Part shown: piece by piece, positions 1 through 64,000 of the stretch
How the letters are laid out: every line of letters starts with the position of its first letter
Position numbering within the stretch: position 1 is the stretch's first letter
Source: a virus
Direction: 5' to 3' (one strand)
IMG/VR virus record: IMGVR_UViG_3300036715_003906
Span: 124,001-188,000 of that record
DNA length: 64,000 bases
Notes under the pieces: generated by a model
Told to the model about the DNA's origin: nothing
The model's database searches: none
The model's input: only the letters and a program-made list of their open reading frames with translations
Program-made: the position numbers and the translations under genes

Positions 1-162
1 CTTGCCCATCTTGAGCTGCTTCTTGGCCGACTCGTCGAGGTCGATGAAGCAGTCACGGATGCGCCGGATCGAGGTCTTGCCCCCCTCGGCCATCCGGGCC
101 GAGACGAGGTTCATGGTTCCGATATCGAGGCCCACGCCGGGCCGGTTGAGGTCCTTGCTCAT
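1..162 (-). CDS. Actin-like ATPase, N-terminal fragment (cut by window edge)
   Basis: Only the first 54 codons are inside the window; the gene continues past position 1. The start is ATG at 162, ten bases after the Dps-like gene ends. Residues 9-19 read GVGLDIGTMNL, which resembles the phosphate-1 loop that opens actin/MreB/ParM/PilM-type ATPases (a hydrophobic stretch followed by DxGT or DxGS and then N or T). Such phage proteins can form filaments or segregate DNA, but an Hsp70-like or other ASKHA-fold protein would begin the same way. The remaining ATPase motifs are outside the window, so the family is likely and the role is not established. Confidence 0.5.
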   Translation of the reverse strand, partial: MSKDLNRPGVGLDIGTMNLVSARMAEGGKTSIRRIRDCFIDLDESAKKQLKMGK

Positions 163-171
163 ACCGGCCCC

Positions 172-849
172 CTACACCGATCCGGGCTCCATCCTTTGCC
201 GGAGCAGGTACGCCAGCTCCTCGTGCTTGTCCGCGATGCCTTGCAGCAGGTTGTCCAGGCCGGGCGTGAGCAGCCCCTTTTGCCGGAGCTGCCCGTACAC
301 GAGGTCGAGCAAGACAAGGAAGCGCAGGAGAGCCCGGAAGCTCACCGCCACCGGGTCCGGAGCCGCCTCTTGCTTGTGGGGGCCGAGGTAGGATTCGAGG
401 AAGACCCCCCGGGCATGGTGCTGCGGGAGTACCCCCACCAGCGCCGCCGACCCGAGGCCCACCGTCCGCTCTGCCAGGGCATCGACGAGGGCGTAGGTGT
501 CGTCGTAGAGGCGCTGGAATAGCTCATGGTCGGCATAGAAGGCCGGCCCCTTGCTCTGCCAGTGGCTCCCCAGGTGAACGTCCACCTCGGCCCGTAGGGC
601 CGCGAGGACCACGGCCAGCTCCGCCATCGGCACCCCGCCGAAGTCGGCGAGCAAGTGCGTGAGGATGATCTCCGCCTCGACCCCGGGCTGGGCCGCCATC
701 CGGTGGACAAAGGACCACAGCCGGTGGCGATGAGGCGCCGTGGAGGCGCTCTTCGTCCGGGCGATGCGGGGTGCGGGCTTCCCGGGGAGGTAAGGAGGAC
801 CGTCACGCAGTGCGTCGTACCCCAACTGATCCGTCCAGAGGTCAGGCAC
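172..849 (-). CDS. Dps/ferritin-like protein
   Basis: A 225-residue protein with a GTG start, a few bases after the preceding gene. Residues 95-131 match the core of Dps (DNA-protection ferritin): SHWQSKG, then FYADHELF, then LVDALAERTVGLG. The spacing of H96, H108, D123 and E127 equals that of H51, H63, D78 and E82 of the E. coli Dps ferroxidase centre, while the position of Asp67 is Gln112. Flanking parts are longer than in ordinary Dps (about 165 residues), with a basic N-terminal region and an extra C-terminal helical part. It lies among virion genes, so it could be a virion-associated ferritin-fold protein rather than an iron store. The fold assignment is good; iron chemistry is uncertain because one ligand differs. 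Confidence 0.65.
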   Translation of the reverse strand: MPDLWTDQLGYDALRDGPPYLPGKPAPRIARTKSASTAPHRHRLWSFVHRMAAQPGVEAEIILTHLLADFGGVPMAELAVVLAALRAEVDVHLGSHWQSKGPAFYADHELFQRLYDDTYALVDALAERTVGLGSAALVGVLPQHHARGVFLESYLGPHKQEAAPDPVAVSFRALLRFLVLLDLVYGQLRQKGLLTPGLDNLLQGIADKHEELAYLLRQRMEPGSV

Positions 850-852
850 GAG

Positions 853-1386
853 TCACCCCCCCGTGCGAGCGGAGAGCTGGTCGGCGACGGCCCGGGCCTC
901 GTCCGCGAGGGCCTCGATGGACCGGATGACCGGCCGGGCGTAGTCCACCGCCCCGATCCCGTGCGACTGGGCCAGGGCCTCCGCCGACGCTCGCCGCACC
1001 CGCTCGACGTCCGCCACACGAGCCGTGATGACCCCGAGGGCCGGGTGGTTCGGGGTGCGGAGGAAGTCGCCCGCCACCGCCTCTGGATCGAGACCCAGAT
1101 CGGCGGCCTTCTTCGCCTTGCCCTTGCCCTTGTCGGCCTTCTCGGCCTTGGCGTCCTCCTTCAGCTCCTTGCCCACGTCCCCCATGCTGACCTTCTCGGG
1201 CTTGGCCGAGAAGGTCTTGCCCGTGTACGGGGAGCGGACGCTCACCATCTTCTTCGGGAGGTAGAAGTCCTGCTTCGTTTCCGGGCAGGTATAGAGCCAG
1301 AGGGACGTGGCCGCGGTCTTGTCGTCGGCGGTCTTCTCGACAAGGAACTGGGCGAGATCAGCGAGGTGGGCTTGGCGGGGGTGCAT
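853..1386 (-). CDS. Hypothetical protein with Lys-rich middle
   Basis: 177 residues, ATG start, directly upstream of the Dps-like gene in the same transcription unit. The first 60 residues contain TCPETKQDFYLPKKMVSV, a short beta-rich part. Residues 65-95 are a Lys/Ala/Gly-rich charged linker, and the C-terminal half is predicted helical and Ala-rich. I recognise no family. Position in the late region makes a virion or assembly role the default inference. Confidence 0.6.
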   Translation of the reverse strand: MHPRQAHLADLAQFLVEKTADDKTAATSLWLYTCPETKQDFYLPKKMVSVRSPYTGKTFSAKPEKVSMGDVGKELKEDAKAEKADKGKGKAKKAADLGLDPEAVAGDFLRTPNHPALGVITARVADVERVRRASAEALAQSHGIGAVDYARPVIRSIEALADEARAVADQLSARTGG

Positions 1387-1419
1387 GTCGTCTCCTCCAC
1401 ACCGGTGGGGAAAAGGACT

Positions 1420-2043
1420 TTACCGCCCCTGCTTGATTCGCCGCAGGGCCTCCCGGGCACTCTCCGTCCCCCCCTGCTGGGTCGACTCCGTGACCGTCAC
1501 CCGCCCGCCCTCGGGCTTCTCGAACGTGGGGAGAAAGATCGGGACGTCCGACGAGGACGACGAGCCACCCTGAACGTGGACGTGGGACGGGGCCGCCGGA
1601 ACGCCCACCGTGACGACCGCCGGCCGGGACTGGAGTTCCGTGAGGAGCGTGAGCATCTGGTCAAAGCGGGGGTCGGGGGCGGGGCCCTTGGACGCGACCA
1701 GGCCCTGGAGAATACGGATCTCCGCGTCCCGCTCACCCACCTGGGCCTGGGTCCGTGCCAGGTGCTCCCTCAGTCCCTCGACCTGGGCCTGGAGGTCAGC
1801 CTTCTCCCGCTCCAGCACCGCGAGCCGGTCCTGCACGTCCGTGTCCACGGGGGGCCCGCCCCCCTCCAGGGGCAGTCCCCGCCTCACCCGCGCAAGGAGA
1901 CTCTGGTTGACCGCCCGCCACAGGTCGCGGGAGGAGAGAGCCTTGTCCGTCGCTATCGCCACCACCTCACCCTCCGTGATGATCAGCGAAAGATCCGCGA
2001 TCGTGACCTCCCCGGGGACCAGCCCGACAAAATACTGGTTCAT
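1420..2043 (-). CDS. Coiled-coil hypothetical virion protein
   Basis: 207 residues from the ATG at 2043, which overlaps the stop of the upstream gene as TGATG; this coupling decides the start. An N-terminal beta-rich part (MNQYFVGLVPGEVTIADLS) is followed by a heptad-like Leu/Glu/Gln stretch (VQDRLAVLEREKADLQAQVE) that should form a coiled coil, then a Ser-rich linker with five consecutive Ser and a polar C-terminus. No family recognised; probably a virion or assembly component from its position. Confidence 0.65.
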   Translation of the reverse strand: MNQYFVGLVPGEVTIADLSLIITEGEVVAIATDKALSSRDLWRAVNQSLLARVRRGLPLEGGGPPVDTDVQDRLAVLEREKADLQAQVEGLREHLARTQAQVGERDAEIRILQGLVASKGPAPDPRFDQMLTLLTELQSRPAVVTVGVPAAPSHVHVQGGSSSSSDVPIFLPTFEKPEGGRVTVTESTQQGGTESAREALRRIKQGR

Positions 2044-2522
2044 CGCACGAGGGCCCGGCGTACCTGCTCGGCGATGGCCGGGCCGAGCTTGTCCTGAACG
2101 AACCGGTCGATCGCCTTGCGGGCCTGAGCGACGAAGTCCGTCGGGGCCCGGCCCGGGTGAATCCACTTGCCGCTGGCCATGCTCTTCGGCGTCGCCGACC
2201 GAAAGATCGTCTCCCCCGTCTCCGTCACGATCGGAATCGGCGTCTTCGACTTCGTCACCCACGTCATCGGCTGCCGGCGCACGCCGGAGGCCAAGGGGGC
2301 CCAGCCAGAATGGTGAACGACCACCCGGACCGAGTTCCTCGTCTGCTCGATCGTCAGCGCCTTCGCGAAGGCCACCTTCGCCCGGCGGGAGAAGGTCGTC
2401 TGCGTCATCGCCTGCTGCATCCGGCGCAGCATCTCGGACCGGATTTTTTGGAAAGGGTCGATGCCTCGAAGGGTCCACGACCCCGCACGGTACACCGTTC
2501 GGAGAGACGCTTGAGAGGCCAT
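2040..2522 (-). CDS. Possible neck/tail-completion protein
   Basis: 160 residues, starting at the ATG embedded in the promoter-like sequence TATTTATGGCC. It is basic and helical at the N-terminus, with a beta-rich middle and the C-terminal segment WIHPGRAPTDFVAQARK, an HPG...A pattern seen in head-tail joining/tail-completion proteins of the HK97 gp10 kind. That likeness is weak and is the only basis for the suggestion. The upstream ORF reads over this start for about 118 bases in another frame. Confidence 0.6.
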   Translation of the reverse strand: MASQASLRTVYRAGSWTLRGIDPFQKIRSEMLRRMQQAMTQTTFSRRAKVAFAKALTIEQTRNSVRVVVHHSGWAPLASGVRRQPMTWVTKSKTPIPIVTETGETIFRSATPKSMASGKWIHPGRAPTDFVAQARKAIDRFVQDKLGPAIAEQVRRALVR

Positions 2523-3871
2523 AAATACGTGTTGTTCTCCCAGGCCGGCGTCCGGCCCCGAAGCTCCCTCTCGTCGGGAATGGTGGCCTTGTCCGTGATG
2601 GGCGTCGGGCCGCCCTCCTCGGGCCCCTGGGGGAGCAGGGACACGGCCGCATACCGGCCCGGGTGAAGCATGGGAACCTTGGCCCGGATATCCCGCTCGT
2701 CCAGGTGCCCGATGGTGAAGTGCTGCTGCAAGACCATCCCCCGGTTGCTCGGGAAGCGGACCGGACCCACGCTGTACCGGTCGCCGTTCAGTTTAACAAG
2801 AAAATCACGCTGCGCGAGCAAGGGGGAGGGGCCCGTCCAGACCTCGTAGCTGTGCTCGATCGACCGGCCCGTCTCCTTCTGGGCGATCCGGCGCTCGGCG
2901 TCGTCCGGAGCAAGGATGGCCTCAAAGGGTCCCTCGTAGCCACCCATGATGCCCGTCCCGTAGCACCGGAGGCAGTCGCTGAGCGGCTGGTGAGGATGCT
3001 CGAACGGATAGCAAGGGCACGAGACCCCGACGTTCTTCTTGAGGAAGATCCGTACCCGCTCCCCGCCCTGCTCCAGAATCCAGCGGTTGCGCCGGATGGC
3101 CTCCCGCCACATCCAGTCGAGCTTCTCGACCTCGTAGCTGCTCGTGGCCGCGGCGTATTCGAGGGGGGTCTCGACGATGTTCCCCGCGCCGCAGTCCCCA
3201 CAGCCCGCCGGTACCCCGACCGTGGTGACCCGGTAGAAGACCCGCTGGGCGAGGTCCGTCTTGACGAGCTGCCGCAGCCGCCGGTAGGTCGCCGTGACCC
3301 GGCTCGTCAGGGACGGCACAGGGCCCCTCACGGCGGTCTGGTGGGCCGCATCGGGGAAGGCACGGGCATCTATCTCGATCTCGCCCGAGAAGCCCGCCAC
3401 GGCCCGCACAGGGGCCCGCACGCCATCGACCTCGACCCAGACGTCGAAGGGGTCATGGGCGAGGGTCCCCTGCGAACCCGAAACGACGATGGGGGGCTTC
3501 GACACCCGGACCACGAACCGGCGCCGCTCTTGTCCGGCCGCCGTGGCGTCAAACTGCGTGAAGGACGCACTGACGTCCTCCTCGGTCACTACCTCGATGT
3601 CCGTCCGGTCCTGCCAGCCCCGCACCCCGAGGGGGACGTCGGTCAGCCGGTGAAAGGGGCCGTACTCGGAGTCGAAGCTCCGGTAGACGTTGACCCCCAG
3701 GATCTGGAAACGGCTGTTCAGTGCGGGGTCCGAGGGGCTATCCCACCGGAGGTCGAAGCACCCGGGACTCCAGCCGCTCGTCAGAAAGAGGTTGAGAGGC
3801 GCCAGAGGCCACGGCGCCCGGGTCAGCTCCAGGGAGGGCGTGAACCTGTCGCGATTCGTGGCGTAGGGCAT
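2405..3871 (-). CDS. Large neck/tail structural protein with Cys clusters; 3' end unclear
   Basis: A 488-codon frame opening MPYATNRDRF. The first 200 residues are beta-rich with a fibronectin/Ig-like flavour (YRSFDSEYGPFHRLTD). The middle has GCGDCGAG, CPCYPFEHPH and CLRCYGTGIMGG, probably a zinc-binding knuckle; the CxxCxGTG part recalls DnaJ-type zinc modules. The last about 38 codons overlap the next gene and look like out-of-frame translation. An in-frame TTA lies at 2522-2524 just after the peptide TPAWENNTY, exactly where the next gene begins, so the biological C-terminus may be there. Virion protein by position and composition. Confidence 0.7.
   Translation of the reverse strand: MPYATNRDRFTPSLELTRAPWPLAPLNLFLTSGWSPGCFDLRWDSPSDPALNSRFQILGVNVYRSFDSEYGPFHRLTDVPLGVRGWQDRTDIEVVTEEDVSASFTQFDATAAGQERRRFVVRVSKPPIVVSGSQGTLAHDPFDVWVEVDGVRAPVRAVAGFSGEIEIDARAFPDAAHQTAVRGPVPSLTSRVTATYRRLRQLVKTDLAQRVFYRVTTVGVPAGCGDCGAGNIVETPLEYAAATSSYEVEKLDWMWREAIRRNRWILEQGGERVRIFLKKNVGVSCPCYPFEHPHQPLSDCLRCYGTGIMGGYEGPFEAILAPDDAERRIAQKETGRSIEHSYEVWTGPSPLLAQRDFLVKLNGDRYSVGPVRFPSNRGMVLQQHFTIGHLDERDIRAKVPMLHPGRYAAVSLLPQGPEEGGPTPITDKATIPDERELRGRTPAWENNTYLWPLKRLSERCTVRGRGPFEASTLSKKSGPRCCAGCSRR
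2517..2529 (-). promoter_or_regulatory. Promoter-like motif ACGTATTTATGGCC
   Basis: The minus strand reads CGTATTTATGGCC, one of a family of TTTAYTTATGCC / CTTRTNCCC elements at gene junctions in this window. Here its ATG is the start codon of the downstream gene, so a transcript from it would be leaderless or start further upstream. Inferred from recurrence only. Confidence 0.35.
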
Positions 3872-3887
3872 ACCTCCCCACGAAGAA

Positions 3888-4151
3888 TCAGAGGATCCGG
3901 ATCACCCCTGTCTGCGGGTCGATCTCGAAGTTCGCGCCCGGGTGGAGACCCCGGGTAGACCGGACCGCCTCCATCAGACTGTCCTTCTTCTCCCGGGCAA
4001 CCGCCAGGGCACGGAGGAGCCGGGGCTTGGTCAACTCCATCTCGGCGAGCTGCTCGGCCAGGATCGTGAAGCCCGTGGCGGCGTCGTCGAGGGCCTTCAG
4101 CTCCGCCTCCGTGAGCGGGGTCGGGGGAGACGGGGGGGTGGGGTTACTCAT
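3888..4151 (-). CDS. Small helical hypothetical protein
   Basis: 87 residues from ATG at 4151, which overlaps the TAA stop of the zinc-finger gene upstream. A Pro/Thr-rich N-terminus (PTPPSPPTPLTEAELKALDD) leads to one long amphipathic helix and a short beta-like tail (FEIDPQTGVIRIL). Size and layout resemble small phage accessory or chaperone proteins, but no family is recognised. Confidence 0.65.
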   Translation of the reverse strand: MSNPTPPSPPTPLTEAELKALDDAATGFTILAEQLAEMELTKPRLLRALAVAREKKDSLMEAVRSTRGLHPGANFEIDPQTGVIRIL

Positions 4152-4530
4152 GAGACTCCTTGGGGGTGGGGAACAGGGCGTCCTCGGAACCACGCGCCGG
4201 CCCCCCGTGGACGCTGACGCCGTGGGGATACCGTTTGCCAAGCACGCGCAGAAATCGTAGGAAGACGGGCACAGGAATACCCGCCCGCTCCAGGGATGCA
4301 ACCCTCTTGCGGTCCTCGTAGTCCTCGGGGCACTCGGGGGCGTGCTCGATCCGAAGGCTCCCGCACTCCTTGCACCGGCGACGCTTGATCGGTCCCGGAC
4401 GAGACACCCTCCAGATGGCCAGACCCCGAGGGTCAGGGCGGTCCTTCCAGGCCGCGCACTTCTTCCGGTGTCGGAGCATGGACGCGAGGGTGCGGGGGTC
4501 GTGCCCACACACGCAGGGATGCAGCCTCAT
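4144..4530 (-). CDS. Small zinc-finger protein
   Basis: 128 residues starting at ATG 4530, two bases after the preceding stop. Two Cys/His clusters are visible. The first is HPCVCGHDPRTLASMLRHRK followed by KC, close to a C2H2-like finger. The second is RCKECGSLRIEHAPECPED. The rest is basic. It may bind nucleic acid or be a zinc-stabilised virion component. Other small zinc proteins also sit in the structural region (19690-20145 and 30097-30807). Confidence 0.65.
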   Translation of the reverse strand: MRLHPCVCGHDPRTLASMLRHRKKCAAWKDRPDPRGLAIWRVSRPGPIKRRRCKECGSLRIEHAPECPEDYEDRKRVASLERAGIPVPVFLRFLRVLGKRYPHGVSVHGGPARGSEDALFPTPKESHE

Positions 4531-4532
4531 GA

Positions 4533-4835
4533 TCAGGCCGTGGGAACCATCCCCGCCGAGGGGGTCACGTCCACGAGGGCGTCGCCCAGCATCTCCTTGG
4601 CGAGGGCCATCGCGCCGTCGGCATCTTTCCGCAGGTGGGCCGCCAGGAAGGCACAGAGCTGCTTGTGGACCCCCGCGGGCTGCGGCAGATCCTCCGTCAC
4701 CATGATCCCGACCAGGTGCAGGAGGGAGAGGGCAGCGTACTTGACCCCCTCCCCGGTGCGGGGGATCTCGTTCTTGACGAGCACGTCCACGACCGCGTCG
4801 GACAGGTCGTCGATGATATCCGCCGTTTTTGTCAT
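4533..4835 (-). CDS. Small helical hypothetical protein
   Basis: 100 residues starting MTKTADIIDDLSDAVV at 4835. All-helical and hydrophobic-patterned, with a GEGVKYAALSLLHLVGIMV segment that could pack as a helical bundle. The frame is open upstream, but the first 32 upstream codons look non-coding, so the internal ATG is preferred. Not recognised. Confidence 0.6.
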   Translation of the reverse strand: MTKTADIIDDLSDAVVDVLVKNEIPRTGEGVKYAALSLLHLVGIMVTEDLPQPAGVHKQLCAFLAAHLRKDADGAMALAKEMLGDALVDVTPSAGMVPTA

Positions 4836-5088
4836 GCCCGTCAGATACACCGACGGCGTCGACCTCACCGAAGGGAATCCCCCGCAAAAGATCGAGGGAA
4901 GGCAGACCCGGGGCCTCCACCCCCACCCCACGGAGCCGCGGGAAAGGGTCCTTCGCGTCCAGGACCCGCTCCAGCCGGGTCAGGAGACCCACGCGCGGGC
5001 CCTCCACGCTCACGAGAATCCGTGGGGTGGACAGGCTGCCGTCGGGACGATGGTCGGGGTATTCAAGGGCGATCTCGAGGCGCTTCAG
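4836..5088 (-). CDS. Probable short CDS, non-ATG start, no clear stop
   Basis: The gap between the split-intein C-extein gene and 4835 is covered by a protein-like frame (ALKRLEIALEYPDHRPDGSL, later RILVSVEGPRVGLLTRLERV). No ATG, GTG or TTG start follows the upstream stop; the first plausible initiation codon is CTG at 5088-5086. The frame has no stop before the next gene and stays open far beyond it, so the 3' end given is simply the point where the next gene begins. It may be a beta-rich virion protein of about 84 residues. Confidence 0.4.
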
Positions 5089-5101
5089 GGCCCCGAGCCT
5101 A

Positions 5102-5725
5102 TCACAAACCGACGAACTGGCGGGGCGTGAGGACCCCGCCCCCGACGTAGGGACCGAAGGCCGAGCGGATGCCCGTGCCGTAGCGAGGCTGCTGGAGGCC
5201 GCGGATGATGTTGACCGTGGCCTTGGCCTTCTCGATTTGCTTGTCGAACTGCTCCTGGGCGCTTCCGGCCGCGGCCTCGTACTTGCTGGCCTTGTCGATG
5301 TCGAGCGATATACCCCCGATGGAATACGAGTTGTGGGCCAGAATGCCGTTGGTGAGAACGAAGTTCTCTGGCCCCGGCACACAGAGGTCGTACATCTCCC
5401 CCGTGTGAGGCACCTCCATGACAAGAGATACCGCCGTGGCACCCGTCGAGCCGTCCTTGACGGTGGTGACCAGCGACCCTGGCGTCAACTTCAACGTCGT
5501 GATGGGGGCGAAGGGGAGGGCTGCAAACAGACTGTGATCCTCGGTCGCCACCACGGAAGCCCCGGTCTCAAGCGTGACCTGAAGGGCTCGCTTATGCGGC
5601 ACCTGATGCTTCATCACGTCCTTGATGGGGAACCACCCTGAGTGCCCAGAAGCGTCCACCGCTTGGGTCGTGAGCAACCCTTGTCGGAAGGCGTCACGAA
5701 TATCACGTCGGGTTTGCTCATCCAT
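5102..5725 (-). CDS. Split intein C-fragment 2 + C-terminal extein of a three-piece virion protein
   Basis: 207 residues. Residues 1-132 are an intein C-part: a HINT core with the block-B-like TEDHSLF (61-67), beta segments, block-F-like GEMYDLCVPGPENFVLTNG and the canonical end LAHN. Residues 133-207, beginning SYSIGGISLDIDKASKYEA, are the C-extein with Ser+1. The matching N-part is the 38-residue tail of the gene at 5846-6619. Splicing in trans would join WVADEF to SYSIGGISL. The protein starts at the ATG at 5725, overlapping the end of an endonuclease remnant (ATGGATGA). IntC 1 and IntC 2 are related (both open with a charged helix, then xxAFxxGxL). No endonuclease domain is inside this ORF. 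Confidence 0.85.
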   Translation of the reverse strand: MDEQTRRDIRDAFRQGLLTTQAVDASGHSGWFPIKDVMKHQVPHKRALQVTLETGASVVATEDHSLFAALPFAPITTLKLTPGSLVTTVKDGSTGATAVSLVMEVPHTGEMYDLCVPGPENFVLTNGILAHNSYSIGGISLDIDKASKYEAAAGSAQEQFDKQIEKAKATVNIIRGLQQPRYGTGIRSAFGPYVGGGVLTPRQFVGL

Positions 5726-5843
5726 GACACGCCTCCAGAATTTCGGTCACAACCGCCGCAAGGTCACCCCTGATACGGTGTTCAGGCACACGAAGCACCC
5801 GCCAACCACGATTCAACAAGTAGGTTGTCTTTTGAAACGGCAC
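5718..5843 (-). pseudogene. Remnant of a Vsr/DUF559-like homing endonuclease
   Basis: Between the N-part and C-part of split intein 2 only 41 codons remain (GTG at 5843, stop overlapping the IntC start). They read VPFQKTTYLLNRGWRVLRVP then EHRIRGDLAAVVTEILEA. This matches the C-terminal beta-alpha part of Vsr/DUF559-type endonucleases (Kxx(Y)LxxxGWxVLRVxEHxI). The catalytic N-terminal part is absent, so it is a decayed copy. Endonuclease genes of this kind are known to sit between the halves of split inteins in fractured genes. Confidence 0.6.
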
Positions 5844-5845
5844 CT

Positions 5846-6619
5846 TCAGGGAGTCTGTGGTTCGCCATCCCCATGCACGATAGCAAAAAGCTCTGCTATG
5901 GGCATGGAAACTCGTCGGCCATCTGGCAGCCCGACCGTGACTTCGGTTTCTGGGGCCACAGAAAATTCATCAGCAACCCAGTTGATCCGGAGGGCGTTGA
6001 GCGCCCAGAACATCGCCCCGGTGAGGAGGAGCGACTTCCAGGACGGGTACTGCGTGTAGAGCTGGTCGAGGCTCTGGAAGGGCGTCATCGGAGGGTAGAG
6101 CGAGATGGTGTTCATCGACTGCTCCAGGTACTCCTTCAGCTCCTCGTCGAGCCAGATGTACCCGAAGACGCGGTTGAACTGCCGGATCGTCTCCTCGTGA
6201 GCCGGGGGCCGAAAGTGGTAGTTCCTGTCGGGACTATTACTGACGACCATCCCCGAGCGATACAGCACGAAGTTGTGCCAATCTTCCGCCGTCAGGTCGT
6301 ACATATACTGCCGAGAGGGTAGTCGCTCGACCCCCAAAACAGAGACGGCAGATTCGACCCCGGCCACGGTACTACCGGTGGCAAGCTGTTCCGTTTCGAC
6401 CTTGCTTGTGGGGGTCACAAACACACGATGCCCCCCTGTGAGCACAGAAGACCCTTGTGGGGTAGTCACCCGAAGGATCGTCTCCGGGCCAACCTCCGCA
6501 CGGTGAACGTGAACGACCCTCTTCCACTCCGCTTGCCCGAGAGGAGAGAGGGACCGAACCTTCAACGTACCCCGCTTGAAGGCTGCTCGAAGCCGATTTT
6601 GCTGGTCAAGGGTCAACAT
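5846..6619 (-). CDS. Middle piece: IntC 1 + middle extein + IntN 2
   Basis: 257 residues from ATG 6619 (GGAGAGAG six bases upstream). Residues 1-128 are the C-part of split intein 1 with TGGHRVF (block B), QYMYDLTAEDWHNFVLYRSG (block F) and end VVSN, with Ser instead of the usual penultimate His. Residues 129-219 are extein, from SPDRNYHFRPPAHEETIRQF to NALRINWVADEF. Residues 220-257 begin SVAPETEVTVGLPDGRRVSM and form the N-part of split intein 2 with Ser1. The fragment is thus intein product at both ends and must be spliced twice. Predicted final joins are LRDN-SPDR upstream and ADEF-SYSI downstream. Confidence 0.85.
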   Translation of the reverse strand: MLTLDQQNRLRAAFKRGTLKVRSLSPLGQAEWKRVVHVHRAEVGPETILRVTTPQGSSVLTGGHRVFVTPTSKVETEQLATGSTVAGVESAVSVLGVERLPSRQYMYDLTAEDWHNFVLYRSGMVVSNSPDRNYHFRPPAHEETIRQFNRVFGYIWLDEELKEYLEQSMNTISLYPPMTPFQSLDQLYTQYPSWKSLLLTGAMFWALNALRINWVADEFSVAPETEVTVGLPDGRRVSMPIAELFAIVHGDGEPQTP

Positions 6620-7162
6620 GAACGTCTCTCTCCGTCCGGACGATGAAGTCCCACCCCATGCGGGTGGCCTAGGAAGAAGCTGCCTGAAGTCGTCGTTGTA
6701 CCTTGTCGTCAGCAGGCAGCCCGAGAACCCAACTAGCTTTGACCTCGATGAGCGCCAACGTACCCGAGAGGCCCTACCCTCTGGACGTTGAGCAGCAAGA
6801 CGAAGAACCTCACGCTCTTCGGCTGAACGAATACGTCCGCGATGGAAGTCGAACGCACCAGAAGCCCAAGCATCCCGCATTCGATCCGACAACCACGGTT
6901 TCGTCCTCCCCCTACCCGCTTGTCCCACAGCAACCGCATTTGCGGTCCGGTTCGCCCGTGATGCGGCATTCCCGGTCGCTTGAGTCAACCGTTGAATGGC
7001 GGCGAGGGATAGGCCCGTCATGGCCTTCCTCCGACCCCAAGTGGCCCCTGCTGCGTGAAGCTCAGTCACCACAGCGACCCGTTTTTCCTGCACCCCTGGA
7101 GGGGGTCGCCCTGATTTGCTGAAGGATACCCACGAAATTCCGTGTTTCGCCAGCAGGGACAC
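6620..7162 (-). pseudogene. Degenerate homing-endonuclease gene between halves of split intein 1
   Basis: This 543-base stretch starts with GTG five bases after the IntN 1 stop and runs in frame into IntC 1. The first about 130 codons look like the DNA-binding part of a fractured-gene endonuclease: GLSLAAIQRLTQATG (helix-turn-helix-like), then KPWLSDRMRDAWASGAFDFH and RSAEEREVL. A recognisable nuclease end, LALIEVKASWVLGLPADDKV followed by QRRLQAASS and a stop at 6669, is in another frame (about 6669-6760). A TAG lies just upstream in that frame, and the central catalytic part seems deleted. I read it as a frameshifted, internally deleted remnant; a single-base error cannot restore a full-length nuclease. 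Confidence 0.6.
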
Positions 7163-7166
7163 CCGA

Positions 7167-7664
7167 TCAGGGTGTGGGTTGCAGGGCTTCCCAGAGAGCC
7201 CGGATAGAAACTACCATTTTCTCTCCGTCCACGTCAAGCTCGACCTCTTCCTCTTCCCCGAGGCAGTTGTCCCGGAGGAGCGTCCGCAGCCGGTGGATGA
7301 GGTCCACTTCGTTCGGGGTGAAGAGGAGCGGGGCCTGCGAACCCGACACCACCTGATCGATGACCTCGAACTCCTGCACCACCTGCTGGAGCTGCCCCCC
7401 GACCAGCTCCCGGAAGGACCACCGCACGCGGTAGAGCCCGAGGTTGGCGTCGAGGGGGATCACGATGCTCGCGTAGTATTCCCCGAGGGCGGGGTTCGCC
7501 GGCACGCGGGCAGGGTTCCCCACCGGGGCCTCCAGACCCGTCGTCACGTCGGCGATGGCGTAGCTGATCTCGGCGGCATTGACCGGGAGGTCCGCCGCGT
7601 TGGCCAGGTAGATGTGCAGGTCCTGGCGGCCGAGCTGCTGCCCGCGGAAGAACGCGACGCCCAT
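7167..7664 (-). CDS. N-terminal extein of the three-piece virion protein + split intein N-fragment 1
   Basis: 165 residues. Residues 1-133 are a beta-rich virion domain (GEYYASIVIPLDANLGLYRV followed by RWSF, an Ig-like pattern also visible in the C-terminal part of the 20-residue-repeat protein next door), then a helix ending IHRLRTLLRDN. Residues 134-165 start with Cys and read CLGEEEEVELDVDGEKMVVS then IRALWEALQPTP: intein block A with C1, the ..EV..xDG turn and an I..LW..L helix. This length is typical of atypically split inteins (AceL-TerL type, IntN about 25-35 residues). The C-part is the start of the next gene downstream. Confidence 0.85.
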   Translation of the reverse strand: MGVAFFRGQQLGRQDLHIYLANAADLPVNAAEISYAIADVTTGLEAPVGNPARVPANPALGEYYASIVIPLDANLGLYRVRWSFRELVGGQLQQVVQEFEVIDQVVSGSQAPLLFTPNEVDLIHRLRTLLRDNCLGEEEEVELDVDGEKMVVSIRALWEALQPTP

Positions 7665-7667
7665 GGC

Positions 7668-8225
7668 TCAGTTCATCCAGGTGCTGTCGACGTGGTGCTC
7701 GCCCTTCAGCGTCTTGCTGATCTGGCGGACCCACGTCTCGACCTCCGCCGCGAACCCGAAGGTCTGCTCGGCCTGGAGTACCTTGCCGCGCGTGTCCTTC
7801 GGGCGGAAGTGGTCCACCTCGCTCGACGACCACTGTCGGAGGGCGTTCGACAGCATCGTGATCGCCCCCTCCCGTTGCGCCTTCTCCTCGCCACGGAAAC
7901 CCTTGCCGATAGCCGACCTGTACTCCTTGACGAGCTTCTCCCCCGCCGCCGCGGCCTTCTCCCCCAGGTCATGGATGTCCGCGTAGGCCACGTCAAACTG
8001 CTTCTGGACCTTGGCGCCGCCCTTGCCCTCCAGCTTCTTGCTGAGGTCGTTCACCTCGGCGAGCGCTTTCTTGAGGTCCTTGCCGCGTGCCTCGGACTCC
8101 TTGGCCGCGTGGTCGGCTGCCGCCGGCTTGACCTCGGACTTCCCACCCACGGGAGTCTTCTCCTTGGCTGTGAGGTCCAGGGCGATGAGGGTGCGAACCA
8201 GCAGACGATGCGCGATCAGGGTCAT
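7668..8225 (-). CDS. Helical/coiled hypothetical virion protein
   Basis: 185 residues from ATG 8225 (GGGGG just upstream); the upstream in-frame extension is non-coding in character. The N-terminus MTLIAHRLLVRTLIALDLTA is hydrophobic, followed by a Lys/Ala/Glu-rich coiled segment (DLKKALAEVNDLSKKLEGKG) and a C-terminal helical part. The stop is three bases before the N-extein gene. No family recognised; a small virion or scaffold-like protein is likely. Confidence 0.65.
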   Translation of the reverse strand: MTLIAHRLLVRTLIALDLTAKEKTPVGGKSEVKPAAADHAAKESEARGKDLKKALAEVNDLSKKLEGKGGAKVQKQFDVAYADIHDLGEKAAAAGEKLVKEYRSAIGKGFRGEEKAQREGAITMLSNALRQWSSSEVDHFRPKDTRGKVLQAEQTFGFAAEVETWVRQISKTLKGEHHVDSTWMN

Positions 8226-8248
8226 CCCCCGGAGTCCTGACAAGAACT

Positions 8249-10363
8249 CTAAGAACCCCAGCCGTAGACCCGGCAGCGCCCCACCGGGTGACAGCCGGCG
8301 CGGGCCACGGCATCCTGCACCCGGAAGAGCTGCTCCGCCGCCTCGACCCCGGAGCACGGGGTACGGCGCCAGGACCAGACCACGACCCAGGCCCCCGGCT
8401 GACCGCACTCCCCGACCACCCCCGCGACGTGGTAGCAGCCCAGATCATCCTGAACCGGGGCACGAACCGCAGGCCCGATGAGCTGGCGCGTGCCGTCCGC
8501 CCGGACCTGGTAGAGCGCGTAGGAGAGCCACACAGGGGCCACAGGAGCCCCCGTGGCGTCGGTGAGGCACAAGGCCAGGTCTCCCGGCCCGAAGATCCCG
8601 CCCCACCCGAAGGGAGGCCCGGGGCACACCGGGGGGAGAACAGGCTGAAGAGGCCGGACCACCTCGACGTTGGCGACAAGGACGCCCACCCCCACCAGGG
8701 CCTCGGGGAAGTACCCGTAGAAGAACCCGGCCCCCGCGGCGTGACCTGCAACGAAGTGGAGGACACGGGGAGCGCCGTCGAGGACACTGTCCCCCGTGAT
8801 CTGCCCCGACCCCAGGAGCGGGGGCATGGCCAGAATGCCCTCCCCGAACACGTACCCCGAGGACAGGTACAGCTCCGCCGATGTCTTGATAGCTGCGAAC
8901 CCGAAGGTCTCCGCACTGAACCCCCCCTGCCCCAGCACGATCCTCGTCGTGAACGGGACCCCCAGAGCGGCCTCGCTCGGAATCCCCACGGCCCCCGCGA
9001 TGATGTCGATGTGCGCCGCCGGAGTCCCGACCGCCTCCTCACTGGGAACCCCCACGGGCCCCAGCAAGAAGGCGAGCGTCTCCAGGCCGAAGGCTTCCGC
9101 GCGGAGAGCCCCCTGACCGAAGAAGGTCATGTCAAGACGCCCGAGGCCGAAGGCTTCCGCGCTCGTGACGCCCACAGGGAGCCCGACCCGGATGGCCAGA
9201 GGCACCCCGAACGCGGCTCCTCCGGGAATCCCCGAGGGGCCCACCACGAAGGCCGAGAACGACGACCCGAAGGTCTCCGCGCTGACCGCGCCCGTGCCCC
9301 GCACCATCAAGCGCTCGAAGCCGACCCCGAAGGCTTGCCCGCTCAGCACCCCCTGCCCGAGCGGCACGGTGACCTGAAGGGGAATCCCTACCGCAGCCGC
9401 ACTCCCGACCCCCGTCGCAACCAGGCCGAGACGGATGGCCCCGAGGCCGCTCGTGAAGGCCGAGGGGGCCCCCTGGCCAAAGACCGTGAGCTGCTCGGTC
9501 GCCTGCCCCGACGCAAAGGCCCCAGGGATACCCGTGGGGAGCAGGTTGGCCGAGACCAGGGGCGTCCCAAGGGCGAGCCCCGATGGCACCCCCGACCCCA
9601 GAAGGGTGAGGCGCTCCGTGGCTGCCCCAGAGACAAAGGTACTCGCGGCGCCTTGCCCAAGAGGGAACAGCCTCTGGGTAGCGACACCGAAGGCTTGCGC
9701 CGGTGTCGCCCCGGGCGGGGACAGGTCCCGGCCCACCACGGCCTGGCCCGAGGCAAAGGCGCTTCCGGCCCCCGACCCGAAGACGGTGAGCTGCTCCGTG
9801 GCCGCACCGGCGGTGACGGCGCTCGCCGTCCCTTGGCCGAGAGGGATGAACCTCTGGGTCGCTGCCCCGAAGGCTTGCGCCGACAGCACCCCGGAGGGGG
9901 AGGCCACACGAACCGCGGTCGCCTGGCCCGAGGCAAAGGCACTCCCGGCCCCCTGCCCCAGTGCGCTACAGACCTCGGTCGCCGTCCCGGAAACGAACCC
10001 CGAGAGGACCCCCTGGGGCCCGAGGGCGCGCACGACGGTCGGGGTGCCGGCCGCCTGGGCCGAGGGCACCCCCGTGCCGAGCACCGTGAGCCTCTCGGTT
10101 GCGGCCCCGAAGGCTCCCGCACTGGGGGCCCCGGAGACCCGAGCGAGTCGGGTCGCCGAGGGCTGCCCGAAGGCCCCTCCGCTCGGGACACCCGCCCCGA
10201 GGACCGTGAGCCTCTCGGTTGCGGTGCCGAACGACTCCCCGCCCGCGACCCCGACGGCAAGGGGGATCAGGGCCACCGCGGCCTGACCAAAGGCCACGGC
10301 CGCCGCCACGCCCCGGGCGGCGAACGTGGTCGCTTCCGACAGGTCGAAGAGTAGGCGGCTCAT
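8249..10363 (-). CDS. Tail-fibre-like protein with about 22 repeats of 20 residues
   Basis: 704 residues. From about residue 17 to 460 the protein is a run of 20-residue repeats with consensus GVPSAxAFGxATxRLxxLGQ (for example GAPSAGAFGAATERLTVLGT, GVLSAQAFGAATQRFIPLGQ). Only one copy near the end gains two residues. Gly at 1 and 9 and small residues at 4-7 suggest a beta-solenoid or triple-stranded fibre. The last about 200 residues are a globular Cys-containing end with VWLSYALYQVRADGTRQLIG and WVVVWSWRR, an Ig-like strand pattern also seen in the N-extein protein at 7167-7664. No signal peptide. Most likely a tail fibre or capsid appendage. Confidence 0.8.
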   Translation of the reverse strand: MSRLLFDLSEATTFAARGVAAAVAFGQAAVALIPLAVGVAGGESFGTATERLTVLGAGVPSGGAFGQPSATRLARVSGAPSAGAFGAATERLTVLGTGVPSAQAAGTPTVVRALGPQGVLSGFVSGTATEVCSALGQGAGSAFASGQATAVRVASPSGVLSAQAFGAATQRFIPLGQGTASAVTAGAATEQLTVFGSGAGSAFASGQAVVGRDLSPPGATPAQAFGVATQRLFPLGQGAASTFVSGAATERLTLLGSGVPSGLALGTPLVSANLLPTGIPGAFASGQATEQLTVFGQGAPSAFTSGLGAIRLGLVATGVGSAAAVGIPLQVTVPLGQGVLSGQAFGVGFERLMVRGTGAVSAETFGSSFSAFVVGPSGIPGGAAFGVPLAIRVGLPVGVTSAEAFGLGRLDMTFFGQGALRAEAFGLETLAFLLGPVGVPSEEAVGTPAAHIDIIAGAVGIPSEAALGVPFTTRIVLGQGGFSAETFGFAAIKTSAELYLSSGYVFGEGILAMPPLLGSGQITGDSVLDGAPRVLHFVAGHAAGAGFFYGYFPEALVGVGVLVANVEVVRPLQPVLPPVCPGPPFGWGGIFGPGDLALCLTDATGAPVAPVWLSYALYQVRADGTRQLIGPAVRAPVQDDLGCYHVAGVVGECGQPGAWVVVWSWRRTPCSGVEAAEQLFRVQDAVARAGCHPVGRCRVYGWGS
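8800..10320 (-). repeat. 60-nt coding repeat array (20-residue units)
   Basis: The array underlying the fibre protein: about 22 units of 60 bases, identical in length but diverged in sequence, so it is old rather than freshly expanded. Copies sharing GTGAGCCTCTCGGTTGCGG on the plus strand (near 10086 and 10206) are the most similar. Confidence 0.75.
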
Positions 10364-10379
10364 GCCCTACTCCCCGACC

Positions 10380-10901
10380 TCAGTAGTTCACCAGAACGAA
10401 GTAGTCGCCGGCCGTGGGCGTCGAAGTGAACGCGGTGTCGACGGTGATCACCTTGGTGACCCCGTTGTAGGCGATGGCCTTGCGCACCTGGCCAAAGAGG
10501 GTGCCGCTCGTGAAGAGCACGAGGACGTTGCGCCAGTAGTCGGCCGTCGTCTCGACCAGCGTGGTCGTGAACGCCGTGGGGATGTTCCCGACGTCCGAGA
10601 CGACGGTCCCCGTCGGATGACCGCCCGTGGACAAGGAGATGTCGTAGGGCTGGATATACGGCGTCTCGATCTTGAGCATGATCCACCCCGCGTCCATCTC
10701 CGCGGGGGTGAGCGTCACGTAGTAACGGCCGGACGCATTGATCTCGACAGGGAGGCTCGTCGTGTTGACGAAGCTCCCCCCATCCTTGCTGATCTGGACG
10801 TAGCCCGCCGACCAGACGAGGCCACTCTTGCGCGCCGGGGGGTTGGTGACGTCGATGGCCGGGAAGGGGATGTTCTGCTGGGTCGCTCGTCGAATGCTCA
10901 T
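10380..10901 (-). CDS. Beta-rich virion protein
   Basis: 173 residues, ATG 10901 overlapping the upstream stop by 4 bases. The N-terminal half reads AGYVQISKDGGSFVNTTSLP and GRYYVTLTPAEMDAGWIMLK, a pattern common in phage appendage/tail-fibre Ig-like domains. A C-terminal domain (TLFGQVRKAIAYNGVTKVIT) follows. No enzymatic motif. Probably a minor structural or fibre-associated protein. Confidence 0.65.
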   Translation of the reverse strand: MSIRRATQQNIPFPAIDVTNPPARKSGLVWSAGYVQISKDGGSFVNTTSLPVEINASGRYYVTLTPAEMDAGWIMLKIETPYIQPYDISLSTGGHPTGTVVSDVGNIPTAFTTTLVETTADYWRNVLVLFTSGTLFGQVRKAIAYNGVTKVITVDTAFTSTPTAGDYFVLVNY

Positions 10902-12073
10902 GACACGTACACCGCTCCCGGAAGGGTCAAGGGGCTCACCGTCTCGACGGTGAACACGATCTCCGCGTGCCAGACCTGGAACGTGCTGTCATCGATCAGG
11001 CCCTCGCGACCCCCGAGGATCGCCAGGCCCTCCCCGCACCGCAAGCTGATCGGGGCCAGACTGCCATCGTACAGGAGGTTACACTTGTCGGCCGCCAAGG
11101 GCGGCGTCAAGACCGAGTTGGCATCCTTCCCCCACGCAGCATACACCCGCTGACGAAGACGGCCCGAGCGCTGCTGAACGGCCACCGGAATCGTGACCCC
11201 GCCGTCCTGCTCCCATGTCAAGGGAAGGCCCTGGTTACGCCCGAGGAGGTCGGCGCGACCCGGACCGTAAGCGCAGTACACCCAAGGGGGCAGGACCGAC
11301 CGTGTGTCGTGTCCGATCGGGGCCACGGGAGTCAGACGAGGGGCTCCCGCCGCGTCCACCTTGCACAGACGGTACTGCGGCATGGTGGCCGTACCCGTGA
11401 CCCAGATGTCCAGGACGCGGACGGCCAACGTCACGCCGCTCCCCGTATTGTTCATCAGGGCCGCGAACGCCATGCCGTTGATCCGCGGGAAGTAGGACTC
11501 CCGCGTGCTGTACGTGTACGTAGCCCCGGTGGAGAGGTTGGTGACCTCCAGCGCGAAGAAGGAGGTGTGCCCGTACCCGAAGGTGGCGAGGACCACGGCC
11601 AGTCCTTCCCCGTCACGTAGAACGATCGACTCGACCACCGCCCCCATGCGGGCGCTGAACACACGTCCGAGGTCGAGGGGCGTCATCTTGGGGCCCCCGC
11701 CCGGGCGGGGGGCCACGGGAGTGGAGAGCGCCGTCGGGAGGAACATGGGGCAGTCGGTCCGGTTCCCCAGCGTGGACGTCTCGAGCACCGTGGTGGGCGT
11801 CGTCACAAAGGTGACTTGCGAGGGAAGGTTCGGAGCCGACGTGTCGTGCTTGGCGGGGGCCACGGCGGTCCCCCCGACCACGCTGGTCACGCGAGAGAGG
11901 CGGAACTTGGCCATCCCGGAGGGGTCCTGCCCCGTGTGCGGGAAGAGGGTCACCCGACGGACGTTGATCACCCCGTTGGGAGGGGCGCCCGTGTTGAAGA
12001 TCCCGACGACGCTGTCCTGCAAGATAGCAGAATAAGCAAAGGGCGTCCGCATGGTGTACGTCGCGAAGGTCAT
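10898..12073 (-). CDS. Large beta-rich virion protein, relative of 12617-13138
   Basis: 391 residues. The N-terminal part carries KFRLSRVTSVVGGTAVAPAK then HDTSAP, and the C-terminal part GEGLAILGGREGLIDDSTFQ. The smaller protein at 12617-13138 has the same two elements (SAVTPVKHDTSSP and RAGFGFQVFHSG), so the large one looks like an expanded paralogue with an internal duplication. Starts at ATG 12073, overlapping the previous stop. Receptor-binding or appendage function is a reasonable guess only. Confidence 0.65.
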   Translation of the reverse strand: MTFATYTMRTPFAYSAILQDSVVGIFNTGAPPNGVINVRRVTLFPHTGQDPSGMAKFRLSRVTSVVGGTAVAPAKHDTSAPNLPSQVTFVTTPTTVLETSTLGNRTDCPMFLPTALSTPVAPRPGGGPKMTPLDLGRVFSARMGAVVESIVLRDGEGLAVVLATFGYGHTSFFALEVTNLSTGATYTYSTRESYFPRINGMAFAALMNNTGSGVTLAVRVLDIWVTGTATMPQYRLCKVDAAGAPRLTPVAPIGHDTRSVLPPWVYCAYGPGRADLLGRNQGLPLTWEQDGGVTIPVAVQQRSGRLRQRVYAAWGKDANSVLTPPLAADKCNLLYDGSLAPISLRCGEGLAILGGREGLIDDSTFQVWHAEIVFTVETVSPLTLPGAVYVS

Positions 12074-12606
12074 CGATCGTCACCCACTTCCTCGACCGCG
12101 GCCTTCGTCGAGGCCGCCACCACCCGCGCCTTGAGGGCTTGCCCGCTGTCGAGGTGGGAGCGTGCCGTCTGCAAGGCCAGCAGGTAAAACATCTCCAGCT
12201 CCGCCGCCGACGACAGCTCGATGCTGGTGCCCTCCATGGACCCCCACCGCACCGGGTAGGTGAACAGGGGGTGATTCCGGCTGACATAGGCGCTCGTGAG
12301 CTGCTGCTGAGCACCGGGGGTCAAGCTGAACAGGGGGCCTTGCTCCGGGGGGAACCGGAAGCCCTCCGCGATCAGAGCATCGGTGCGCAGGTCGATGGCC
12401 GCCCTCTTGGCCTTCTTGGCATCCAGCACCTCGGCGGCCTCCTCCAGAGGGAGGATCTCGTGCTCCTCGACGCGCTCACAGATCCGTGCCCCGTCGGTCT
12501 GACGAAGCGCCCCAAACCACACGTAGAGAACCCCGTCGGAGTCGATCTGATCGATCACCCCGCTCCGTCCCTGTACCGTGATCGATCCGCCGCACTCCAA
12601 TCCCAT
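12070..12606 (-). CDS. DUF4376-like tail-associated protein
   Basis: 178 residues from ATG 12606; upstream in-frame codons are out-of-frame sequence of the preceding gene. The first 60 residues are beta-rich. Residues 70-178 (KRAAIDLRTDALIAEGFRFP, then LFSLTPGAQQQLTSAYVSRN) match the DUF4376 pattern found in tail-fibre assembly or tail proteins: R...T..LI..GF.F...FSL...Q..l. Family assignment by memory of the pattern, not by search. Confidence 0.6.
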   Translation of the reverse strand: MGLECGGSITVQGRSGVIDQIDSDGVLYVWFGALRQTDGARICERVEEHEILPLEEAAEVLDAKKAKRAAIDLRTDALIAEGFRFPPEQGPLFSLTPGAQQQLTSAYVSRNHPLFTYPVRWGSMEGTSIELSSAAELEMFYLLALQTARSHLDSGQALKARVVAASTKAAVEEVGDDR

Positions 12607-12616
12607 GGGGCCACCC

Positions 12617-13138
12617 TCACGTCGCCGCGTCGGTGAACTCGATCTCGAAGTCGTTGGTGCCCACGATGGTGACCCCCGAGTGGAAGACCTGGAACCCGAA
12701 CCCAGCCCGGCACACGATGGGCTCGATGTTGGTGTCCCCGTACCCGGCGTTCCATACCTCGGCGAAGGGCACGAGCAGCTCCCACTCATCCTGCGTGTTC
12801 GACGAGACCGTGGGCTCGTCGTTCGACCAGAGGAAGCGGCGGAAGATGTCGGTCCCGGTCGTGGTCTGGCCCGTCCCCGCGGTCGTGTTGACGTCGAGGG
12901 CCGGGCTGCTGGTGTCGTGCTTGACGGGAGTCACCGCGCTACCCGCCGAAGCGGCCGTGAGGCGCCGGATCTGCATGGTAGTGAGCACGCCGGTGACCGC
13001 CGTGACACCGTTGTTGAACTGGTAGGCCCGGAAAACCCTGATGACGCGGGTCGCGCTGGCCCCGTTCATCACGTTGATCATGTCCTTGGTGGCCGCAAAA
13101 GCCACACCGCCCGACGTCGCACGCCACGTTGCCGCCAT
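12617..13138 (-). CDS. Beta-rich virion protein (small paralogue of 10898-12073)
   Basis: 173 residues from ATG 13138. Contains SAVTPVKHDTSSPALDVNTT and GFGFQVFHSGVTIVGTNDFE, matching two regions of the 391-residue neighbour downstream. The frame is continuous upstream with the genes at 13139-13465 and 13466-13801, with no ordinary stop between them. An in-frame TTA sits two codons before this ATG (TTA TCC ATG). Could be a separate protein or the end of a fusion. Confidence 0.6.
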   Translation of the reverse strand: MAATWRATSGGVAFAATKDMINVMNGASATRVIRVFRAYQFNNGVTAVTGVLTTMQIRRLTAASAGSAVTPVKHDTSSPALDVNTTAGTGQTTTGTDIFRRFLWSNDEPTVSSNTQDEWELLVPFAEVWNAGYGDTNIEPIVCRAGFGFQVFHSGVTIVGTNDFEIEFTDAAT

Positions 13139-13465
13139 GGATAACCTCGTTCCGATGCTGATGATCTTGCGGTCCTCGGCGGGCCGCGGGGCCGAGAAGA
13201 GGAGCATGTCACCCTTGCCATCCCCACGATCCCCGACGACCCGCTGCTCGACGATGCCCGCCCGGAGGCGCTCGAGGGCTCCCTTCAGCTCGTCCCTCTT
13301 GGGCCCGGGAGTCAAGGTGCGGTAGCGGTCCACCTGACGGGGCAGGGCCCAGGCAATGACCCGTTTCAAGGCGGGAGCGGACAGGGTGGCCGGGACGTCG
13401 ACCATCCAGCCATCTTCCGCGGACCAATGGAGGCGAAGGGCGCGCATCTGTTGGTCCGGGGTCAT
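13139..13465 (-). CDS. Small hypothetical protein, in frame with both neighbours
   Basis: Begins at the ATG within TTTATTTATGACC (MTPDQQMRALRLHWSAEDGW) and runs about 107 codons to an in-frame TTA at 13142-13144, after the plausible tail DRKIISIGTR. No TAA/TAG/TGA separates it from the following gene in any frame at this junction. Amphipathic helices with Arg/Leu; not recognised. Confidence 0.5.
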
Positions 13466-13477
13466 AAATAAATCCGG
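13462..13477 (-). promoter_or_regulatory. Promoter-like motif GATTTATTTATGACC
   Basis: A member of the recurrent junction element. Here the motif includes the start codon of the downstream gene. It also contributes the in-frame TTA (13469-13471) at the end of the DUF6527-like frame. Confidence 0.35.
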
Positions 13478-13801
13478 CCGGGAAGGCAAGGCAAGGCAAG
13501 GCAAAGGGATGGTCTGCCCCGCGAGGGCGTGAGTGCAGTTGCTCAGGTAGACCAGGTTGCCCCCCTGAACGAAGGAGTGGCAGACGCGCCGCTCGTTGGA
13601 CTCCCCCCAGGTGTACTGGACCCGGATCGAGGGGGAGAAGGTCGGGGCCTCCTCGTTGCCGTCGAAGGACCCCTGAGGGCCACCGGGCGTCGCCGAGTTG
13701 TCCACCTGGATGCTGGGGTCCATGTCACAGCCGGGGCAGAAAAAGGACCCGCCCAGGGGGGCGTCCTCGCCCTGGGCCGTGCGGTACGTCGTGCGGTGGA
13801 T
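13466..13801 (-). CDS. DUF6527-like Cys/His protein
   Basis: About 110 codons containing SFFCPGCDMDP, FDGNEEAPTFSPSIRVQ, RRVCHSFVQGG and NCTHALAGQTIPLP. This is the characteristic DUF6527 pattern (CPGC...W/F.GN...PTF.PS...CHSF...G...L..C.H.LAGQT). Cys and His suggest metal binding; the function of the family is unknown to me. The start is not clear: no ATG/GTG/TTG lies in frame, and I give an ATC at 13801-13799 behind AGGG as the best guess. A GGCAA repeat and an in-frame TTA mark the 3' end. Confidence 0.6.
13485..13504. repeat. Pentanucleotide tandem repeat (GGCAA)x4
   Basis: Four perfect GGCAA units on the plus strand (TTGCC on the coding strand) at the 3' end of the DUF6527-like frame. 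A change of one unit would shift the reading frame into the following gene. Confidence 0.8.
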
Positions 13802-13819
13802 AACAGCCCTACCCCACCC

Positions 13820-13830
13820 GGGGGATAAGC
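13820..13830 (-). promoter_or_regulatory. Promoter-like motif GGCTTATCCCCC
   Basis: The minus strand reads GGCTTATCCCCC between the 13858-14265 gene and the DUF6527-like gene. Fits the CTTRTNCCC consensus of the junction element. Confidence 0.3.
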
Positions 13831-13857
13831 CATTCCTCGGGGTGGGACGCGAGACGG

Positions 13858-14265
13858 TCAGAGCTTGAAGATCCGGTTGGCCCCGTTGTCCCACTGGATG
13901 GCAACGTTGCCGCCCGAGGGGGTGAAGGGCACGCCCGTCATGGTGTCGAGGTAGGCGATGAGCTGGGCCGTCGCGTCCGTGCCGGTGTGCTTGTAGATCA
14001 GGACCGCACTGACCGTCGACCCGGTCACGAGCGAGAAGGTGACGTCGTCGGCATCCGCCACGCCCGCGGTGGCCGTCTTGGTGGTGAGCGACCCGCTCAC
14101 GGACACCCGAGCACCCCCCGGGACGTCGGTGAGGAACTGATCGGTCGTCAGGTTGACGGTGTAGGCACCGACATTGATGAGGATGCACCGCACGTCGTCG
14201 GTGAGCCAGTTGAGGGTGCCGTTGAGGTAGCCCTCACGGCCCTTGTCATAAAGAGCGTTCGCCAT
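13858..14265 (-). CDS. Beta-rich virion protein
   Basis: 135 residues, MANALYDKGREGYLNGTLNW, starting three bases from the previous stop. The pattern of a short helix, then AYTVNLTTDQFLTDVPGGAR, then strands ending with FTPSGGNVAIQWDNGANRI, resembles small decoration or tail proteins that occur next to fibre genes. Not assigned to a named family. A promoter-like CTTATCCCC lies 30 bases downstream of its stop. Confidence 0.65.
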   Translation of the reverse strand: MANALYDKGREGYLNGTLNWLTDDVRCILINVGAYTVNLTTDQFLTDVPGGARVSVSGSLTTKTATAGVADADDVTFSLVTGSTVSAVLIYKHTGTDATAQLIAYLDTMTGVPFTPSGGNVAIQWDNGANRIFKL

Positions 14266-14267
14266 GG

Positions 14268-14654
14268 TCAGGTCTCCGTCACCACGAGTTGTCCGGCAGG
14301 GTACAAAATCTGATCGTTGAGCTGGATAGTGCGAGGGGCGTTCATCGGGGCGAAGTACAGCAGGTTACCCCCCGAGGCCGCATCGAAGAGGCCGAAGGCC
14401 ACCACGGTGCCCCAGGGAAACGTGGCCGGGGAGAAGGTCACCAGGGCCGCGTTGCTGCTCGTTCCGTTCACCGCGGGGTTCCACGTCGCCGCCTGCCGCA
14501 CATACCCCCCGCCCGAGACTTCCACCCCTCCGCTCCCCGGCGTGGGGATCGTCGTGAAGAGCCCCACGTAGATGCCCACGGGGGCCGTGAAGGCTACCCT
14601 CCGCAGCAAGAAGTCGAGGAGCGAAGTGCTCAGGTAGTAGGACTTGCTCGCCAT
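14268..14654 (-). CDS. 128-residue virion protein, paralogue of 15612-15998
   Basis: 128 residues from ATG 14654, overlapping the previous stop; longer upstream readings are not protein-like. MASKSYYLSTSLLDFLLRRV, VGLFTTIPTPGSGGVEVSGG and WGTVVAFGLFDAASGGNLLY align throughout with the equally long protein at 15612-15998. The motif (Y.GLFT..P...G.E.SGG.Y.R...) occurs in many phage tail or capsid-appendage proteins. Confidence 0.75.
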   Translation of the reverse strand: MASKSYYLSTSLLDFLLRRVAFTAPVGIYVGLFTTIPTPGSGGVEVSGGGYVRQAATWNPAVNGTSSNAALVTFSPATFPWGTVVAFGLFDAASGGNLLYFAPMNAPRTIQLNDQILYPAGQLVVTET

Positions 14655-15259
14655 TAGCAGCCCTTGCCCACAAATGAAACCTTGACCCCGCCGCCCGGAG
14701 AGCAGCCCTCGTTGCCCTGGGCGACCACGTCGTAGTCCCGGGCGATCACCTGGAGCCCCGCGGGGTAGTTGACGAGGACCCGCCAGTACCCGGTGGCATT
14801 CGGACGCCACCGGAGGCTGTAGTACCCGGAAGCACCGGGGATCTCGCTCCAGTAGATGCGCCCCGACTGGACCTGGGCATCACTCACGGCCACGCCCGGG
14901 ACAAGAGCCCAGGGCTGCACCAGGTTGTTGAAGAAGACAAGGCACGTCACGTCCCCCGGGGTGAGCCCCGGGACGCGACGGAAGCCGTCCCCGGAGAAGA
15001 AGTCCGCCTGGTCGAGCAGCGTGGTGTTGTTGGGGGTCGAACGACCTTGGGTGGGCCCGCTCATGCCCCTGCTGCTCTGACCAGAGGATAACTCAGGTCG
15101 CCAGGGACCTTCCACCTGGGGGCCCACCTGCACCTTGCTCTCGTCGATGCGCAGGGGACGCGGCAGGGGAGCGGCAAAGCCCTCCTCGGGCTCGACCACG
15201 ATCGCGCACTCCAGCCAGACGGTCGGGCCCTCGGAAGCGGAGGACGGGGGACTGGCCAT
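14654..15259 (-). CDS. Virion protein(s) in one frame: possibly 56-residue + 136-residue products
   Basis: Open from ATG 15259 (TGATG coupling) for 201 codons. An in-frame TTA at 15089-15091 after VEGPWRPE is followed nine codons later by AGGGGC and ATG 15064 (MSGPTQGRSTPNNTTLLDQA). The downstream part is beta-rich (YWRVLVNYPAGLQVIARDYD) and would stand as a 136-residue protein. So either one fused protein or two. Coordinates cover both. No family recognised. Confidence 0.55.
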   Translation of the reverse strand: MASPPSSASEGPTVWLECAIVVEPEEGFAAPLPRPLRIDESKVQVGPQVEGPWRPELSSGQSSRGMSGPTQGRSTPNNTTLLDQADFFSGDGFRRVPGLTPGDVTCLVFFNNLVQPWALVPGVAVSDAQVQSGRIYWSEIPGASGYYSLRWRPNATGYWRVLVNYPAGLQVIARDYDVVAQGNEGCSPGGGVKVSFVGKGC

Positions 15260-15585
15260 CACTCGAACCTCTGCCGGAAGGTGCGGACCGGCGTCCTGGC
15301 CGTGGTGCTGGCCGGGACCGGGGGGCTGGGGACCAGGCGAAGGGGGACCACGGCCGGAACCGGGAGGGGAACCGGGACGTTGGGCGGGGGCGTGTACGTG
15401 ACGTCCATCGCCGTGATGCTCAAGGCCGAGGCCCCCGTGATCGCGCACGTCACCGGCGTTCCCCGGGTGAAGCCCGGAGACACCGACGAAGACGCCACGA
15501 GGCTCGCCCCGAGCGCGTAGGAAAGGGACGGATTCGGCACAAGGCTCGAATCCGCCGTGAGGGTGGCGGTCAGGTCGACGTTCAG
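15259..15585 (-). CDS. Pro-rich beta virion protein with probable CTG start
   Basis: The conventional start (GTG 15540) would cut off a clearly homogeneous N-terminus. The frame upstream reads NVDLTATLTADSSLVPNPSL back to CTG 15585, which has AGGAGG at ideal spacing. With this start it is 108 residues: a beta domain and a Pro/Val-rich tail (YTPPPNVPVPLPVPAVVPLR). It ends in a 1-base overlap with the next gene. Confidence 0.55.
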   Translation of the reverse strand: MNVDLTATLTADSSLVPNPSLSYALGASLVASSSVSPGFTRGTPVTCAITGASALSITAMDVTYTPPPNVPVPLPVPAVVPLRLVPSPPVPASTTARTPVRTFRQRFE

Positions 15586-15611
15586 GGCATCCTCCTACGA
15601 CGTGCCGCGGG

Positions 15612-15998
15612 TCACTGCTCCGTGACGCTGAGGGCCCCGACGCCGAAGGCCGCCACATCGCCCGTCGTGACCGCCTTGGGCGTCCCGAGGGCTCCGTAGT
15701 AGAGCAGGTTGCCGCCAGTCGAGGCGTCGAAGATGCCCATGGCGGTGAGGGTGCCCCAGGCCCCCGAGGCCGTCGGGAACGTGACCACGTCCGTGTTGGC
15801 GCACACCCCGCTGCTGGCCGCCCCGAAGGTGATGGCCACCCGGGCATACGAGCCGCCGGAGACCTCGGTTCCACCGCCCGACTGGGTCGGGGCCGCCGTG
15901 AAGAGCGCGGCGTAGATGGTGGTCGGCGACGCCTGCGAGGCGTGCCGGAGGAAGTGGTCGGTGACCGCGGCGGCGAACGTGTAGGTCTTGGCGGGCAT
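15612..15998 (-). CDS. 128-residue virion protein, paralogue of 14268-14654
   Basis: MPAKTYTFAAAVTDHFLRHA, IYAALFTAAPTQSGGGTEVS, YARVAITFGAASSGVCANTD and GIFDASTGGNLLYYG align over the whole length with the 128-residue protein downstream. GGAAGGATCTCCCC precedes the ATG. Two copies separated by two other genes suggest duplication of a decoration or tail-tip component. Confidence 0.75.
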   Translation of the reverse strand: MPAKTYTFAAAVTDHFLRHASQASPTTIYAALFTAAPTQSGGGTEVSGGSYARVAITFGAASSGVCANTDVVTFPTASGAWGTLTAMGIFDASTGGNLLYYGALGTPKAVTTGDVAAFGVGALSVTEQ

Positions 15999-16122
15999 GG
16001 GGAGATCCTTCCTTGGGTAGCAGCCCCGTGCTGGGGCAGACGTACTCCACGGTGCATCGAAGGATCGATTACCCCCCCTACCACCCTCCCCCCACCGGAC
16101 AGGCCCCTCCCCGGGCCTCAGG

Positions 16123-16362
16123 TCAAGAGGTGTGGCAGACCGACTTGAGGTTCTTGATCGCGTGGGCGTAGTCGTTCGCCGGGACCTTGCCGGACCGGTT
16201 GAACCACGCCGTCTTCAGCTCCTCGATGTTGACAAGGGTGGCATCGAACACGAACTGCACGCGGCCTTCCGGGCCGCGATCCGCCCTCTTGTACGGCGCC
16301 CCCGCCACCTGGAGGTAGGCCGCAAAGTACAGGTCGGCGGTCAAGAACTCGTCGCGTTTCAT
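16123..16362 (-). CDS. DUF5659-like small protein
   Basis: 79 residues: MKRDEFLTADLYFAAYLQVA, then VQFVFDATLVNIEELKTAWF, then YAHAIKNLKSV. This fits the DUF5659 pattern (F.T.D...AAYL...G...V.F.F......l...W.......V....Y...+..LKS), small proteins frequent in phages and mobile elements with unknown function. About 120 bases without a gene follow, containing short GC-rich inverted repeats but no recognisable regulatory sequence. Confidence 0.7.
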   Translation of the reverse strand: MKRDEFLTADLYFAAYLQVAGAPYKRADRGPEGRVQFVFDATLVNIEELKTAWFNRSGKVPANDYAHAIKNLKSVCHTS

Positions 16363-16387
16363 CTGATTTTCCCTTCTGGGGCCCCGG

Positions 16388-17491
16388 TCAGACCAGGGTG
16401 AACACGTTGCTGGCGAGGGTGGTGTACCGGACCTGGACCGTGACCCCCGCCGCGACGCCCGCCGGCACGAGTCCCGCCGGGATGACGATCGAGGTGGCCG
16501 AGACCGTGCCCCCGAGCCGGATGATCGTCGACTGGTCGAGCGTCAGGGGCTCGGGGGACGTGAAGAACTTGACCCGGGTCGCGCGGACCTCGGCGTTCGG
16601 GGTCCCCTTGCTTGCCAGACCGACACCGGTGAGGGTCACCGCGCCCGCCCCGGGGGTGTTGACCTGGGCGTTCGAGAGGGTGGGGACGGGGGCCGTGAAG
16701 GCGGTCGTGCCGTCGTCCGCCAGGACCACCACCGCCGCGCCCGAGGAGATGGGCGGGAGACGGTTGACGTCCGGGTTGAACGGGGCCGAGCGGAGCTTGG
16801 CGAGGTGGCCGACCTCGAAGGACTTGATCGCCACGTCGGTCTCGACGAACCGGGGGGCCATCGCATCCTGGATGATGAGGAGCGAGGCCGCGATGAGACC
16901 CGGGCCGAGCTGGCCCCGGACCGTCACGTCGGACACGTCCACCGGCCCGCCCACCGGCACCGTGGCCGCGATCAGGGTGGCCGCCGAGGGGACCGCGAAG
17001 ATCTGGCCACCCGCGCCGAGGACGAGGGGGGTGTTGGCGGTCGAGCCGTTGCCGGTCGTGTCGTTCTGGATGCGCGCCCCGGTCCCGGTCGCCCGGGTGA
17101 GGAAGACCACCCGCAGGGGCTGCGTGGGGCTCACCGCCGCCACGAAGGGGGTCCCCGCGAGGACCGTATTGATGCCCGCCACGAGGGTCGTGGCGCTGGT
17201 GTAGGCCGCCGTGGGGATGAGGTAGGAGACGAAGCTGTCCGCCACCTGCTGCTTGAGCTTCAGCGTCTGGTTGCCGGCATTGATCGTGAGGGGGAACGTG
17301 ATGTCCCCGGTGCTCCCCATGGACGCCGAGACCAGACTCGCGAGCAGGGTCGTCAGGGAAGCGACACGGGGACGGTCGACGTACCGCGTCTGCCCCAGGG
17401 GCTCCAGAGCGGGGTCGAGCTGGCTCGTCGGTTCGAGGTCAGCCAGAAACACTTGCTGGGGGAGGTCCCCCCGGATGACGGCAACGCGCAT
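16388..17491 (-). CDS. Virion protein with C-terminal TIG/Ig-like domain
   Basis: 367 residues. The N-terminal two thirds are beta-rich with many small residues (ATTLVAGINTVLAGTPFVAA). The last about 110 residues (VNTPGAGAVTLTGVGLASKG to GTVSATSIVIPAGLVPAGVA) match the C-terminal part of the next gene (GTLSATSIVIPAALIPGVAT), an IPT/TIG-like fold pattern. Likely a tail, fibre or baseplate-type component. ATG 17491; GGAG upstream. Confidence 0.65.
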   Translation of the reverse strand: MRVAVIRGDLPQQVFLADLEPTSQLDPALEPLGQTRYVDRPRVASLTTLLASLVSASMGSTGDITFPLTINAGNQTLKLKQQVADSFVSYLIPTAAYTSATTLVAGINTVLAGTPFVAAVSPTQPLRVVFLTRATGTGARIQNDTTGNGSTANTPLVLGAGGQIFAVPSAATLIAATVPVGGPVDVSDVTVRGQLGPGLIAASLLIIQDAMAPRFVETDVAIKSFEVGHLAKLRSAPFNPDVNRLPPISSGAAVVVLADDGTTAFTAPVPTLSNAQVNTPGAGAVTLTGVGLASKGTPNAEVRATRVKFFTSPEPLTLDQSTIIRLGGTVSATSIVIPAGLVPAGVAAGVTVQVRYTTLASNVFTLV

Positions 17492-17511
17492 GGGATGCTC
17501 CTACTGGGGGT

Positions 17512-18114
17512 TCAGGACAGTGCCACGTTCGCCGACAGCTTGTCGTCAGCGAGAACCTGGGCCGAGGTCGTGGAGGTGGCGACCCCGGGGATCAGGGCCG
17601 CCGGGATGACGATCGAGGTGGCACTGAGGGTGCCGCCCCCCGTGGTGATCTGGGTCTGGGTCAGCGTGATCGGCCCGCCCGTTCCCGTCAGCAGGACCTT
17701 GGTGAGATTCGGGCTGAGGCTGACGAAGCCCGTCCCCGTCAGCATGAGGGCGCCCGCCGAGGGGGTGTCGAGGTCCGCGATCGTCAGCACCGGGGCTGCC
17801 AGGTCGGCCGCCGTGAAGCTCACGACACCGATGAGGCCCGCCGCCTGGAGCTTCGAGATCTTGCCCTTGCCCGCCGACAGCGTGACCCGTGCGGTCTCCG
17901 CGAGGTCGATGTACCCCGCGATGGTGGCGTCCGTGGGCTTCACCCGGGGGACGTAGCAAGACTGCTTCGTGCGGTTGGCGTAGCCATCCCGGACGTAAGC
18001 CTTGGGGTCCCCGGACGAGCCGAGACGGTGAGCGTTCTTGTTCGGCAGGCCGTCGTCAATGTCATCGACGAGGATGCCCCCGGCCATGGTCTGCTTGTGG
18101 ATGATCCTGAGCAT
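17512..18114 (-). CDS. Virion protein with shared TIG-like C-terminal domain
   Basis: 200 residues from ATG 18114, preceded by CAGGAG. The N-terminus (MLRIIHKQTMAGGILVDDID) and middle are distinct, and the last 100 residues share the SATSIVIPA.L.P motif with the neighbour downstream. The upstream patatin frame runs over the first about 175 bases of this gene in another frame. Role not known; virion by position. Confidence 0.65.
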   Translation of the reverse strand: MLRIIHKQTMAGGILVDDIDDGLPNKNAHRLGSSGDPKAYVRDGYANRTKQSCYVPRVKPTDATIAGYIDLAETARVTLSAGKGKISKLQAAGLIGVVSFTAADLAAPVLTIADLDTPSAGALMLTGTGFVSLSPNLTKVLLTGTGGPITLTQTQITTGGGTLSATSIVIPAALIPGVATSTTSAQVLADDKLSANVALS

Positions 18115-19037
18115 CGGGTTTCTCCTGGGGGGACAACGCCGCCCTCGTTCCGGGGGAGCCATAAGAAAAAACGCAAAGTGTCGCCCAGACGATGCGCGTC
18201 CTCGTACCCCTGCTGTGCCATCCGCTGAATCCCGTCAGGGTCGAAGCGGAGGGGGTCCTCGGCGAGAACCTGGCTCGGCATGAGGAGCCGGATCTTGACC
18301 CGCCGGTACTCCGGCCGCAGCTCGCAGAGATCGTTCTTGAGGCCCGCCACCGCAAGGTCCGCGATCTGGATCTGGGCCGATTGGATGTCGAGGGTCCGCA
18401 CGAGGAAGCCCGGGATGGCGTGGGCCAGCGACGGATCGAAGGGCTCCAGGTGGTCGGGGTTGTTGCAGAGGATGACGTCCACCTCATCGGCCCCGAGCCG
18501 GATCGCCTCCCCGAGCGGGGTGATGGATCGCAGCCCCCCATCACTCCAGAGCCGCCCCTCGATCTCGACCGGGGTCAACATCACCGGGTAGCTCGCGCTG
18601 GCGGTCACCCACTGGGTAAGGTTCTCCGACGTCTCCGTCGCCACCCGCACCTCGGCCGTATCCCAGGCAACGGCACTCACCCGGAGGCGCTTGCCCGAGG
18701 TCTGGATGGACGTGACGTTGAGGCCCCCCGAAAGCCAGTCCTGGAGAGGGGCGGAATCGTACACGGACCGCTCCCAGAGACCCGACGCGGCCCCGAAAGG
18801 GAACCACCGCCGCCAGACCTTCCTGTCCGAGACCTGCCGCCAGAGTCGGTCGAGGGACTGGAAGGCCCCCACCGCCAGCCCCGCGCCGAACTGGGCGAGG
18901 AAGGCAGCGTTGATCGCCCCGACCGAGATTCCGCAGAAGATGTCGTAGTCGATGCGATCCTCGCCGAGCCACTTCCCGAGGGCTCCGACCTGGTACGCAC
19001 CCTTCGACCCACCCCCGGAAAGGACAAGTGCTCTCAT
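17940..19037 (-). CDS. Patatin-like phospholipase
   Basis: Start ATG 19037, in an ATGA overlap with the upstream stop. MRALVLSGGGSKGAYQVGAL gives the patatin oxyanion loop (GGGSKG, residues 8-13), GISVG (36-40) the nucleophile elbow with Ser38, and WSDGGLRSITPL the catalytic Asp166 of the Ser-Asp dyad. The protein-like part ends near GDTLRFF, about 290 residues, where an in-frame TTA (18162-18164) coincides with a promoter-like TTTTTTCTTATGG. The conventional frame continues into the next gene to 17940. Family members hydrolyse acyl esters of phospholipids. In a phage late region it could act on host membranes in lysis or entry, or be a virion enzyme; the sequence shows no signal peptide or membrane segment. 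Confidence 0.85.
   Translation of the reverse strand: MRALVLSGGGSKGAYQVGALGKWLGEDRIDYDIFCGISVGAINAAFLAQFGAGLAVGAFQSLDRLWRQVSDRKVWRRWFPFGAASGLWERSVYDSAPLQDWLSGGLNVTSIQTSGKRLRVSAVAWDTAEVRVATETSENLTQWVTASASYPVMLTPVEIEGRLWSDGGLRSITPLGEAIRLGADEVDVILCNNPDHLEPFDPSLAHAIPGFLVRTLDIQSAQIQIADLAVAGLKNDLCELRPEYRRVKIRLLMPSQVLAEDPLRFDPDGIQRMAQQGYEDAHRLGDTLRFFLWLPRNEGGVVPPGETRCSGSSTSRPWPGASSSMTLTTACRTRTLTVSARPGTPRLTSGMATPTARSSLATSPG
18158..18171 (-). promoter_or_regulatory. Promoter-like motif TTTTTTCTTATGGC
   Basis: The minus strand reads GCGTTTTTTCTTATGGC, 45 bases upstream of ATG 18114. Good match to the junction element and followed by a normal ribosome binding site (CAGGAG). Confidence 0.4.
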
Positions 19038-19690
19038 ACCCCCCGCGGGGGTATAAGTAAGCGCATGGCGTGGGTGAACGAAGCCGAGAAGGCGACTGTC
19101 CCGCCCGCACCCCGAACGAAGAGGCTCGACACCGTCCCGATGAAGGTCGTGTACTGGGCCCCCGGGGCGACGTAATACGGGTCGCCCCCCGCGTCCGTCC
19201 CCACCCACAGCCCGTTCGTGGCGCTCTGGTTGACGACCTGAAGATCACGGGCCAGCCGGGAGAGGTCGATCTGCGTCGAGTTCACCGGAGCCGCGCCCTG
19301 CGGCGCCGACCCGTTGACCGTGATGACCTGGTAGCCGTGGTACATCGAGTCAGGGAGCAACATGGTCACGGGCGACATAACCACCGCCCCGCCTCCCGCC
19401 GCCGTCACGTACTTGAGCTGGAGGTAGTTCACCACCGTGTCCGTGAGGCCGTGCTGAGCCGGGTCGAACACCACACGAATGCGGTCCCCCTGGTTCAGCA
19501 TGTCGAGCACGGCCGGGTTGATCGTGTCGTCCCGGAAGCCCGTCTGCCCGAAGGCGAAGAGCTGCAAGTGCGTGGTCGCGTCGAAGGACGCACCCCCGAA
19601 GATCTGGTAGCTCCCGGCCAGGGCGTTGGGGGTCACCAGGAAGTCGACGATCCCGGGCCGACGCCGGTTGCAGTACATCGAACGGGCCAT
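19034..19690 (-). CDS. Beta-rich virion protein
   Basis: 218 residues, ATG 19690 in a one-base overlap with the zinc-ribbon gene. Segments such as LVTPNALAGSYQIFGGASFD, FDPAQHGLTDTVVNYLQLKY and YYVAPGAQYTTFIGTVSSLF indicate a beta-sandwich. No known family. TGA ends the frame only seven codons after an in-frame TTA (19058-19060). Confidence 0.65.
   Translation of the reverse strand: MARSMYCNRRRPGIVDFLVTPNALAGSYQIFGGASFDATTHLQLFAFGQTGFRDDTINPAVLDMLNQGDRIRVVFDPAQHGLTDTVVNYLQLKYVTAAGGGAVVMSPVTMLLPDSMYHGYQVITVNGSAPQGAAPVNSTQIDLSRLARDLQVVNQSATNGLWVGTDAGGDPYYVAPGAQYTTFIGTVSSLFVRGAGGTVAFSASFTHAMRLLIPPRGV
19049..19062 (-). promoter_or_regulatory. Promoter-like motif GCTTACTTATACCCC
   Basis: The minus strand reads GCGCTTACTTATACCCC, about 15 bases upstream of the patatin start. 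It is followed by the palindrome ACCCCCGCGGGGG, which could act as an operator or small hairpin. Confidence 0.4.
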
Positions 19691-20145
19691 CAGCCCACCT
19701 TCTTCACAAGGGGATCATAGGTGGACGCCGACTCCTTGGCCGCCTGCATGGCGAGGCCGCTGTCCCCCGTCTCCGCCTTGACCTCCCGCACCGCGGTGTC
19801 GAAAGCGAGCGACCGAGCCTCCTCCCAGCTCTCCGTCCGCTGCCCGGCGAAGTTCGGCAGGAGCCGCGTCGTCGGCGCATGGTCCTTCTGGCGGCGCTCC
19901 ATGACCCCCTGCCGGGCCGCCCGGTACTTGTTCTCCCGGAGGCCCTTGCTCGTCCAGCCGCCGCTCTCTCCATCCCGGAGAATGAAGTTCACGCTCCCCG
20001 GGTCAAACACGAGGGTGACGGCCCCCTCGCAGTCGGCGCAAGCCAGGGTCGACGCCCCCAGCTTCACGGCGTCATAGTCGGTGAAGCTGAGCTTGACCTG
20101 GGCTTGCTTCTGGCACTTCTGGCAGGCAGTCGCGTACATCGGCAT
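19690..20145 (-). CDS. FmdB-type zinc-ribbon protein
   Basis: 151 residues. MPMYATACQKCQKQAQVKLS then LACADCEGAVTLVFDP forms a two-CxxC zinc ribbon (C8, C11, C36, C39) as in FmdB-family proteins (MPxYxxxCxxC). The C-terminal 90 residues are helical and charged. Phages encode several such small zinc ribbons of uncertain function. It ends in a one-base overlap with the next gene. Confidence 0.7.
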   Translation of the reverse strand: MPMYATACQKCQKQAQVKLSFTDYDAVKLGASTLACADCEGAVTLVFDPGSVNFILRDGESGGWTSKGLRENKYRAARQGVMERRQKDHAPTTRLLPNFAGQRTESWEEARSLAFDTAVREVKAETGDSGLAMQAAKESASTYDPLVKKVG

Positions 20146-20157
20146 GGGACTCGGACA

Positions 20158-20925
20158 CTACTCCGTCCGCCAGCCCTTGACCAGATCAAGCACGGCCGCG
20201 ACGTGCTTGCAGATCCGCTGCTCCCCGTGGGGGTCACGTTCCCGAGGAGAGGCCGCCGTGCCCCTCGGGGAGCCCTCCAGGTAGCCCTCGCGCCGGGCAT
20301 GGTGCTCCGGCCCCTGCCAGACCCACGCCGGGCAGGAGCAGGCCACCCGGAGGGGCACGTCCCGGAGGAGCCCCACCCCGTCCGCCCGAAGGCGCACCAG
20401 GCGGGCCGGGCCCGAGCTGCGGACCGAGAAGGTGAAGAGGCCAGGCTCCCGGGTCTTGACCGAGACACGGCAGGACCGCGCCTTGGCCTCGACGTGGGGG
20501 TCGCCCCCCCGGACGATGTCCCCGAGTGTCATCGCGACCAGGGGGCGCCGAGCGAGGAGGGTGCGCTCCGTCAGGTCGAGGGCGATCTTGGTGTGGCGAC
20601 GGTCCTCCCGGTAGGGGTACTTCGTCTTGCCCGTCCCGTCGTAGGGCCCCTCGCCGTTGTACCCGATCCCGTCGTGCTTGTCGGCGTTGTCCTCGCGGGT
20701 GTCGATCCGGCTCCGGTCTTTGAGGAGGTCGTCGGCGTCGTCCACCCGGTGGATGGACTCATCCTCGATGTCGGGCTCTCGCGGACCCTCGTCGGAGGGC
20801 TTGGCGAAGGTCTTGGACCCGGGGAGCCCCGAGTCCACCGGCAAGCCCTTGTCCGCTGGTCCGCCTCCCGGCAGTCCCGACTCCCCCACGACGCCGTAGG
20901 CCGGGCGGCTGACCAGCGGGCTCAT
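20158..20925 (-). CDS. SWIM zinc-finger protein
   Basis: 255 residues. The N-terminal 100 are polar and probably disordered. The second half has a beta-rich domain (GLFTFSVRSSGPARLVRLRA) leading into RVACSCPAWVWQGPEHHARR and, about 45 residues on, ICKHVAAVLDLVKGW. CxC...CxH with a following hydrophobic helix is the SWIM zinc-binding signature. SWIM domains bind DNA or protein partners. In the capsid/tail region it may be a virion component; a regulatory role is also possible. Confidence 0.7.
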   Translation of the reverse strand: MSPLVSRPAYGVVGESGLPGGGPADKGLPVDSGLPGSKTFAKPSDEGPREPDIEDESIHRVDDADDLLKDRSRIDTREDNADKHDGIGYNGEGPYDGTGKTKYPYREDRRHTKIALDLTERTLLARRPLVAMTLGDIVRGGDPHVEAKARSCRVSVKTREPGLFTFSVRSSGPARLVRLRADGVGLLRDVPLRVACSCPAWVWQGPEHHARREGYLEGSPRGTAASPRERDPHGEQRICKHVAAVLDLVKGWRTE

Positions 20926-20926
20926 G

Positions 20927-22279
20927 TCACTGCCCCGAGGTGCCCCAGGCCAGGCCCGCGCCCGCCGGGGTGGGGGTGGTCGACCCGGCCAGCTCCCGGG
21001 CGGTCTTCATGTCGACCCAGCCGCGGTCCCTGATCCAGAACCCGTGACCCCGGCTCGCCCCGTAGGTGGCGTCGATGCCGCGCCGGGCGAGGGCCATCCC
21101 GACCTCGCTGGCCTCCTTCTGGATGCTGGCCGCCTTGTACTGGTCCTTGACGACGTCCTTGTACTTGTCGTTCATGTTGTCCCAGGTCTCGGCGTCCGCG
21201 GGGGCCATGTGCTTCTTTGGGTCCGCCGGCTTCCCCGCGGGGAAGCGCGCCGAGAGGTCGAAGCCGTCCTCGCCCTCGTCCCCCTGGCCGATCTTGGCCT
21301 GGAGCTTCGCGACGGCCTTCTCGGCCTTCTTGTGGCTGGCGGTGAGGTCCTTGACCGCGTCCCCGAACGCCTTGGCCTCCGCCTTGATCCGGTCGTGCTC
21401 CATGAGGTCGTCGAGAACCTGCTCGGTCCCCCGGACCACCAGGGAGACCGGGCGGGTCATCTGGAGGATGTCGCGCTCGATGTCCTCGACCGCGTCCATG
21501 ATCGTCACCCCGATGCTGGCCGCCTTGTCCTTGACAACGTTCTTGTTCTTGTCGTGCATCTCGTCGATGCGCTTGGCCTCCTCGTCGGTGATCTTGGGGT
21601 TCTCCTTCTGGAACGCCTGCCCCGCGCCCGCCTCGATCTCGGCCTCGCTGAGCAAGGTGGCCGCCATGATCTTCCGCAGGTCCCCTGCCAGGAGGAGCCG
21701 CTGGGGCCGGGGGGTCCCGCGCAGGTAGTCGGCCATCTGCCGGAAGATGCCCGCGGCCGAAGCCGCCGCCCTCTTGGGACGGCCCCCTTCGAGGGCGGCG
21801 AGGATGCGAGCGAGCTTCTGGACGGGGATCGCCCCCGTGGCCTCCGTCTCGTCAGCGAGGATCTGGAGGTAGGCGGCGGCTTGGTGGGGGGTCATGGGGA
21901 CTCCTTGGTGGGATCGGCGGTTCAGGTAACGCATACGGATATCCTCGGCGACCGCTTCCAGCTCGTCGACCTTCTCGGGTTTGAGCCCTTGCTTGGTCTC
22001 CTCGTAGTCCAGCTTGGCCGCAGCCAGAGCCGCAGCGTCGAGGGCCTTGGACAACCGGAAGAGGGCATCGGGCACGCCCTGGAGCAAGTCCCCCGCCACC
22101 TCGAACACCTCGTCCTTGTGGCCGGACTTGTTGACGAGTTCGAGCCCGGACTGGACGTACCCCTGAAGCTGCTCGGCCCGGAGCCGAGCGTCGCCCAGCT
22201 CTTCGAGGAGGAAGATCAGAATCCCGGCCGCAGCTTCCTTGGACCAGCCCGCGTCAGCCGGGAGAGGATAGGACGTCAT
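20927..22279 (-). CDS. Helical virion/assembly protein, possibly two in-frame gene products
   Basis: 450 residues from ATG 22279 (GGGGAGG eight bases upstream). Residues 1-128 are helical and end in EDIRMRYLNRRSHQGVP. An AAGGAG then precedes ATG 21895 (MTPHQAAAYLQILADETEAT), which would be a typical new gene start, yet no stop lies between. The second part has a long charged coiled region and the near repeat ETWDNMNDKYKDVVKDQYKA / EAKRIDEMHDKNKNVVKDKA. Could be a fusion or a nested gene giving a full and a short product. Confidence 0.6.
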   Translation of the reverse strand: MTSYPLPADAGWSKEAAAGILIFLLEELGDARLRAEQLQGYVQSGLELVNKSGHKDEVFEVAGDLLQGVPDALFRLSKALDAAALAAAKLDYEETKQGLKPEKVDELEAVAEDIRMRYLNRRSHQGVPMTPHQAAAYLQILADETEATGAIPVQKLARILAALEGGRPKRAAASAAGIFRQMADYLRGTPRPQRLLLAGDLRKIMAATLLSEAEIEAGAGQAFQKENPKITDEEAKRIDEMHDKNKNVVKDKAASIGVTIMDAVEDIERDILQMTRPVSLVVRGTEQVLDDLMEHDRIKAEAKAFGDAVKDLTASHKKAEKAVAKLQAKIGQGDEGEDGFDLSARFPAGKPADPKKHMAPADAETWDNMNDKYKDVVKDQYKAASIQKEASEVGMALARRGIDATYGASRGHGFWIRDRGWVDMKTARELAGSTTPTPAGAGLAWGTSGQ

Positions 22280-22291
22280 CACATCCTCCCC

Positions 22292-22306
22292 GGGCACAAG
22301 TAAACG
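22292..22306 (-). promoter_or_regulatory. Promoter-like motif GTTTACTTGTGCCC
   Basis: The minus strand reads CTCGTTTACTTGTGCCC in the 32-base gap before ATG 22279, followed by GGGGAGG. One of the best matches, located in a real intergenic space. Confidence 0.45.
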
Positions 22307-22311
22307 AGCGA

Positions 22312-23454
22312 TCAGCCGAAGATCTCGGGGAACTCGTCCACGAGGGCGGCCTTGACCTCGTCCCCCTCGGCCGCGAACACGGCCCGGAGGATGTCGGGGC
22401 GGTCGTCGAAGTCCGCGTGGAGCCGCGCCATCTTCTTCTTGAGGGGCTGCGTGAAGTCGTAGAGGTCCGGGAAGTCCGGGCACACCGACTTCGCGATCTT
22501 CCGCCGGATGTCCTCCCCCGCCGGCTTCATGATCACGGCCGGCCGCGGGGCCTCCCGGTTCACGGTGCCCACGATGCGCGCCCCGTCCACATCCCCGACC
22601 CCATCCTTGAGGGGGGAAAGGTCCACGGGGGCGTCGAAGCCCGACCCGGTGCTGGTGTGCAGCGTGATCCCCTCGACCGTGTGGGTCGTGGGCCGCTGGA
22701 CACGGGCCACCTGGGTATGCGCCCGAACGGGCTCCCGGGACACCGTGGTCGCGTCGTACTGCGACCGGACAAAGGACTTCTTCGCCAGGTACTCCTCCCG
22801 CTCATCGGGGGACAGCCCGGCGAGGAACTCGTCCTCCGTCCGCCCCTGGCCGGGGTCGATGACGCCGCTCGTGGTGGCCTGGCGGATCGCATCGTAGGTC
22901 GACGAACCGGTCAGGGTCGTCCGCGCCTGCTTCGATGCCTCCCCCGAGAGCGTCTTGAGCTGCCGGACCGGCACCCCGTCTTGCATGTCCGCCCCACCCA
23001 CCGTGGGCATCTGCTGCCGGGCCACCCGGGGCGGGGTATTGCGCTCACGGGCCGCCGTGGCGTGGTCCTTGACCGAGGACATGACCTCCCGCTCGTCGTG
23101 CTGGGTCAGTGCCATCGTCATCCGGGACGCACCCCCGTTGGGCTGCATCGGGTTTCCCCCGTTCGTCGAGTGCCGGACCTGCACACCGGCCGAGGGCCGC
23201 AGCACCGCAGCGTTCTCGTCGTAGACCTCCTCGGGGACCAGCCAACCGGCCCGATACGCCCCGATGACCTCGGGGGCCGGGTGCACGGTCCCCCCGTACT
23301 CGACGGTCGAGCCGTCGAAGTATACGACCGACCCACGATGGATCGTGAGGCCGGTCTTGCCCAGGGAGAACGTGCGGGTGGCGGTGAGGGGCGTGTGTTT
23401 CCCACGCTCGAAATGAATCGTGTTCTGGATCGGGGTCGGGGTCGGGGTCGGCAT
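22312..23454 (-). CDS. Virion protein with Pro/Thr repeat start
   Basis: 380 residues beginning with four PT dipeptides (MPTPTPTPIQ) from a GGGGTC repeat in the DNA. Residues 20-80 are beta-rich (TIHRGSVVYFDGSTVEYGGT), the middle is polar and probably disordered, and the C-terminus is helical with PDFPDLYDFTQPLKKKMARL and an acidic end. No family recognised. It is the first gene downstream of the divergent plus-strand gene. Confidence 0.65.
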   Translation of the reverse strand: MPTPTPTPIQNTIHFERGKHTPLTATRTFSLGKTGLTIHRGSVVYFDGSTVEYGGTVHPAPEVIGAYRAGWLVPEEVYDENAAVLRPSAGVQVRHSTNGGNPMQPNGGASRMTMALTQHDEREVMSSVKDHATAARERNTPPRVARQQMPTVGGADMQDGVPVRQLKTLSGEASKQARTTLTGSSTYDAIRQATTSGVIDPGQGRTEDEFLAGLSPDEREEYLAKKSFVRSQYDATTVSREPVRAHTQVARVQRPTTHTVEGITLHTSTGSGFDAPVDLSPLKDGVGDVDGARIVGTVNREAPRPAVIMKPAGEDIRRKIAKSVCPDFPDLYDFTQPLKKKMARLHADFDDRPDILRAVFAAEGDEVKAALVDEFPEIFG

Positions 23455-23491
23455 CTGAATCTCCTGGGAAGGGCACGAGGAAGGCCCTAAA

Positions 23492-23520
23492 CCCGGGAAA
23501 TAAAACAGAACATTATTGCC
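23492..23520 (+). promoter_or_regulatory. Weak sigma70-like promoter candidate for the plus-strand gene
   Basis: TAAACC, 17 bases, CATTAT in an AT-rich stretch (GGGAAATAAAACAGAACATT) 40-65 bases before ATG 23559. Three of six and four of six consensus matches. Proposed because this is the only plus-strand gene and needs its own promoter. Confidence 0.25.
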
Positions 23521-23526
23521 CGGTGG

Positions 23527-23542
23527 GGGGACAAGAAAAAGC
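23527..23542 (-). promoter_or_regulatory. Promoter-like motif CTTTTTCTTGTCCCCCC
   Basis: The minus strand reads GCTTTTTCTTGTCCCCCC, about 75 bases upstream of the 22312-23454 gene in the divergent spacer. Fits the CTTRTNCCC element and supports that the element directs minus-strand transcription. Confidence 0.45.
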
Positions 23543-23558
23543 GGTGTACCACAGGGGC

Positions 23559-24041
23559 ATGAGCCAGAGCTACAACCTCCAGCACCTGCAAGCCGTCGGA
23601 GCCGCCTACCTCGAATGTGTCGGGGGGAGCCATACCATCCCCAAGATCCGGGCGACCTTCGAGTACGATGCGAACGACATCGACATCCCCGTGTGGAAGC
23701 TCAAGGTATCGTGCCGCGCCCTCGACCGGATCACGGACGAGGGGAACCACATCCTCAAGGGCAAGAAGGTCTGGCAAGCGACGGGACGTACCGAAGGGGA
23801 GTGCATCCGGCGGGTCATCGCGGAGATGACGCGAGACATGGAGGCTCAGGCCCGCAAGGCAACCCATGTGGCGGACGTGTGGAGGTCCAAGGTGGAGGAC
23901 GTGAAGAAGAACCGCGACCTCACCCACCTCTGGACCAACCCCATCGCCGAAGTCGAAGCGGAGACGGAGCGCCACAGGAAAGACGACGACCACCTCCCCC
24001 AAGAGGCCCGCGTCATCCACTCCCGACGGAACCGCGTCTGA
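23559..24041 (+). CDS. Hypothetical protein, the only plus-strand gene
   Basis: 160 residues from ATG 23559 (AGGGGC upstream); the longer GTG start at 23523 adds non-conserved-looking residues. MSQSYNLQHLQAVGAAYLEC, IPKIRATFEYDANDIDIPVW and ATGRTEGECIRRVIAEMTRD look like a compact alpha/beta protein. The minus-strand ORFs here are low-complexity shadows. It ends convergently with 24042-24284; the two stop codons share TGATCA. A lone opposite-strand gene in the capsid region may be an independently expressed moron. Function not recognised. Confidence 0.7.
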   Translation: MSQSYNLQHLQAVGAAYLECVGGSHTIPKIRATFEYDANDIDIPVWKLKVSCRALDRITDEGNHILKGKKVWQATGRTEGECIRRVIAEMTRDMEAQARKATHVADVWRSKVEDVKKNRDLTHLWTNPIAEVEAETERHRKDDDHLPQEARVIHSRRNRV

Positions 24042-24284
24042 TCAGGCCCGCTCGTGCATGGCCCGGAACCTCTGGCCGTTGCGGATGAGGAAGGTGTCCC
24101 CTACACGGAACTCGACGTAGACATCCGCGTGGTCGACGGTGATCGGATACCCCTTGATCATGTACGTCCCGGGGTTCTCGACGTAGGCCACATCCACGGT
24201 GGGCGGCTTGGGGCGCCAGGGGAGGACGGGGAGTGTGTCGTGCTCGATGACTTTTTTCCCAAAATAGCAGAAGGGCCGAGTCAC
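24042..24284 (-). CDS. Small beta-rich hypothetical protein
   Basis: 80 codons from GTG 24284. The C-terminal 50 residues (VDVAYVENPGTYMIKGYPIT then VDHADVYVEFRVGDTFLIRN) read as a small beta protein. The N-terminal part overlaps a terminator-like hairpin and lacks a good ribosome binding site, so the true start may be a non-canonical codon further in. Lies immediately downstream of the major capsid gene. Confidence 0.5.
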   Translation of the reverse strand: MTRPFCYFGKKVIEHDTLPVLPWRPKPPTVDVAYVENPGTYMIKGYPITVDHADVYVEFRVGDTFLIRNGQRFRAMHERA

Positions 24285-24300
24285 CGAAGGAACCCGGCCC
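24273..24300 (-). terminator. Imperfect hairpin after the capsid gene
   Basis: GGGCCGAGTCACC / GGAACCCGGCCC forms a stem of six strong pairs plus partial inner pairing, followed on the minus strand by TTCTGCTATTTT. Plausible intrinsic terminator or processing site between capsid gene and 24042-24284. Confidence 0.4.
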
Positions 24301-24313
24301 TAAGCACGGCGCA

Positions 24314-24339
24314 CTGACCCACCCCCTCGCGGGGGTCAG
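24314..24339 (-). terminator. GC hairpin directly after the major capsid gene
   Basis: CTGACCC...GGGTCAG (7 bp, with extra CC/GG pairing inside) begins five bases beyond the capsid stop. It lacks a U tract, so it may protect the 3' end of capsid mRNA rather than terminate alone. Confidence 0.5.
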
Positions 24340-24343
24340 GGGA

Positions 24344-25222
24344 TCAGAAGCGCTGGACCACCATGCGGGTGAGCGCGCGGGGGTTGAAGGCGCCGATGCC
24401 GACGTTCTCGAAGCACGAGAAGCCGATCGTGCGGGCCTTGGGGTCGTCCGCCGAGAGGACGGTCAGCTCGGTCCGTACGGGGAAGCGGCCGAAGTTCTCG
24501 GGCTCGCCACACACGTAGACAAAGCCGACCGGGACGAGGCGCGAGATGATGATCTGCGCACCCCAGAGGACGGCCTGCAACCCCGTCTTCAGCAGGCTCG
24601 CCTGGGACTCGATGTCCAGGATATCACGCCCGAACTTGCGGATGTCCGCGTAGTCGACGGCGTTGAGGTAGATGCGGGCGACCCGGAGGTCGTGCCGCTC
24701 GATCTCGGCGAAGGCGTCGGCGAGGACGCTCGGCGAGATGGGGGCGATGACGGCGACGTCGGGGTTCGTCTGGCCGGGCAGGGTGTCGAAGCCCGACACC
24801 GCGATGCTGTCGAGGACAGCGAAGACTCGCTCGTCCTCCATGGCCTGGATCTGGGCCTTGGCGAGATCCTGGGCGCGCTCGATCAGGTCGAAGCGCCGCT
24901 CCTTGATCTGCGTGAGCGGGATCTCGGGGTTCGAGGCCAGCTCGAAGAGGGGGAAGATGACCCGCTTCGGCTTCTGGACGGCGAGGATGTTCTGTCCCTC
25001 CTCGCCGACCACATAAGCCGTGACATCGGGGTCCTTGTCGTAAATCGGGAGCGCCCCATCGGGCAGCTCCTCGACCAGAAACGTCTTCCTCCCGACGGCG
25101 GTGTAGTCGCGCCGGAGGCGCAACGGTTGGATCATCGAGGCCGCGAGCTTCGCGCGGCCCGCGGCGGTCTTGATGTACTCCGAGATGATCTGCTGCTTGA
25201 CTTCGTTGGAGACCGGGTTCAT
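24344..25222 (-). CDS. Major capsid protein (HK97-like fold)
   Basis: 292 residues. N-terminal arm MNPVSNEVKQQIISEYIKTA, then LRRDYTAVGRKTFLVEELPD, the long spine helix region (RRFDLIERAQDLAKAQIQAM), and near the end QIIISRLVPVGFVYVCGEPE with SCFENVGIGAFNPRALTRMV. This order matches HK97-fold capsid proteins of the compact type. Flanked by a strong hairpin downstream, a decoration-like gene upstream, and the protease/scaffold genes beyond, the classic head order. No cleavage of a delta domain is obvious; the short N-arm suggests a separate scaffold (25994-27325). Confidence 0.8.
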   Translation of the reverse strand: MNPVSNEVKQQIISEYIKTAAGRAKLAASMIQPLRLRRDYTAVGRKTFLVEELPDGALPIYDKDPDVTAYVVGEEGQNILAVQKPKRVIFPLFELASNPEIPLTQIKERRFDLIERAQDLAKAQIQAMEDERVFAVLDSIAVSGFDTLPGQTNPDVAVIAPISPSVLADAFAEIERHDLRVARIYLNAVDYADIRKFGRDILDIESQASLLKTGLQAVLWGAQIIISRLVPVGFVYVCGEPENFGRFPVRTELTVLSADDPKARTIGFSCFENVGIGAFNPRALTRMVVQRF

Positions 25223-25261
25223 GGGTCGTTCTTCCTCGTTGAAGGGGGGGTCCAGCGCCGC

Positions 25262-25888
25262 TCAGACCCGCAGGTCGAGGACCAGCAGGGGGAAGGTCGC
25301 GTCGGGGGCAACCTTGACGATGCCGATCAGGGTGACCTGCTGGATCGAGTTCTGGCCGACCACGTTGAACTCGTAGGCGTCGGCCAGGACGTTCGTCAGG
25401 AGGCCGTTGACCGAGGCGTAGAGCCGGTCGCCCGCGGCGAAGGTGACGGCCGTGCCGGGGGCGCTGATCTGCGTCTTGGTCTCGTAGATCGAGACGCCGA
25501 CGGTCGAGCCAGAGCCGCAGACGTAGGGCCCCTTGCCCGAGGCCACGCCGGGCGTGTTCTCGTAGGGGTTCCCGAGGGCGTCGTTGATCATGATACCGAG
25601 GGGGCGCTGGGCCGCCTGGTACACGCCGCCGGGAGCCGTGGGGCCGCCGTGGTAGCCGTTGCCGACGTCGGGCCGGGTGAAGGCGATCGAGCCGCCGAGG
25701 ACACCCGTCTTGGTGACGTTGGTGAGGGTACTGGACTTCTGCGAGGTGACAACCGGGGGGTTGGCCTGCGTGAAAGCGTCCGACGTCAGGTTACCCAGCG
25801 CATTGCGGGTAACGACGTGGAAGATCTGCACACGAGCCGAGGTCTCCCGGAAATCACCGCTCGCCTGTCCACCGATGGGGAATGCCAT
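25262..25888 (-). CDS. Probable capsid decoration protein
   Basis: 208 residues, beta-rich, MAFPIGGQASGDFRETSARV to LVLDLRV, with GYHGGPTAPGGVYQAAQRPL and FAAGDRLYASVNGLLTNVLA. Immediately upstream of the major capsid gene, a usual place for head-stabilising proteins. The assignment rests on position, size and composition. Confidence 0.6.
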   Translation of the reverse strand: MAFPIGGQASGDFRETSARVQIFHVVTRNALGNLTSDAFTQANPPVVTSQKSSTLTNVTKTGVLGGSIAFTRPDVGNGYHGGPTAPGGVYQAAQRPLGIMINDALGNPYENTPGVASGKGPYVCGSGSTVGVSIYETKTQISAPGTAVTFAAGDRLYASVNGLLTNVLADAYEFNVVGQNSIQQVTLIGIVKVAPDATFPLLVLDLRV

Positions 25889-25960
25889 GTTTGGTAACCT
25901 TGTGGGCTGAAAAGGGGGGTGATTCCGTTGTGATCTGATCTAGGCGCCCCAGGGGGACGA

Positions 25961-25984
25961 AGGGGGCGACCGAAGCGGCCCCCT
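25961..25984 (-). terminator. UUCG-tetraloop hairpin
   Basis: The minus strand reads AGGGGGC-CGC-TTCG-GTC-GCCCCCT: a 7-bp GC stem, one mismatch, and a C(UUCG)G loop, 10 bases after the Gln-rich protein gene. Strong stable hairpin without a U run; likely a terminator or transcript-stabilising element setting off capsid/decoration mRNA. Confidence 0.55.
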
Positions 25985-25993
25985 CGGGGAATC

Positions 25994-27325
25994 TCAGCGG
26001 AAGACCTGGCTCACGTCGGGGGCCGTGGCCCACAGCGACGAGAGGCGGTCATCCGTGGCAGACGACGCGGTCCGGGACATGCCCCCGACCTTGCGGACGC
26101 CCGCCGTGGGCTGCGTGCCGATGGTCCGGCCGGGCCGGCTGGCCTGCTTGCCCTGGCCCTGCTGCTGCTGGCCCTGGCCCTGCTCCGCCTGCTTCGCGCG
26201 CTGGGCGTCCTGGACCTCCTGCGTGGCGAAGATGGCGTTGAGGACGTCGTCCTCGAGGCCGAGCCCGCCGACCTCGCTGATGTCCATCGGCGCGGGCTCC
26301 ATCTCGATGTCCATCTCGGCCATCGGATCGGACTGCTCGGCCAGCATCTGGTCGAGCAGGTCCTGGTCGGCCTGCTGCATCTGCTGGCCCTGCTGCATCT
26401 GCTGGCCCTGCTGCATCTGCTGGCCCTGCTGCATCTGCTGACCCTGCTGCATCTGCTGACCCTGCATCTGCTGCTGGGCCATCTGCTGCTGCTGGGCCAT
26501 CTGCTGCTGCTGGGCCATCTGCTGCTGCTGGGCCACCTGGGCCTGCTGCTGCGACAGCATCTGCTGGTCGAGCGCCTTCTTGACGGCCGCCTGGACCATC
26601 TTCTCGACCTCGGGGAGCGCGATGAGCTGGGACGTGCCGCCCGGCGGAGCCGCCGGGCCACACGCTTCCTTGCCCTGGCCCTGCCGGCCCTGGTCCTGCT
26701 TCTGCTGACCCTGCTGGGCCTGCTTCTGCTGCTCGGTCTGCTGACCCTGGTCCTGCTGGGCCTGCTTGCCCTGCTGACCCTGGTCCTGCTGACCCTGCTG
26801 GGCCTGCTTGCCCTGCTGACCCTGGTCCTGCTGACCCTGCTGGGCCTGCTTCTGACCCTGGTCCTGCTGCTGGCCTTGGTCGTCGGCCAGACGGGTGTAG
26901 GTGGCCATGAGGTCGGCGTCGGGCATCTGCATGAGGGCCCACGCCTGTGCCTCGACGGCGTCCTCGCTGGCGGCCTTCTTGCCGGCCAGCATCAGGCGAG
27001 CCGTCTTCTCGGCCAGCGACGCGCGCCGGAGGATGAGGGCCTCCTCGGCCGCCTTGTCCGACGCGGTCTTCTCGGGGTGGTTGAACGTGTCGGTCCGCAT
27101 CTCCGGCATCCCGATCTCGTCGCGCGTGACCTGGCCGCCCTTGTACTCGGCCTCCCAGGAGCCCGCCGACGGGTGCGGGTCTTCCGCCCAGGTGGACGGG
27201 TTCCCGTTCATGTACTTGGACGTCGGGGGGTTGGGGTGGTCCTGGTTCATCTGGTAGGGGTCAGCCTGGCGGTTCATCGCCGCCTGCTTGATCTGCTTCG
27301 GGCTCCAGGTCGTACGAACTCGCAT
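25994..27325 (-). CDS. Gln-rich scaffold-like head protein
   Basis: 443 residues. The first 150 contain a helical region (AEEALILRRASLAEKTARLM). Residues about 160-220 are DQGQQGKQAQQ-type repeats and residues about 270-330 MAQQQQ and MQQGQQ repeats; the end (FRLP-free, MSRTASSATDDRLSSLWATA) is a polar tail. Sandwiched between the prohead protease and decoration/capsid genes, it is the best scaffold candidate. The repeats are fit for a flexible core removed by the protease. Not assigned to a named family. Confidence 0.6.
   Translation of the reverse strand: MRVRTTWSPKQIKQAAMNRQADPYQMNQDHPNPPTSKYMNGNPSTWAEDPHPSAGSWEAEYKGGQVTRDEIGMPEMRTDTFNHPEKTASDKAAEEALILRRASLAEKTARLMLAGKKAASEDAVEAQAWALMQMPDADLMATYTRLADDQGQQQDQGQKQAQQGQQDQGQQGKQAQQGQQDQGQQGKQAQQDQGQQTEQQKQAQQGQQKQDQGRQGQGKEACGPAAPPGGTSQLIALPEVEKMVQAAVKKALDQQMLSQQQAQVAQQQQMAQQQQMAQQQQMAQQQMQGQQMQQGQQMQQGQQMQQGQQMQQGQQMQQADQDLLDQMLAEQSDPMAEMDIEMEPAPMDISEVGGLGLEDDVLNAIFATQEVQDAQRAKQAEQGQGQQQQGQGKQASRPGRTIGTQPTAGVRKVGGMSRTASSATDDRLSSLWATAPDVSQVFR
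26380..26535 (-). repeat. Gln/Met tandem coding repeats
   Basis: Five near-identical 18-base units encoding QQGQQM followed by three MAQQQQ units. Clean enough to allow slippage and length variation. Confidence 0.75.
26697..26865 (-). repeat. DQGQQGKQAQQ coding repeats
   Basis: Two close copies of a 42-base unit (GQQDQGQQGKQAQQ) plus partial copies, in the same Gln-rich gene. Confidence 0.7.
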
Positions 27326-27327
27326 GG

Positions 27328-30093
27328 TCAGGCTCCGTTCCTCGCCATTCGCGGCGTGAGAGATGGATTATTGGTGCCCAGAGCATAAAGCCGACCCTTG
27401 TCGAGAAGGGTCTCCTGCTCCGAGGGCGTCAGGTTACGTCCGATGAGGGTGCGACAGGCCGTGACAAAGGCCGTGTCGTCGGGGTACGACGTCACGGAAC
27501 CTGCCGCGAGGACAGCACGATAGAGGCGGCTCTCGCCCGCCTGCGTGATCCGCTTGCTCGACTCCAGGAAGCGAGCCACCGCCAGTACCTCGGGGCCCGT
27601 GAGGCACCCCGCGGAACGTACAGCTTGCCATCCACCGGACTTGTAATGGATGAGGCCGAGCAGGACGTTCAGGGTACGTCCATGATCACGCCCCGTGGCG
27701 ACATGGACACGGTGCGCGAGGAGGCGCCACGAGGGATACCGGAGCGCTTCCTTGAGGAGCGTATTGTTCCGGTTCTCGTTCGGCCGAGGTCCAGGTTCGG
27801 GCTTCATCTCCTCCCGGACCTTGTCGACCGCACGTTGACGCAGGGCGTCCGCCAGCTCGTCCACGGCCTTGCTGGCCGGGTCCCCGGTGGGGGCAGGAGC
27901 GGGCTTCTTGTCCATCCCGTCGTCGAACCCCTGGCCCTGCTGTCCGGGCTGCCCCTGCTGCCCCTGGGCCGCAGGGAAGGAGGCAGCCTTGCCCATGGCG
28001 CCGGTGAGCATGACCCGGGGCCCACCCGAGAAGGCGATGCTCATCTTGCGGCCGAGGTCAGCGACCTCCTCGGGGTTCAGGATGTCCCGGAGGACGGCAC
28101 CCTCGAAGGCGGGGTTGGCGACCCACGACGCCTCGATGAACTTGACCGACCCGGGCTCGGCCAGGACGTGCCCGCACAGCTCGGCGATCTTCCGCTTGCG
28201 ACCCAGGGCATCGACGAACTCGTTGCCCTTGAAGTAGTGGATATGGTTGCAGAGCTGGGTCTCGTCGTAGGCGACGTTGCCGCAGGCCGTGCAGATCGTG
28301 AACTCGACCTGGCAGTTGGAGACCCCGAAGCCATGCACCTGATACGAGTGGTCTTCCTCGACCTCGATGTCGTGGACGAAGCCCTCGTACACGAAGGACT
28401 CGATGCGGGTGATCGGGAAGATGACCTTGTCGTCGAGTGCCCGGAGATGCGGGTGCTTTTTGCGAGAACCCTCGCGTGGGGACTTGTCGGACACCCCCAT
28501 CAACATCGCCGAAGACGATTGAGGGAAGTAGATGTTGAAGGCCGCGAGCTTGCCCGTCTCGTCGTGACGAAGTGCCTGCCCGTTCACCACGGCCTCGGCG
28601 AAAGTCACCGTTCGGCCCCCAAACACGCAGTCTGCCCACACCGGGATGCCGCCTCGTACCGCCAGCGTATGAAGCTGGCACATGAGGTCGTAGGAGGTGG
28701 TCGTACCCACCGAGTGCCCGCCGCTGTGCTTGTGACCGTCCCCGTTGAGCCAAGCCCCAAGCAAATGCGCCTGGGATTCGACTGACCACTGCATGGCCTC
28801 GGGGCTCAGACGCTTTTGGTGGGAGTACTCACCCCCATGCTGCTTGAACCAAGCGGCGATGCCCTTCCCCGAGACGTGTACCGTTGCCGTGTTACGGTCT
28901 TCACGGTCCTGTACCCAAGGGGCACAACCGGGGAACTCCTCGCGAAGAAGCCCAACAACCTCTTCAACGAAGGTCTCCTTCTCAGCCAAGGAGAAGTTGA
29001 ACTGCACCTCGGACGGCACACCCTTGCTCTTGATGAAGCTGCCTTCGGCCAGGAAGTACCCGAGGAGCCGAGCCTTGGCGGACCCTGGGTCACCGATCAC
29101 ATCAGAGTCGAGCTTCGGGAAGACCACATAGTCCCCCACTCGCAATTCGTCGGCACGAACCTTCTCGACCTTGAGGCTCTGGATCTCCGTGAGCTTCTCC
29201 TGGCGAGCCTTGTATTCGTCGAGGGAGTAGCTGCCGTTCGGGTTGAGCACACGCTTGTCATGACCCCCCTTGAACCGCTTGGTCATCCGACGAACGGGGT
29301 CAGCATCCTTCGTCGAAAGAGCCTCCCCACACCCACACCCGCAAACAGACGCCGGGCGGAGGACGAAGAACGGGTGTGTGCCTGTGGCCTCGACGGCATC
29401 CGGCACCCCCTTGACCTTGATCCGTCGCATCTGCCAGCGACCACCACGGATCTGCTGGTTCAGCACCTCGCGAGCCCTGCCCTTGTGGGTCAGAACCATC
29501 GCACCGGGTCGAACCTCTTCGATGGGGAGACGAGTGCCGTCGGCCATCGTGACGGGAGTCCCCGGGAGGAAACAGCCCATGCTGAGGGTCTTCAGCTCCC
29601 GCCGCTGGATCGAGGAGATCAGGGGGCGGAACTTCCGGGCCGTCGCGATCAGGATGTCGATGTAGATCGAGTCCCCGATGTCCCGGCTGGCGGCGTCCAG
29701 GATCTTGCCCTTGCTCAGCTCGGGGATCTGGACGTGCTCGACGTAGTTCTCCCCGCCGATGAAGGTCTTGAAGCACGCGAGGAGCAGCTTGCGCTCCCAG
29801 CAGTCGTTGTTGTTGTTGACGTACTTGGACGTCGCGGGCGTCACCAGCCAGTCGGGGTAGCGCCGGTCGACCTCGAAGCCGTCCACCATCTGACGACCGA
29901 CCGGCTCCGGGGACACCTCCGTGTCCACCGAAGCGACGATCGTGCAGTGCGTGAGCATGAACTCACTGGGGTCGTACTGGTCGAGTACGATCCGGGAGGC
30001 TTGCTTGTTCCCGTGGACCCGGAGGTTCTCCCACCCGGCCGACGAGATGTCGGGCTTGACAATGGTCGCGTTGGCAAACTTACGGAAGGCCAT
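27328..30093 (-). CDS. Prohead protease interrupted by an intein
   Basis: 921 codons, of which 174-593 are an intein; the spliced protein would be 501 residues. N-extein: EFMLTHCTIVASVD supplies the likely catalytic His49, and RRELKTLSMG (S171) the catalytic Ser. C-extein resumes CQVEFTICTACGNVAYDETQ, then IHYFKGNEFVDALGRKRKIA and FIEASWVANPAFEGAVLRDI, a pattern of phage prohead proteases with a Cys-rich insert. A Gln/Pro linker follows, then an extra helical C-terminal domain of about 140 residues (LLKEALRYPSWRLLAHRVHV). It lies between the portal-side genes and the scaffold/capsid genes, as expected. Cleaves scaffold and capsid proteins during maturation. Confidence 0.8.
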   Translation of the reverse strand: MAFRKFANATIVKPDISSAGWENLRVHGNKQASRIVLDQYDPSEFMLTHCTIVASVDTEVSPEPVGRQMVDGFEVDRRYPDWLVTPATSKYVNNNNDCWERKLLLACFKTFIGGENYVEHVQIPELSKGKILDAASRDIGDSIYIDILIATARKFRPLISSIQRRELKTLSMGCFLPGTPVTMADGTRLPIEEVRPGAMVLTHKGRAREVLNQQIRGGRWQMRRIKVKGVPDAVEATGTHPFFVLRPASVCGCGCGEALSTKDADPVRRMTKRFKGGHDKRVLNPNGSYSLDEYKARQEKLTEIQSLKVEKVRADELRVGDYVVFPKLDSDVIGDPGSAKARLLGYFLAEGSFIKSKGVPSEVQFNFSLAEKETFVEEVVGLLREEFPGCAPWVQDREDRNTATVHVSGKGIAAWFKQHGGEYSHQKRLSPEAMQWSVESQAHLLGAWLNGDGHKHSGGHSVGTTTSYDLMCQLHTLAVRGGIPVWADCVFGGRTVTFAEAVVNGQALRHDETGKLAAFNIYFPQSSSAMLMGVSDKSPREGSRKKHPHLRALDDKVIFPITRIESFVYEGFVHDIEVEEDHSYQVHGFGVSNCQVEFTICTACGNVAYDETQLCNHIHYFKGNEFVDALGRKRKIAELCGHVLAEPGSVKFIEASWVANPAFEGAVLRDILNPEEVADLGRKMSIAFSGGPRVMLTGAMGKAASFPAAQGQQGQPGQQGQGFDDGMDKKPAPAPTGDPASKAVDELADALRQRAVDKVREEMKPEPGPRPNENRNNTLLKEALRYPSWRLLAHRVHVATGRDHGRTLNVLLGLIHYKSGGWQAVRSAGCLTGPEVLAVARFLESSKRITQAGESRLYRAVLAAGSVTSYPDDTAFVTACRTLIGRNLTPSEQETLLDKGRLYALGTNNPSLTPRMARNGA
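28315..29574 (-). mobile_element. Intein in the prohead protease (420 residues, LAGLIDADG type)
   Basis: Starts CFLPGTPVTMADGTRLPIEE (block A, Cys1), has TGTHPFFVL (block B), two dodecapeptide-like motifs LLGYFLAEGSF and LLGAWLNGDGH of a LAGLIDADG endonuclease, and GFVHDIEVEEDHSYQVHGFG (block F) ending VSN before Cys+1. The penultimate residue is Ser instead of His. Inserted between SMG and C of the protease active-site segment. The second motif keeps an acidic residue; whether the nuclease is active is not known. Confidence 0.9.
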
Positions 30094-30096
30094 GGT

Positions 30097-30807
30097 TCAC
30101 CACTCCACCGGCTCGCCGCCGGGTCCGAGGAGGTCCGTCGTCTTGATCAAGGTGAGGTCCTTCGGGCATCCCCACAGGCGCACCCTCGCCCCCTGGTCCA
30201 TCTTGTACGTGGTCTTCCGCATCCGGGTCCCGCACTTGGGGCACGAGGGCTTGCGGGCGTTGACCTCGTCCGAGGTGACCCGGTACTGCCGGTTCTGTGC
30301 CGCCCAGTAGGCCGCCGTCTTGTGGGCGTGGGTGCGGAGGCGCAGCTCGTCCAGGTTGGCGGCTGCCAGGTAGAACTTCGACACCTCGTCCTTGATCGCC
30401 TCGTCGTCGGCGCCGAGGGGGGTGTGCCTCGTCCACAGCTCGTCGTAAGCCATGACGTCCGAGGCGCCCTTGGCCCAGAGCCGGGCGAGGTCACGGTGGA
30501 AGCCCTGGGGGACCTCCACCGTGCGCCACAGCTTGGCCCCGGACGCCAGCCGGGTGTCGTAGCTCGAATAGCTCTGGTTCAGGGTGGGCGGCAGGTAGCG
30601 CTGGAGGTCGGGGTTGATCCGCACCACCTCGTCGGGGAGCACCCGCTCCACCCCGAAGGGCCACTGGACGTCCACATACCCGAGACCCCGCAGGACCTCC
30701 GTGACGCGGCCCACGAAGGGCGACAGGCCCCCGGGGTCCCCGGGCATGAACTTCTGGACGCTATCGCCCGGCGAGAAGTCCTTGGTGAGCTTCCAGTAGT
30801 CGATCAC
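30097..30807 (-). CDS. Head-region protein with C-terminal zinc ribbon
   Basis: 236 residues from MIDYWKLTKDFSPGDSVQKF. The first 70 residues resemble a small KOW/SH3-like barrel (GRVTEVLRGLGYVDVQWPFG). The C-terminus has CPKCGTRMRKTTYKMDQGAR ... LWGCPKD, a zinc-ribbon-like element with only three Cys visible. Directly upstream of the protease. Possible virion or regulatory protein; unassigned. Confidence 0.6.
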   Translation of the reverse strand: MIDYWKLTKDFSPGDSVQKFMPGDPGGLSPFVGRVTEVLRGLGYVDVQWPFGVERVLPDEVVRINPDLQRYLPPTLNQSYSSYDTRLASGAKLWRTVEVPQGFHRDLARLWAKGASDVMAYDELWTRHTPLGADDEAIKDEVSKFYLAAANLDELRLRTHAHKTAAYWAAQNRQYRVTSDEVNARKPSCPKCGTRMRKTTYKMDQGARVRLWGCPKDLTLIKTTDLLGPGGEPVEW

Positions 30808-30810
30808 GGT

Positions 30811-31248
30811 TCAGTGCCCCGGGGCGAGGTCGCGGCCCGACGTCGACTCGCCGTGAATCACGGCGCTCGACTGGTCGTCGCCGTAGAGGCGCATGTAGGG
30901 CTCGTCGGCCTCGGTCTGCACGGGAGCCATCGGGTTGCGGAACGTGCCCATGTAGGACTCGTTCTTGTCCTGCTGGATCACCTGCGCCCGGCGCTGGGCC
31001 AGATCGGAGGCGACCTTGGAGGCCGCGGTCTCCCCGACCACCTCGGCCACCTGACGGATCTGGAAGGACTCGGCCCCGAAGGCCCCGACCTCGATCTCGT
31101 CGGCCAGCTTGTCGAGCGTGGCCACCATGTCACGAGCGGCGGCTTCCGGGCAGCCCCACGCCTTGTAGTTGGCCTGGATGTACCCGGCCATCTTGTCGAG
31201 GCGGGGGAGCAGGGACTGGGCGTCTTCCTTTGCGATCTTGATCGGCAT
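30811..31248 (-). CDS. Helical head-region protein
   Basis: 145 residues starting MPIKIAKEDAQSLLPRLDKM; the seven in-frame codons upstream (from 31269) are less likely. Helical with hydrophobic heptads (ARDMVATLDKLADEIEVG). Its end RNPMAPVQTEADEPYMRLYG is polar. Not recognised; a small capsid-assembly protein is likely. Confidence 0.6.
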   Translation of the reverse strand: MPIKIAKEDAQSLLPRLDKMAGYIQANYKAWGCPEAAARDMVATLDKLADEIEVGAFGAESFQIRQVAEVVGETAASKVASDLAQRRAQVIQQDKNESYMGTFRNPMAPVQTEADEPYMRLYGDDQSSAVIHGESTSGRDLAPGH

Positions 31249-31283
31249 GATCGTGTTCCTTCGGTGCAAGTCGGGGGGAGGGT

Positions 31284-34200
31284 TCAGCCCTGCTTGATCC
31301 GCTTGAGGGCCGGCAGGAGGGCGGCGCGGATCGCGGGGTTCTCGTGGGCGACCTTGACGATCTCGGTCTTGAGGGCGATGTACGCCTGCTTGTCCTGGCC
31401 CTGGTCCTGGTCGCCCTTGCCCTCCGCCTTCTCCTCCATGTGCTTCTTGAGCGCCGGGGGCATCTCGCCACCCTGCTTCTGCTGACCCTGACCCTGCTGG
31501 TCTTGCTGGGCCTGCTCGTCCTCGGCGAACTTGTCCGCCAGCTCGATGAGGTCGTAGGCGAGGGCGGGCTGGTCGGAGGCGAACTTCTGGGCGAACGCGC
31601 GGAGACGGATGGAGGGCTTCATGGTCTTCTCCTGAACGGGGGGATAAGAGGATTCACTCGCTTCCCTGAGGGTCTGCAAGGTGCCGGGGTCCCGCACCTG
31701 TGCGAGCCGGGCGAGGAGCGTGTTGTAGATCGTCGGGTGAACCCCGACCGAGTAGCGACCCCCACCGGTCTCCCGGATGGCCAGGTCGAGCGCCGCACGG
31801 TAGCGGGCGTCCGGCACCATCCCCTCGGGGACGGGGGACAGCGGGGGCGACCGGAGCCGCTCCTTGGCGGCCGTCAGGATCGCCTGGAAGTCCGACTCGC
31901 CCATGTCCCGGGCGCGAGCCTGCTCCCAACCCTGGTAGGCGTAGGGGGGCTGAGACGGGTCCTCGGGGTAGGGGTCCACGCCCCAGTAGACCGCCGTCCG
32001 ATCGATGCGCGTCATCGTCACCCGCGGGGTACAAGAAGAAAGTGCAAGGGTCCGACCGAGAAGAAGACAGGCCGTCTTCGTCTTCGGCTCCTTCCCCTCC
32101 CCCCCGAGGCTCTTCACGAGGTCGTCGAAGAGGTCCTTCGAGTCCTTCTCGGCCTCCGCCTGGGACTTCGGGCGCCACTCGTACCGCGGGGGCTTGAGCG
32201 GCTTCGGGGGCTCGGCCGGGTCATCCTTCTTGTCCAGTTTCGCCTGGCGGATACGCTCCTCGAACGGCAAGGGCGGGTCCTTGCTCCGCTTCGCCGGGTC
32301 CCCGGCCTTCCACGCCTCCGCCTCCCGGTCGGCCTCCGCCTTGAGCTTCTGGCGCTTCTTCTCCCGGGCCTTCGTCTCCTGGGTCCAGCCCTTGTGCTGC
32401 TTCTTCCACGCCTTCTTGTCGGTGCGGTAGTCCTCGGCGTCGAGCGTGTCGAGGTAGGGTAGGAGCTTGTCCGCCTTCTTGGCGTTCATGCCCGCGAGGC
32501 GGTTGTAGATCCGAGTGCGGAAGAGCCGGCCCAGGTTCCTCTTCGGCACGTCCTCGGGCAGCTCCTTGTCCCGGCCGCGCAGAAAGCCCGTGGCCTCCGT
32601 GAGACGGCCGGCGATCTGCCCCGCGGGCATCCGCTCGTGGAACGCCTTGGATGAGGACGGGTCGAGGTACGTGTGGAGCGCGTCCTGGTACGACCGCCCC
32701 TGGAGGTAGGCCGCCGCCACCTCCCGCGTGGCCGGGTCCTTCACGTTGTCGAACAGGTGCTTCGCCTTGCCCGGAGACATCCCGTTGTCAGGGTCCGCCA
32801 TGGCCTTCGAGAAGACCTTGTCCGCGAGACCCTTCTCCCCGCCCAGCCGGGCCGTCACCATGGCCTGAGCGAGCGCCTTGGGGGCACCCATGCGCTTGTA
32901 GCTGTCGAAGACCTGCCGGCGCACGGCGAGGCTCATGGCCACCACCTTGTTGCGGTGGTCCTGCCATGCCTCCCCCTGCTCCTTGGGGGTGAGTTCCTTG
33001 TAGGGCTTCACGACGCCCTTGGCGTCCTTGCCCTGCGACGGGGGACCCACCTTGTCGGGGTCGGTCTGGAAGAATGCCTTGGACTTGTCGACGTAGTCGT
33101 CGAGGTCCGAGGGCCGCACCTCACGCCGCTTCGCCACGTCGAAGGCCGCCGCCACCGTCTCGGCGTCGTGCGGATGCAGGCCCGACTTGAGCAGCTTCCT
33201 GGCCTGGTGGGGCCCGAGGCGCTCGATGAGCACCCGCTGGGCCCGGGCCTTGTCCTCGGGTGTGGCTGGGGGGCGGGTCACCGCCGGCCGGTTCGGCTTG
33301 CCCTTGGGTGACTTGCCGTCCCCCCCTCCGGCATCTTCGTCCTCGGGCTCGGGCTTGGGCTTGGGCTTGGCCTCGGGCGGGGGCTTCGGGACCGCCAGGG
33401 CCTCGATGATGTCCGACACGGTCTCGATGCCCTGGATCTTGGCCCCCCCGAGGAGGGCCCCGGCCGGGACCTTGTCCGAGATGACCCGCAAGGGGTTCGT
33501 CGGGTCGTTCAGACCCTTGAACCGGGACTCCATGGCAGGGTCCCCCTTGAGCAAGTTGCGGATGTGCTCCCCGCGCTCGTACAGCTCCTTCGGGCTCGCC
33601 GACGGGGGCTTGTCCGGCTTCGCGTCATCCTTGGGGGAGGGCTTCTCGGGCTCCTCGGGCGGGGCGTCCTCGGGCCCCTCATCCTCGCCCTCGTCGCCCT
33701 CCTCGTCCTCGTCGATCGGCTCGTAAGCGCTCGGGGTCTCCTTGAGGGTGTCGGGCTTGATCCGCACCACCTTGCCGTCCTCCTTGCGCCGGACGGTGAC
33801 GAGGTCCTCCTCCCCCTCGTCGCCCTCCTCGTCCTCGTCGATCGGCTCGTAAGCGCTCGGGGTCTCCTTGAGGGTGTCGGGCTTGACCCGCACCACCTTG
33901 CCGTCCTCCTTGCGCCGGACGGTGACGAGGTCCTCCTCCCCCTCCTCGGCCGCCTGCCGCAGCCAGCGCCCCACCAGGGCCGCCTTGAGGTTGCGACGCT
34001 CCCGCACCCACCCCGGGGGCTTGACCTTGGGCTGCTTCTCGGGCTCGGGCGTCTTGGGCGTCTCCGGGGGCATGGGGGGACGAGGAGCCGCCTTGGGCTG
34101 GGGACGCGGGTCGGGCCACTTCGGGTGAGGGAGGGGGTCCTTGTGGCAGTGGGGCTTGTGGACGCGGGGGAGCTTGCGCGGGGGCCGGATGCCGTCATCC

Positions 34201-34544
34201 CGATGGGGCTCGTTGTCGGGGACCTTCTCGTAGAGGTCTGGGTCGTCCCGGAGCGTGTCGGGGTGGACGCGGGGGACCTCGTCCTTGGTCTTGTTGCGGA
34301 CGCGGACCCACTCCGCCGCCAGACGCTCCGCCATGGAGCCCGCGACCTTCTTGCGGTTCAGGCTCATGTCGGGGTCCGTCTTGGTGTCCTTGTCCCCGTC
34401 CGTGTCGGGGTCCCGCTCGGGCCGAATGTGCTCCCGCTTCGCGTCGTCACGGGGAGGCTTGACCTTGGGCGCTGGGCGCACCAGCCGCTCGGCCTCCGCC
34501 TCTTCCCGCTCGTGAGTGTCCTTGGTGGCCCCGATGTCGCGCAC
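31284..34544 (-). CDS. Very long charged head-region ORF (1086 codons), probably several fused coding units
   Basis: GTG start after GGAGG. Residues 1-150 are basic and Pro-rich. Residues 215-300 hold two nearly identical 42-residue repeats (EEDLVTVRRKEDGKVVRVKP then DTLKETPSAYEPIDEDEEGD); a degenerate third copy (VRVRNKTKDEVPRVHPDTLR) lies near residue 80. Residues 400-830 are helical and charged. At 32015 and 31622 are internal ATGs (MTRIDRTAVYWGVDPYPEDP and MKPSIRLRAFAQKFASDQPA), each behind a promoter-like motif, the second also behind AGGAGA, with no stop between. The final 110 residues are Gln-rich then helical, like scaffold/core proteins. It may be one head-core protein or three in-frame products. 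Confidence 0.6.
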   Translation of the reverse strand: MRDIGATKDTHEREEAEAERLVRPAPKVKPPRDDAKREHIRPERDPDTDGDKDTKTDPDMSLNRKKVAGSMAERLAAEWVRVRNKTKDEVPRVHPDTLRDDPDLYEKVPDNEPHRDDGIRPPRKLPRVHKPHCHKDPLPHPKWPDPRPQPKAAPRPPMPPETPKTPEPEKQPKVKPPGWVRERRNLKAALVGRWLRQAAEEGEEDLVTVRRKEDGKVVRVKPDTLKETPSAYEPIDEDEEGDEGEEDLVTVRRKEDGKVVRIKPDTLKETPSAYEPIDEDEEGDEGEDEGPEDAPPEEPEKPSPKDDAKPDKPPSASPKELYERGEHIRNLLKGDPAMESRFKGLNDPTNPLRVISDKVPAGALLGGAKIQGIETVSDIIEALAVPKPPPEAKPKPKPEPEDEDAGGGDGKSPKGKPNRPAVTRPPATPEDKARAQRVLIERLGPHQARKLLKSGLHPHDAETVAAAFDVAKRREVRPSDLDDYVDKSKAFFQTDPDKVGPPSQGKDAKGVVKPYKELTPKEQGEAWQDHRNKVVAMSLAVRRQVFDSYKRMGAPKALAQAMVTARLGGEKGLADKVFSKAMADPDNGMSPGKAKHLFDNVKDPATREVAAAYLQGRSYQDALHTYLDPSSSKAFHERMPAGQIAGRLTEATGFLRGRDKELPEDVPKRNLGRLFRTRIYNRLAGMNAKKADKLLPYLDTLDAEDYRTDKKAWKKQHKGWTQETKAREKKRQKLKAEADREAEAWKAGDPAKRSKDPPLPFEERIRQAKLDKKDDPAEPPKPLKPPRYEWRPKSQAEAEKDSKDLFDDLVKSLGGEGKEPKTKTACLLLGRTLALSSCTPRVTMTRIDRTAVYWGVDPYPEDPSQPPYAYQGWEQARARDMGESDFQAILTAAKERLRSPPLSPVPEGMVPDARYRAALDLAIRETGGGRYSVGVHPTIYNTLLARLAQVRDPGTLQTLREASESSYPPVQEKTMKPSIRLRAFAQKFASDQPALAYDLIELADKFAEDEQAQQDQQGQGQQKQGGEMPPALKKHMEEKAEGKGDQDQGQDKQAYIALKTEIVKVAHENPAIRAALLPALKRIKQG
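31639..31650 (-). promoter_or_regulatory. Promoter-like motif TCTTATCCCCCC
   Basis: The minus strand reads CCTCTTATCCCCCCG, 17 bases upstream of AGGAGA..ATG 31622 inside the long ORF. Suggests separate expression of the last 112 codons. Confidence 0.35.
32026..32046 (-). promoter_or_regulatory. Promoter-like motif TTTCTTCTTGTACCCC
   Basis: The minus strand reads GCACTTTCTTCTTGTACCCC, 11 bases upstream of internal ATG 32015. The upstream coding sequence loses protein-like character here (ACLLLGRTLALSSCTPRVT), as expected for an intergenic region. Confidence 0.4.
33691..33942 (-). repeat. 126-bp direct coding repeat, two copies
   Basis: Two tandem copies (starting at 33691 and 33817) differ at very few bases, including one Val/Ile codon. 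Recent duplication of a 42-residue acidic/basic module. Confidence 0.85.
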
Positions 34545-34568
34545 ACCTCCGGCGGGGGGATAGAAGGG

Positions 34569-37500
34569 TTAGGCGCGGCGGGACTGGGGCGGGGGAAAGG
34601 GGACCGCCTTTGGCCGGGGCTTCGTCGAGGCAAAGCGGTTGCTGTCCTCCCCCTCGGCCGGCGGGGGGGTCAAGGTGAGACCGAGGCTCGTGGCGATCTT
34701 CTCCTTGACGTCCGACCCCTCGGCGAGCATCCGGCCCACTTCACCGTAGATGGCCCGCGTCACCTCGTTGAAGGTGGCGTCGTTGACGGTGAACATATCC
34801 TTTTCGAGCTTCTGCCGGGTGTCGTGCGGGTCGATGTTGAACATCTCCAGGATGACGTCGATCGAGACCGACCCCTTCTGGTACAGGTTGAACAGCGCGT
34901 CGAACGTGTCCTGGCTGTCCCGGAGCGGCAGGCGGGTGAAGCTGAGGGACGGGTAGAGGACCACTTCCTCGCCCCACTCGTCGAGTTCGATGAAGCCCTT
35001 GCGCCGGGCCACGGGCTTGAACAGGTACTCCTCGACGTACTCCTGCAAGATCTCCCGCAGAAACAGGTAGCGCTGGTTGATCACTTCGAGCTTGAGCCGG
35101 TCGCCCGAGTAGAGGGTCTCGCCCGAGAGAAGGCTCTCGGTCACGCCCAGGCCGGTGCGCAGGTGGCGCTCCGTGATCTCGTACTCCGAGGACAGGTCGA
35201 GGAGCCTGTCGCGGCTCCCCATCTCCTCCCAGTGCAGCTCGTAGTTGACGATGATCGAGTAGTCGGGGTCGACGAGGGCGTAGTCCACCTGATCGCGAAG
35301 GGCCTCGACGTCGTTTTCGCTGAGGTCGTCGGCCCAGATGATCCGCTTCGGGGTCATCGCCCGGCTGGCGATCTGGGTCTGCGCCTGGCGGAGCTTCTCC
35401 CGGTAGTACAGGGTGCGAAGGCAGTTGGAAGTACGCGAAAGTCCAGCGAAAAACGAGTGGTCTTCGTGGACGTTGAGGCTGTAGACCGGCCCCTCGTGCA
35501 TGGCCGTCGAGACCGATTGCACCCGGTAGAAGAGCTTCCCCTCGTGCTCGACGTGCCGTGACCCCGAGCGCCCGTCCTTCCACTCGTCAGGATCTTGCCG
35601 CTTGGCAAGGAAACCCGACTCGAAGAACGTCTTGACGGAAGGACCATGCGTAAAGTGAACGGAGTGCAAGGGCTTCGCCCAAGCCCTCTCTCCGTTCGCC
35701 TGCCTGACCCAACGTTCCTTCGTAGGCTTCGTCTTGGAGACCGGGATGCCGAGGGACGTGCAGAGCAAGAAAATCTGATCCATAAGCACATGGTTCGTAC
35801 CGTTGAACCGGACGCAGATGCTCCCGTCTTTCTTGCGGACGACATCCCCATCGGAGTCACAGAAACCTCGAAGGAGACCGAGCAAGAACCCCTTGTTGGC
35901 GTCGAAGACCCACGCGGGCAGGTGTTTGTCCTCGCTCGTGTGCCCGAAATTTGCGGCCATCCAACGCACGAGAGCGTCCTGGTAGCCGTCCATGTGGACC
36001 CCAGCCCCAGCATGGCTCTCCGACCACACGACCTTGAGCACGTCGAGCATCGGCTTGATCTGCTCTTGGATCGCCTTAACGGACGCGGGCTCGTTGGGGC
36101 CGTAGGTGAACCCGAGCGTACCGTAGTCGAGCCCCTCGTGCTTCGTGATGTGCCCGTCCCCGAGCCAGAAACCGAGGAAGTACCCGAAACCTGCAACCAG
36201 CGGGAGCACCCGCATGGGGAAGGTCTTGGTGTGGGCGGCGCTCGTCGGGGCTTTCAAGCCGGACTTGTTGGGCGGGAAGTTGAGGGTCTTGTCCTTGGCG
36301 ACCGTCACCCCGTACCCGAGCGACACGAGTTGGGACCGGATCTCCTTGAGCGTGACCGGATGAAGGCCGAAGCGTTCGCAGACTTCGGCCGAACGCATCG
36401 CCACGGGCTCCGTGAGCGTCGATGCCCATTCGAGGATGACGTTGAGGTCGTTGGTGCGACCGACCTTTCGAGGGTCCGTCTGTTCCTTCTCATACCTGAC
36501 CGTGAACGAGTGCGTCGTCCGGTCCACGACCTCCCAGCGAAGGTCTGAGGTACCTCCAGAGCGACGGGCACGGTAGTCGGCCTCGACCCCGTGCATGAAC
36601 TCCGCGAGATCGACGCCCCCAACCAACGAACCAGAAAGCGGGACCTGCGCGACCTGAAGGTAATCCCCAGCCCGGATGTCCTCCGCAGGAAGCTCGACCA
36701 CGGACCCGTCGCGAAGCACGGGGTACTTGTGGTCCTTCGTGCAGCCCACTGGCGGCTCGATCTTGGCGACGTGAAGAAGCGCGATCTCCTCCGCCACGGG
36801 ACGGACACCGACCTCGAACTCACGCCACGCCCCCGTGTGCGAAAGCACTCGATCCGTGTCGGGATCGAGATCCTCGATGTGGACTTGCCGAACCACCCCG
36901 TCCCGTTTCACGAGAACCGGGGTGCCTGCGATGTGGCAGCGGTCGAGGATGGACTGGCCCAGCTCGTCCCCCGCACCCTTCCGGGCCGAGAGCATGTGGA
37001 CGAAGGACCCCTCGTCCGGGTCGTCGCCGAGGGGGATCAGGTGCCCGTTCTCGATGTAGTCCCGGATCTCGGCAGGGATCTCCTCGACCATCTCCGACGC
37101 AATGGGGTCGCCCATCTTCGCCTGCTGGATGAGGGCCCGATCCCGGTCCGAGGGGATCAGCTCGACCCGCATCTTGTCCGAGAAGTCGAAGGTCGTGACC
37201 TTGACCTGGTCGATCGGGAAAATGATGATCCGGTCCCACCCCTTGTAGTGCTTCCGGTAGTAGGCGTCCTCCTCCTCCTCGCGGGTGTCCTTCTCCACCC
37301 TCTCGACGTCGTCGACCTCGCGGGCCCCGTGCTCGTCAACCACGCTGCGGCGGACCTTCTTGGGCTCGTAGCCGACGTCGTCAGGAAGCGGGACCTGGTG
37401 GTCCTCGGCGAAGATGGCGACGTTGCCGTCCAGCCAGTAGTGGCGGACGATGGTCGCCAGCCGCTGGAACAGCTTGACCTTCTTCGACATCTTCTGGAAG

Positions 37501-37943
37501 AAGGAGAGGATGTACTTGCCGTACTGCTCGGGGCTCGTGAAGCCCTCGGGGTGCGAGATGGGCTTCGGGGCCGCCAGTCGCACCTTCGACAACGGCAGCT
37601 CCGTGTGCAGGTCGATCGACTGCGCGACGATGGGCTCGGAGTTGTAGAAGTGCCGGTAGATCTCCCGCTTCTCGCGGAGAGACTGCGGCAGCTCCAGGAA
37701 GTCGGTCGAGAGCTGGGGGGAGAAGAAGGACCCGTTCTGGGCCAGACTCGTGTAGCCGCCCATGCCCCCGGCGTAGTTCGCCGTGCGGGTGTTCCCTGCC
37801 AGACCCTCGCGGCGAGCCCGACGCTCCAGGGGGGTCAGGGGCATCATCTGCACAGGGGACGCCACCCGGGGGTGGTTCCGACGCATGTGGGGGTCGAGGG
37901 CAGCCTGAACGGGCCGGGCCGAGGTGTAAGGGCGTGGGGGCAT
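34569..37943 (-). CDS. Portal protein interrupted by an intein
   Basis: 1124 codons; residues 336-840 are an intein, leaving a 619-residue protein. N-extein: LPQSLREKREIYRHFYNSEP then IVAQSIDLHTELPLSKVRLA, and QVKVTTFDFSDKMRVELIPS. C-extein: LRTLYYREKLRQAQTQIASR then DLSENDVEALRDQVDYALVD and SFTRLPLRDSQDTFDALFNL. The pattern, size and place (between terminase and protease/capsid) fit a portal of the T4-gp20/SPP1-like type, and the pairing SILDR-CLRTLYY is a helical segment of the crown/stem side. ATG 37943 has GAGGAG upstream and an in-frame TGA just before. The upstream gene overlaps it in another frame. Confidence 0.8.
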   Translation of the reverse strand: MPPRPYTSARPVQAALDPHMRRNHPRVASPVQMMPLTPLERRARREGLAGNTRTANYAGGMGGYTSLAQNGSFFSPQLSTDFLELPQSLREKREIYRHFYNSEPIVAQSIDLHTELPLSKVRLAAPKPISHPEGFTSPEQYGKYILSFFQKMSKKVKLFQRLATIVRHYWLDGNVAIFAEDHQVPLPDDVGYEPKKVRRSVVDEHGAREVDDVERVEKDTREEEEDAYYRKHYKGWDRIIIFPIDQVKVTTFDFSDKMRVELIPSDRDRALIQQAKMGDPIASEMVEEIPAEIRDYIENGHLIPLGDDPDEGSFVHMLSARKGAGDELGQSILDRCHIAGTPVLVKRDGVVRQVHIEDLDPDTDRVLSHTGAWREFEVGVRPVAEEIALLHVAKIEPPVGCTKDHKYPVLRDGSVVELPAEDIRAGDYLQVAQVPLSGSLVGGVDLAEFMHGVEADYRARRSGGTSDLRWEVVDRTTHSFTVRYEKEQTDPRKVGRTNDLNVILEWASTLTEPVAMRSAEVCERFGLHPVTLKEIRSQLVSLGYGVTVAKDKTLNFPPNKSGLKAPTSAAHTKTFPMRVLPLVAGFGYFLGFWLGDGHITKHEGLDYGTLGFTYGPNEPASVKAIQEQIKPMLDVLKVVWSESHAGAGVHMDGYQDALVRWMAANFGHTSEDKHLPAWVFDANKGFLLGLLRGFCDSDGDVVRKKDGSICVRFNGTNHVLMDQIFLLCTSLGIPVSKTKPTKERWVRQANGERAWAKPLHSVHFTHGPSVKTFFESGFLAKRQDPDEWKDGRSGSRHVEHEGKLFYRVQSVSTAMHEGPVYSLNVHEDHSFFAGLSRTSNCLRTLYYREKLRQAQTQIASRAMTPKRIIWADDLSENDVEALRDQVDYALVDPDYSIIVNYELHWEEMGSRDRLLDLSSEYEITERHLRTGLGVTESLLSGETLYSGDRLKLEVINQRYLFLREILQEYVEEYLFKPVARRKGFIELDEWGEEVVLYPSLSFTRLPLRDSQDTFDALFNLYQKGSVSIDVILEMFNIDPHDTRQKLEKDMFTVNDATFNEVTRAIYGEVGRMLAEGSDVKEKIATSLGLTLTPPPAEGEDSNRFASTKPRPKAVPFPPPQSRRA
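35424..36938 (-). mobile_element. Intein in the portal gene (505 residues, LAGLIDADG type)
   Basis: Begins CHIAGTPVLVKRDGVVRQVH (Cys1, block A), block B CTKDHKYPVL, endonuclease motifs GYFLGFWLGDGHI and LLGLLRGFCDSDGD (both with the acidic residue), block F GPVYSLNVHEDHSFFAGLSR, end TSN before Cys+1. Penultimate Ser instead of His, as in the protease intein and split intein 1. The intact LAGLIDADG pair suggests a possibly active homing endonuclease. Confidence 0.9.
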
Positions 37944-38361
37944 CGATCAGCTCCTCACCGTAAAGGCTCATAAGGTCATCAAATGGGGACGGACGGGCCA
38001 CCGCCCGCCTCTCCTCGGTCCGGGCCCGTCTTGCCGCCGCCTCGGCCTGGCGCTGGGCCTCCTCCTGGCGATACTCACGGCCCCGCACGAGGAGCCGGTC
38101 GTAGATAGCCGCCCGGCCGAGGGCCTGGTCCACCATCCCCCCGGTGCGGGACCAGGCGCTGGCGCACGCCAGGAGCTTCGGCCGGTCAGGCTCCTCCTCG
38201 GGGGTGAGGCCGTGGGGGCCCCCTTGAAGACGGGCCCGCTGAGCGAGGACTTGGCCCAGAGACGTGAGCCGCTGGGCATCGCGGCGGAGGCTGTCCCGGA
38301 GCTGGCGAATCTCGCCGAGCACCTCTTCCGCTGTCATCCGCGAAGGGTCTGGACCGGGCAT
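37381..38361 (-). CDS. Helical protein upstream of portal; 3' end unclear
   Basis: Protein-like for about 144 codons: MPGPDPSRMTAEEVLGEIRQ, a coiled Arg/Glu/Gln-rich part (EEAQRQAEAAARRARTEERR) and SPFDDLMSLYGEELID. The conventional frame then runs 182 more codons inside the portal gene, in shadow-like sequence, to 37381. An in-frame TTA at 37927-37929, 17 bases into the portal gene, would end it naturally at ...IDAPTP. Possibly a portal- or terminase-associated assembly factor. Confidence 0.55.
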   Translation of the reverse strand: MPGPDPSRMTAEEVLGEIRQLRDSLRRDAQRLTSLGQVLAQRARLQGGPHGLTPEEEPDRPKLLACASAWSRTGGMVDQALGRAAIYDRLLVRGREYRQEEAQRQAEAAARRARTEERRAVARPSPFDDLMSLYGEELIDAPTPLHLGPARSGCPRPPHASEPPPGGVPCADDAPDPPGASGSPRGSGREHPHGELRRGHGRLHESGPERVLLLPPALDRLPGAAAVSPREAGDLPALLQLRAHRRAVDRPAHGAAVVEGATGGPEAHLAPRGLHEPRAVRQVHPLLLPEDVEEGQAVPAAGDHRPPLLAGRQRRHLRRGPPGPAS

Positions 38362-38364
38362 GGG

Positions 38365-38883
38365 CTACATCGAGGTCTGGATGTGGAGGTAGTAAGCGTT
38401 CGCGGGCTTGGGAATCTGCGCCACGAACCCTGTGAAGAAGGCCGGCGCGAGGGGGTCTCCCGCGGGGGTCATCTCGTCCTCGTTGGTCCAGAGACCCCGG
38501 CGGCTCAGGTAGAGGACGTCGTTCGGCAAGTACGTGAGGGGCACAAGGGGTCCCGGGCCCGTGCGGCTCGTGTAGGTGTACCGCTCGTAGCTCGTCGTCC
38601 CGATCAGGCAGCCGCCCGAGAACATCGTGGCGTAGCGGTAGTGGGGCTGACTCCGGGTCATCGCCGTGAAGTCGTCCCCGGGCTCGTTGGACCCCCAGAT
38701 GAGGAAGCCCCCATAGAGCCCGGTCGAGTAGGTCACGACCCGCTCATCGAGCGGGCTGTCGGCCCACTGGACGCCCTGACCCCCCGCCCAGCCGCCCGTG
38801 ACCATGGCGTCCGCCACGACGACCGTCTGCCGGTCCCCGTAGAAGTAGAGGATGCAGTCCCGACCTCGCTGGATGTCCCTCAT
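38365..38883 (-). CDS. 172-residue virion protein, tandem paralogue of 38880-39398
   Basis: MRDIQRGRDCILYFYGDRQT, GLYGGFLIWGSNEPGDDFTA, YERYTYTSRTGPGPLVPLTY. Aligns end to end with its upstream neighbour of identical length. The motif (G..LWGSNE..D.FTAM..) is characteristic within the pair. Overlaps it by 4 bases. Their place between portal and terminase genes suggests a head or neck component. Confidence 0.7.
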   Translation of the reverse strand: MRDIQRGRDCILYFYGDRQTVVVADAMVTGGWAGGQGVQWADSPLDERVVTYSTGLYGGFLIWGSNEPGDDFTAMTRSQPHYRYATMFSGGCLIGTTSYERYTYTSRTGPGPLVPLTYLPNDVLYLSRRGLWTNEDEMTPAGDPLAPAFFTGFVAQIPKPANAYYLHIQTSM

Positions 38884-39398
38884 ATCGACACCTGGACGCT
38901 CAGGTACTGGGAGGTCGCCGCCGAGGGCGCCTGGGAGACGAAGCCCAGGTAGAACTGGTTGGGGGCCCGCGGGTCACCGCTGAGGGTCCATTCGTCCTCC
39001 TTCGTCCAGAAGCCCCGGAGGCTGAACACGAGCCGGTCGCTGGCCTTGTAGACCAGGGGGACCAGGGGCCCGGGACCGGTGCGGCTCGCGTAGGTGTACC
39101 GCTCGAAGGACCGCGTCGAGATGTGCCAGCCCCCCGCCCCGAGCACCAGGTAGCGGTAGGTGGGGAACTGCCCCGACATGGCCGTGAACTCGTCGCTCGA
39201 CTCGTTCGAGCCCCACAGGGCAAAGCCGCAGTAGTACCCGTCCGACCGCTTGACCGTGGGCAGGCCCCCCACGGACGTCGTCCACTGGATGCCGCTGCCC
39301 CCTTGCCACCCCTGCGCGGCGAAGTCGGCATCGACGGCGACCGTGTACGAGTCCCCTTTGACCAGGATGATGCAGTCCCGATGGCGGACGAGTTCCAT
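38880..39398 (-). CDS. 172-residue virion protein, tandem paralogue of 38365-38883
   Basis: Starts at MELVRHRDCIILVKGDSYTV (ATG 39398, one-base overlap with the previous stop), not at the longer upstream reading. GYYCGFALWGSNESSDEFTA and FERYTYASRTGPGPLVPLVY are shared with the downstream copy. Tandem duplication with roughly half the residues conserved by eye. Confidence 0.7.
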   Translation of the reverse strand: MELVRHRDCIILVKGDSYTVAVDADFAAQGWQGGSGIQWTTSVGGLPTVKRSDGYYCGFALWGSNESSDEFTAMSGQFPTYRYLVLGAGGWHISTRSFERYTYASRTGPGPLVPLVYKASDRLVFSLRGFWTKEDEWTLSGDPRAPNQFYLGFVSQAPSAATSQYLSVQVSI

Positions 39399-39646
39399 CA
39401 GACGAACTCCTCCTCCGTGGTCGGGCGACCGGGGATCTTGACCCAGGCCGTGACGATGTCCTTGAGCAAGCCGAGGTGCTTCGGGGACCCGGAGACGATG
39501 GCCTCCCACTCCCCACCGCGCTGGCGGAAGGCGAGACGGAGGGTGACGTAGTCCTTGGGCTCGATGACCAGGCCGCCGCCCGTCAAATGGTCAACGAGCT
39601 GGCGGAGCAGCTTGTTGGCGAAGACCTTGGGGACGTTCTCTTCCAC
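39398..39646 (-). CDS. Small hypothetical protein next to TerL
   Basis: 82 residues, GTG start: MEENVPKVFANKLLRQLVDH then GLVIEPKDYVTLRLAFRQRG. Small alpha/beta protein with no recognised family, following the terminase stop by three bases. Confidence 0.6.
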   Translation of the reverse strand: MEENVPKVFANKLLRQLVDHLTGGGLVIEPKDYVTLRLAFRQRGGEWEAIVSGSPKHLGLLKDIVTAWVKIPGRPTTEEEFV

Positions 39647-39649
39647 GGG

Positions 39650-41635
39650 TCAGAACCGGCCCCGGCCACCGCGGGGGGCCGTGCGCCGCTCCGTGAAGAC
39701 GCCGTGCTGACGAGCCCGGGCCACGTTGTAGCCCGTGAGGTTGACGGGCCCCGAGACCGAGGACCCCTGCCCCCCGAGGATGGACGGGCTGGTGCCGGCG
39801 ATCCGCTTCCCCCCGGAGAGCCGCTGGGACGAGAGCCAGAACGAGCGGATGAGGGCGTCCGAGGCGTCGTCGTGACAGCCGGCCGGGGCCTGCACCGTGA
39901 TGACGTTCCGGCTCACCTGCTCGGCTTGCAGCGCGAGAAGCTCTCCGATCAGCGGGCTCCGTTTGCCGGTCACGCCTTTGGGCCAGTCATAAAGACTCAA
40001 GCGCTTGTCGAGCATGAGCAGCTTGACCGACTGGAACATCTTGCTCGTGACGTCGCGGGTGAAGAACTCGCTCTTGAGCTGGGAGAGGCCGAGCTTCGTC
40101 AGGGACTGTTCGAGGGGGATGCCGTTCCACCGGTCGAAGAGCCCGTCGGCAAAGTAGAAGCGGCGGGACAGGGCGAAGATCCACTTCGCGATCTCGTCGA
40201 AGTCGAGCCGGTCCACGGTGGCCAGGGTCTGGGCGTAGGGGGTCGGGTAGTGCGTCCCGAGGTGGGGGTTGGTCTCCCGCCAGTCCTCCCCCGCCCGCCA
40301 CAGCTCGTGGTAGTCGAGGATGATCTTGTCCCCCTCGACGTGGGTGATCGCGACGCCCGTGCCGTCGCCGATGAGACCGACGTCGATCCCGAGGGCGTGG
40401 GGCTGCCGGGGGACGCCCATCTCCTTCGGCCGCAGGTTCGGGTCGATGCACTCGAGGAGGTCGACGTCCCGCTCGATCCAGCCGCGGATACGGTCGGAAA
40501 ACTGGGCCCCGTGCTCGACCATGAAGGTCGCGGGGTCGGAGTGGTAGCGCTGGCGGTAGTAGCTCGGGTCGACGGTCGGGTTGACCTCCCAGGTGGGCCC
40601 CTGGATCGCGAGCATGTTCTCGCTCCCCTCGGCCCGGCTCATCGCCTGGTGGTACAGCTCGTAGAACTTCCCCGACTTGTTGAGGGGGGAGCTGATGCAG
40701 ATGATCCGCGAGTCGACCGGCCCGATCGGGACCTGGCTGTCGTTCGGGTCCTTCGGGGAGAAGGCCGCCGTCGAGGGCGTGACCGCGCCGTACACCTCGG
40801 CCGCCGAGCTTTGGCCCGTGTCCTTGAAGTGGGCCATCTCGTCCATGATGACGACGACGTTACCCGAGCCGCGGAGACCCTTGGCGATGCAGGACTTGAA
40901 CGTGACCCGGAGCGTGGCCTTGCCGTTGAACGACGTGAACTTGCCGTTCTCGTGACGGCTCGTCGGCCCGTACTTCTCGATGTCGTTGGGCGTCCGAAAC
41001 TGGATGTGCGACTGCGTGTTGTTGGCGATGTACGGCTTGAAATACTCGCAGCGCGAGAGGTGGGTCGTCACCTCGTTGAAGAGGATGCCCGCCTGCTCCT
41101 TGTCCGTCGCGACGCTGATGATCTGGATACGGTTACCGTTCGGCAGCCCGTAGTACCCCTGCGGGTGGTTCAGGTTGAGGAGCCGGTAGACCTCGTAGCT
41201 GGCGAAGATGCCCGACAGGGTCGTCTTGCCGGCGCGGCGCCCGATGGCGAGGAGCAGCTCCCGTCGCTCATGGTCCTGCACCCCGATGTTGCACCGGCCC
41301 TCGTTGTACAAGAACTGGAGGTACTCGACCTCCGTGAACTCGTAGATGACCCGGGTGTTGAACATATCCGTCACGCGGATCGTCTTCACCCGGTCTTCGA
41401 GCGGCAGGTGGTAGTAGAGCTTGACGATGAAGCGCTGGACCGGGAAGAGGCGCATCCCAAGGCCCCAGCTCGACTCGATGTACTCCAGGACGTTGTAGAT
41501 GGCGGGGCGGGGCGGGACAGGAGCACCCTCCCCGGCGACCGGGGTGTCCCGGGCCGTCATGTCCCGCTTGGCCTCCTGGGCCGCGGTCCGCAGGAGATCC
41601 GTGAGGGACGGGCCCGTGGGCTTCTTGACGGCCAT
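39650..41635 (-). CDS. terL: Terminase large subunit
   Basis: 661 residues. ATPase: GRRAGKTT (132-139, Walker A), VVIMDEMAHF (261-270, Walker B with catalytic Glu266), and RIICISSPLNKSGKFYELYH (coupling motif region). Nuclease: HALGIDVGLIGDGTGVAITH gives the first Asp, and HDDASDALIRSFW the C-terminal acidic motif of the RNase-H-like domain. Packs DNA into proheads through the portal. Follows the probable small subunit by three bases. Length is normal, without intein. Confidence 0.9.
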   Translation of the reverse strand: MAVKKPTGPSLTDLLRTAAQEAKRDMTARDTPVAGEGAPVPPRPAIYNVLEYIESSWGLGMRLFPVQRFIVKLYYHLPLEDRVKTIRVTDMFNTRVIYEFTEVEYLQFLYNEGRCNIGVQDHERRELLLAIGRRAGKTTLSGIFASYEVYRLLNLNHPQGYYGLPNGNRIQIISVATDKEQAGILFNEVTTHLSRCEYFKPYIANNTQSHIQFRTPNDIEKYGPTSRHENGKFTSFNGKATLRVTFKSCIAKGLRGSGNVVVIMDEMAHFKDTGQSSAAEVYGAVTPSTAAFSPKDPNDSQVPIGPVDSRIICISSPLNKSGKFYELYHQAMSRAEGSENMLAIQGPTWEVNPTVDPSYYRQRYHSDPATFMVEHGAQFSDRIRGWIERDVDLLECIDPNLRPKEMGVPRQPHALGIDVGLIGDGTGVAITHVEGDKIILDYHELWRAGEDWRETNPHLGTHYPTPYAQTLATVDRLDFDEIAKWIFALSRRFYFADGLFDRWNGIPLEQSLTKLGLSQLKSEFFTRDVTSKMFQSVKLLMLDKRLSLYDWPKGVTGKRSPLIGELLALQAEQVSRNVITVQAPAGCHDDASDALIRSFWLSSQRLSGGKRIAGTSPSILGGQGSSVSGPVNLTGYNVARARQHGVFTERRTAPRGGRGRF

Positions 41636-41638
41636 GGG

Positions 41639-42298
41639 TCAGCGCAGGGCGTCCTCGGCCCGGGCTTCCCATCCGTCGAGGCCGGTCAGGAGCTTGTTGA
41701 AGAAGAGGTCGAACTGCTGCGCGGGGAGGACCTCCTCGGCCACCTCCCGGATGACCCCGATCCAGATCTCGTAGACCTTGCGCATCTCGGCCCCGCGGAA
41801 GTCGATGGACTCCGCCCCGAGCCGCTTGATCTCCAGCTCCAGGTGCGCGACCCGGACCAGGGCATCGATCCGCCGGGACGAGAGCTGGGACGTGTCCTTG
41901 CCGTACTTCTCGTTCTCGGTCCGCTGGAACCGGAGGGCCGCGGCTTCCTTCGCCACCTCGGCCTTGATCGTCCGCAGGGACGATGCCGCGTCCATGCCCC
42001 GGGCAAGGGCCGCCTTCACGACCGGATCGTTCTGGATGTACCGGTCCTTCGCCGCCGACATGGCAGCGTGGTACTCCAGGTCGCTCGTCGTCGGCATCCG
42101 CTCGACCTTGCGAGGACGCCCCGGCTTACGGGCCACCTTGAGAGCGTGGCCCCCCTTGGACGCGCCGCCCACCGTCGGGGCCGCGTGAACCGGCAGGAGG
42201 AGACGGGACTCGTCCCCGGGTAGGACCTCGACCTCGTGTTCGACGCCCTCCTGCTCGGAAAGGATGTCGGTGTCGGGCGTGCTGGATTCGTTCTTCAT
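41639..42298 (-). CDS. Probable terminase small subunit
   Basis: 219 residues immediately upstream of terL. An acidic N-terminus is followed by RKPGRPRKVERMPTT (AT-hook-like GRPRK), a helical central part (MDAASSLRTIKAEVAKEAAA) and a coiled C-terminal part (RRIDALVRVAHLELEIKRLG) as in oligomerising small terminases. No family motif beyond that; the call rests on position and layout. Confidence 0.55.
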   Translation of the reverse strand: MKNESSTPDTDILSEQEGVEHEVEVLPGDESRLLLPVHAAPTVGGASKGGHALKVARKPGRPRKVERMPTTSDLEYHAAMSAAKDRYIQNDPVVKAALARGMDAASSLRTIKAEVAKEAAALRFQRTENEKYGKDTSQLSSRRIDALVRVAHLELEIKRLGAESIDFRGAEMRKVYEIWIGVIREVAEEVLPAQQFDLFFNKLLTGLDGWEARAEDALR

Positions 42299-42308
42299 GG
42301 GGGTCTCC

Positions 42309-42692
42309 TCAGAGCTTGCGGCCCGCGGGGTCGGCCCCGCCTCCGCCCTCGGTCTGAATCAGGTACTGCGACAGGTTGCGCACCGCGTCGTATCCCTTGT
42401 CCTTGGGGATCTGGTTGCGAATCACCTTCGACAAGTCCTTGCCCGTCTCGGCCAGGTTGCGGACGCCCATCTGGTCGGGCGTCCCCGCAAAGACGTCCTC
42501 GGGACGAACGTCCCGACGACCGGGCGAGACCGTGTCCTTTCGCCGGTCTTCCACGCCTCGGGCGTGCTCCGCGACGATGTCGGGGTCGATGCCCCGGGGC
42601 TTGTTGACCGGGTGGGTCCGGCGCTGGGCCTCCTGGCGGGCCACGGCCGCCGCAAGGGCCCGGGCCGCCAGCCGCTGGGCAAGAGGGGTCAC
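42309..42692 (-). CDS. Hypothetical helical protein
   Basis: 127 residues, Ala/Arg-rich helix first (AQRLAARALAAAVARQEAQR), then a polar part ending YDAVRNLSQYLIQTEGGGGA. 4-base overlap with the large Cys-repeat gene upstream. Not recognised. Confidence 0.6.
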   Translation of the reverse strand: MTPLAQRLAARALAAAVARQEAQRRTHPVNKPRGIDPDIVAEHARGVEDRRKDTVSPGRRDVRPEDVFAGTPDQMGVRNLAETGKDLSKVIRNQIPKDKGYDAVRNLSQYLIQTEGGGGADPAGRKL

Positions 42693-44920
42693 AGCTCGAT
42701 CTCCTCGCCCCCGAAGGAGACGTCCACCTGCTCCGCGGTCCGCGTGGGGTCGACGTCCACCCTCATGCCCCGGGGACCGAGGCCGTACTCCGCCATGAGG
42801 GCCAGGCCGCTCTGGGCCACGACCCCCTCGACGGGGTTCTTGGTCGCCGCCCCCGAGGCCAGGATCTCACGCTGCAAGGAGGCCCGTGGGGCGGGGTAGG
42901 GCACCTCTGCCACGAGTTCCTTGCCGAGCACAGAGCACTGACCGAGCGACGACCGGTGAACACAGGTCGCGCACTTCGAGGCCGCCTTGACGTAAGGCAC
43001 CTGACGGGCCCGGTGAATCCGGGCCGCCTCCTTGCACCCCCGCCCGTAGTCCGCGTAGACCGTGGGGTCGATGAAATAGATCCCCTGGAGCCCCTGGTCC
43101 GTGATGGCCGCCCGGAGATCCTCCCGCGCCGCCCGGATGTCCCGGACGTCGTACTGGGCCGTCAGAACCCGCCCGAGGTCCGCGCCGTAGAGCCCCTCGT
43201 TCAAGGACCGCCGGGCCGTCGCCACGATGGCCTGCCGGGTCGGGAGACTGGTCGAGTGCCCGGTCCGGTCCCCGCCCACGAAGGCCGTGTCGATCGCGGT
43301 CCGAGCCGCCGCTTTACCCCCCGTCCCCCGGGCCGCGGACCGGAAGAGGGTCTGGAGGGCCTCGCGGGGCGTGCCCTGGGCCAGCCGCGTGTCCCAGGGG
43401 GCGATGCGGCCGGCCATCTTGTGCTCCATGAAGACCGTCTCGACCATCGCCAGGGTGGTGACGTCCGCCGCCGACCCGACCACCGGCTTGCCGTAAACCA
43501 GGCACCGGCTGAGCTTGTGGTAGATGCAGCCCGCGCACTTCGCCCCCGCCACCACCGCCTTGACCCCGGGGTTGTGGGTGGCGAGGAAGGACGCCCCCTC
43601 ATGGCAGTCGTCGAAGGACGCCTGCGTCGTGTAGAGGACGCCGTAGAGCCCCGCTTCCCGGAGGAGGGGCTGCCAGTGCGCCGCCGTGGCCTGGAGATCC
43701 ACGGGGCTCGCCACCTGGCGCATGATCTCGGACAGCTCGGCCTCGGGACGCCCCTTGAGCATCTCCCGCTGGAGGACCGCCACGATGGGTCGGGCACGGA
43801 TCTCGGAAGCCATGCGCTGGGTCGCCTCGTCCCGCTTCCGGGTGAGGTTCTCCGCTGCCATGAGCTGGCCGTGAACCGTCGTCTGGGACACCTCGGGGGC
43901 CGGGGGCGCCGCCTGGCCCTGACCCACGTAGACCGGACGGAGCACTTCCTGCCCCCCGGCGACCCGCTGACGCACGTCTTCGAGGGCCTCGGCCGTCGTG
44001 GCCGCCGCCGCCAGCCGGAAGGCCGCCTGAGCGTCGAGGACGGGGATGGACCCCGACCGGAGCGCCGCCGCGATCTCCCCCCGGAGGTGGTCCCGCGAGG
44101 CCGTGAGGTCGATGGGGGCCTCGAAAGCCGGCGCCTCCCCCGCCTGACGGATCAGACGCTGGACGTTCTCGACCGGCTTGAAGGAAGCCCGTACAGGCTC
44201 CACCGCCCCCGCGGGGGCGAGGAGGGCCAGACGGATGCGCTCCCGGGGAGCCGACTGGCTTGCCCGTACCTGGCGCCCCTTGGCCGCCTCCATCTGCTCG
44301 ACCTGCTCGGCCAGGGCATCGGTGTAGGGGACCTCGACGACCAGCTCCTTGTGGAAGACCGAGCACGTCTGGGTCCCGGTCGGGAGCTTGTGGGCATGGA
44401 GGCACCCCTCGCACGCCTCCTTGGCCCGGAGAAACCGGGCCGTGGCCGCGTGACGCTTGACGAAGGCCGCCGCCTTGGCGCCGCCCTGGTGGCACCCGGG
44501 GAAGTCCGCCGCGTCCACGAAGTAGGGCCCGAGGAGCCCACGCTCGGCCAGCACCGAACCGAGGGCCGTCCGGGCCGCACGAAGCTGGTTCGGGTCGAAC
44601 CGCTGGGTCAGGGCGTTCTTGATCTTGTCGAGGTCCGTGGTCTGGACGATCAGGAGACGAGCCACCTTCACGATGTCCGCCGGGGCACCCCGCAGGAGCC
44701 CGTGCTCCGGGGAGAGGTCCCCCATGGTCCGCGGGGCCCCTGCGCGGTTGGGGACGTAGGAAGAAGGGGGCTGGTCCTCGTGGGACCAGGCCGCGACGAG
44801 GTCCGGCACGACGTCGAGGTTCTGCTTGGGGAGGCGGTCGAGGTCGCGGTAATCCGCCTCGTCCACATCGAGCCAATCGAGCTTGGCGGGGGTCGTGCTG
44901 AGGAGGTTGCTGATGTCCAT
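42689..44920 (-). CDS. 743-residue protein with three Cys-cluster modules
   Basis: Three repeats of a module in which an FxDxxxxxxxGC helix is followed, about 20-26 residues later, by CxxC and then a single C before a K(E/P)LV strand: GCHQGGAKAAAFVKRH..CEGCLHAHKLP..CSVFHKELV (C143, C170, C173, C186), DCHEGASFLATHN..CAGCIYHKLSRCLVYGKPV, GCKEAARIHRARQ..CATCVHRSSLGQCSVLGKEL. Four Cys in each module suit a zinc or a 4Fe-4S site. Between modules are helical stretches. Located between terminase and sigma; unknown family. A metal-binding virion or packaging protein is possible. Confidence 0.65.
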   Translation of the reverse strand: MDISNLLSTTPAKLDWLDVDEADYRDLDRLPKQNLDVVPDLVAAWSHEDQPPSSYVPNRAGAPRTMGDLSPEHGLLRGAPADIVKVARLLIVQTTDLDKIKNALTQRFDPNQLRAARTALGSVLAERGLLGPYFVDAADFPGCHQGGAKAAAFVKRHAATARFLRAKEACEGCLHAHKLPTGTQTCSVFHKELVVEVPYTDALAEQVEQMEAAKGRQVRASQSAPRERIRLALLAPAGAVEPVRASFKPVENVQRLIRQAGEAPAFEAPIDLTASRDHLRGEIAAALRSGSIPVLDAQAAFRLAAAATTAEALEDVRQRVAGGQEVLRPVYVGQGQAAPPAPEVSQTTVHGQLMAAENLTRKRDEATQRMASEIRARPIVAVLQREMLKGRPEAELSEIMRQVASPVDLQATAAHWQPLLREAGLYGVLYTTQASFDDCHEGASFLATHNPGVKAVVAGAKCAGCIYHKLSRCLVYGKPVVGSAADVTTLAMVETVFMEHKMAGRIAPWDTRLAQGTPREALQTLFRSAARGTGGKAAARTAIDTAFVGGDRTGHSTSLPTRQAIVATARRSLNEGLYGADLGRVLTAQYDVRDIRAAREDLRAAITDQGLQGIYFIDPTVYADYGRGCKEAARIHRARQVPYVKAASKCATCVHRSSLGQCSVLGKELVAEVPYPAPRASLQREILASGAATKNPVEGVVAQSGLALMAEYGLGPRGMRVDVDPTRTAEQVDVSFGGEEIEL

Positions 44921-44922
44921 GG

Positions 44923-46263
44923 TTACTTCGGTCCCTCTCGCCGCTCGTAGATGGGGTCAGGCGTCATCTGCGGGGTCGTGTCATCCCACTGCACCATGGG
45001 ACCCTGGCGCTCGTAGGTGTAGCCCGAGCCAGGCGCGTCCAGGTCGATGTTCCGGGGGGCGTTTTCCTCCCCGGGGAGAGCCGAGTCGGCCCCCTTGTCG
45101 ATGTCGTTGTCCTTGAACCCCTCGTAGGAGTCGGCGCGGGCCACCGGCTTCTCCATGTCATTCGGCAAAAGGGCGTGCGCGCCCTTGCCCGGCAAAGACT
45201 TGTCGTGGATCGCCTCGTCCACCTTCTCGGTCGTCCCGTCGCCACCCCAGGGCGTGGTCGGCCCGCCCGGGTCATCGGGCAAACCGGACCGGGGTCCGTT
45301 GACCCCCCTGCCGCCCGAGGAGGGGTTGGCCGTCCCGTTGCCCCCGGCGCCCTGGCCGCGGGCCCCGTAGCCGAGACCGAAATCCCAGGCTTCCGTGGGC
45401 GTGTCATCGCTCCAGGCCCCGGGCGTCACGCTCTCGCCGAGCCGGGGGACCGTGGGGTCCTTGCCGTGGAAGATGTCCTCGGACCATCCGTCGTCCACCG
45501 GGGGCTCGTCCTGGTTGTAGGAGCCGCCCGGACCCGTCTGCTCCCCGCGGTCGAGGTGGTCGACGCGGGGCCCGCCGGGGAGGGTGCTGACGGGCAAGGT
45601 GGAGTTCGCGCGCCGCTCGTAGGAGTAGCCCGACGCCTGCTTGTCCTGGATGAAGGGCTTGTGCCCGGGCTCCTCGTTCACGCCGTCCGGCAGGTTGGAG
45701 TTGCCTTGCTCGACCTCGACCTTGAACCGGGGGTCCTTGAACTTCGGCCGGGACTCGATCGCGTCCATGTCCTCCTCGGCCTCGCCTTCGGGGTCGTCGA
45801 GGTTCTCCGAAGCGTCGTCGAGGAGCTTGACCACGTCGTCCGCATCCGCTTCGTCGAGGTCAGCCAGGCGGGGCTTCCAGTGCGGGGCGTTGATCTCGTC
45901 GTGGAGCGTGTCGCAGATGCTGCTGATATGGTCGCTGGCCTCGAACAGCAGGGACCGCACGTCCTTCACGCTCATCACGTAGCCCCGCCCGCCCACCCGG
46001 CCGTCGGGGCTGAACGAGGTGCTCTTGAGGCGGGAAAACTGCCGGTGTGCGGTGAGGACGTGACCCAGGGCAACCGAGAGGGCCCAGAGCGTCTTGACGA
46101 GCGGCTTGAGCGCCCGCGGGTCGTAGTCGTGCCCCTCGGGGATCTGCCTCTTGAGGGTGCTCTCCGCCTGCGGCCGGCCGGGAGCAGGCCGCGGCATCCC
46201 CTCGGCCGCGAGAAGGGACCGGTGCTGCCGCAGCCTATCGCGCGTCTTGCCCTGGACTCCCAT
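44923..46263 (-). CDS. Acidic, mostly disordered hypothetical protein
   Basis: 446 residues. The N-terminal 170 are helical (LKPLVKTLWALSVALGHVLT, VRSLLFEASDHISSICDTLH). The remaining 270 are Gly/Asp/Pro-rich with recurrent YERR/YEG and PG motifs, likely disordered. Begins at ATG 46263. Function not known; composition resembles internal head or core proteins. Confidence 0.6.
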   Translation of the reverse strand: MGVQGKTRDRLRQHRSLLAAEGMPRPAPGRPQAESTLKRQIPEGHDYDPRALKPLVKTLWALSVALGHVLTAHRQFSRLKSTSFSPDGRVGGRGYVMSVKDVRSLLFEASDHISSICDTLHDEINAPHWKPRLADLDEADADDVVKLLDDASENLDDPEGEAEEDMDAIESRPKFKDPRFKVEVEQGNSNLPDGVNEEPGHKPFIQDKQASGYSYERRANSTLPVSTLPGGPRVDHLDRGEQTGPGGSYNQDEPPVDDGWSEDIFHGKDPTVPRLGESVTPGAWSDDTPTEAWDFGLGYGARGQGAGGNGTANPSSGGRGVNGPRSGLPDDPGGPTTPWGGDGTTEKVDEAIHDKSLPGKGAHALLPNDMEKPVARADSYEGFKDNDIDKGADSALPGEENAPRNIDLDAPGSGYTYERQGPMVQWDDTTPQMTPDPIYERREGPK

Positions 46264-46268
46264 GATGT

Positions 46269-46532
46269 TCAGCCCTTGATCGGGGTCCCGGCGTCGTCGA
46301 ACAGGCGCTCGATGAACATGGAATCCCCCTCCTTGCGGAGTGCCCAGAGATCCCGGTCGCTCTTGTGGATGAGGGTGTCGCGGCTGAGCCGCTGGAAGCC
46401 CTGGAGCTGACTCACGGACGCCACCCGGACCCGTGCCGGCCGGGGCACCTTGGCCGATGCCTCGCGGGTGAAGAGCGCATCCATTCCCGTGGCGCCGCTG
46501 GTCTCGAAGTCGTCGAACTTGAAATCGCTCAT
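46269..46532 (-). CDS. Small hypothetical protein
   Basis: 87 residues, MSDFKFDDFETSGATGMDAL with an acidic start, then a basic part (VPRPARVRVASVSQLQGFQR) and FIERLFDDAGTPIKG. One base after the previous stop. Not recognised. Confidence 0.6.
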   Translation of the reverse strand: MSDFKFDDFETSGATGMDALFTREASAKVPRPARVRVASVSQLQGFQRLSRDTLIHKSDRDLWALRKEGDSMFIERLFDDAGTPIKG

Positions 46533-46533
46533 G

Positions 46534-47427
46534 TCACATCACCGTGAACGTCACGTTCACGTCCTGGTAGGAGTTGTCGCTGTACCCGCTGACACGGATG
46601 ACCTCCGTGTACGTCCCGACAAGGGTGCCATCGGGGGGCTGCACGCGCACCGTGATCACCTGCACCTGACCGCTCGGCAAGGACCCACTGGACGGGGTGA
46701 AGCTCACCAGCCAGGGCGAGCACCCGGTGAGCTTCTGGACCCGGTAGCTGAGCACGGCCCCCGAGGGACCCGTGTTCTGGATCTGGAAGGTCTGGTCGGG
46801 GACCACGGCGAAGGGGCCCGACAGAGGACGCGAAGCCAGGAAAAGAAGCGATGTGGGCAGGAGCTGGATGTGCGCCTTCGGCCGCACCACCACGGTCACC
46901 GGGACCATGAGAGGGCCGTTGGTCGCCCCCGGCGCCTGGACCGCCACCGTCGCGGAGTAGGGACTCGCGGCGGCAACGAGCGTCAGGCTCGTGGCGCTCA
47001 CCTGCACCGTCCCCGAGGTCCCCGCCGGCAGACCCTCGAGGAGAGCGGGGTCTGTCACCAGCCAGGGCGCCGACGTCGTGAAGGTGGGCGCGAGGACCGA
47101 GCCGTAGACCCCGTCGTTCGACACGAGGAGGGCGACGCTGTCCCCGAAGCCACGTCCCTCGTCGAGCGTGAGGGTCAGGCTCCCCGGGGTGACGGCGATG
47201 TGCGGGGCAAAAGCCGACGCCATGTCCGTGACCTGCTGGGCCATCGCCTGCACGATCTCCCCCGGAAGCGGGATGCTGTCCCGCAGGATGCCGTAAGGGG
47301 AGAGGATGTCCCGGATGTCGAACCGTGGCGCACCACGGGACACGTCCATCCGCACCGTCCACGACCAGCGTCCCTGGGGGGTCTGGAGGCTGGCGGAGTA
47401 GTCCTGGTGGTCGGTTCTGACAGGCAT
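46534..47427 (-). CDS. Ig-like/BACON-type beta-repeat virion protein
   Basis: 297 residues: an N-terminal 75-residue part, then two or three beta-sandwich repeats with the layout ...SLTLTLDEG...VSNDG...PWLV..P...G.SGTVQVS, repeated as HIQLLPTSLLFLASRP..IQNTGPSGAVLSYRVQ...WLVSFTPSSGSLPSGQVQVI. This is the BACON/choice-of-anchor Ig-like pattern found on phage virions and appendages. It is the first gene after the sigma-like factor and carries a promoter-like motif directly upstream. Confidence 0.65.
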   Translation of the reverse strand: MPVRTDHQDYSASLQTPQGRWSWTVRMDVSRGAPRFDIRDILSPYGILRDSIPLPGEIVQAMAQQVTDMASAFAPHIAVTPGSLTLTLDEGRGFGDSVALLVSNDGVYGSVLAPTFTTSAPWLVTDPALLEGLPAGTSGTVQVSATSLTLVAAASPYSATVAVQAPGATNGPLMVPVTVVVRPKAHIQLLPTSLLFLASRPLSGPFAVVPDQTFQIQNTGPSGAVLSYRVQKLTGCSPWLVSFTPSSGSLPSGQVQVITVRVQPPDGTLVGTYTEVIRVSGYSDNSYQDVNVTFTVM

Positions 47428-47430
47428 CGC

Positions 47431-48123
47431 TCATAGGCGAGCCTGCATAAGTAAAGAACAGCAATCAAGGCCGCGATCGGCCCATTGCGGGAGCTTCACC
47501 TCCCGCAATATATTGAAGTTCTCGCTGATCGCGAAGAAGACCCGGTAGTAGCGCTGGAGAGGCCCCTCCAGCCCCTCCTCGTCGAGCTGCTCCTTCTCCC
47601 GGTCCGCCATCCCCCGTAGGGCCCCGAGGGCCGTGAAGAACCGGTGACGCACCCTCCCCTGCGTCTGGTTCAAGTTCTTGGCCACCTCGCTCTGGCACGT
47701 CGTCTCCCAGATCCCGAGCAGGATCGCGACGTCGATGTCGGGGAAGCCCGCCCGGGCAAGGTCCTCCCGCATCTCGTCCGGATCCACCTGTGGGATCGAC
47801 AGGAGGAACTTGAGCCGCTGGAGCCCCCGGTCGAGGCGGTAGCTCACCGCCGCCTGCGTGATCCCGAAGATGGCCGCGATCTCGGCCTGCTTCTTCCGCA
47901 AGAGGAAGTAGAGGTGGATGAGGTCCGCTTCCCGCTCCGGGATGCGATCGAGCAGGGGCTTGATCTCCTCCTCGTAGCTCGCCGCCTCCAGGAAGGCCCC
48001 AACCTCCGGATCTGCCTCGACGAGCCCCTCCTCCGCCGCCTCCATGAGCCCGTCGGCTAGCAGGTCCCGCGAGGCCAGATGTGCTGGATCAATCGGCGCG
48101 ATGTACTTGGAGCCTCGGGGCAT
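47431..48123 (-). CDS. Sigma-like factor with tandem helix-turn-helix
   Basis: 230 residues. Residues 45-105 (EEEIKPLLDRIPEREADLIH, then KKQAEIAAIFGITQAAVSYR) match the sigma-70 region 4 pattern that binds the -35 element. A second HTH-like segment (IWETTCQSEVAKNLNQTQGR) follows. No clear region 2 is seen. Confidence 0.6.
   Translation of the reverse strand: MPRGSKYIAPIDPAHLASRDLLADGLMEAAEEGLVEADPEVGAFLEAASYEEEIKPLLDRIPEREADLIHLYFLLRKKQAEIAAIFGITQAAVSYRLDRGLQRLKFLLSIPQVDPDEMREDLARAGFPDIDVAILLGIWETTCQSEVAKNLNQTQGRVRHRFFTALGALRGMADREKEQLDEEGLEGPLQRYYRVFFAISENFNILREVKLPQWADRGLDCCSLLMQARL
47441..47458 (-). promoter_or_regulatory. Promoter-like motif TTCTTTACTTATGCAGG
   Basis: Best-conserved copy (TTTACTTATGC) about 20 bases before the 46534-47427 gene, inside the last codons of the sigma-like gene. 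It marks the border between the replication and virion blocks. Confidence 0.5.
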
Positions 48124-48129
48124 AACACC

Positions 48130-49758
48130 TCAGAACAGGGGAAGCTGGAAGAAGGTCTGGAGGATGCGATCGTGCCGCATCTGGATCTCATCGAGCGCCC
48201 CGAGAACCTTGGCCCGGTCCTGCTGGGGGGGGGTGACCTCCAGCGCGATCGTGGAGATCAGCTCCATGAGCCGCAGGTTGAGCCGAACCTGCCCCTGGGA
48301 TGCCTTCAAGGAAGCATACAGGGCCTTGCTCACCCCGCCAAGGGTCGAACGGTAAACCCCGTCCACGGAGCCGTAAAGCGCGATCAGCTTGGCCGCGGTC
48401 TTCGCCCCACACCCGGGGACCCCAGGAATCTCGTCGCTCTTGTCCCCGGCGAGGGCGCGGTAGGAGACCATCTGGGCCGGCGTGACCCCGTAGACCTCCT
48501 GCACCTTCGCGGGCGTGAACGTGAGGGGGGTGGGGCCCGGGACGAGCACCGTCACCCGCTCGGACACGAGCTGGAGCATGTCGCGATCGGACGAGATCAC
48601 GAGGCAGGGGGCCTCCGTCTCCGCCACCAGCGTCGCGAGGACATCATCGGCCTCCTCGGCGTGGTGCATGGCCTGGGTCACCCCGAGGTCCGGGAGGAAC
48701 TTCTGGAGCCACGTCACCTCCCGGAACACCCCGAGCGATCCCCGGCTCGCCTTGTACCCAGGGAAGAGGGCCCGGCGCCGCCTGCTCGATCCGTCCCACA
48801 CCACCGTGAAGTGCGCCTCGGGCCAGGTCTTCTTCCAGGACGTGAGGGAGTTGAGGAAGCCCACGATGGCCCCCGTGGACCGGCCATTCTTGTCCGTCAG
48901 CTTGTCGAGCCCGGGGGCAGTCGCACAGCGGCACGCCAGGTTGTGGCCATCGATCAGGGCATGCAGTGGGGGGGTCACGGCATCAATCTCCCGTTCCAGG
49001 GTCGCGAGGCGGTCCGCGAGGTCACTCAACCTCGACCAGTGGAAGTACACCTGCTCCAAATCCCGCACCGGAAGATCGGTCTCGAGGGCCACGAAGATCT
49101 GCGCGAGGGGGGTGCCCTTCTCGAACCACCGCCGGAACTTCTCGTACCGGGCGTGGGCCCCCCGGAGAAGCTCGGGCTGGGGCAAGGGAGCGCGGAGGAT
49201 CTCGGACCCCCGCAGGACATCCCGGAGAAGGGGCGTCATGCGGTCCACGAAGGGCGGGGGCGCCACCTTCTCGACCAGCCGCAGAAAGGACCGGGGGAGC
49301 GTGACCAGGGCCTCCTTCGACCGCAGCTTGATATGCACCTGGACCTCGGCCCCGAGGTCCGCGATGACGGACGCCCGCAGGTTCCGGTACGGGCCCGAGG
49401 TCACGTCCACCATGTCCCCCGACTCGATCCCCTGGTCCTCCACCGCCCGGATCTGGGCCCGGAAGCGATCGATCTCGGCGTCGCTCACGAGGGCGAGCTT
49501 CCCCGGGGAGACGATGACGGGCCCCTCGACGTACTTCGTGTCGTTCAGCCGCCGGTAGCGCTCATCGGGGTAGTCCCGGCGCACGAAGACGTACCCTTCG
49601 AGGAGCCATGTCACGACCCGGTCCGTCCCCGACTGGGTCACCGACGCCGGCAAGAAGACCTCGGCGTCGCGCAGGTAGTGCCGGATGCTGGCCCGGATGA
49701 TCTCCGGAGCCTCCCCCTCGGCCCGAGGGCTCAGATTCAGGACCACCCACGAGGCCAT
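48130..49758 (-). CDS. NusG-like (NGN+KOW) domain fused to 5'-3' flap exonuclease
   Basis: 542 residues from ATG 49758 (TGATG with dnaX). Residues 1-100 are an NGN domain: MASWVVLNLSPRAEGEAPEI ... VVTWLLEGYVFVRRDYPDER ... NDTKYVEGPV, exactly the NusG/RfaH layout (W.vL...pR.E, then GYVFV, then GV). Residues 112-163 are a KOW domain (SGDMVDVTSGPYRNLRASVI). A helical linker leads to a complete FEN/T5-type exonuclease at about 265-542: LIDGHN (D270), VVWDGSSRRRRALFPGYKAS (D322), EEADDVL, VISSDRDM (D391, D393), LAGDKSDEIPGVPGCGAKTA (helix-hairpin-helix). The protein ends QLPLF, a beta-clamp-binding motif. The FEN part removes RNA primers/flaps; the NusG part would bind RNA polymerase or the ribosome. 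Confidence 0.85.
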   Translation of the reverse strand: MASWVVLNLSPRAEGEAPEIIRASIRHYLRDAEVFLPASVTQSGTDRVVTWLLEGYVFVRRDYPDERYRRLNDTKYVEGPVIVSPGKLALVSDAEIDRFRAQIRAVEDQGIESGDMVDVTSGPYRNLRASVIADLGAEVQVHIKLRSKEALVTLPRSFLRLVEKVAPPPFVDRMTPLLRDVLRGSEILRAPLPQPELLRGAHARYEKFRRWFEKGTPLAQIFVALETDLPVRDLEQVYFHWSRLSDLADRLATLEREIDAVTPPLHALIDGHNLACRCATAPGLDKLTDKNGRSTGAIVGFLNSLTSWKKTWPEAHFTVVWDGSSRRRRALFPGYKASRGSLGVFREVTWLQKFLPDLGVTQAMHHAEEADDVLATLVAETEAPCLVISSDRDMLQLVSERVTVLVPGPTPLTFTPAKVQEVYGVTPAQMVSYRALAGDKSDEIPGVPGCGAKTAAKLIALYGSVDGVYRSTLGGVSKALYASLKASQGQVRLNLRLMELISTIALEVTPPQQDRAKVLGALDEIQMRHDRILQTFFQLPLF

Positions 49759-51236
49759 CAGCGGTTCCGCCAGAACTGGGCAAAGGCCGCCTGCCACGCC
49801 GCCGGGGACAGCACCTCGGTATCCTCGGCCGGCCCGAAGCGGAGGGCCTGCGGAGGAGCCGTCGCCCCCCGCGGGAGAACCTGGGAGATGACCTTGTGAT
49901 CGAACTCCGTGAGGGCGAGGTCGTCCTGCCCGAGCGGACCCACGCCGTCCGCCCGGACATCGGGCCCCTGTGCTCGTGGTTGCGGACGGGAGGGATCCGG
50001 CCGAGCTGCTGGAGGGGGGGCCAGAGGCGCCACGGGAACCGGAGCCGGGGGCGCCACGGGAACCGGAGCCGGGGGCGCCACGGGAACCGGAGCCGGGGGC
50101 GCGGGCGGGGGAGACGGGGCCGGCGACGCCACGGGGGCCGGGAGGGCGGCCTGGGGCGCCTGGGGCACCGCCACGACCTGCACGGGAGCCGGGACGCCCG
50201 ACGGGCTACCGCCCCCCAGGGCGAGGACATCGCAGAGGAGCGAGGACCTTGTCGGCTGGGGACGGGCGAGGAAGAACTCGGCGAGGCGGAGGGTGGTGAG
50301 CCCGAAGAGGGCGTAGACCTGCTCACCCTTGGGCCTGTCCAGGAAAGCAAAGTCAGAGGTCATCTTGTGCGCCTGACGATAGCTGTTCATGGCCGCCTCC
50401 GCGAGTCCCGCCGCGATCGCCTCGGGGGGAGCCTGCTCCGCGGCCTTCTCGACCAGGTCGAGGGCCCGGGGCAGGTCGCCGAGGGAGAGGAGGATGTCGT
50501 AGTAGGTCGTGACGAGCTGGAGGGAGAGATGCTCCCGGACCGTGTCGAGGTCGATCTTTCCGAGCTGCGCCAGCATCTCCAGGTGCTTGAGGATGTCGCG
50601 GACGTGACCCCCAGCGTGGTCGATGACCGTGAGGACCGCGTCCTCCTCGTAGTCTGCCCCCTCGGCGTCGAGGACGTAGCGCATCCGGGCGTAGAGGGCG
50701 TCCCGGGGCACCCGACGGATCGCGTACTCCTCGCACCGGGACCGGATCGTCCCCTTGATCTTGGCGGGCTCCGTGGTGCAGAAGATGCCCACCATGCGGC
50801 GCTCTTCGAGGGGCTTGAGGAGCACATCCTGTGCCCCGATCCCCATCCGCTGGGCCTCGTCGAAGAGGTAGACCCTCCGCGTGGACCCGAGCACCGTGAA
50901 GGGCAGATCATCGACGATGCCGCGGATCACATCGACGGTGCCATGGGAGGCCGCGTCGAGTTCGTGGAAGGCCCCGGGCTGCTCGTTGAGCACGGCCAGG
51001 CAGTTGTTGCACTCGTTGCAGGGCTCAGGGTTTGCCCGGTCGAGCTGAAGGCAGAGAGCCGCCCGGGCCAGGATGCGCCCGAAGGTCGTCTTCCCCTGCC
51101 CGTGGCCCCCCGAGAAGAGGTAGCTCGTGTCGAGAGCCGTGCCCTCGGCGAGCCGCCTCTGGACCAGCGTCACGGCCCCCTCTTGTCCAAGGATGTCCGC
51201 GAACTTGAGAGGGCGGTAACGCTGATCCCACGCCAT
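49758..51236 (-). CDS. dnaX: DnaX-like clamp-loader subunit
   Basis: 492 residues: MAWDQRYRPLKFADILGQEG, Walker A GGHGQGKTTFGR, the DnaX zinc cluster (C, then CNECNNC), Walker B VYLFDEAQRM and the arginine-finger SRC in TIRSRCEEYAI. AAA+ lid and collar regions follow. The C-terminal about 110 residues are a Pro/Ala/Val linker with three copies of VAPPAPVP, then a polar tail. Works with the clamp-like protein at 54178-55416. The ATG overlaps the metallopeptidase-like stop. Confidence 0.85.
   Translation of the reverse strand: MAWDQRYRPLKFADILGQEGAVTLVQRRLAEGTALDTSYLFSGGHGQGKTTFGRILARAALCLQLDRANPEPCNECNNCLAVLNEQPGAFHELDAASHGTVDVIRGIVDDLPFTVLGSTRRVYLFDEAQRMGIGAQDVLLKPLEERRMVGIFCTTEPAKIKGTIRSRCEEYAIRRVPRDALYARMRYVLDAEGADYEEDAVLTVIDHAGGHVRDILKHLEMLAQLGKIDLDTVREHLSLQLVTTYYDILLSLGDLPRALDLVEKAAEQAPPEAIAAGLAEAAMNSYRQAHKMTSDFAFLDRPKGEQVYALFGLTTLRLAEFFLARPQPTRSSLLCDVLALGGGSPSGVPAPVQVVAVPQAPQAALPAPVASPAPSPPPAPPAPVPVAPPAPVPVAPPAPVPVAPLAPPPAARPDPSRPQPRAQGPDVRADGVGPLGQDDLALTEFDHKVISQVLPRGATAPPQALRFGPAEDTEVLSPAAWQAAFAQFWRNR
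50028..50101 (-). repeat. 24-bp tandem repeat in dnaX
   Basis: Three perfect or near-perfect units of CGCCACGGGAACCGGAGCCG+GGGG (plus strand), encoding VAPPAPVP. A flexible linker between AAA+ and tail domains; length may vary by slippage in multiples of eight residues. Confidence 0.85.
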
Positions 51237-51724
51237 CAGACGTCCCCGGAGCCCTGCGTCGTCATCGCGACCGTCGTGGCCGTCGTAGCCACATCGGTCT
51301 CGATCATCTTCGAGACCGTGACGAAGTCGTTGAGGCCCTCCTGCCAGACGCCGTGCCGCCGCAGGATCGACGTGAACTCCTGCACGTCAGGGGACCGGAC
51401 AGCGTACTTCATCTCCCCCGTCTTCTCGTCCTCCTCCCCGCCGCAGTGCTCCAGCAGGTGATCGAGGGCCGCCTGCCGGCCCTCGCCATCAAGTTCGTTG
51501 AAGTGGTCGAGGGCGACCGTGATGATGAAGTCGCAGTCGAGGAGGAACTTGAGGTCGTCCCCGCACTTCTTGACCTTCCCGAACACGGGCCGGCCATTCT
51601 TGACCGCGCCCTTGTCGACCCACAGGTAGCGGATCTTGGCCTCCGCCAGATGCGGGTGGAACGTCGAGATGAGCGACGAGGCCAGGGTTTGGACGGTCTC
51701 GGCGTCGCTATAGATCTTTGCCAT
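51236..51724 (-). CDS. Putative phage metallopeptidase relative with altered zinc motif
   Basis: 162 residues from ATG 51724 (MAKIYSDAETVQTLASSLIS). HPHLAEAKIRYLWVDKG, then FIITVALDHFNELDGEGRQA and ALDHLLEHCGGEED, then SPDVQEFTSILRRHGVWQEG match the phage metallopeptidase family (PhageMetallopep/SprT-like) along its length. The usual HELCH zinc motif reads HLLEH here, so the Glu is displaced to the HxxEH order. Either an inactive relative or an unusual zincin. It lies between primase and dnaX. Confidence 0.7.
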   Translation of the reverse strand: MAKIYSDAETVQTLASSLISTFHPHLAEAKIRYLWVDKGAVKNGRPVFGKVKKCGDDLKFLLDCDFIITVALDHFNELDGEGRQAALDHLLEHCGGEEDEKTGEMKYAVRSPDVQEFTSILRRHGVWQEGLNDFVTVSKMIETDVATTATTVAMTTQGSGDV

Positions 51725-52433
51725 TGGCTTCCTTGACGGTGTGGTGGACGAAATCCCGCAGGGGGTCGTCCCCCCATGCTTCCCAAAGCTCCCCCGGGTC
51801 CTTGATCGGTCGGTCCTTGCCGAACGGCTGAACCCGCGGGTAGGTGACGATACGGACGTCGAAATCACGGCCGTAGGTCTGACGGAAAGATTCCGCTGCC
51901 TGCCGGCCGGTCGAGTCCATATCGTAGCCGATGTACACCGTCCCCACGAGCCGACGCAACTGCCGGAGCATCGCGTCCGTGATCCGCACGGACAGGACCG
52001 GCAAGGTCGCGGGGAAGTGCCGGGCCAAGGGGAGGCAGTCGAAGACGCCCTCGACAAGCCACACGGCCCGGGTCTCCCACATGCCCGCCGCCGCCTGGGC
52101 GAGTCCGAAGGTCACCGCCTCCGCCTCCTTCCCGTGGAAGAACTCCCGATACCTCCCCCCGGGGGCCAGTGACCGAAACTGAAACCCGAACACCTCCCCG
52201 AGCACGTTCGTCAGGGGGAAGACCAGGACGTTATCGATCGACCCCCCGTCCTTCAGCCACTCGTAAAAGGGGGCGGCCCCGAGGACCGGAAGGGCCGGGA
52301 CCTCCCCCCGGAGAACCCCGATGCGGAAGAGGTCGATCTGCTCGTCGGTGACTCCGCGCCCGGTGAGGTAGTCGCAGGCGTCGTCGTCGAGCTGGTCGTG
52401 AGCGAAGGAGACGATGGTATCGAGGTAGGACAC
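51708..52433 (-). CDS. DnaG-like primase catalytic core (Toprim), lacking zinc finger
   Basis: 241 residues from GTG 52433. CDYLTGRGVTDEQIDLFRIG is the segment that follows the zinc finger in DnaG primases. VWLVEGVFDCLPLAR has the Toprim Glu, and VGTVYIGYDMDSTGRQAAES the DxD. There is no CHC2 zinc-binding domain in this ORF and no helicase-binding domain, so it is a minimal core; a zinc finger might come from another gene. It overlaps the upstream ORF (52253-52972) by up to 180 bases. Confidence 0.75.
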   Translation of the reverse strand: MSYLDTIVSFAHDQLDDDACDYLTGRGVTDEQIDLFRIGVLRGEVPALPVLGAAPFYEWLKDGGSIDNVLVFPLTNVLGEVFGFQFRSLAPGGRYREFFHGKEAEAVTFGLAQAAAGMWETRAVWLVEGVFDCLPLARHFPATLPVLSVRITDAMLRQLRRLVGTVYIGYDMDSTGRQAAESFRQTYGRDFDVRIVTYPRVQPFGKDRPIKDPGELWEAWGDDPLRDFVHHTVKEANGKDL

Positions 52434-52972
52434 GGGACCGCCAGGAGGGTTCGGCCGACACGCTGGATCACCATGCCCACCGCGTCGCCCACCCGGGAGT
52501 ACACCCCCACAAGGGAAGGCAGGGCCCCGACGAAAGCCAGGCCGTCGGGAAGGTCCCCCGCCAGGAGCCCCAGGCTCCCGATGCGCGTCACCACCCCCTG
52601 CGTCCTCATCCGCTCCCGGGCCTCCTCCACCGTGACCCCCGTGGGGAGCCCGGACCAGGGCACCAGGACAAAGCGGGCGGCCGGGATGAGGGTGGCGGCA
52701 GCCTCCACCGACGCGGCCTCAGCCCCCTGAATGCGGAGCGCCCCGTGAAGCGCCCCGAGGAAGACTCCCTCCCTGTCCGGAACAACCCGTGTGAAAGCGT
52801 ACCGGACCGTCCCATCCCTCCCGGCCCGCGTGGGGAGGAAGTCCCCACGCATGTTGGTCACGAGGAAACCGGGCCCCGCCTCCGCGTCCGTCTGGCACTC
52901 GGCCATGAGGGGGACCTTGCCCTGGCCGCAGGGGGTCAGGGTGAAGAGCCGGTCAAGGAGCCTGTCCGCCAC
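52253..52972 (-). CDS. Hypothetical protein upstream of primase; 3' end unclear
   Basis: GTG 52972 overlaps the previous gene by 20 bases. Protein-like for about 180 codons (VADRLLDRLFTLTPCGQGKV, GFLVTNMRGDFLPTRAGRDG, LPTGVTVEEARERMRTQGVV, LVGVYSRVGDAVGMVIQRVG). After RTLLAV the frame is inside the primase gene and reads as Ser/Thr/Pro-rich shadow to 52253. A -1 shift near 52435 would join it to primase. So: genuine long overlap, programmed frameshift, or a sequence error. No motif recognised. Confidence 0.5.
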   Translation of the reverse strand: MADRLLDRLFTLTPCGQGKVPLMAECQTDAEAGPGFLVTNMRGDFLPTRAGRDGTVRYAFTRVVPDREGVFLGALHGALRIQGAEAASVEAAATLIPAARFVLVPWSGLPTGVTVEEARERMRTQGVVTRIGSLGLLAGDLPDGLAFVGALPSLVGVYSRVGDAVGMVIQRVGRTLLAVPCPTSIPSSPSLTTSSTTTPATTSPGAESPTSRSTSSASGFSGGRSRPFRSSGPPPFTSG

Positions 52973-53513
52973 GGGGCACCTCGGGGAGCAGCTTGGACGG
53001 GTCGAAGGGCGGGAGCTTGGGCTCCAGGGGCGGGGGGAAGAAGCGGAGCCACCACCGGCGCCACCAGGGGATGCGCGCCTCGGGCAAGGCGGCCCCGTCC
53101 CCGAGGGCCCAGACAAGGTGAGCCACGTTGGGCATCTCGGCCTCCAGCCACCCGGGCTCCTGGACCTGGGCCACGAAGATCTGGGCGGCGAGCAGGGGCG
53201 TCTCCGTGGTCTCGAAGACCGGGCACCGCTGGGCGTCGAGGGGCTCGTCGCAGATGTCCCCGCTCCACTCTTCCGGATCGTCCGACCCGTACATGCACAG
53301 GCCCACGTCCTGGACGACCGGGAGGTGGCGCCGGTCGAGGCGGTTGAATCCCGGGTTGCTCTCCCCGCCCACCTGCCGGCGGGGGTCCAGGGGCTGCCGG
53401 TGGTTGTGGACGCACCGGTGAGGGAGCCGGCGCGTGGACGCCTCCACCCTCCTGTCCAGCTCCTCCTTGAGCAAGACGTCAATGCGCTCCCGGATCTCCT
53501 CGTCGCTCCTCAT
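52953..53513 (-). CDS. Cys/His-containing hypothetical protein
   Basis: 186 residues from ATG 53513 (ATGA overlap), MRSDEEIRERIDVLLKEELD. RRLPHRCVHNHRQPLD, then VGLCMYGSDDPEEW, DICDEPLDAQRCPVF give Cys/His clusters suggestive of a zinc or Fe-S site. The C-terminal part carries IPWWRRWWLRFFPPPLEP, a Trp/Arg-rich amphipathic helix. No family recognised; sits in the recombination operon. Confidence 0.6.
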   Translation of the reverse strand: MRSDEEIRERIDVLLKEELDRRVEASTRRLPHRCVHNHRQPLDPRRQVGGESNPGFNRLDRRHLPVVQDVGLCMYGSDDPEEWSGDICDEPLDAQRCPVFETTETPLLAAQIFVAQVQEPGWLEAEMPNVAHLVWALGDGAALPEARIPWWRRWWLRFFPPPLEPKLPPFDPSKLLPEVPRGGQAP

Positions 53514-54181
53514 GAGGCACCCCGTAGCCTGCGGAGCGCCAAATGCCAAGCTCCGTCCTCGGTCCCCTCGGTCGACGCCGCGTAGGCGTGGTCCGTGTGG
53601 TCGAGGAGCGCCTGCTTGTGGGTGACGAGCAGGATCATCACCCCCGTGCTCTTCGCCAGGTGCTGGAGAAACCGGCCCGTCGCGTCCAGGTACTCATCGC
53701 TCACCGCCCCGAGGGTCTCGTCGAGGAGGAGCAGCGGGAACCGCCCGAGCCGCAGCAGGGTGAGCAGGCGCAGGGTGAGCGAGGCCAGGCTGCACGGCCC
53801 TCCCCCGAAGGCTTGCAAGGGCTCGTCCCGGATCACGATGCCGCCCTCCTCCCCTTGCCGGAAGAAGAAGTCGATGCTGAGCCGCCCGCGCTTCTCCCCG
53901 ACCTCGGCCTCGAAGGCCAGGCGCTGGTCAGGGAAAATGGTGGTCAGCCCCTCGCTGACCAGCCCCTCGATCACCTTCACCTGATCCAAGACCAGCCGGT
54001 CGAGGAGCAGGCGATACAGCTCCCCCACCTTGGTGAGCACCTCGACCCGGTGGTCAAGGGCCCGGACTTCCTCCCGGCTCTCGCGGAGCTGGCGGACCGT
54101 CTGGTCTCGCGCGGCCCCCAATCTAGCCGCACGCTGCCGCAAAACGGACAGACGAGAGGTGCGGTCCCAGGCGGTGGTCAT
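53510..54181 (-). CDS. C-terminal half of a split Rad50/SbcC-like ATPase
   Basis: 223 residues from ATG 54181 (ATGA overlap). Coiled segment RQRAARLGAARDQTVRQLRE, then SIDFFFRQGEEGGIVIRDEP, ABC signature GGGPCSLASLTLRLLTLLRL, Walker B FPLLLLDETLGAVSDEYLDA and the switch VMILLVTHKQAL. There is no Walker A: this is only the second half of the head. The first half is at 57546-58784; four genes lie between. Together they can form the Rad50 head of a Mre11-Rad50-type nuclease. The coil is much shorter than in cellular SbcC. Confidence 0.85.
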   Translation of the reverse strand: MTTAWDRTSRLSVLRQRAARLGAARDQTVRQLRESREEVRALDHRVEVLTKVGELYRLLLDRLVLDQVKVIEGLVSEGLTTIFPDQRLAFEAEVGEKRGRLSIDFFFRQGEEGGIVIRDEPLQAFGGGPCSLASLTLRLLTLLRLGRFPLLLLDETLGAVSDEYLDATGRFLQHLAKSTGVMILLVTHKQALLDHTDHAYAASTEGTEDGAWHLALRRLRGAS

Positions 54182-55416
54182 TCCATCGACGGAAGAAATC
54201 GTGTCACTCGGCATCGAGAAGCCCCTTCGGGCAAGATCTCTACACCGGAACCCCCGACAATCTTACCCTCGGGGGACAGCACGAACTCGTCCACGGTCCG
54301 CAGCATCACCAGGCCCCGCGGCCGGGCCTCGCTCGGGGCTACCATGTAGGCCCGCACTTCCAGCTCGTTCCCCCGAATCCCCGTGAAGAGTTCGAGCAGG
54401 TGGTCGAGGTTGAACGACGCCGACCAGGCCGCGTGGTCCGTGCCCATCTCGACGGGGACCGGGAAGGAGGTGACCTTCTCCGTCCCCCCCGCGGCCCCGA
54501 AAGTCATCTGCTTGCCCTCGGCGTCGTACTGGACCCGAACCTTGGTCCGCTTGTCCATCTCGCTGCGGACGTACTTGAGGGCGTGCAGGACGGGGGACGC
54601 CGCCACCTTCGCCACCCACACGTCCTGGTCGAGACTGTAGTAGCTGAACGCCTCGTGCTTCTTCGCCGAGTGGGCCCAGCCGAGCACGCGCCCCTGCTCA
54701 TCGGAGAGGAAGGTCATCGAGGCGCCGTCCCGTACCGTGACCGTCTGGCCCGCTTTGCCGAGGAAGGCCAGGACCATGGACAGGTGCTGGCTGTGGACGT
54801 GGAGACCCTTGTCGTAGAGCGCGTCCGACCGGAAGAACATGGCCAGCGTCCCGTTGGCGGCGTAGACGTACCCGTTGGCCTTCTCGCCCGGGGTGACCTT
54901 GCCGTCGAAGAGCTGTACCCCACGGAGCGCCTCGTTGACGATCTTGTCCCCCGGCTCGGGGAGGAAGGCCCGCGCCTGGGAGAACGCTTCCCGGAGGAGC
55001 GCCGCAGGGAAGGTCCGCTCCCCCACGGCCGCGTCAAGGTCGCGGTCCAGCGGCGCCAGGAGACGGGGGTCGAAGGTCGACCGCTCCGCCCCCGCCCCCG
55101 TGCCGGTCGAGTAGGCGACCCGGTGGGCCTCCCCCTCGGCCGTCGCCGTGAGCGTCACCATCTCGTCGCCGAGGTAGCCGAAGGAGGAGGTGTGCTTCGC
55201 CGGGTAGATGAAGCTCCCCTCCCCCTCCACATCGGTGATGGGCACCGACGCCCGGGCCGCGTGGGTGTTGTCCCGCGAGTAGACGTGAAGCGTCTCCCCC
55301 CGGACCACGAAGAGATACCCCGCGCCCCCCTGCCCCACCGGGCGAGGAGGAACGATGGCCACCGACGCGAGAGCCCCCACAAGGGCCGCCGCCTGCACCA
55401 CGAACTTGATCATCAT
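54178..55416 (-). CDS. Beta sliding clamp-like protein
   Basis: 412 residues. Three clamp-like segments of about 110-130 residues can be followed: VRGETLHVYSRDNTHAARAS, FPAALLREAFSQARAFLPEP, and SPVLHALKYVRSEMDKRTKV with the end NLDHLLELFTGIRGNELEVR. This is the DnaN layout, diverged. The presence of DnaX and a QLPLF protein in the same block agrees. Phage clamps can also switch late transcription (T4 gp45). Long for a clamp (about 370 usual). Confidence 0.6.
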   Translation of the reverse strand: MMIKFVVQAAALVGALASVAIVPPRPVGQGGAGYLFVVRGETLHVYSRDNTHAARASVPITDVEGEGSFIYPAKHTSSFGYLGDEMVTLTATAEGEAHRVAYSTGTGAGAERSTFDPRLLAPLDRDLDAAVGERTFPAALLREAFSQARAFLPEPGDKIVNEALRGVQLFDGKVTPGEKANGYVYAANGTLAMFFRSDALYDKGLHVHSQHLSMVLAFLGKAGQTVTVRDGASMTFLSDEQGRVLGWAHSAKKHEAFSYYSLDQDVWVAKVAASPVLHALKYVRSEMDKRTKVRVQYDAEGKQMTFGAAGGTEKVTSFPVPVEMGTDHAAWSASFNLDHLLELFTGIRGNELEVRAYMVAPSEARPRGLVMLRTVDEFVLSPEGKIVGGSGVEILPEGASRCRVTRFLPSME

Positions 55417-55418
55417 GC

Positions 55419-55691
55419 TCAGCTTTCCTGGAAGAACGCGAGCGCCGCCTCGGCCCCCGTGAGGTCCTTCTCGTAGGTATCGAGAAGAGACACCAGTTCC
55501 CCCTTCGCCTTGTCCCGCTCCGCGATCAACGTCCGCGGGTCCAGGCCCTCCTTGCGGATCTCGTCGAGCAGCTCTTCAAGCTGCTTCTTCTTTGCCGCGA
55601 GCTGGCCGTTCACCGACGCCTTCGCCTCCCGGACGCTGTCCGTCCGTCGGGTCACGTCATCCACTCGCCGCCTCAGATCATCGTCCGTCAT
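55419..55691 (-). CDS. Small coiled-coil protein
   Basis: 90 residues, MTDDDLRRRVDDVTRRTDSV with an almost continuous coil (AAKKKQLEELLDEIRKEGLD). ATGA overlap with the PD-(D/E)XK gene. Might be a subunit or a piece of the Rad50 coil missing from the split halves, given its place between them. Confidence 0.65.
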   Translation of the reverse strand: MTDDDLRRRVDDVTRRTDSVREAKASVNGQLAAKKKQLEELLDEIRKEGLDPRTLIAERDKAKGELVSLLDTYEKDLTGAEAALAFFQES

Positions 55692-56593
55692 GGTTCCTCG
55701 TTCCCAAGTGCCAGCATCATGCTCGCGTCGTCCATGTCAGGCGACGGGCCGAGGAGGCCACGACCCTCCGGGCACACCGCCGCGTAGGAACAGAGCTTAC
55801 ACCCCCAGCGATCGGGTTTGGCAGCAAAGTGCTCCATGAGCAGGGGGAGCTGCCCCCGGGACGTCAGCCGCTCCATGCTGTTCCAGTGGACCGTAATCGC
55901 GTCCATCGTCTGGAGGACCTCGTCCCACAGCTCCCGGATCTTCTCGGGGTCCACGTCAATCCAGTCCATCGCCGCCTCGGGCTCCGACCGCCAGAACACG
56001 AAGCCCAGCCGGTCAGGGAGCCGCCCGTGGTGCTTCTCGTACAGCATCGCGTACCAGAGGAGCTGGACAGGGTCGACGTACTTCTCCCGCCACTTGCTCC
56101 CCTTGCCTTCGAGGAGGAGGTTGTCGCTGTCCGGAGCGATGCGGGTCAGGATGAAGTCGGCTCGCCCCCCGATCATGTGCTCCCGGTACGCAATGTCGAG
56201 CTTCACCTCGGCCTGGGCATCCTTGCCGAGCAGCCGGTAGCGGCGAATGATCCCCACCCCCCGGGGGATCGCCTCCAGGATGTCCGCGAGGAGCGTCTCC
56301 CGGCTCTTGTAGTTCGATCGGGGGTCGGTGAACGTCACGCTCCCCGACCGCTCCTCCCGCGCGATGGCCTGGTCGAGAACCCCCGGCGCCCGCGCCTGCA
56401 TCTGGGCCACAATCCCGTGGGTGAGCCAGAGCTTCTCGGCGTAAAAGATCTCGAACAAGAGCCCGACCACCGTGCCGAACAGGCTGTTGACCTTGTTCTC
56501 CCTCTCCGGATTCTCCGTCTTGGCCAGATACCGGTGGTAATACGCCCGAGGACAGCTCTTGTAGAGCTTGTAGCCGCTGTAGGACAGGTACAT
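55688..56593 (-). CDS. Cas4/AddB-type PD-(D/E)XK nuclease with Fe-S Cys
   Basis: 301 residues. The N-terminal YSGYKLYKSCPRAYYHRYL has Cys14; ADFILTRIAPDSDNLLLEGK carries the D...ExK core (LLEGKGSKW); VDPVQLLWYAMLYEK is the QxxxY motif. C-terminal CKLCSYAAVC supplies C265, C268, C274. One N-terminal and three C-terminal Cys are the Fe-S pattern of Cas4/AddB nucleases. Likely end-resection nuclease, co-transcribed with SbcCD-like genes. Confidence 0.8.
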   Translation of the reverse strand: MYLSYSGYKLYKSCPRAYYHRYLAKTENPERENKVNSLFGTVVGLLFEIFYAEKLWLTHGIVAQMQARAPGVLDQAIAREERSGSVTFTDPRSNYKSRETLLADILEAIPRGVGIIRRYRLLGKDAQAEVKLDIAYREHMIGGRADFILTRIAPDSDNLLLEGKGSKWREKYVDPVQLLWYAMLYEKHHGRLPDRLGFVFWRSEPEAAMDWIDVDPEKIRELWDEVLQTMDAITVHWNSMERLTSRGQLPLLMEHFAAKPDRWGCKLCSYAAVCPEGRGLLGPSPDMDDASMMLALGNEEP

Positions 56594-56596
56594 TTT

Positions 56597-57577
56597 TCAT
56601 CCGATCCCAGCACCTGCACGTTCGAGGTACTCCTTCGCTACGTCCCGCACCTCTGCCGCGAAGTCAAGCTGACCGAGGGTCGTGAGAATGTTCTTGCTGG
56701 GGTCGGCCGCCATGGTGGCCTGCAAGGTCGCGACGAAGGACTCGATGGCCTGCGCCCCATCGTCCGCCTTCTGCTTCTTCTCCATGTCGAAGACGTCGCC
56801 CGGGGGAGCCACGATGAGGGGCAGGGAGACCACGGCGATCCCCGACGGCGTGACCTCGAGGAGCGCCCCTCGCGGGACCCGTTCCAGGTTCTCCCGGATG
56901 AGCGCCCCCCGGGAGAGGGCCCCCTGGTTGACGAAGCTCTTGCCCCCCAGTTCCACGATCCCCTGGTCCTTGTGCCAGTGCCCGAAGCACCACACGTCCG
57001 GGCCGTCCGGGGTGACGAGGTCCGCATACCGGAAGACGGGCTCGTTGAAGAACTCCTCGACAGCCGGCGGGGGGGCCTGACCGGCGAGCTGGTGGACGAT
57101 GGCCACCAGGAAGTCGTCCCCCGGCTTCCTCTGGATGGCCTTCAGCTCCTCGACCGTGCGGAAGGGGCTGTACGGCATCCCCACCACGCGCACCCGGAGC
57201 GGGCCGTCCTCGAAGACGGTCTCCCGCAGGTGCTCGAACACGCCCGCCCCGTACAGCACCCCGAGCGGCTGGTTCGGGATGGTGTCGAGGTTGTTGTAGG
57301 CCATGTCGTGGTTGCCCTCGACGCACCAGACCGGGCAGGGGTAGGCCGCGTGCAGCCGGGCCGTCTTCTCCACCAGGTGGTGCGGGTTCCGCGTCGCCGC
57401 CTTCTGGTGGAAGTAGTCACCCCCGTCGAGGACCGCCTGGGCCTCATGCAGCCGGGCGAACTCCCCGATCTGCCGCAGGTTGTCCCAGATCTCCGCCGGG
57501 TAGTCCCCCTTCCAGCTCGCAGGGCTCTTGTCGGAAGCGTGGACGTCAGTCCGGTGGATGAGGGCGATTCGGGGCAT
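56597..57577 (-). CDS. SbcD/Mre11-like nuclease
   Basis: 326 residues from ATG 57577 (MPRIALIHRTDVHASDKSPA); the frame is open 16 codons further up. Metallophosphoesterase motifs: DVHASD, VLDGGDYFHQ, VEGNHDM, IVHQLAG and WCFGHWHKDQG. Partner of the split Rad50-like halves. Overlaps the end of the N-half gene by 32 bases. C-terminal 60 residues are helical, for Rad50 binding. Works on DNA ends in recombination. Confidence 0.85.
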   Translation of the reverse strand: MPRIALIHRTDVHASDKSPASWKGDYPAEIWDNLRQIGEFARLHEAQAVLDGGDYFHQKAATRNPHHLVEKTARLHAAYPCPVWCVEGNHDMAYNNLDTIPNQPLGVLYGAGVFEHLRETVFEDGPLRVRVVGMPYSPFRTVEELKAIQRKPGDDFLVAIVHQLAGQAPPPAVEEFFNEPVFRYADLVTPDGPDVWCFGHWHKDQGIVELGGKSFVNQGALSRGALIRENLERVPRGALLEVTPSGIAVVSLPLIVAPPGDVFDMEKKQKADDGAQAIESFVATLQATMAADPSKNILTTLGQLDFAAEVRDVAKEYLERAGAGIG

Positions 57578-58784
57578 GGGTTCCGTGGGGCCCGTGCAAA
57601 GGACGGGCGCACTTCGAACATACACCGAGCGCGTCCGCCTCCGCCTGAACCTTCACCCCCTCCGCCTCCAGCCGGACCATGTCGGCCTCCAGGGCCCGCA
57701 CTTCGGCCACCAGGCCCCCGAGCTTGGACCCGAGGTCACGGAGCCGTCTGTAGCGCCCCCAGGCCCCCTGGATGGGGGTGGCGTCGAGGGCGGGGAGACT
57801 CGCCATCCGGTCGAGCCGCTGAAAGGACGCCCGGTGCCCGAGCATCCGGGTCACCCACCCCGAGATCCGCTGGTAGCGCCCCCACGCATCCCGGAGGGGA
57901 GCCCGGTCCGGGACCTGGTTCATCTCGGCCGGCAGGAGCCTCTTGACCGCCCGGAGCGAGGCGTTCAGCCGCTGATCGAGGTGCCCGATCCGGTCGAACC
58001 GAGCCCACGCCGCCCGGAGGGGCCGGGAGTCCATGTCAGGCACCCGCTCGACGGGAAGGAGCCGACCCAGATCCCGCTCGGTCCGGGTCAGGCCGTCCGC
58101 CCACCGATCCAGCCGCTCGATCTGCCCCCGCTTGCGGGCCAGGGTCTCCCCCACCTGCCCGAGACGCTCCACCTGAGCGAGCGCCCCGTCGAGGCCCACA
58201 AAGCCCGCCTCACGGGCTTCGAGCTTGAGGACGTCACTCGCCCGCACCTTCCGGGTCGCAGCCGCTTCCCGCTTGTCCTTCTCGGCGAGACGGATCGCCA
58301 CGTTGATCCGGTCGAGGTTGGCCACGTCGGCGAGCACGTCCGCCACGACCCCCCCAGTCTGGTCGAGGAGGAAGATCGGCTTCGTCTGGGGCGCCGCCTG
58401 GAGCAGCACGGACCCCGTGCCCACCGTGACCGGGGAGAAGGCCGGGGTGAGAAAGTCCGGCGTGCCTCGGTCCGCCCGGTCGTAGATCTGCCCGTTGTAG
58501 GTATAGCGATTGATCGCGTCACCCTTCTCCCAGAGCAGGTCGAAACCCTCCCGGCGGAGGTGAACGGAAGCGAAGCACTTGCAGCTCTTCGCCGACTTCA
58601 CCCGCCGGGGGCAGGTGGGGGCATGGCGGACGAAGTTGGTCCCGCTGGCGCCGGAGAGCGCCGCCGTGATCGCCCGGACCACCGCGCTCTTGCCGATGTT
58701 CGAGCGACCCACGAGGGCCGTGTAGCCGTCGAGCCGCAACCGGATGTGTTTGATGCTCTGGAAGTTGCGGATCTCGACGTCCAT
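57546..58784 (-). CDS. N-terminal half of a split Rad50/SbcC-like ATPase, ending at the zinc hook
   Basis: 412 residues. MDVEIRNFQSIKHIRLRLDG, Walker A LVGRSNIGKSAVVRAI, then a Cys-rich insert (APTCPRRVKSAKSCKCF), a Q-loop region (VLLQAAPQTKPIFLLDQTGG), 200 residues of regularly spaced coil with a recurring R(I/A/G)WGRYQR pattern, and VCSKCARPLHG (C389, C392), the CxxC zinc hook. It ends 20 residues after the hook, so the gene break falls exactly at the coil apex. The C-half is at 53510-54181. Confidence 0.85.
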   Translation of the reverse strand: MDVEIRNFQSIKHIRLRLDGYTALVGRSNIGKSAVVRAITAALSGASGTNFVRHAPTCPRRVKSAKSCKCFASVHLRREGFDLLWEKGDAINRYTYNGQIYDRADRGTPDFLTPAFSPVTVGTGSVLLQAAPQTKPIFLLDQTGGVVADVLADVANLDRINVAIRLAEKDKREAAATRKVRASDVLKLEAREAGFVGLDGALAQVERLGQVGETLARKRGQIERLDRWADGLTRTERDLGRLLPVERVPDMDSRPLRAAWARFDRIGHLDQRLNASLRAVKRLLPAEMNQVPDRAPLRDAWGRYQRISGWVTRMLGHRASFQRLDRMASLPALDATPIQGAWGRYRRLRDLGSKLGGLVAEVRALEADMVRLEAEGVKVQAEADALGVCSKCARPLHGPHGTHAPNRPHPPD

Positions 58785-58787
58785 GAC

Positions 58788-60053
58788 TCAGTCTCCTTCG
58801 GGGCTCTCGCTACCCAGGTCCGTTTCGTCGAGGACCTCTTCCGCCACCTCGATCAGCTCCTGCTCTTCGACACCGGTGTCGGCCATGTCGTCGAGGGGGA
58901 CGGGCATGGCACCCGACAGGATAGCCTTTTGGACCTCCCCGATCAGGTTCGCGTAAACCTGGGGGTTCTGGATCATGTAGGCCCGGAACTTGTCGCGGCC
59001 GATGATCTTGACCTGGTCGAACTCGTAGCTGGACCCGCCGCGCTTGACGATCTTGTTGGCCACAGCGGCCTCAATCACAGAGAAGATGTCGTCGACCCCC
59101 GTGCCGTAGCGGATAAAGATCTCGCCCTCCTGCCCGGCCTTCCCATCGAGCTTGTCCTTGATCACCTTGACCTTGGTCACGATACCGAAGGGGGTATCGC
59201 GCTTCTTGTTGGTGATCGGGTCGAGGCGCGAGTCCTTCTCCGTCTTGACCCGCTGGATGTGGAGCCGGACGGAGCAGTAGAACTTGAGGGCCTTGCCACC
59301 GGTGGAGCTGGCGGCCGGCGGGGCATAGGAGGGGCCGGTCGAGATGGTGGCCCGCTCCTGGTTCAAGAGGATGAGCGCCGTCCCGGGGGCATCCTCGTCG
59401 CGCTCCTCGCCTCTCTTCGGGTACATCGCGAGCCAGTTGGCCACCTTGGGTAGCGTCTGGGCCAGCTTGCTCGCGACGACACCGACCTTGATCGCGTCGT
59501 CGATCGACTTGGCCATCTCGGCCGCGGGGACCATGGCCGCGACGGAGTCGACGACCACGACGTCCACCCCGGCGCAGATCATGACGAAGACCATCTTGAA
59601 CCCCTGCTCCAGCGTGTCGGGGGCGAAGATGTCGAAGGTCTCGTCGAACTTGACGCCGATGGCCTTGGCGTACCGGTAGTCGAGGGCGTGCTCGAAATCG
59701 AGGAAGGCCGCCGACCCGCCCGCGTTCTGGACGGTCTTGACCGCCTCCAGGGCGAGGGTCGTCTTGCCGCTCGCCTCCGGCCCGTAGATCTCCGTGATCC
59801 GGCGACGGGGGTAGCCCGGGCACACGGGCCTTCCGTCCGGACCAATCGTGCCCCCGACCAGGTTGTTGACGATGATGCTGCCCGACCCGATGAACGGGTG
59901 CTGCCCCGTCCCGACTTGGACAGGCTTCTGCCCATCGCACGCCTTGGCGATGCTGCTCCGGGCCAGAGCCAGCTTCTTGGCCGACTCGGCTTTCACCTTG
60001 GCGTAGGCCGTGGCCGCCGTATCCTTGCTGTCCTTGCTCTTCTTCGTCGCCAT
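58788..60053 (-). CDS. recA: RecA/UvsX-like recombinase
   Basis: 421 residues. Walker A GPEASGKTT (91-99), AAFLDFEHALD (catalytic Glu region), VVVVDSVAAMVPAAEM (Walker B), and ILLNQERATISTGPSYAPPA with STGGKALKFYCSVRLHIQRV (loop L2 and following strand). An acidic C-terminus (VEEQELIEVAEEVLDETDLG) resembles the regulatory tail of RecA. Catalyses strand exchange; neighbours RuvC, SSB-like and Rad50/Mre11-like genes form a full recombination set. Confidence 0.9.
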   Translation of the reverse strand: MATKKSKDSKDTAATAYAKVKAESAKKLALARSSIAKACDGQKPVQVGTGQHPFIGSGSIIVNNLVGGTIGPDGRPVCPGYPRRRITEIYGPEASGKTTLALEAVKTVQNAGGSAAFLDFEHALDYRYAKAIGVKFDETFDIFAPDTLEQGFKMVFVMICAGVDVVVVDSVAAMVPAAEMAKSIDDAIKVGVVASKLAQTLPKVANWLAMYPKRGEERDEDAPGTALILLNQERATISTGPSYAPPAASSTGGKALKFYCSVRLHIQRVKTEKDSRLDPITNKKRDTPFGIVTKVKVIKDKLDGKAGQEGEIFIRYGTGVDDIFSVIEAAVANKIVKRGGSSYEFDQVKIIGRDKFRAYMIQNPQVYANLIGEVQKAILSGAMPVPLDDMADTGVEEQELIEVAEEVLDETDLGSESPEGD

Positions 60054-60071
60054 TCGTTGGGTACTCTCTGC

Positions 60072-60716
60072 TCAGGGAAGTTGTGAAAATCGAAAAAACC
60101 GCTGGTTTTCCTTGTACACCGCGCCCTGCATGACCGTCTGACCCGCCTTCGCCCCCCGCTGAAAGGTGTGGACCTTCACGAAGGCTTGCGTCTCGGCCGG
60201 GGTCAGCTCCCGCTCCGTGATCACCCCGGCCAAAAACTCCCAGAACCGGGCCGCCGAGCGGGCGACAAGGTAGGCGTCCGCCTCGTTGTGGTTCAGGCGC
60301 CCCGTGAGCCCCGTGTCGAAGCGCACGGTCTCCACCATGTCGCTCTTGTGCATCGGACCAGGGCGGGCCTTCGGGTCCCCCTTGGCGAGCATCTTGACCG
60401 ACGTCGGGTCAAAGAAGACAACGTCCTTGCGGTGACGCCGGATAGCCTCGTTCACGTACAGGAAGAGGCCGTAGAGGCCCTCACTCCAGAGGGCCCCGAA
60501 CGGTGGGCTTTCCACCCCCACCGCTTCCACCTCGGGGTGCGCGGCGATGATCTGGGATACGCTCTCCCGAAGGAAGACGTACCGGTCAATGAAGATCTCG
60601 CTCGCCCTGGTAACGAAAATCCCCCGGGCCACGATCCGCGCTACCCCCTCGGCCTGGCTGTTGTGAATGCACCAACCGAACCCAGTGAGAGACGGATCGA
60701 GCCCGAGGGTAATCAT
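60072..60716 (-). CDS. ruvC: RuvC-like Holliday-junction resolvase
   Basis: 214 residues. MITLGLDPSLTGFGWCIHNS (Asp7), VEAVGVESPPFGALW (Glu69) and GRLNHNEADAYLVARSA (acidic pair near 145-147) give the RuvC RNase-H-like catalytic motifs. Longer than cellular RuvC (about 170) by a C-terminal tail. Resolves branched recombination intermediates before packaging. Confidence 0.8.
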   Translation of the reverse strand: MITLGLDPSLTGFGWCIHNSQAEGVARIVARGIFVTRASEIFIDRYVFLRESVSQIIAAHPEVEAVGVESPPFGALWSEGLYGLFLYVNEAIRRHRKDVVFFDPTSVKMLAKGDPKARPGPMHKSDMVETVRFDTGLTGRLNHNEADAYLVARSAARFWEFLAGVITERELTPAETQAFVKVHTFQRGAKAGQTVMQGAVYKENQRFFRFSQLP

Positions 60717-60739
60717 ACCTCCCCCGGGACACCGAAACC

Positions 60740-61639
60740 TTACACGCGGTCGAGCATGTCGTTGAAGTCGGGGACCGCGCCGCGGGCCATCGAGACGTCA
60801 GACACCCCGCTCGGACCGTCGAGGCCGAGCTTCTCCCGGAGCTGCGCCGTGGACATCTCCTTGAACGGCAGGAGCTTGTCCCACATGGGCAGGGCCGCCT
60901 CCAGCACCTGCCGGCGGAACTTCTCGTTCCGCTGCCAGATGGCCTGGCCGACGAAGGAGACGCCGACTTGCTGGTACTGCGGCTCCTTGCACTCGATCTT
61001 GATGTCCTGGGTCGAGAGGCTCAGATTGTTCTCCCGGAGGCCGGCGTTGGACTTCCAGATGTCCTCGAAGGTCCGCTTCGAGAAGCGCCAGGGGACCAGC
61101 CGCCAGTCGGTCAGGATGCGGTTCTTCTCGCTCTCGCCGATCTCGCCCTTGGCGTTCGTCGGGTAGATGAGGAGGAGCGTCGAGAAGCCCTGCTTCGGCT
61201 CCTCCAGGGACTTCCACACCTTGTCCGCCTCGACGCCCTCCTTGGTCCGACCCGAGGCGTCGAGCTTGCTCGTGATGTACCCGAGGGGCGCCTGGTAGTG
61301 GTACATGAACTGCTTGAACTTGCAGTCCGCGATGTCGATCATGTCCACGTTGTCGAGCTGACCGACCGTCTTGTTGAGCTGCGCCGCCCGGGCCTCGATG
61401 GCCTTGCGGCCGATCATCTTGAGCTGCTCGGGAGCGAGCACCTCGCCGGCCTTCTTGGCCGCCGCCCGGACACGGATGACCGCGTTCAGGTCGTAGCGGC
61501 TGAAGTACACGAAGGACGCCCGCACGACCTGGCCCTTCGTGAACTTGAGCCACTCGTCGTGCTTGCGGGTGAACTTCTCGCTCCCCTCGTCCAGCGCGAC
61601 ATCGTTCTCGTTCTCTTGGCCGTAATCGATCTCTTCCAT
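60740..61639 (-). CDS. Probable ssDNA-binding protein
   Basis: 299 residues: FTRKHDEWLKFTKGQVVRAS, FSRYDLNAVIRVRAAAKKAG, QFMYHYQAPLGYITSKLDAS, LLLIYPTNAKGEIGESEKNR. The size equals T4 gp32 (301), it sits next to recA/uvsX, and has an acidic C-terminal DFNDMLDRV. No zinc site as in gp32 is seen. The name is an inference from context. Confidence 0.55.
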   Translation of the reverse strand: MEEIDYGQENENDVALDEGSEKFTRKHDEWLKFTKGQVVRASFVYFSRYDLNAVIRVRAAAKKAGEVLAPEQLKMIGRKAIEARAAQLNKTVGQLDNVDMIDIADCKFKQFMYHYQAPLGYITSKLDASGRTKEGVEADKVWKSLEEPKQGFSTLLLIYPTNAKGEIGESEKNRILTDWRLVPWRFSKRTFEDIWKSNAGLRENNLSLSTQDIKIECKEPQYQQVGVSFVGQAIWQRNEKFRRQVLEAALPMWDKLLPFKEMSTAQLREKLGLDGPSGVSDVSMARGAVPDFNDMLDRV

Positions 61640-61769
61640 GGTGTCTTTCCTTGCAGGATGCCCCGCCCCTCAAAAGCACAGTCAGTGCGGGAGGAACGGA
61701 GGGCACAGACCCCTCTGAAACGGTCATGGGCGGGATTGCCCTGAGCCGTCATCGTGGGGTCGATGACGT

Positions 61770-61799
61770 ACTATACACCGGGTCAGTGCCCGTTCACAG
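61770..61799 (-). promoter_or_regulatory. Sigma70-like promoter candidate upstream of the SSB/recA operon
   Basis: The 154-base gap 61640-61793 is the largest in the replication block. The minus strand has TATAGT at 61775-61770 with CTGTGA 18 bases upstream; the -35 is poor. Suits a host-polymerase (early/middle) promoter for the recombination operon. Confidence 0.4.
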
Positions 61800-62522
61800 G
61801 TCGTCAAAGATGTCGTTGAAATCTTCGGGGATCTCGAGGAACTTCTCGATCGCGGCGGTTCCGGGGTCCGGTCCGGACGGCGTCTCAGGGGTCTCGGGCT
61901 CCTCGGGGGCCGAGGGGCTCTCCGTGTCGACCAGGGGGCTCTCGGCCGCCTGCTTGGCGCGCTCCTCGGCCATCCAGGAGTCGAGCTGAGCAACGTCCAC
62001 GCCGGCATCCGCGCCCCCCTCGGTCGCCATGGTCCGCTCGTCCCCGTACATGGCTCCGGTGCGGATCTCGGCGTCGATGATGGACCGTTGGAGCTTGATC
62101 TCGCCCATGGTCGCCGTGAGCTGCTTGTGCTGGTGCCGGACGATCTTGTCGACGTACTTGAGGTCCTGGGCCTCTGTCTTGAGACTCTCGACGGTCTGCC
62201 GCCGGGCCGCCAGCATCACGGACACGGTCGACTTGCGGTCCTCGATGTTCGGGAGCCTCCGTACCCGCTCATCGTTCGCGAGCAAGTTGTCGGACTCCAC
62301 CTGGTAGGCGACCTCGGCCAGCCGCAAGGCGGACGCGACCCGGTGGTCCTCCCGGTGGATCTCCCGCATGACCCGGTCGAGGTCGTTCAGGTAGTTGCGG
62401 CAGGTCGCGATGAGGGTCTGGAGGTAGGTCGTCCCCCGGCTACGGGGGTCGGGGTCTAGCTGGATGACCTTCCTCTCCAGCAGGTCGTAGATCTCGGCGA
62501 TCCGTTCGGTGGTCAGGGGCAT
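61794..62522 (-). CDS. Coiled-coil replication-region protein with DFNDIFDDL tail
   Basis: 242 residues. MPLTTERIAEIYDLLERKVI, then long helices (LNDLDRVMREIHREDHRVAS, HQHKQLTATMGEIKLQRSII), a Pro/Glu/Ser-rich linker and the end EDFNDIFDDL. The tail resembles that of the SSB-like neighbour (DFNDMLDRV). Family not recognised; perhaps a replication or recombination mediator. Confidence 0.6.
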   Translation of the reverse strand: MPLTTERIAEIYDLLERKVIQLDPDPRSRGTTYLQTLIATCRNYLNDLDRVMREIHREDHRVASALRLAEVAYQVESDNLLANDERVRRLPNIEDRKSTVSVMLAARRQTVESLKTEAQDLKYVDKIVRHQHKQLTATMGEIKLQRSIIDAEIRTGAMYGDERTMATEGGADAGVDVAQLDSWMAEERAKQAAESPLVDTESPSAPEEPETPETPSGPDPGTAAIEKFLEIPEDFNDIFDDL

Positions 62523-62553
62523 GGAAGCCTCGGCGATGGGGGAAAAGACAGCG

Positions 62554-64000
62554 TCATACCGGGTCGACTACACCGGCGAGGGCCCGCGTGAGGGCCCAGC
62601 AGAAGCCCGTGTACCGGTAGAACACCCGGTCGTTTTCCACGGCTTTCTGCAAGGCCCCAGGCTCCCCGAGGACCCAGACCTTGTGACGGGCACGCGTGAT
62701 GGCCGTGTAGAGCAGGTTGCGCTGGAGCATCCGGCCGTGGGCCCGGACCACGGGGAAGATCACGGTGTCGAACTCCGACCCCTGGCTCTTGTGGACCGTG
62801 ATGGCATAGGCCAGCCGGAGCTTCTCCGGAGCCTCGTCCCGGGGGATGTCGACGACCGTGTCCATGCCCCCCTTGGCCCCGTGGATGCGAACCTTGAGGT
62901 TCTTGGCGGTGACGTCCACGAGCTTGCCCATGTCCCCGTTGTAGAGCGACAGCTCGTAGTCGTTCTTGATCACCATGATCCGGTCCCCGACCCTCATGTG
63001 CAGGCCCCCCGCCTTCCACGAGGGCTGGTTGCGGTCCGGGTTGAGCGCCTCCCGGAGCCGCTCGTTCAGGTTCGTCACGCCCGTCGTGCCGTCGTACTTC
63101 GGGGAGAGCACCTGGAAGTTGGCGTCCCGCGCCTTGAGCCGAAGGGCCATCTCCACGATGAGATCCGCGATCACGTCCTCACGGGCCGGGACGAACTGGA
63201 AGTCGGACGCCGCCGGCTGGTTCAGGTCGAGGAGCGCCCCCCGGTGAATCTGGTGGGAAGCCCGCACGATGGCGCTGCTCTCGGCCTGCCGGAAGATCTG
63301 CGTCAGACGAACGTGAGGGATGCCCTCGCAGTCCATCAGCTCCCGGAGGACGTTCCCCGGGCCCACGCTAGGGAGCTGGGCGTCGTCCCCGACGAGGACG
63401 AGGAAAGCCCCCGGCGTCAGGGCGTCGAGGAGCCGGTGGAAAAGCTCCATGTCGACCATCGACATCTCGTCCACGATGACCGCCCGGGCCGAGAACTTGT
63501 TGTGGGCGTCGTAAACCCAGGCCGACCCGTCATAGCCGAGGGTCCGATGAATCGTGGCCGCCGCGTGCCCCGTGAGACCCGCCAGACGCTTCGCAGCGAT
63601 GCCCGTCGGGGCCATGAGGCTCACCGGCACCCCGAGGCGCTTGAAGAGGGCACAGAGCGCCCGCACGAGGGTCGTCTTGCCCGTCCCCGGGAGACCCGTG
63701 AGGACCAGGACCCGTCCCTCGATGAGCTTCCGCACCCCGTCCTGCTGGGCCTCGGAAAGCTGGAGCCGGTTCTGCTGCTGGTACGATTCGAGGAACTCCT
63801 CGACGGACACGTCCGCCACGACCTTCTCGGCCTGAATGAACAGCGCCAGGATCCTGGCGCTGTCCCGCTCGAAACGCCAGTACCGGGGCAGGTAGATACC
63901 CGAGACCGGGTCGTGCTTCACGACCCCCGACGCCGTCATCTTGTCGAGCACCTGCTGGACGTCCTCGGCCAGGGTCTCGCCGAAGGGGTCGATCGTCTCC
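62554..64000 (-). CDS. RecD2-like helicase, 5' end outside window
   Basis: Open from the window edge (frame reads ETIDPFGETLAEDVQQVLDK upstream of a possible GTG at 63951), 481 codons seen. Superfamily 1B helicase motifs: VLTGLPGTGKTTLVRAL (I), LMAPTGIAAKRL (Ia), AVIVDEMSMVDM (II), LVLVGDDAQLPSVGPG (III), FRQAESS (IV), AYAITVHKSQGSEFDTVIFP (V), LLYTAITRARHKV (VI). RecD2/TraA type 5'-3' helicase. The N-terminal domain is truncated by the window. Confidence 0.85.
   Translation of the reverse strand, partial: ETIDPFGETLAEDVQQVLDKMTASGVVKHDPVSGIYLPRYWRFERDSARILALFIQAEKVVADVSVEEFLESYQQQNRLQLSEAQQDGVRKLIEGRVLVLTGLPGTGKTTLVRALCALFKRLGVPVSLMAPTGIAAKRLAGLTGHAAATIHRTLGYDGSAWVYDAHNKFSARAVIVDEMSMVDMELFHRLLDALTPGAFLVLVGDDAQLPSVGPGNVLRELMDCEGIPHVRLTQIFRQAESSAIVRASHQIHRGALLDLNQPAASDFQFVPAREDVIADLIVEMALRLKARDANFQVLSPKYDGTTGVTNLNERLREALNPDRNQPSWKAGGLHMRVGDRIMVIKNDYELSLYNGDMGKLVDVTAKNLKVRIHGAKGGMDTVVDIPRDEAPEKLRLAYAITVHKSQGSEFDTVIFPVVRAHGRMLQRNLLYTAITRARHKVWVLGEPGALQKAVENDRVFYRYTGFCWALTRALAGVVDPV

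What the first reader, a model, noticed from the sequence alone, without database searches (positions are those of the whole stretch)
5102..7664. One virion protein assembled from three gene pieces by two consecutive split inteins
Three neighbouring ORFs carry intein fragments at complementary ends. 7167-7664 ends with a Cys1-type IntN (32 residues). 5846-6619 starts with an IntC (ends VVSN) and ends with a Ser1-type IntN (38 residues). 5102-5725 starts with an IntC ending LAHN. The exteins join smoothly: ...LLRDN + SPDRNYHF...WVADEF + SYSIGGISLD..., total 133+91+75 = 299 residues. Split inteins and fractured genes in phages, and short-IntN inteins such as AceL-TerL, are established. A single protein needing two orthogonal trans-splicing events in series is, to my knowledge, rare. 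The two inteins share an origin yet must not cross-react: C1/S+1 versus S1/S+1 and different IntN sequences would provide that.
Basis: partly seen in the sequence, partly recalled or inferred. Interest (0 to 1): 0.95.

Follow-up and report, generated by a model that had tools for sequence, protein, structure and literature searches.

The report
Phage protein built from three pieces
A large bacterial virus encodes one protein as three separate genes whose products must be stitched together by two different self-removing protein splicers; relatives in which the gene is whole, broken once, or scattered across the genome show that the breaks are real and that the stitching has to happen between separate molecules.

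Summary
Observation confirmed to the residue. Three minus-strand ORFs carry N-extein(133)+IntN1(32, Cys1), IntC1(128)+M-extein(91)+IntN2(38, Ser1) and IntC2(132)+C-extein(75). Relatives show every state: empty, site 1 only, site 2 only, both; cis or split; homing endonuclease (HEN) intact, decayed or absent. Six distinct contigs, including this one, are split at both sites. All 24 scored filled alleles per site have the required +1 Ser/Cys, which empty alleles nearly always lack. One relative has the pieces in permuted order, another about 67 kb apart on opposite strands, so only trans-splicing can rebuild those. Inteins cluster by site (100/100) and move horizontally. Both HENs in the window are dead remnants, yet the split inteins look intact. 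The middle piece (IntC-extein-IntN) has the layout engineers use to cyclise peptides, so orthogonality is needed; IntN families differ clearly but cross-reactivity is untested. Known kind: 'fractured genes' with atypically split inteins. New: two in series in one gene, recurrently, in a probable head-tail connector gene of jumbo phages. Splicing itself is inferred, not shown.

The parts
7266..7664 (-). N-extein, residues 1-133 of the mature protein (beta-sandwich plus first helix in the model of a homologue)
7170..7265 (-). IntN1, 32 aa, Cys1 (CLGEEEEVELDVDGEKMVVSIRALWEALQPTP)
   Evidence: homologues at the same site in more than 20 loci; dN/dS 0.06-0.21
6779..7177 (-). remnant of site-1 homing endonuclease gene, N-terminal half (TnsA-like HEN family), about 60% identical to the intact HEN of L016
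   Evidence: intact relative matches PF08722 at 2.6e-8
6609..6764 (-). remnant of the same HEN, C-terminal fragment in another frame with an internal stop; the LPDGRWILPDF part of the nuclease domain is missing
   Evidence: PF08722 hit with 1 stop
6236..6619 (-). IntC1, 128 aa, ends VVSN, followed by Ser+1
   Evidence: fold match to solved inteins
5963..6235 (-). M-extein, residues 134-224
5849..5962 (-). IntN2, 38 aa, Ser1 (SVAPETEVTVGLPDGRRVSMPIAELFAIVHGDGEPQTP)
5721..5843 (-). remnant of site-2 homing endonuclease (Vsr/DUF559-like), last about 41 aa only
   Evidence: 49% identity to intact HEN of L101, 2e-9; family
5330..5725 (-). IntC2, 132 aa, ends LAHN, followed by Ser+1
5105..5329 (-). 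C-extein, residues 225-299
6630..6633 (-). Shine-Dalgarno-like GGAG upstream of the middle piece
   Evidence: sequence read; function inferred
5732..5736 (-). Shine-Dalgarno-like GGAGG upstream of the C-terminal piece
   Evidence: sequence read; function inferred

Best explanation
A single 299-residue phage protein, probably a head-tail connector or neck component, is encoded as three separately translated polypeptides. The first ends in IntN1, which pairs with IntC1 at the start of the second. The second ends in IntN2, which pairs with IntC2 at the start of the third. Each pair folds into one Hint (intein) domain, excises itself and joins the flanking exteins, so two protein trans-splicing events give the complete protein with no residue added. 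Shown here by comparative sequence: intact homologues across both junctions; complementary intein halves at exactly those positions; the required +1 nucleophiles; recurrence in six distinct contigs; relatives whose gene pieces are permuted or far apart. Inferred: that splicing occurs and is efficient, that the pairs do not cross-react, and that the product is in the virion. Origin (inferred from intermediates found): inteins homed independently into two conserved motifs of the gene; [quoted passage not shown] in this virus both HENs then decayed and the two fractures remain.
For: Continuous homologues spanning both junctions. Single-site states: site 1 only (L015-L017, L102, L104, L105, L107, L124, L159 and others) and site 2 only (L048, L114-L116, L129-L131, L134, L139 and others). 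Double-split relatives L020, L021, L101, L108, L133/L168. Cis forms at both sites (site 2: L054, L103, L112, L118, L120, L149; site 1: L155, L160, L164). +1 residue Ser/Cys in 24/24 filled alleles against 1/60 empty at site 1 (p=4e-20), and Ser in 24/24 against 6/60 at site 2 (p=9e-16) (related sequences, so p is indicative). Permuted order in L115. Pieces about 67 kb apart on opposite strands in the contig of L127. Purifying selection on intein pieces. HEN remnants in both gaps. No intact copy in the 251-kb record. Middle-piece model matches solved inteins, including VidaL, gp41-1 and NrdJ-1.
Against: No biochemical or proteomic data. The virus record may be incomplete, so an intact copy elsewhere is not excluded. 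IntC2 evolves fast (pN/pS about 0.5, synonymous sites saturated), so full activity of intein 2 in this virus is less certain than of intein 1. In the AF2 model of the middle piece the IntN2 region is only moderately confident (pLDDT about 70).
Confidence: 0.9

Rival explanations
1. The breaks are sequencing or assembly errors (frameshifts) in two ordinary contiguous inteins.
For: Contiguous versions of both inteins exist in relatives, so single frameshifts could mimic a split; the IntC1 frame is open upstream almost to the IntN1 stop.
Against: Splits occur at the same place in more than 20 loci at site 1 and about 18 at site 2; many have an intact HEN gene with its own reading frame in the gap; gaps range from 64 to about 950 bp. 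The gene is permuted in L115 and dispersed in the L127 contig. The window gaps hold HEN remnants.
Confidence: 0.02
2. The three ORFs are a decaying pseudogene: splicing no longer works in this virus and the exteins are non-functional or act as separate domains.
For: Both HENs are dead; the window's exteins form a fairly long branch (0.44); IntC2 diverges fast.
Against: All pieces are open, the second and third with SD-like sites; extein motifs and all junction residues conserved; block B (TGGH, TEDH) and C-terminal SN/HN motifs present; IntN1 and IntC1 clearly under purifying selection; no other copy in the record.
Confidence: 0.06
3. Only one of the two inteins works, or the pairs cross-react: IntN1+IntC2 would join the N and C exteins and skip the middle; IntN2+IntC1 within the middle piece would cyclise the M-extein.
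For: The inteins share a fold and common origin (31.6% identity between IntC halves); the middle piece has the IntC-extein-IntN layout used for protein cyclisation; some split inteins are promiscuous (general knowledge).
Against: IntN1 and IntN2 score 66 against 14 and 50 against 13 bits on own and other family profiles; C1 and S1 chemistry differ; IntC1 and IntC2 form separate 100/100 clades; the exteins are conserved as parts of a full-length protein.
Confidence: 0.08
4. Rejoining happens at the RNA level (self-splicing intron) rather than at the protein level.
For: Phage genes with HENs in gaps often carry group I introns (PMC12363816). No Rfam search was run here.
Against: The gap-flanking sequences encode conserved intein blocks at exact extein boundaries, with +1 nucleophiles; cis-intein alleles exist at both sites; a cis RNA intron cannot rejoin pieces on opposite strands about 67 kb apart.
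Confidence: 0.01

Closest known systems
Fractured genes: split inteins with a free-standing homing endonuclease between the halves (Dassa et al. 2009, cited in PMC6892783; the paper itself was not readable here)
   Same: Gene broken by a split intein; HEN gene in the gap in many relatives; Vsr-related HEN at site 2; phage setting
   Different: One break per gene, in DNA metabolism enzymes, as I recall that description; here two consecutive breaks in one probable structural gene, the site-1 HEN is TnsA-like (or HNH in L102), and in the window both HENs have decayed
Atypically split inteins with short IntN (AceL-TerL, GOS-TerL, VidaL, PolB16 OarG; PMC10189870)
   Same: Short IntN (32 and 38 aa here) with a long IntC; Ser1/Ser+1 chemistry at site 2 as in PolB16 OarG
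   Different: Two distinct pairs work on one protein; a Cys remains in IntC2 (YDLCVP), so it is not cysteine-free
Engineered tandem protein trans-splicing from three segments with two orthogonal split inteins (PMC12707363, 2025)
   Same: Same logic: N-IntN1 / IntC1-M-IntN2 / IntC2-C
   Different: Designed in the laboratory; here natural and encoded by a phage
Trichodesmium erythraeum split dnaE with several inteins (Liu and Yang 2003, title cited in PMC5874633; details from memory)
   Same: One protein with one split and further inteins
   Different: As I recall only one of them is split, like L103 and L112 here; the window has two splits
Split PolB intein with HNH HEN in jumbo phage MIJ3 (PMC6892783)
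   Same: Natural split intein with HEN in a jumbo phage
   Different: Single split, DNA polymerase gene

Membership tests
Split intein (trans-splicing Hint domain), site 1 | Cys/Ser/Thr at intein position 1, TxxH-like block B, C-terminal Asn, and Ser/Thr/Cys at +1 | tested here: met
   C1, TGGH, VSN, S+1
Split intein (trans-splicing Hint domain), site 2 | Cys/Ser/Thr at intein position 1, TxxH block B, C-terminal HN, and Ser/Thr/Cys at +1 | tested here: met
   S1, TEDH, HN, S+1
Split intein | Halves encoded by separate ORFs | tested here: met
   Stops between halves; permuted or dispersed pieces in relatives
Split intein | Exteins form one protein in intein-free homologues | tested here: met
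Split intein | Demonstrated trans-splicing activity | not testable with these tools
   Needs expression experiments
Pfam PF14890 Intein_splicing | Score over curated cut-off | tested here: inconclusive
   Window halves 27 and 32 bits against 35.8, as expected for fragments; L103, L118, L122 and L020 relatives exceed it
Fractured gene (Dassa 2009) | HEN gene between the intein halves | tested here: met
   Intact in relatives L016, L020, L048, L101; only remnants in the window
Orthogonal split-intein pair | No cross-splicing between non-cognate halves | not testable with these tools
   IntN families separable by profile, but no assay
Phage head-tail connector protein | Homology or fold match to a characterised connector | tested here: inconclusive
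   PHROG 17327 at 1e-4; Tunturi_5 annotation; no PDB sequence match and no fold match under 1e-3 in PDB

The most novel reading that the evidence does not exclude
Natural, obligatory three-polypeptide assembly by two mutually orthogonal split inteins is a stable, recurrent gene architecture in jumbo phages, kept after loss of the homing endonucleases. The two intein families are under selection not to cross-react, because the middle piece would otherwise cyclise itself or the N and C pieces would join without it. They would be a natural evolutionary experiment in split-intein orthogonality.
Probability: 0.5. Interest if true: 0.88.

Novelty: new variant of a known kind. Interest (0 to 1): 0.78.

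Why it matters
Tandem trans-splicing with two orthogonal split inteins is a laboratory design (PMC12707363); here phages appear to have arrived at the same three-segment scheme several times. The family supplies a near-complete evolutionary series (empty, cis, split with HEN, split without HEN, permuted, dispersed), which makes the long-standing question of how inteins become split and genes become fragmented directly testable. It also offers many short-IntN inteins, two chemistries side by side, and natural pairs that should have had to avoid cross-reaction, which is useful for protein engineering. For annotators it shows that a conserved phage gene can look absent or truncated when it is merely in pieces.

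Tried and rejected
Assembly or frameshift artefact: rejected by recurrence and by permuted or dispersed relatives. RNA intron: disfavoured, because pieces on opposite strands cannot be rejoined by a cis RNA intron (no Rfam search was run). Identity of the extein by sequence against PDB: no hit; fold search gave only weak Ig-like/baseplate matches in PDB and uncharacterised phage proteins including Bacillus phage G gp165. Search for a near-identical second assembly by an exact 32-mer across the IntC1/M junction: none. An exact antisense copy of the peptide SPDRNYHF inside the IntN1 coding sequence (+ strand ORF 7116-8240) was checked in relatives and is not conserved as such; taken as chance. 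Charge difference of IntN2 between double- and single-split genomes: suggestive only (Mann-Whitney p=0.056; L020 and L021 are close kin), so not used as evidence. Dassa et al. 2009 could not be read, so absence of a described natural double-split gene rests on searches of open literature and on memory.

Full report
WHAT IS THERE. On the minus strand of a 251-kb virus record three ORFs carry complementary intein ends: 7167-7664 (133 aa extein + 32 aa IntN1, Cys1), 5846-6619 (128 aa IntC1 ending VVSN + 91 aa extein + 38 aa IntN2, Ser1), 5102-5725 (132 aa IntC2 ending LAHN + 75 aa extein). Both IntC halves match Pfam Intein_splicing below its curated cut-off, as fragments would; the model of the middle piece matches solved inteins in PDB (best E 1.4e-5; TM 0.5-0.65 by target length for most) including VidaL, gp41-1 and NrdJ-1.

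THE DECISIVE TEST. A viral-contig search with the joined 299 residues gave 18 loci, many covering residues 1-299 without a break; the alignment of eight of them with the joined window protein is gap-free at both junctions, and both junctions lie in highly conserved motifs, LLRD[N/Q]|NPD..Y.FRPP and INWVADEF|DYSIGG. A further 52-sequence alignment of uninterrupted forms was built. In the AF2 model of an uninterrupted homologue (pLDDT 75) both sites fall in loops between helices.

A NATURAL SERIES. Searches with extein and intein alignments and frame-by-frame reading gave all combinations. Split at both sites: the window, L020, L021, L101, L108, L133/L168. Split at site 1 and contiguous at site 2: L103, L112. 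Site 1 only, split: L015, L016, L017, L102, L104, L105, L107, L122, L124 (LR745208, a 485-kb uncultured phage), L159, L163, L165, L166, L171. Site 1 contiguous: L155, L160, L164. Site 2 only, split: L048, L114, L115, L116, L129, L130, L131, L134, L139, L140, L151, L153. Site 2 contiguous: L054, L118, L120, L149. L122 also has a contiguous intein at a third site near the C-terminus. Near-duplicate contigs are counted once. L134 and L166 have exteins 89% identical in DNA, yet one is filled only at site 2 and the other only at site 1.

THE +1 RESIDUE. Protein splicing needs Ser, Thr or Cys right after the intein. Empty alleles have Asn (47 of 52), otherwise Lys, His or Asp, at site 1, and mostly Asp at site 2; every scored filled allele has Ser/Cys at site 1 and Ser at site 2 (24/24 each). 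The few empty alleles with Ser (1 at site 1, 6 at site 2) may be scars of lost inteins or pre-adapted targets. Fisher p-values (4e-20, 9e-16) treat related sequences as independent and are only indicative.

TRANS, NOT CIS. In L115 the IntC2-C-extein gene lies upstream of the N-M-IntN2 gene. In the contig of L127 (a MAG contig labelled Verrucomicrobiota, probably a phage) the N-extein-IntN1 ORF is at 93218-93697 on the minus strand and the IntC1-M-C ORF at about 25393 on the plus strand. No read-through, frameshift or cis RNA intron can rebuild these; protein trans-splicing can. Both rest on single assemblies.

HOW IT CAME ABOUT. Relatives have intact endonuclease genes between the intein halves: at site 1 a family with a TnsA-like nuclease domain (PF08722, 2.6e-8 in L016), replaced by an HNH enzyme in L102; at site 2 a Vsr/DUF559-like family. 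L021 has short gaps without HENs; L015 has a decayed one. In the window the site-1 gap holds the N-terminal half of the HEN (60% identical to L016) and a frame-shifted C-terminal scrap with a stop, and the site-2 gap holds only the last 41 residues. IntC trees split cleanly by site (100/100), with the third-site intein nested among site-2 inteins, which suggests a jump. The double state needs at least six changes on the extein tree. The site-2 element of L134 and L168 is 91% identical in DNA although their exteins are 75% identical, a sign of recent horizontal transfer. Intein pieces are under purifying selection (dN/dS 0.06-0.27 where synonymous sites are not saturated, with one exception: the short IntN2 window/L101 comparison at 0.65).

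ORTHOGONALITY. IntN1 and IntN2 of the window score 65.9 against 13.8 and 49.5 against 13.3 bits on own and other family profiles (leave-one-out); IntN1 is strongly acidic (-5 to -8), IntN2 more variable. The middle polypeptide, IntC-extein-IntN, has the same layout that engineers use for split-intein cyclisation, so a cross-reacting pair would circularise the middle extein or join N to C without it. I infer selection against cross-reaction; nothing here measures it.

WHAT THE PROTEIN IS. The joined protein and a relative match PHROG 17327 head-tail connector weakly (0.0034 and 1e-4). The only annotated relative among isolate phages is XOB77762.1 of the 309-kb Tunturiibacter phage Tunturi_5, 28% identical over 93%, annotated head-tail connector and followed by minor tail protein, tail terminator and tail sheath genes. 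The N-domain recurs in the upstream neighbour of the window, which matches a minor tail protein family. A neck/connector role is likely but not shown.

NOVELTY. Fractured genes, atypically split inteins and phage split inteins are known (PMC6892783, PMC10189870 and references there). Three-segment assembly by two orthogonal split inteins is described as an engineered scheme (PMC12707363). I found no report of a natural protein needing two split inteins, but the founding 2009 paper and much subscription literature were not readable. I therefore call it a new variant of a known kind.

Noticed in passing
window 27328-30093 (-): A 921-aa ORF carries a contiguous intein (CFLPGTP... to ...HGFGVSN|C) with a LAGLIDADG-like stretch (LLGAWLNGDGHK), matching Hom_end_hint and Hint_2 weakly; its extein weakly resembles a head maturation protease family. 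A second gene of this phage, also probably structural, is intein-invaded.
   Followed up: partly
L122 2363-3739: A third intein site in the same gene, near the C-terminus (RSSFGPF|...|SGRGVLSP), with a contiguous mini-intein that groups inside the site-2 clade: an apparent jump to a new site within one gene.
   Followed up: partly
L115 5995-7433: The site-2 IntN of this permuted locus (SLIGSEEIDIDVDGEIIRCRLDDL...) resembles the IntN1 family more than IntN2 (27.5 against -0.1 bits), and its empty site 1 has Ser at +1: a possible chimera or a scar of a lost site-1 intein.
   Followed up: no
L127 and contig G001:C37: Split-gene pieces about 67 kb apart on opposite strands, N piece 163 aa at 93218-93697 and IntC1-M-C at about 25393.
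   Followed up: partly
L016 4728-5693, L020 6491-7414, L101 5088-6026, L124 2655-3698: The site-1 HEN family ends in a TnsA-like nuclease domain (PF08722; tested in the first three, L124 by eye); I know of no description of TnsA-like enzymes as intein homing endonucleases.
   Followed up: partly
window 8249-10363 (-): 704-aa ORF with many short repeats (of the type GxGVPSGxAFGxAT) ending in a domain related to the N-extein; minor tail protein family match 1e-19.
   Followed up: no
window about 7176-7210 (+): The antisense of IntN1 encodes SPDRNYHF, identical to the first 8 residues of the M-extein; not conserved in relatives, taken as coincidence.
   Followed up: yes
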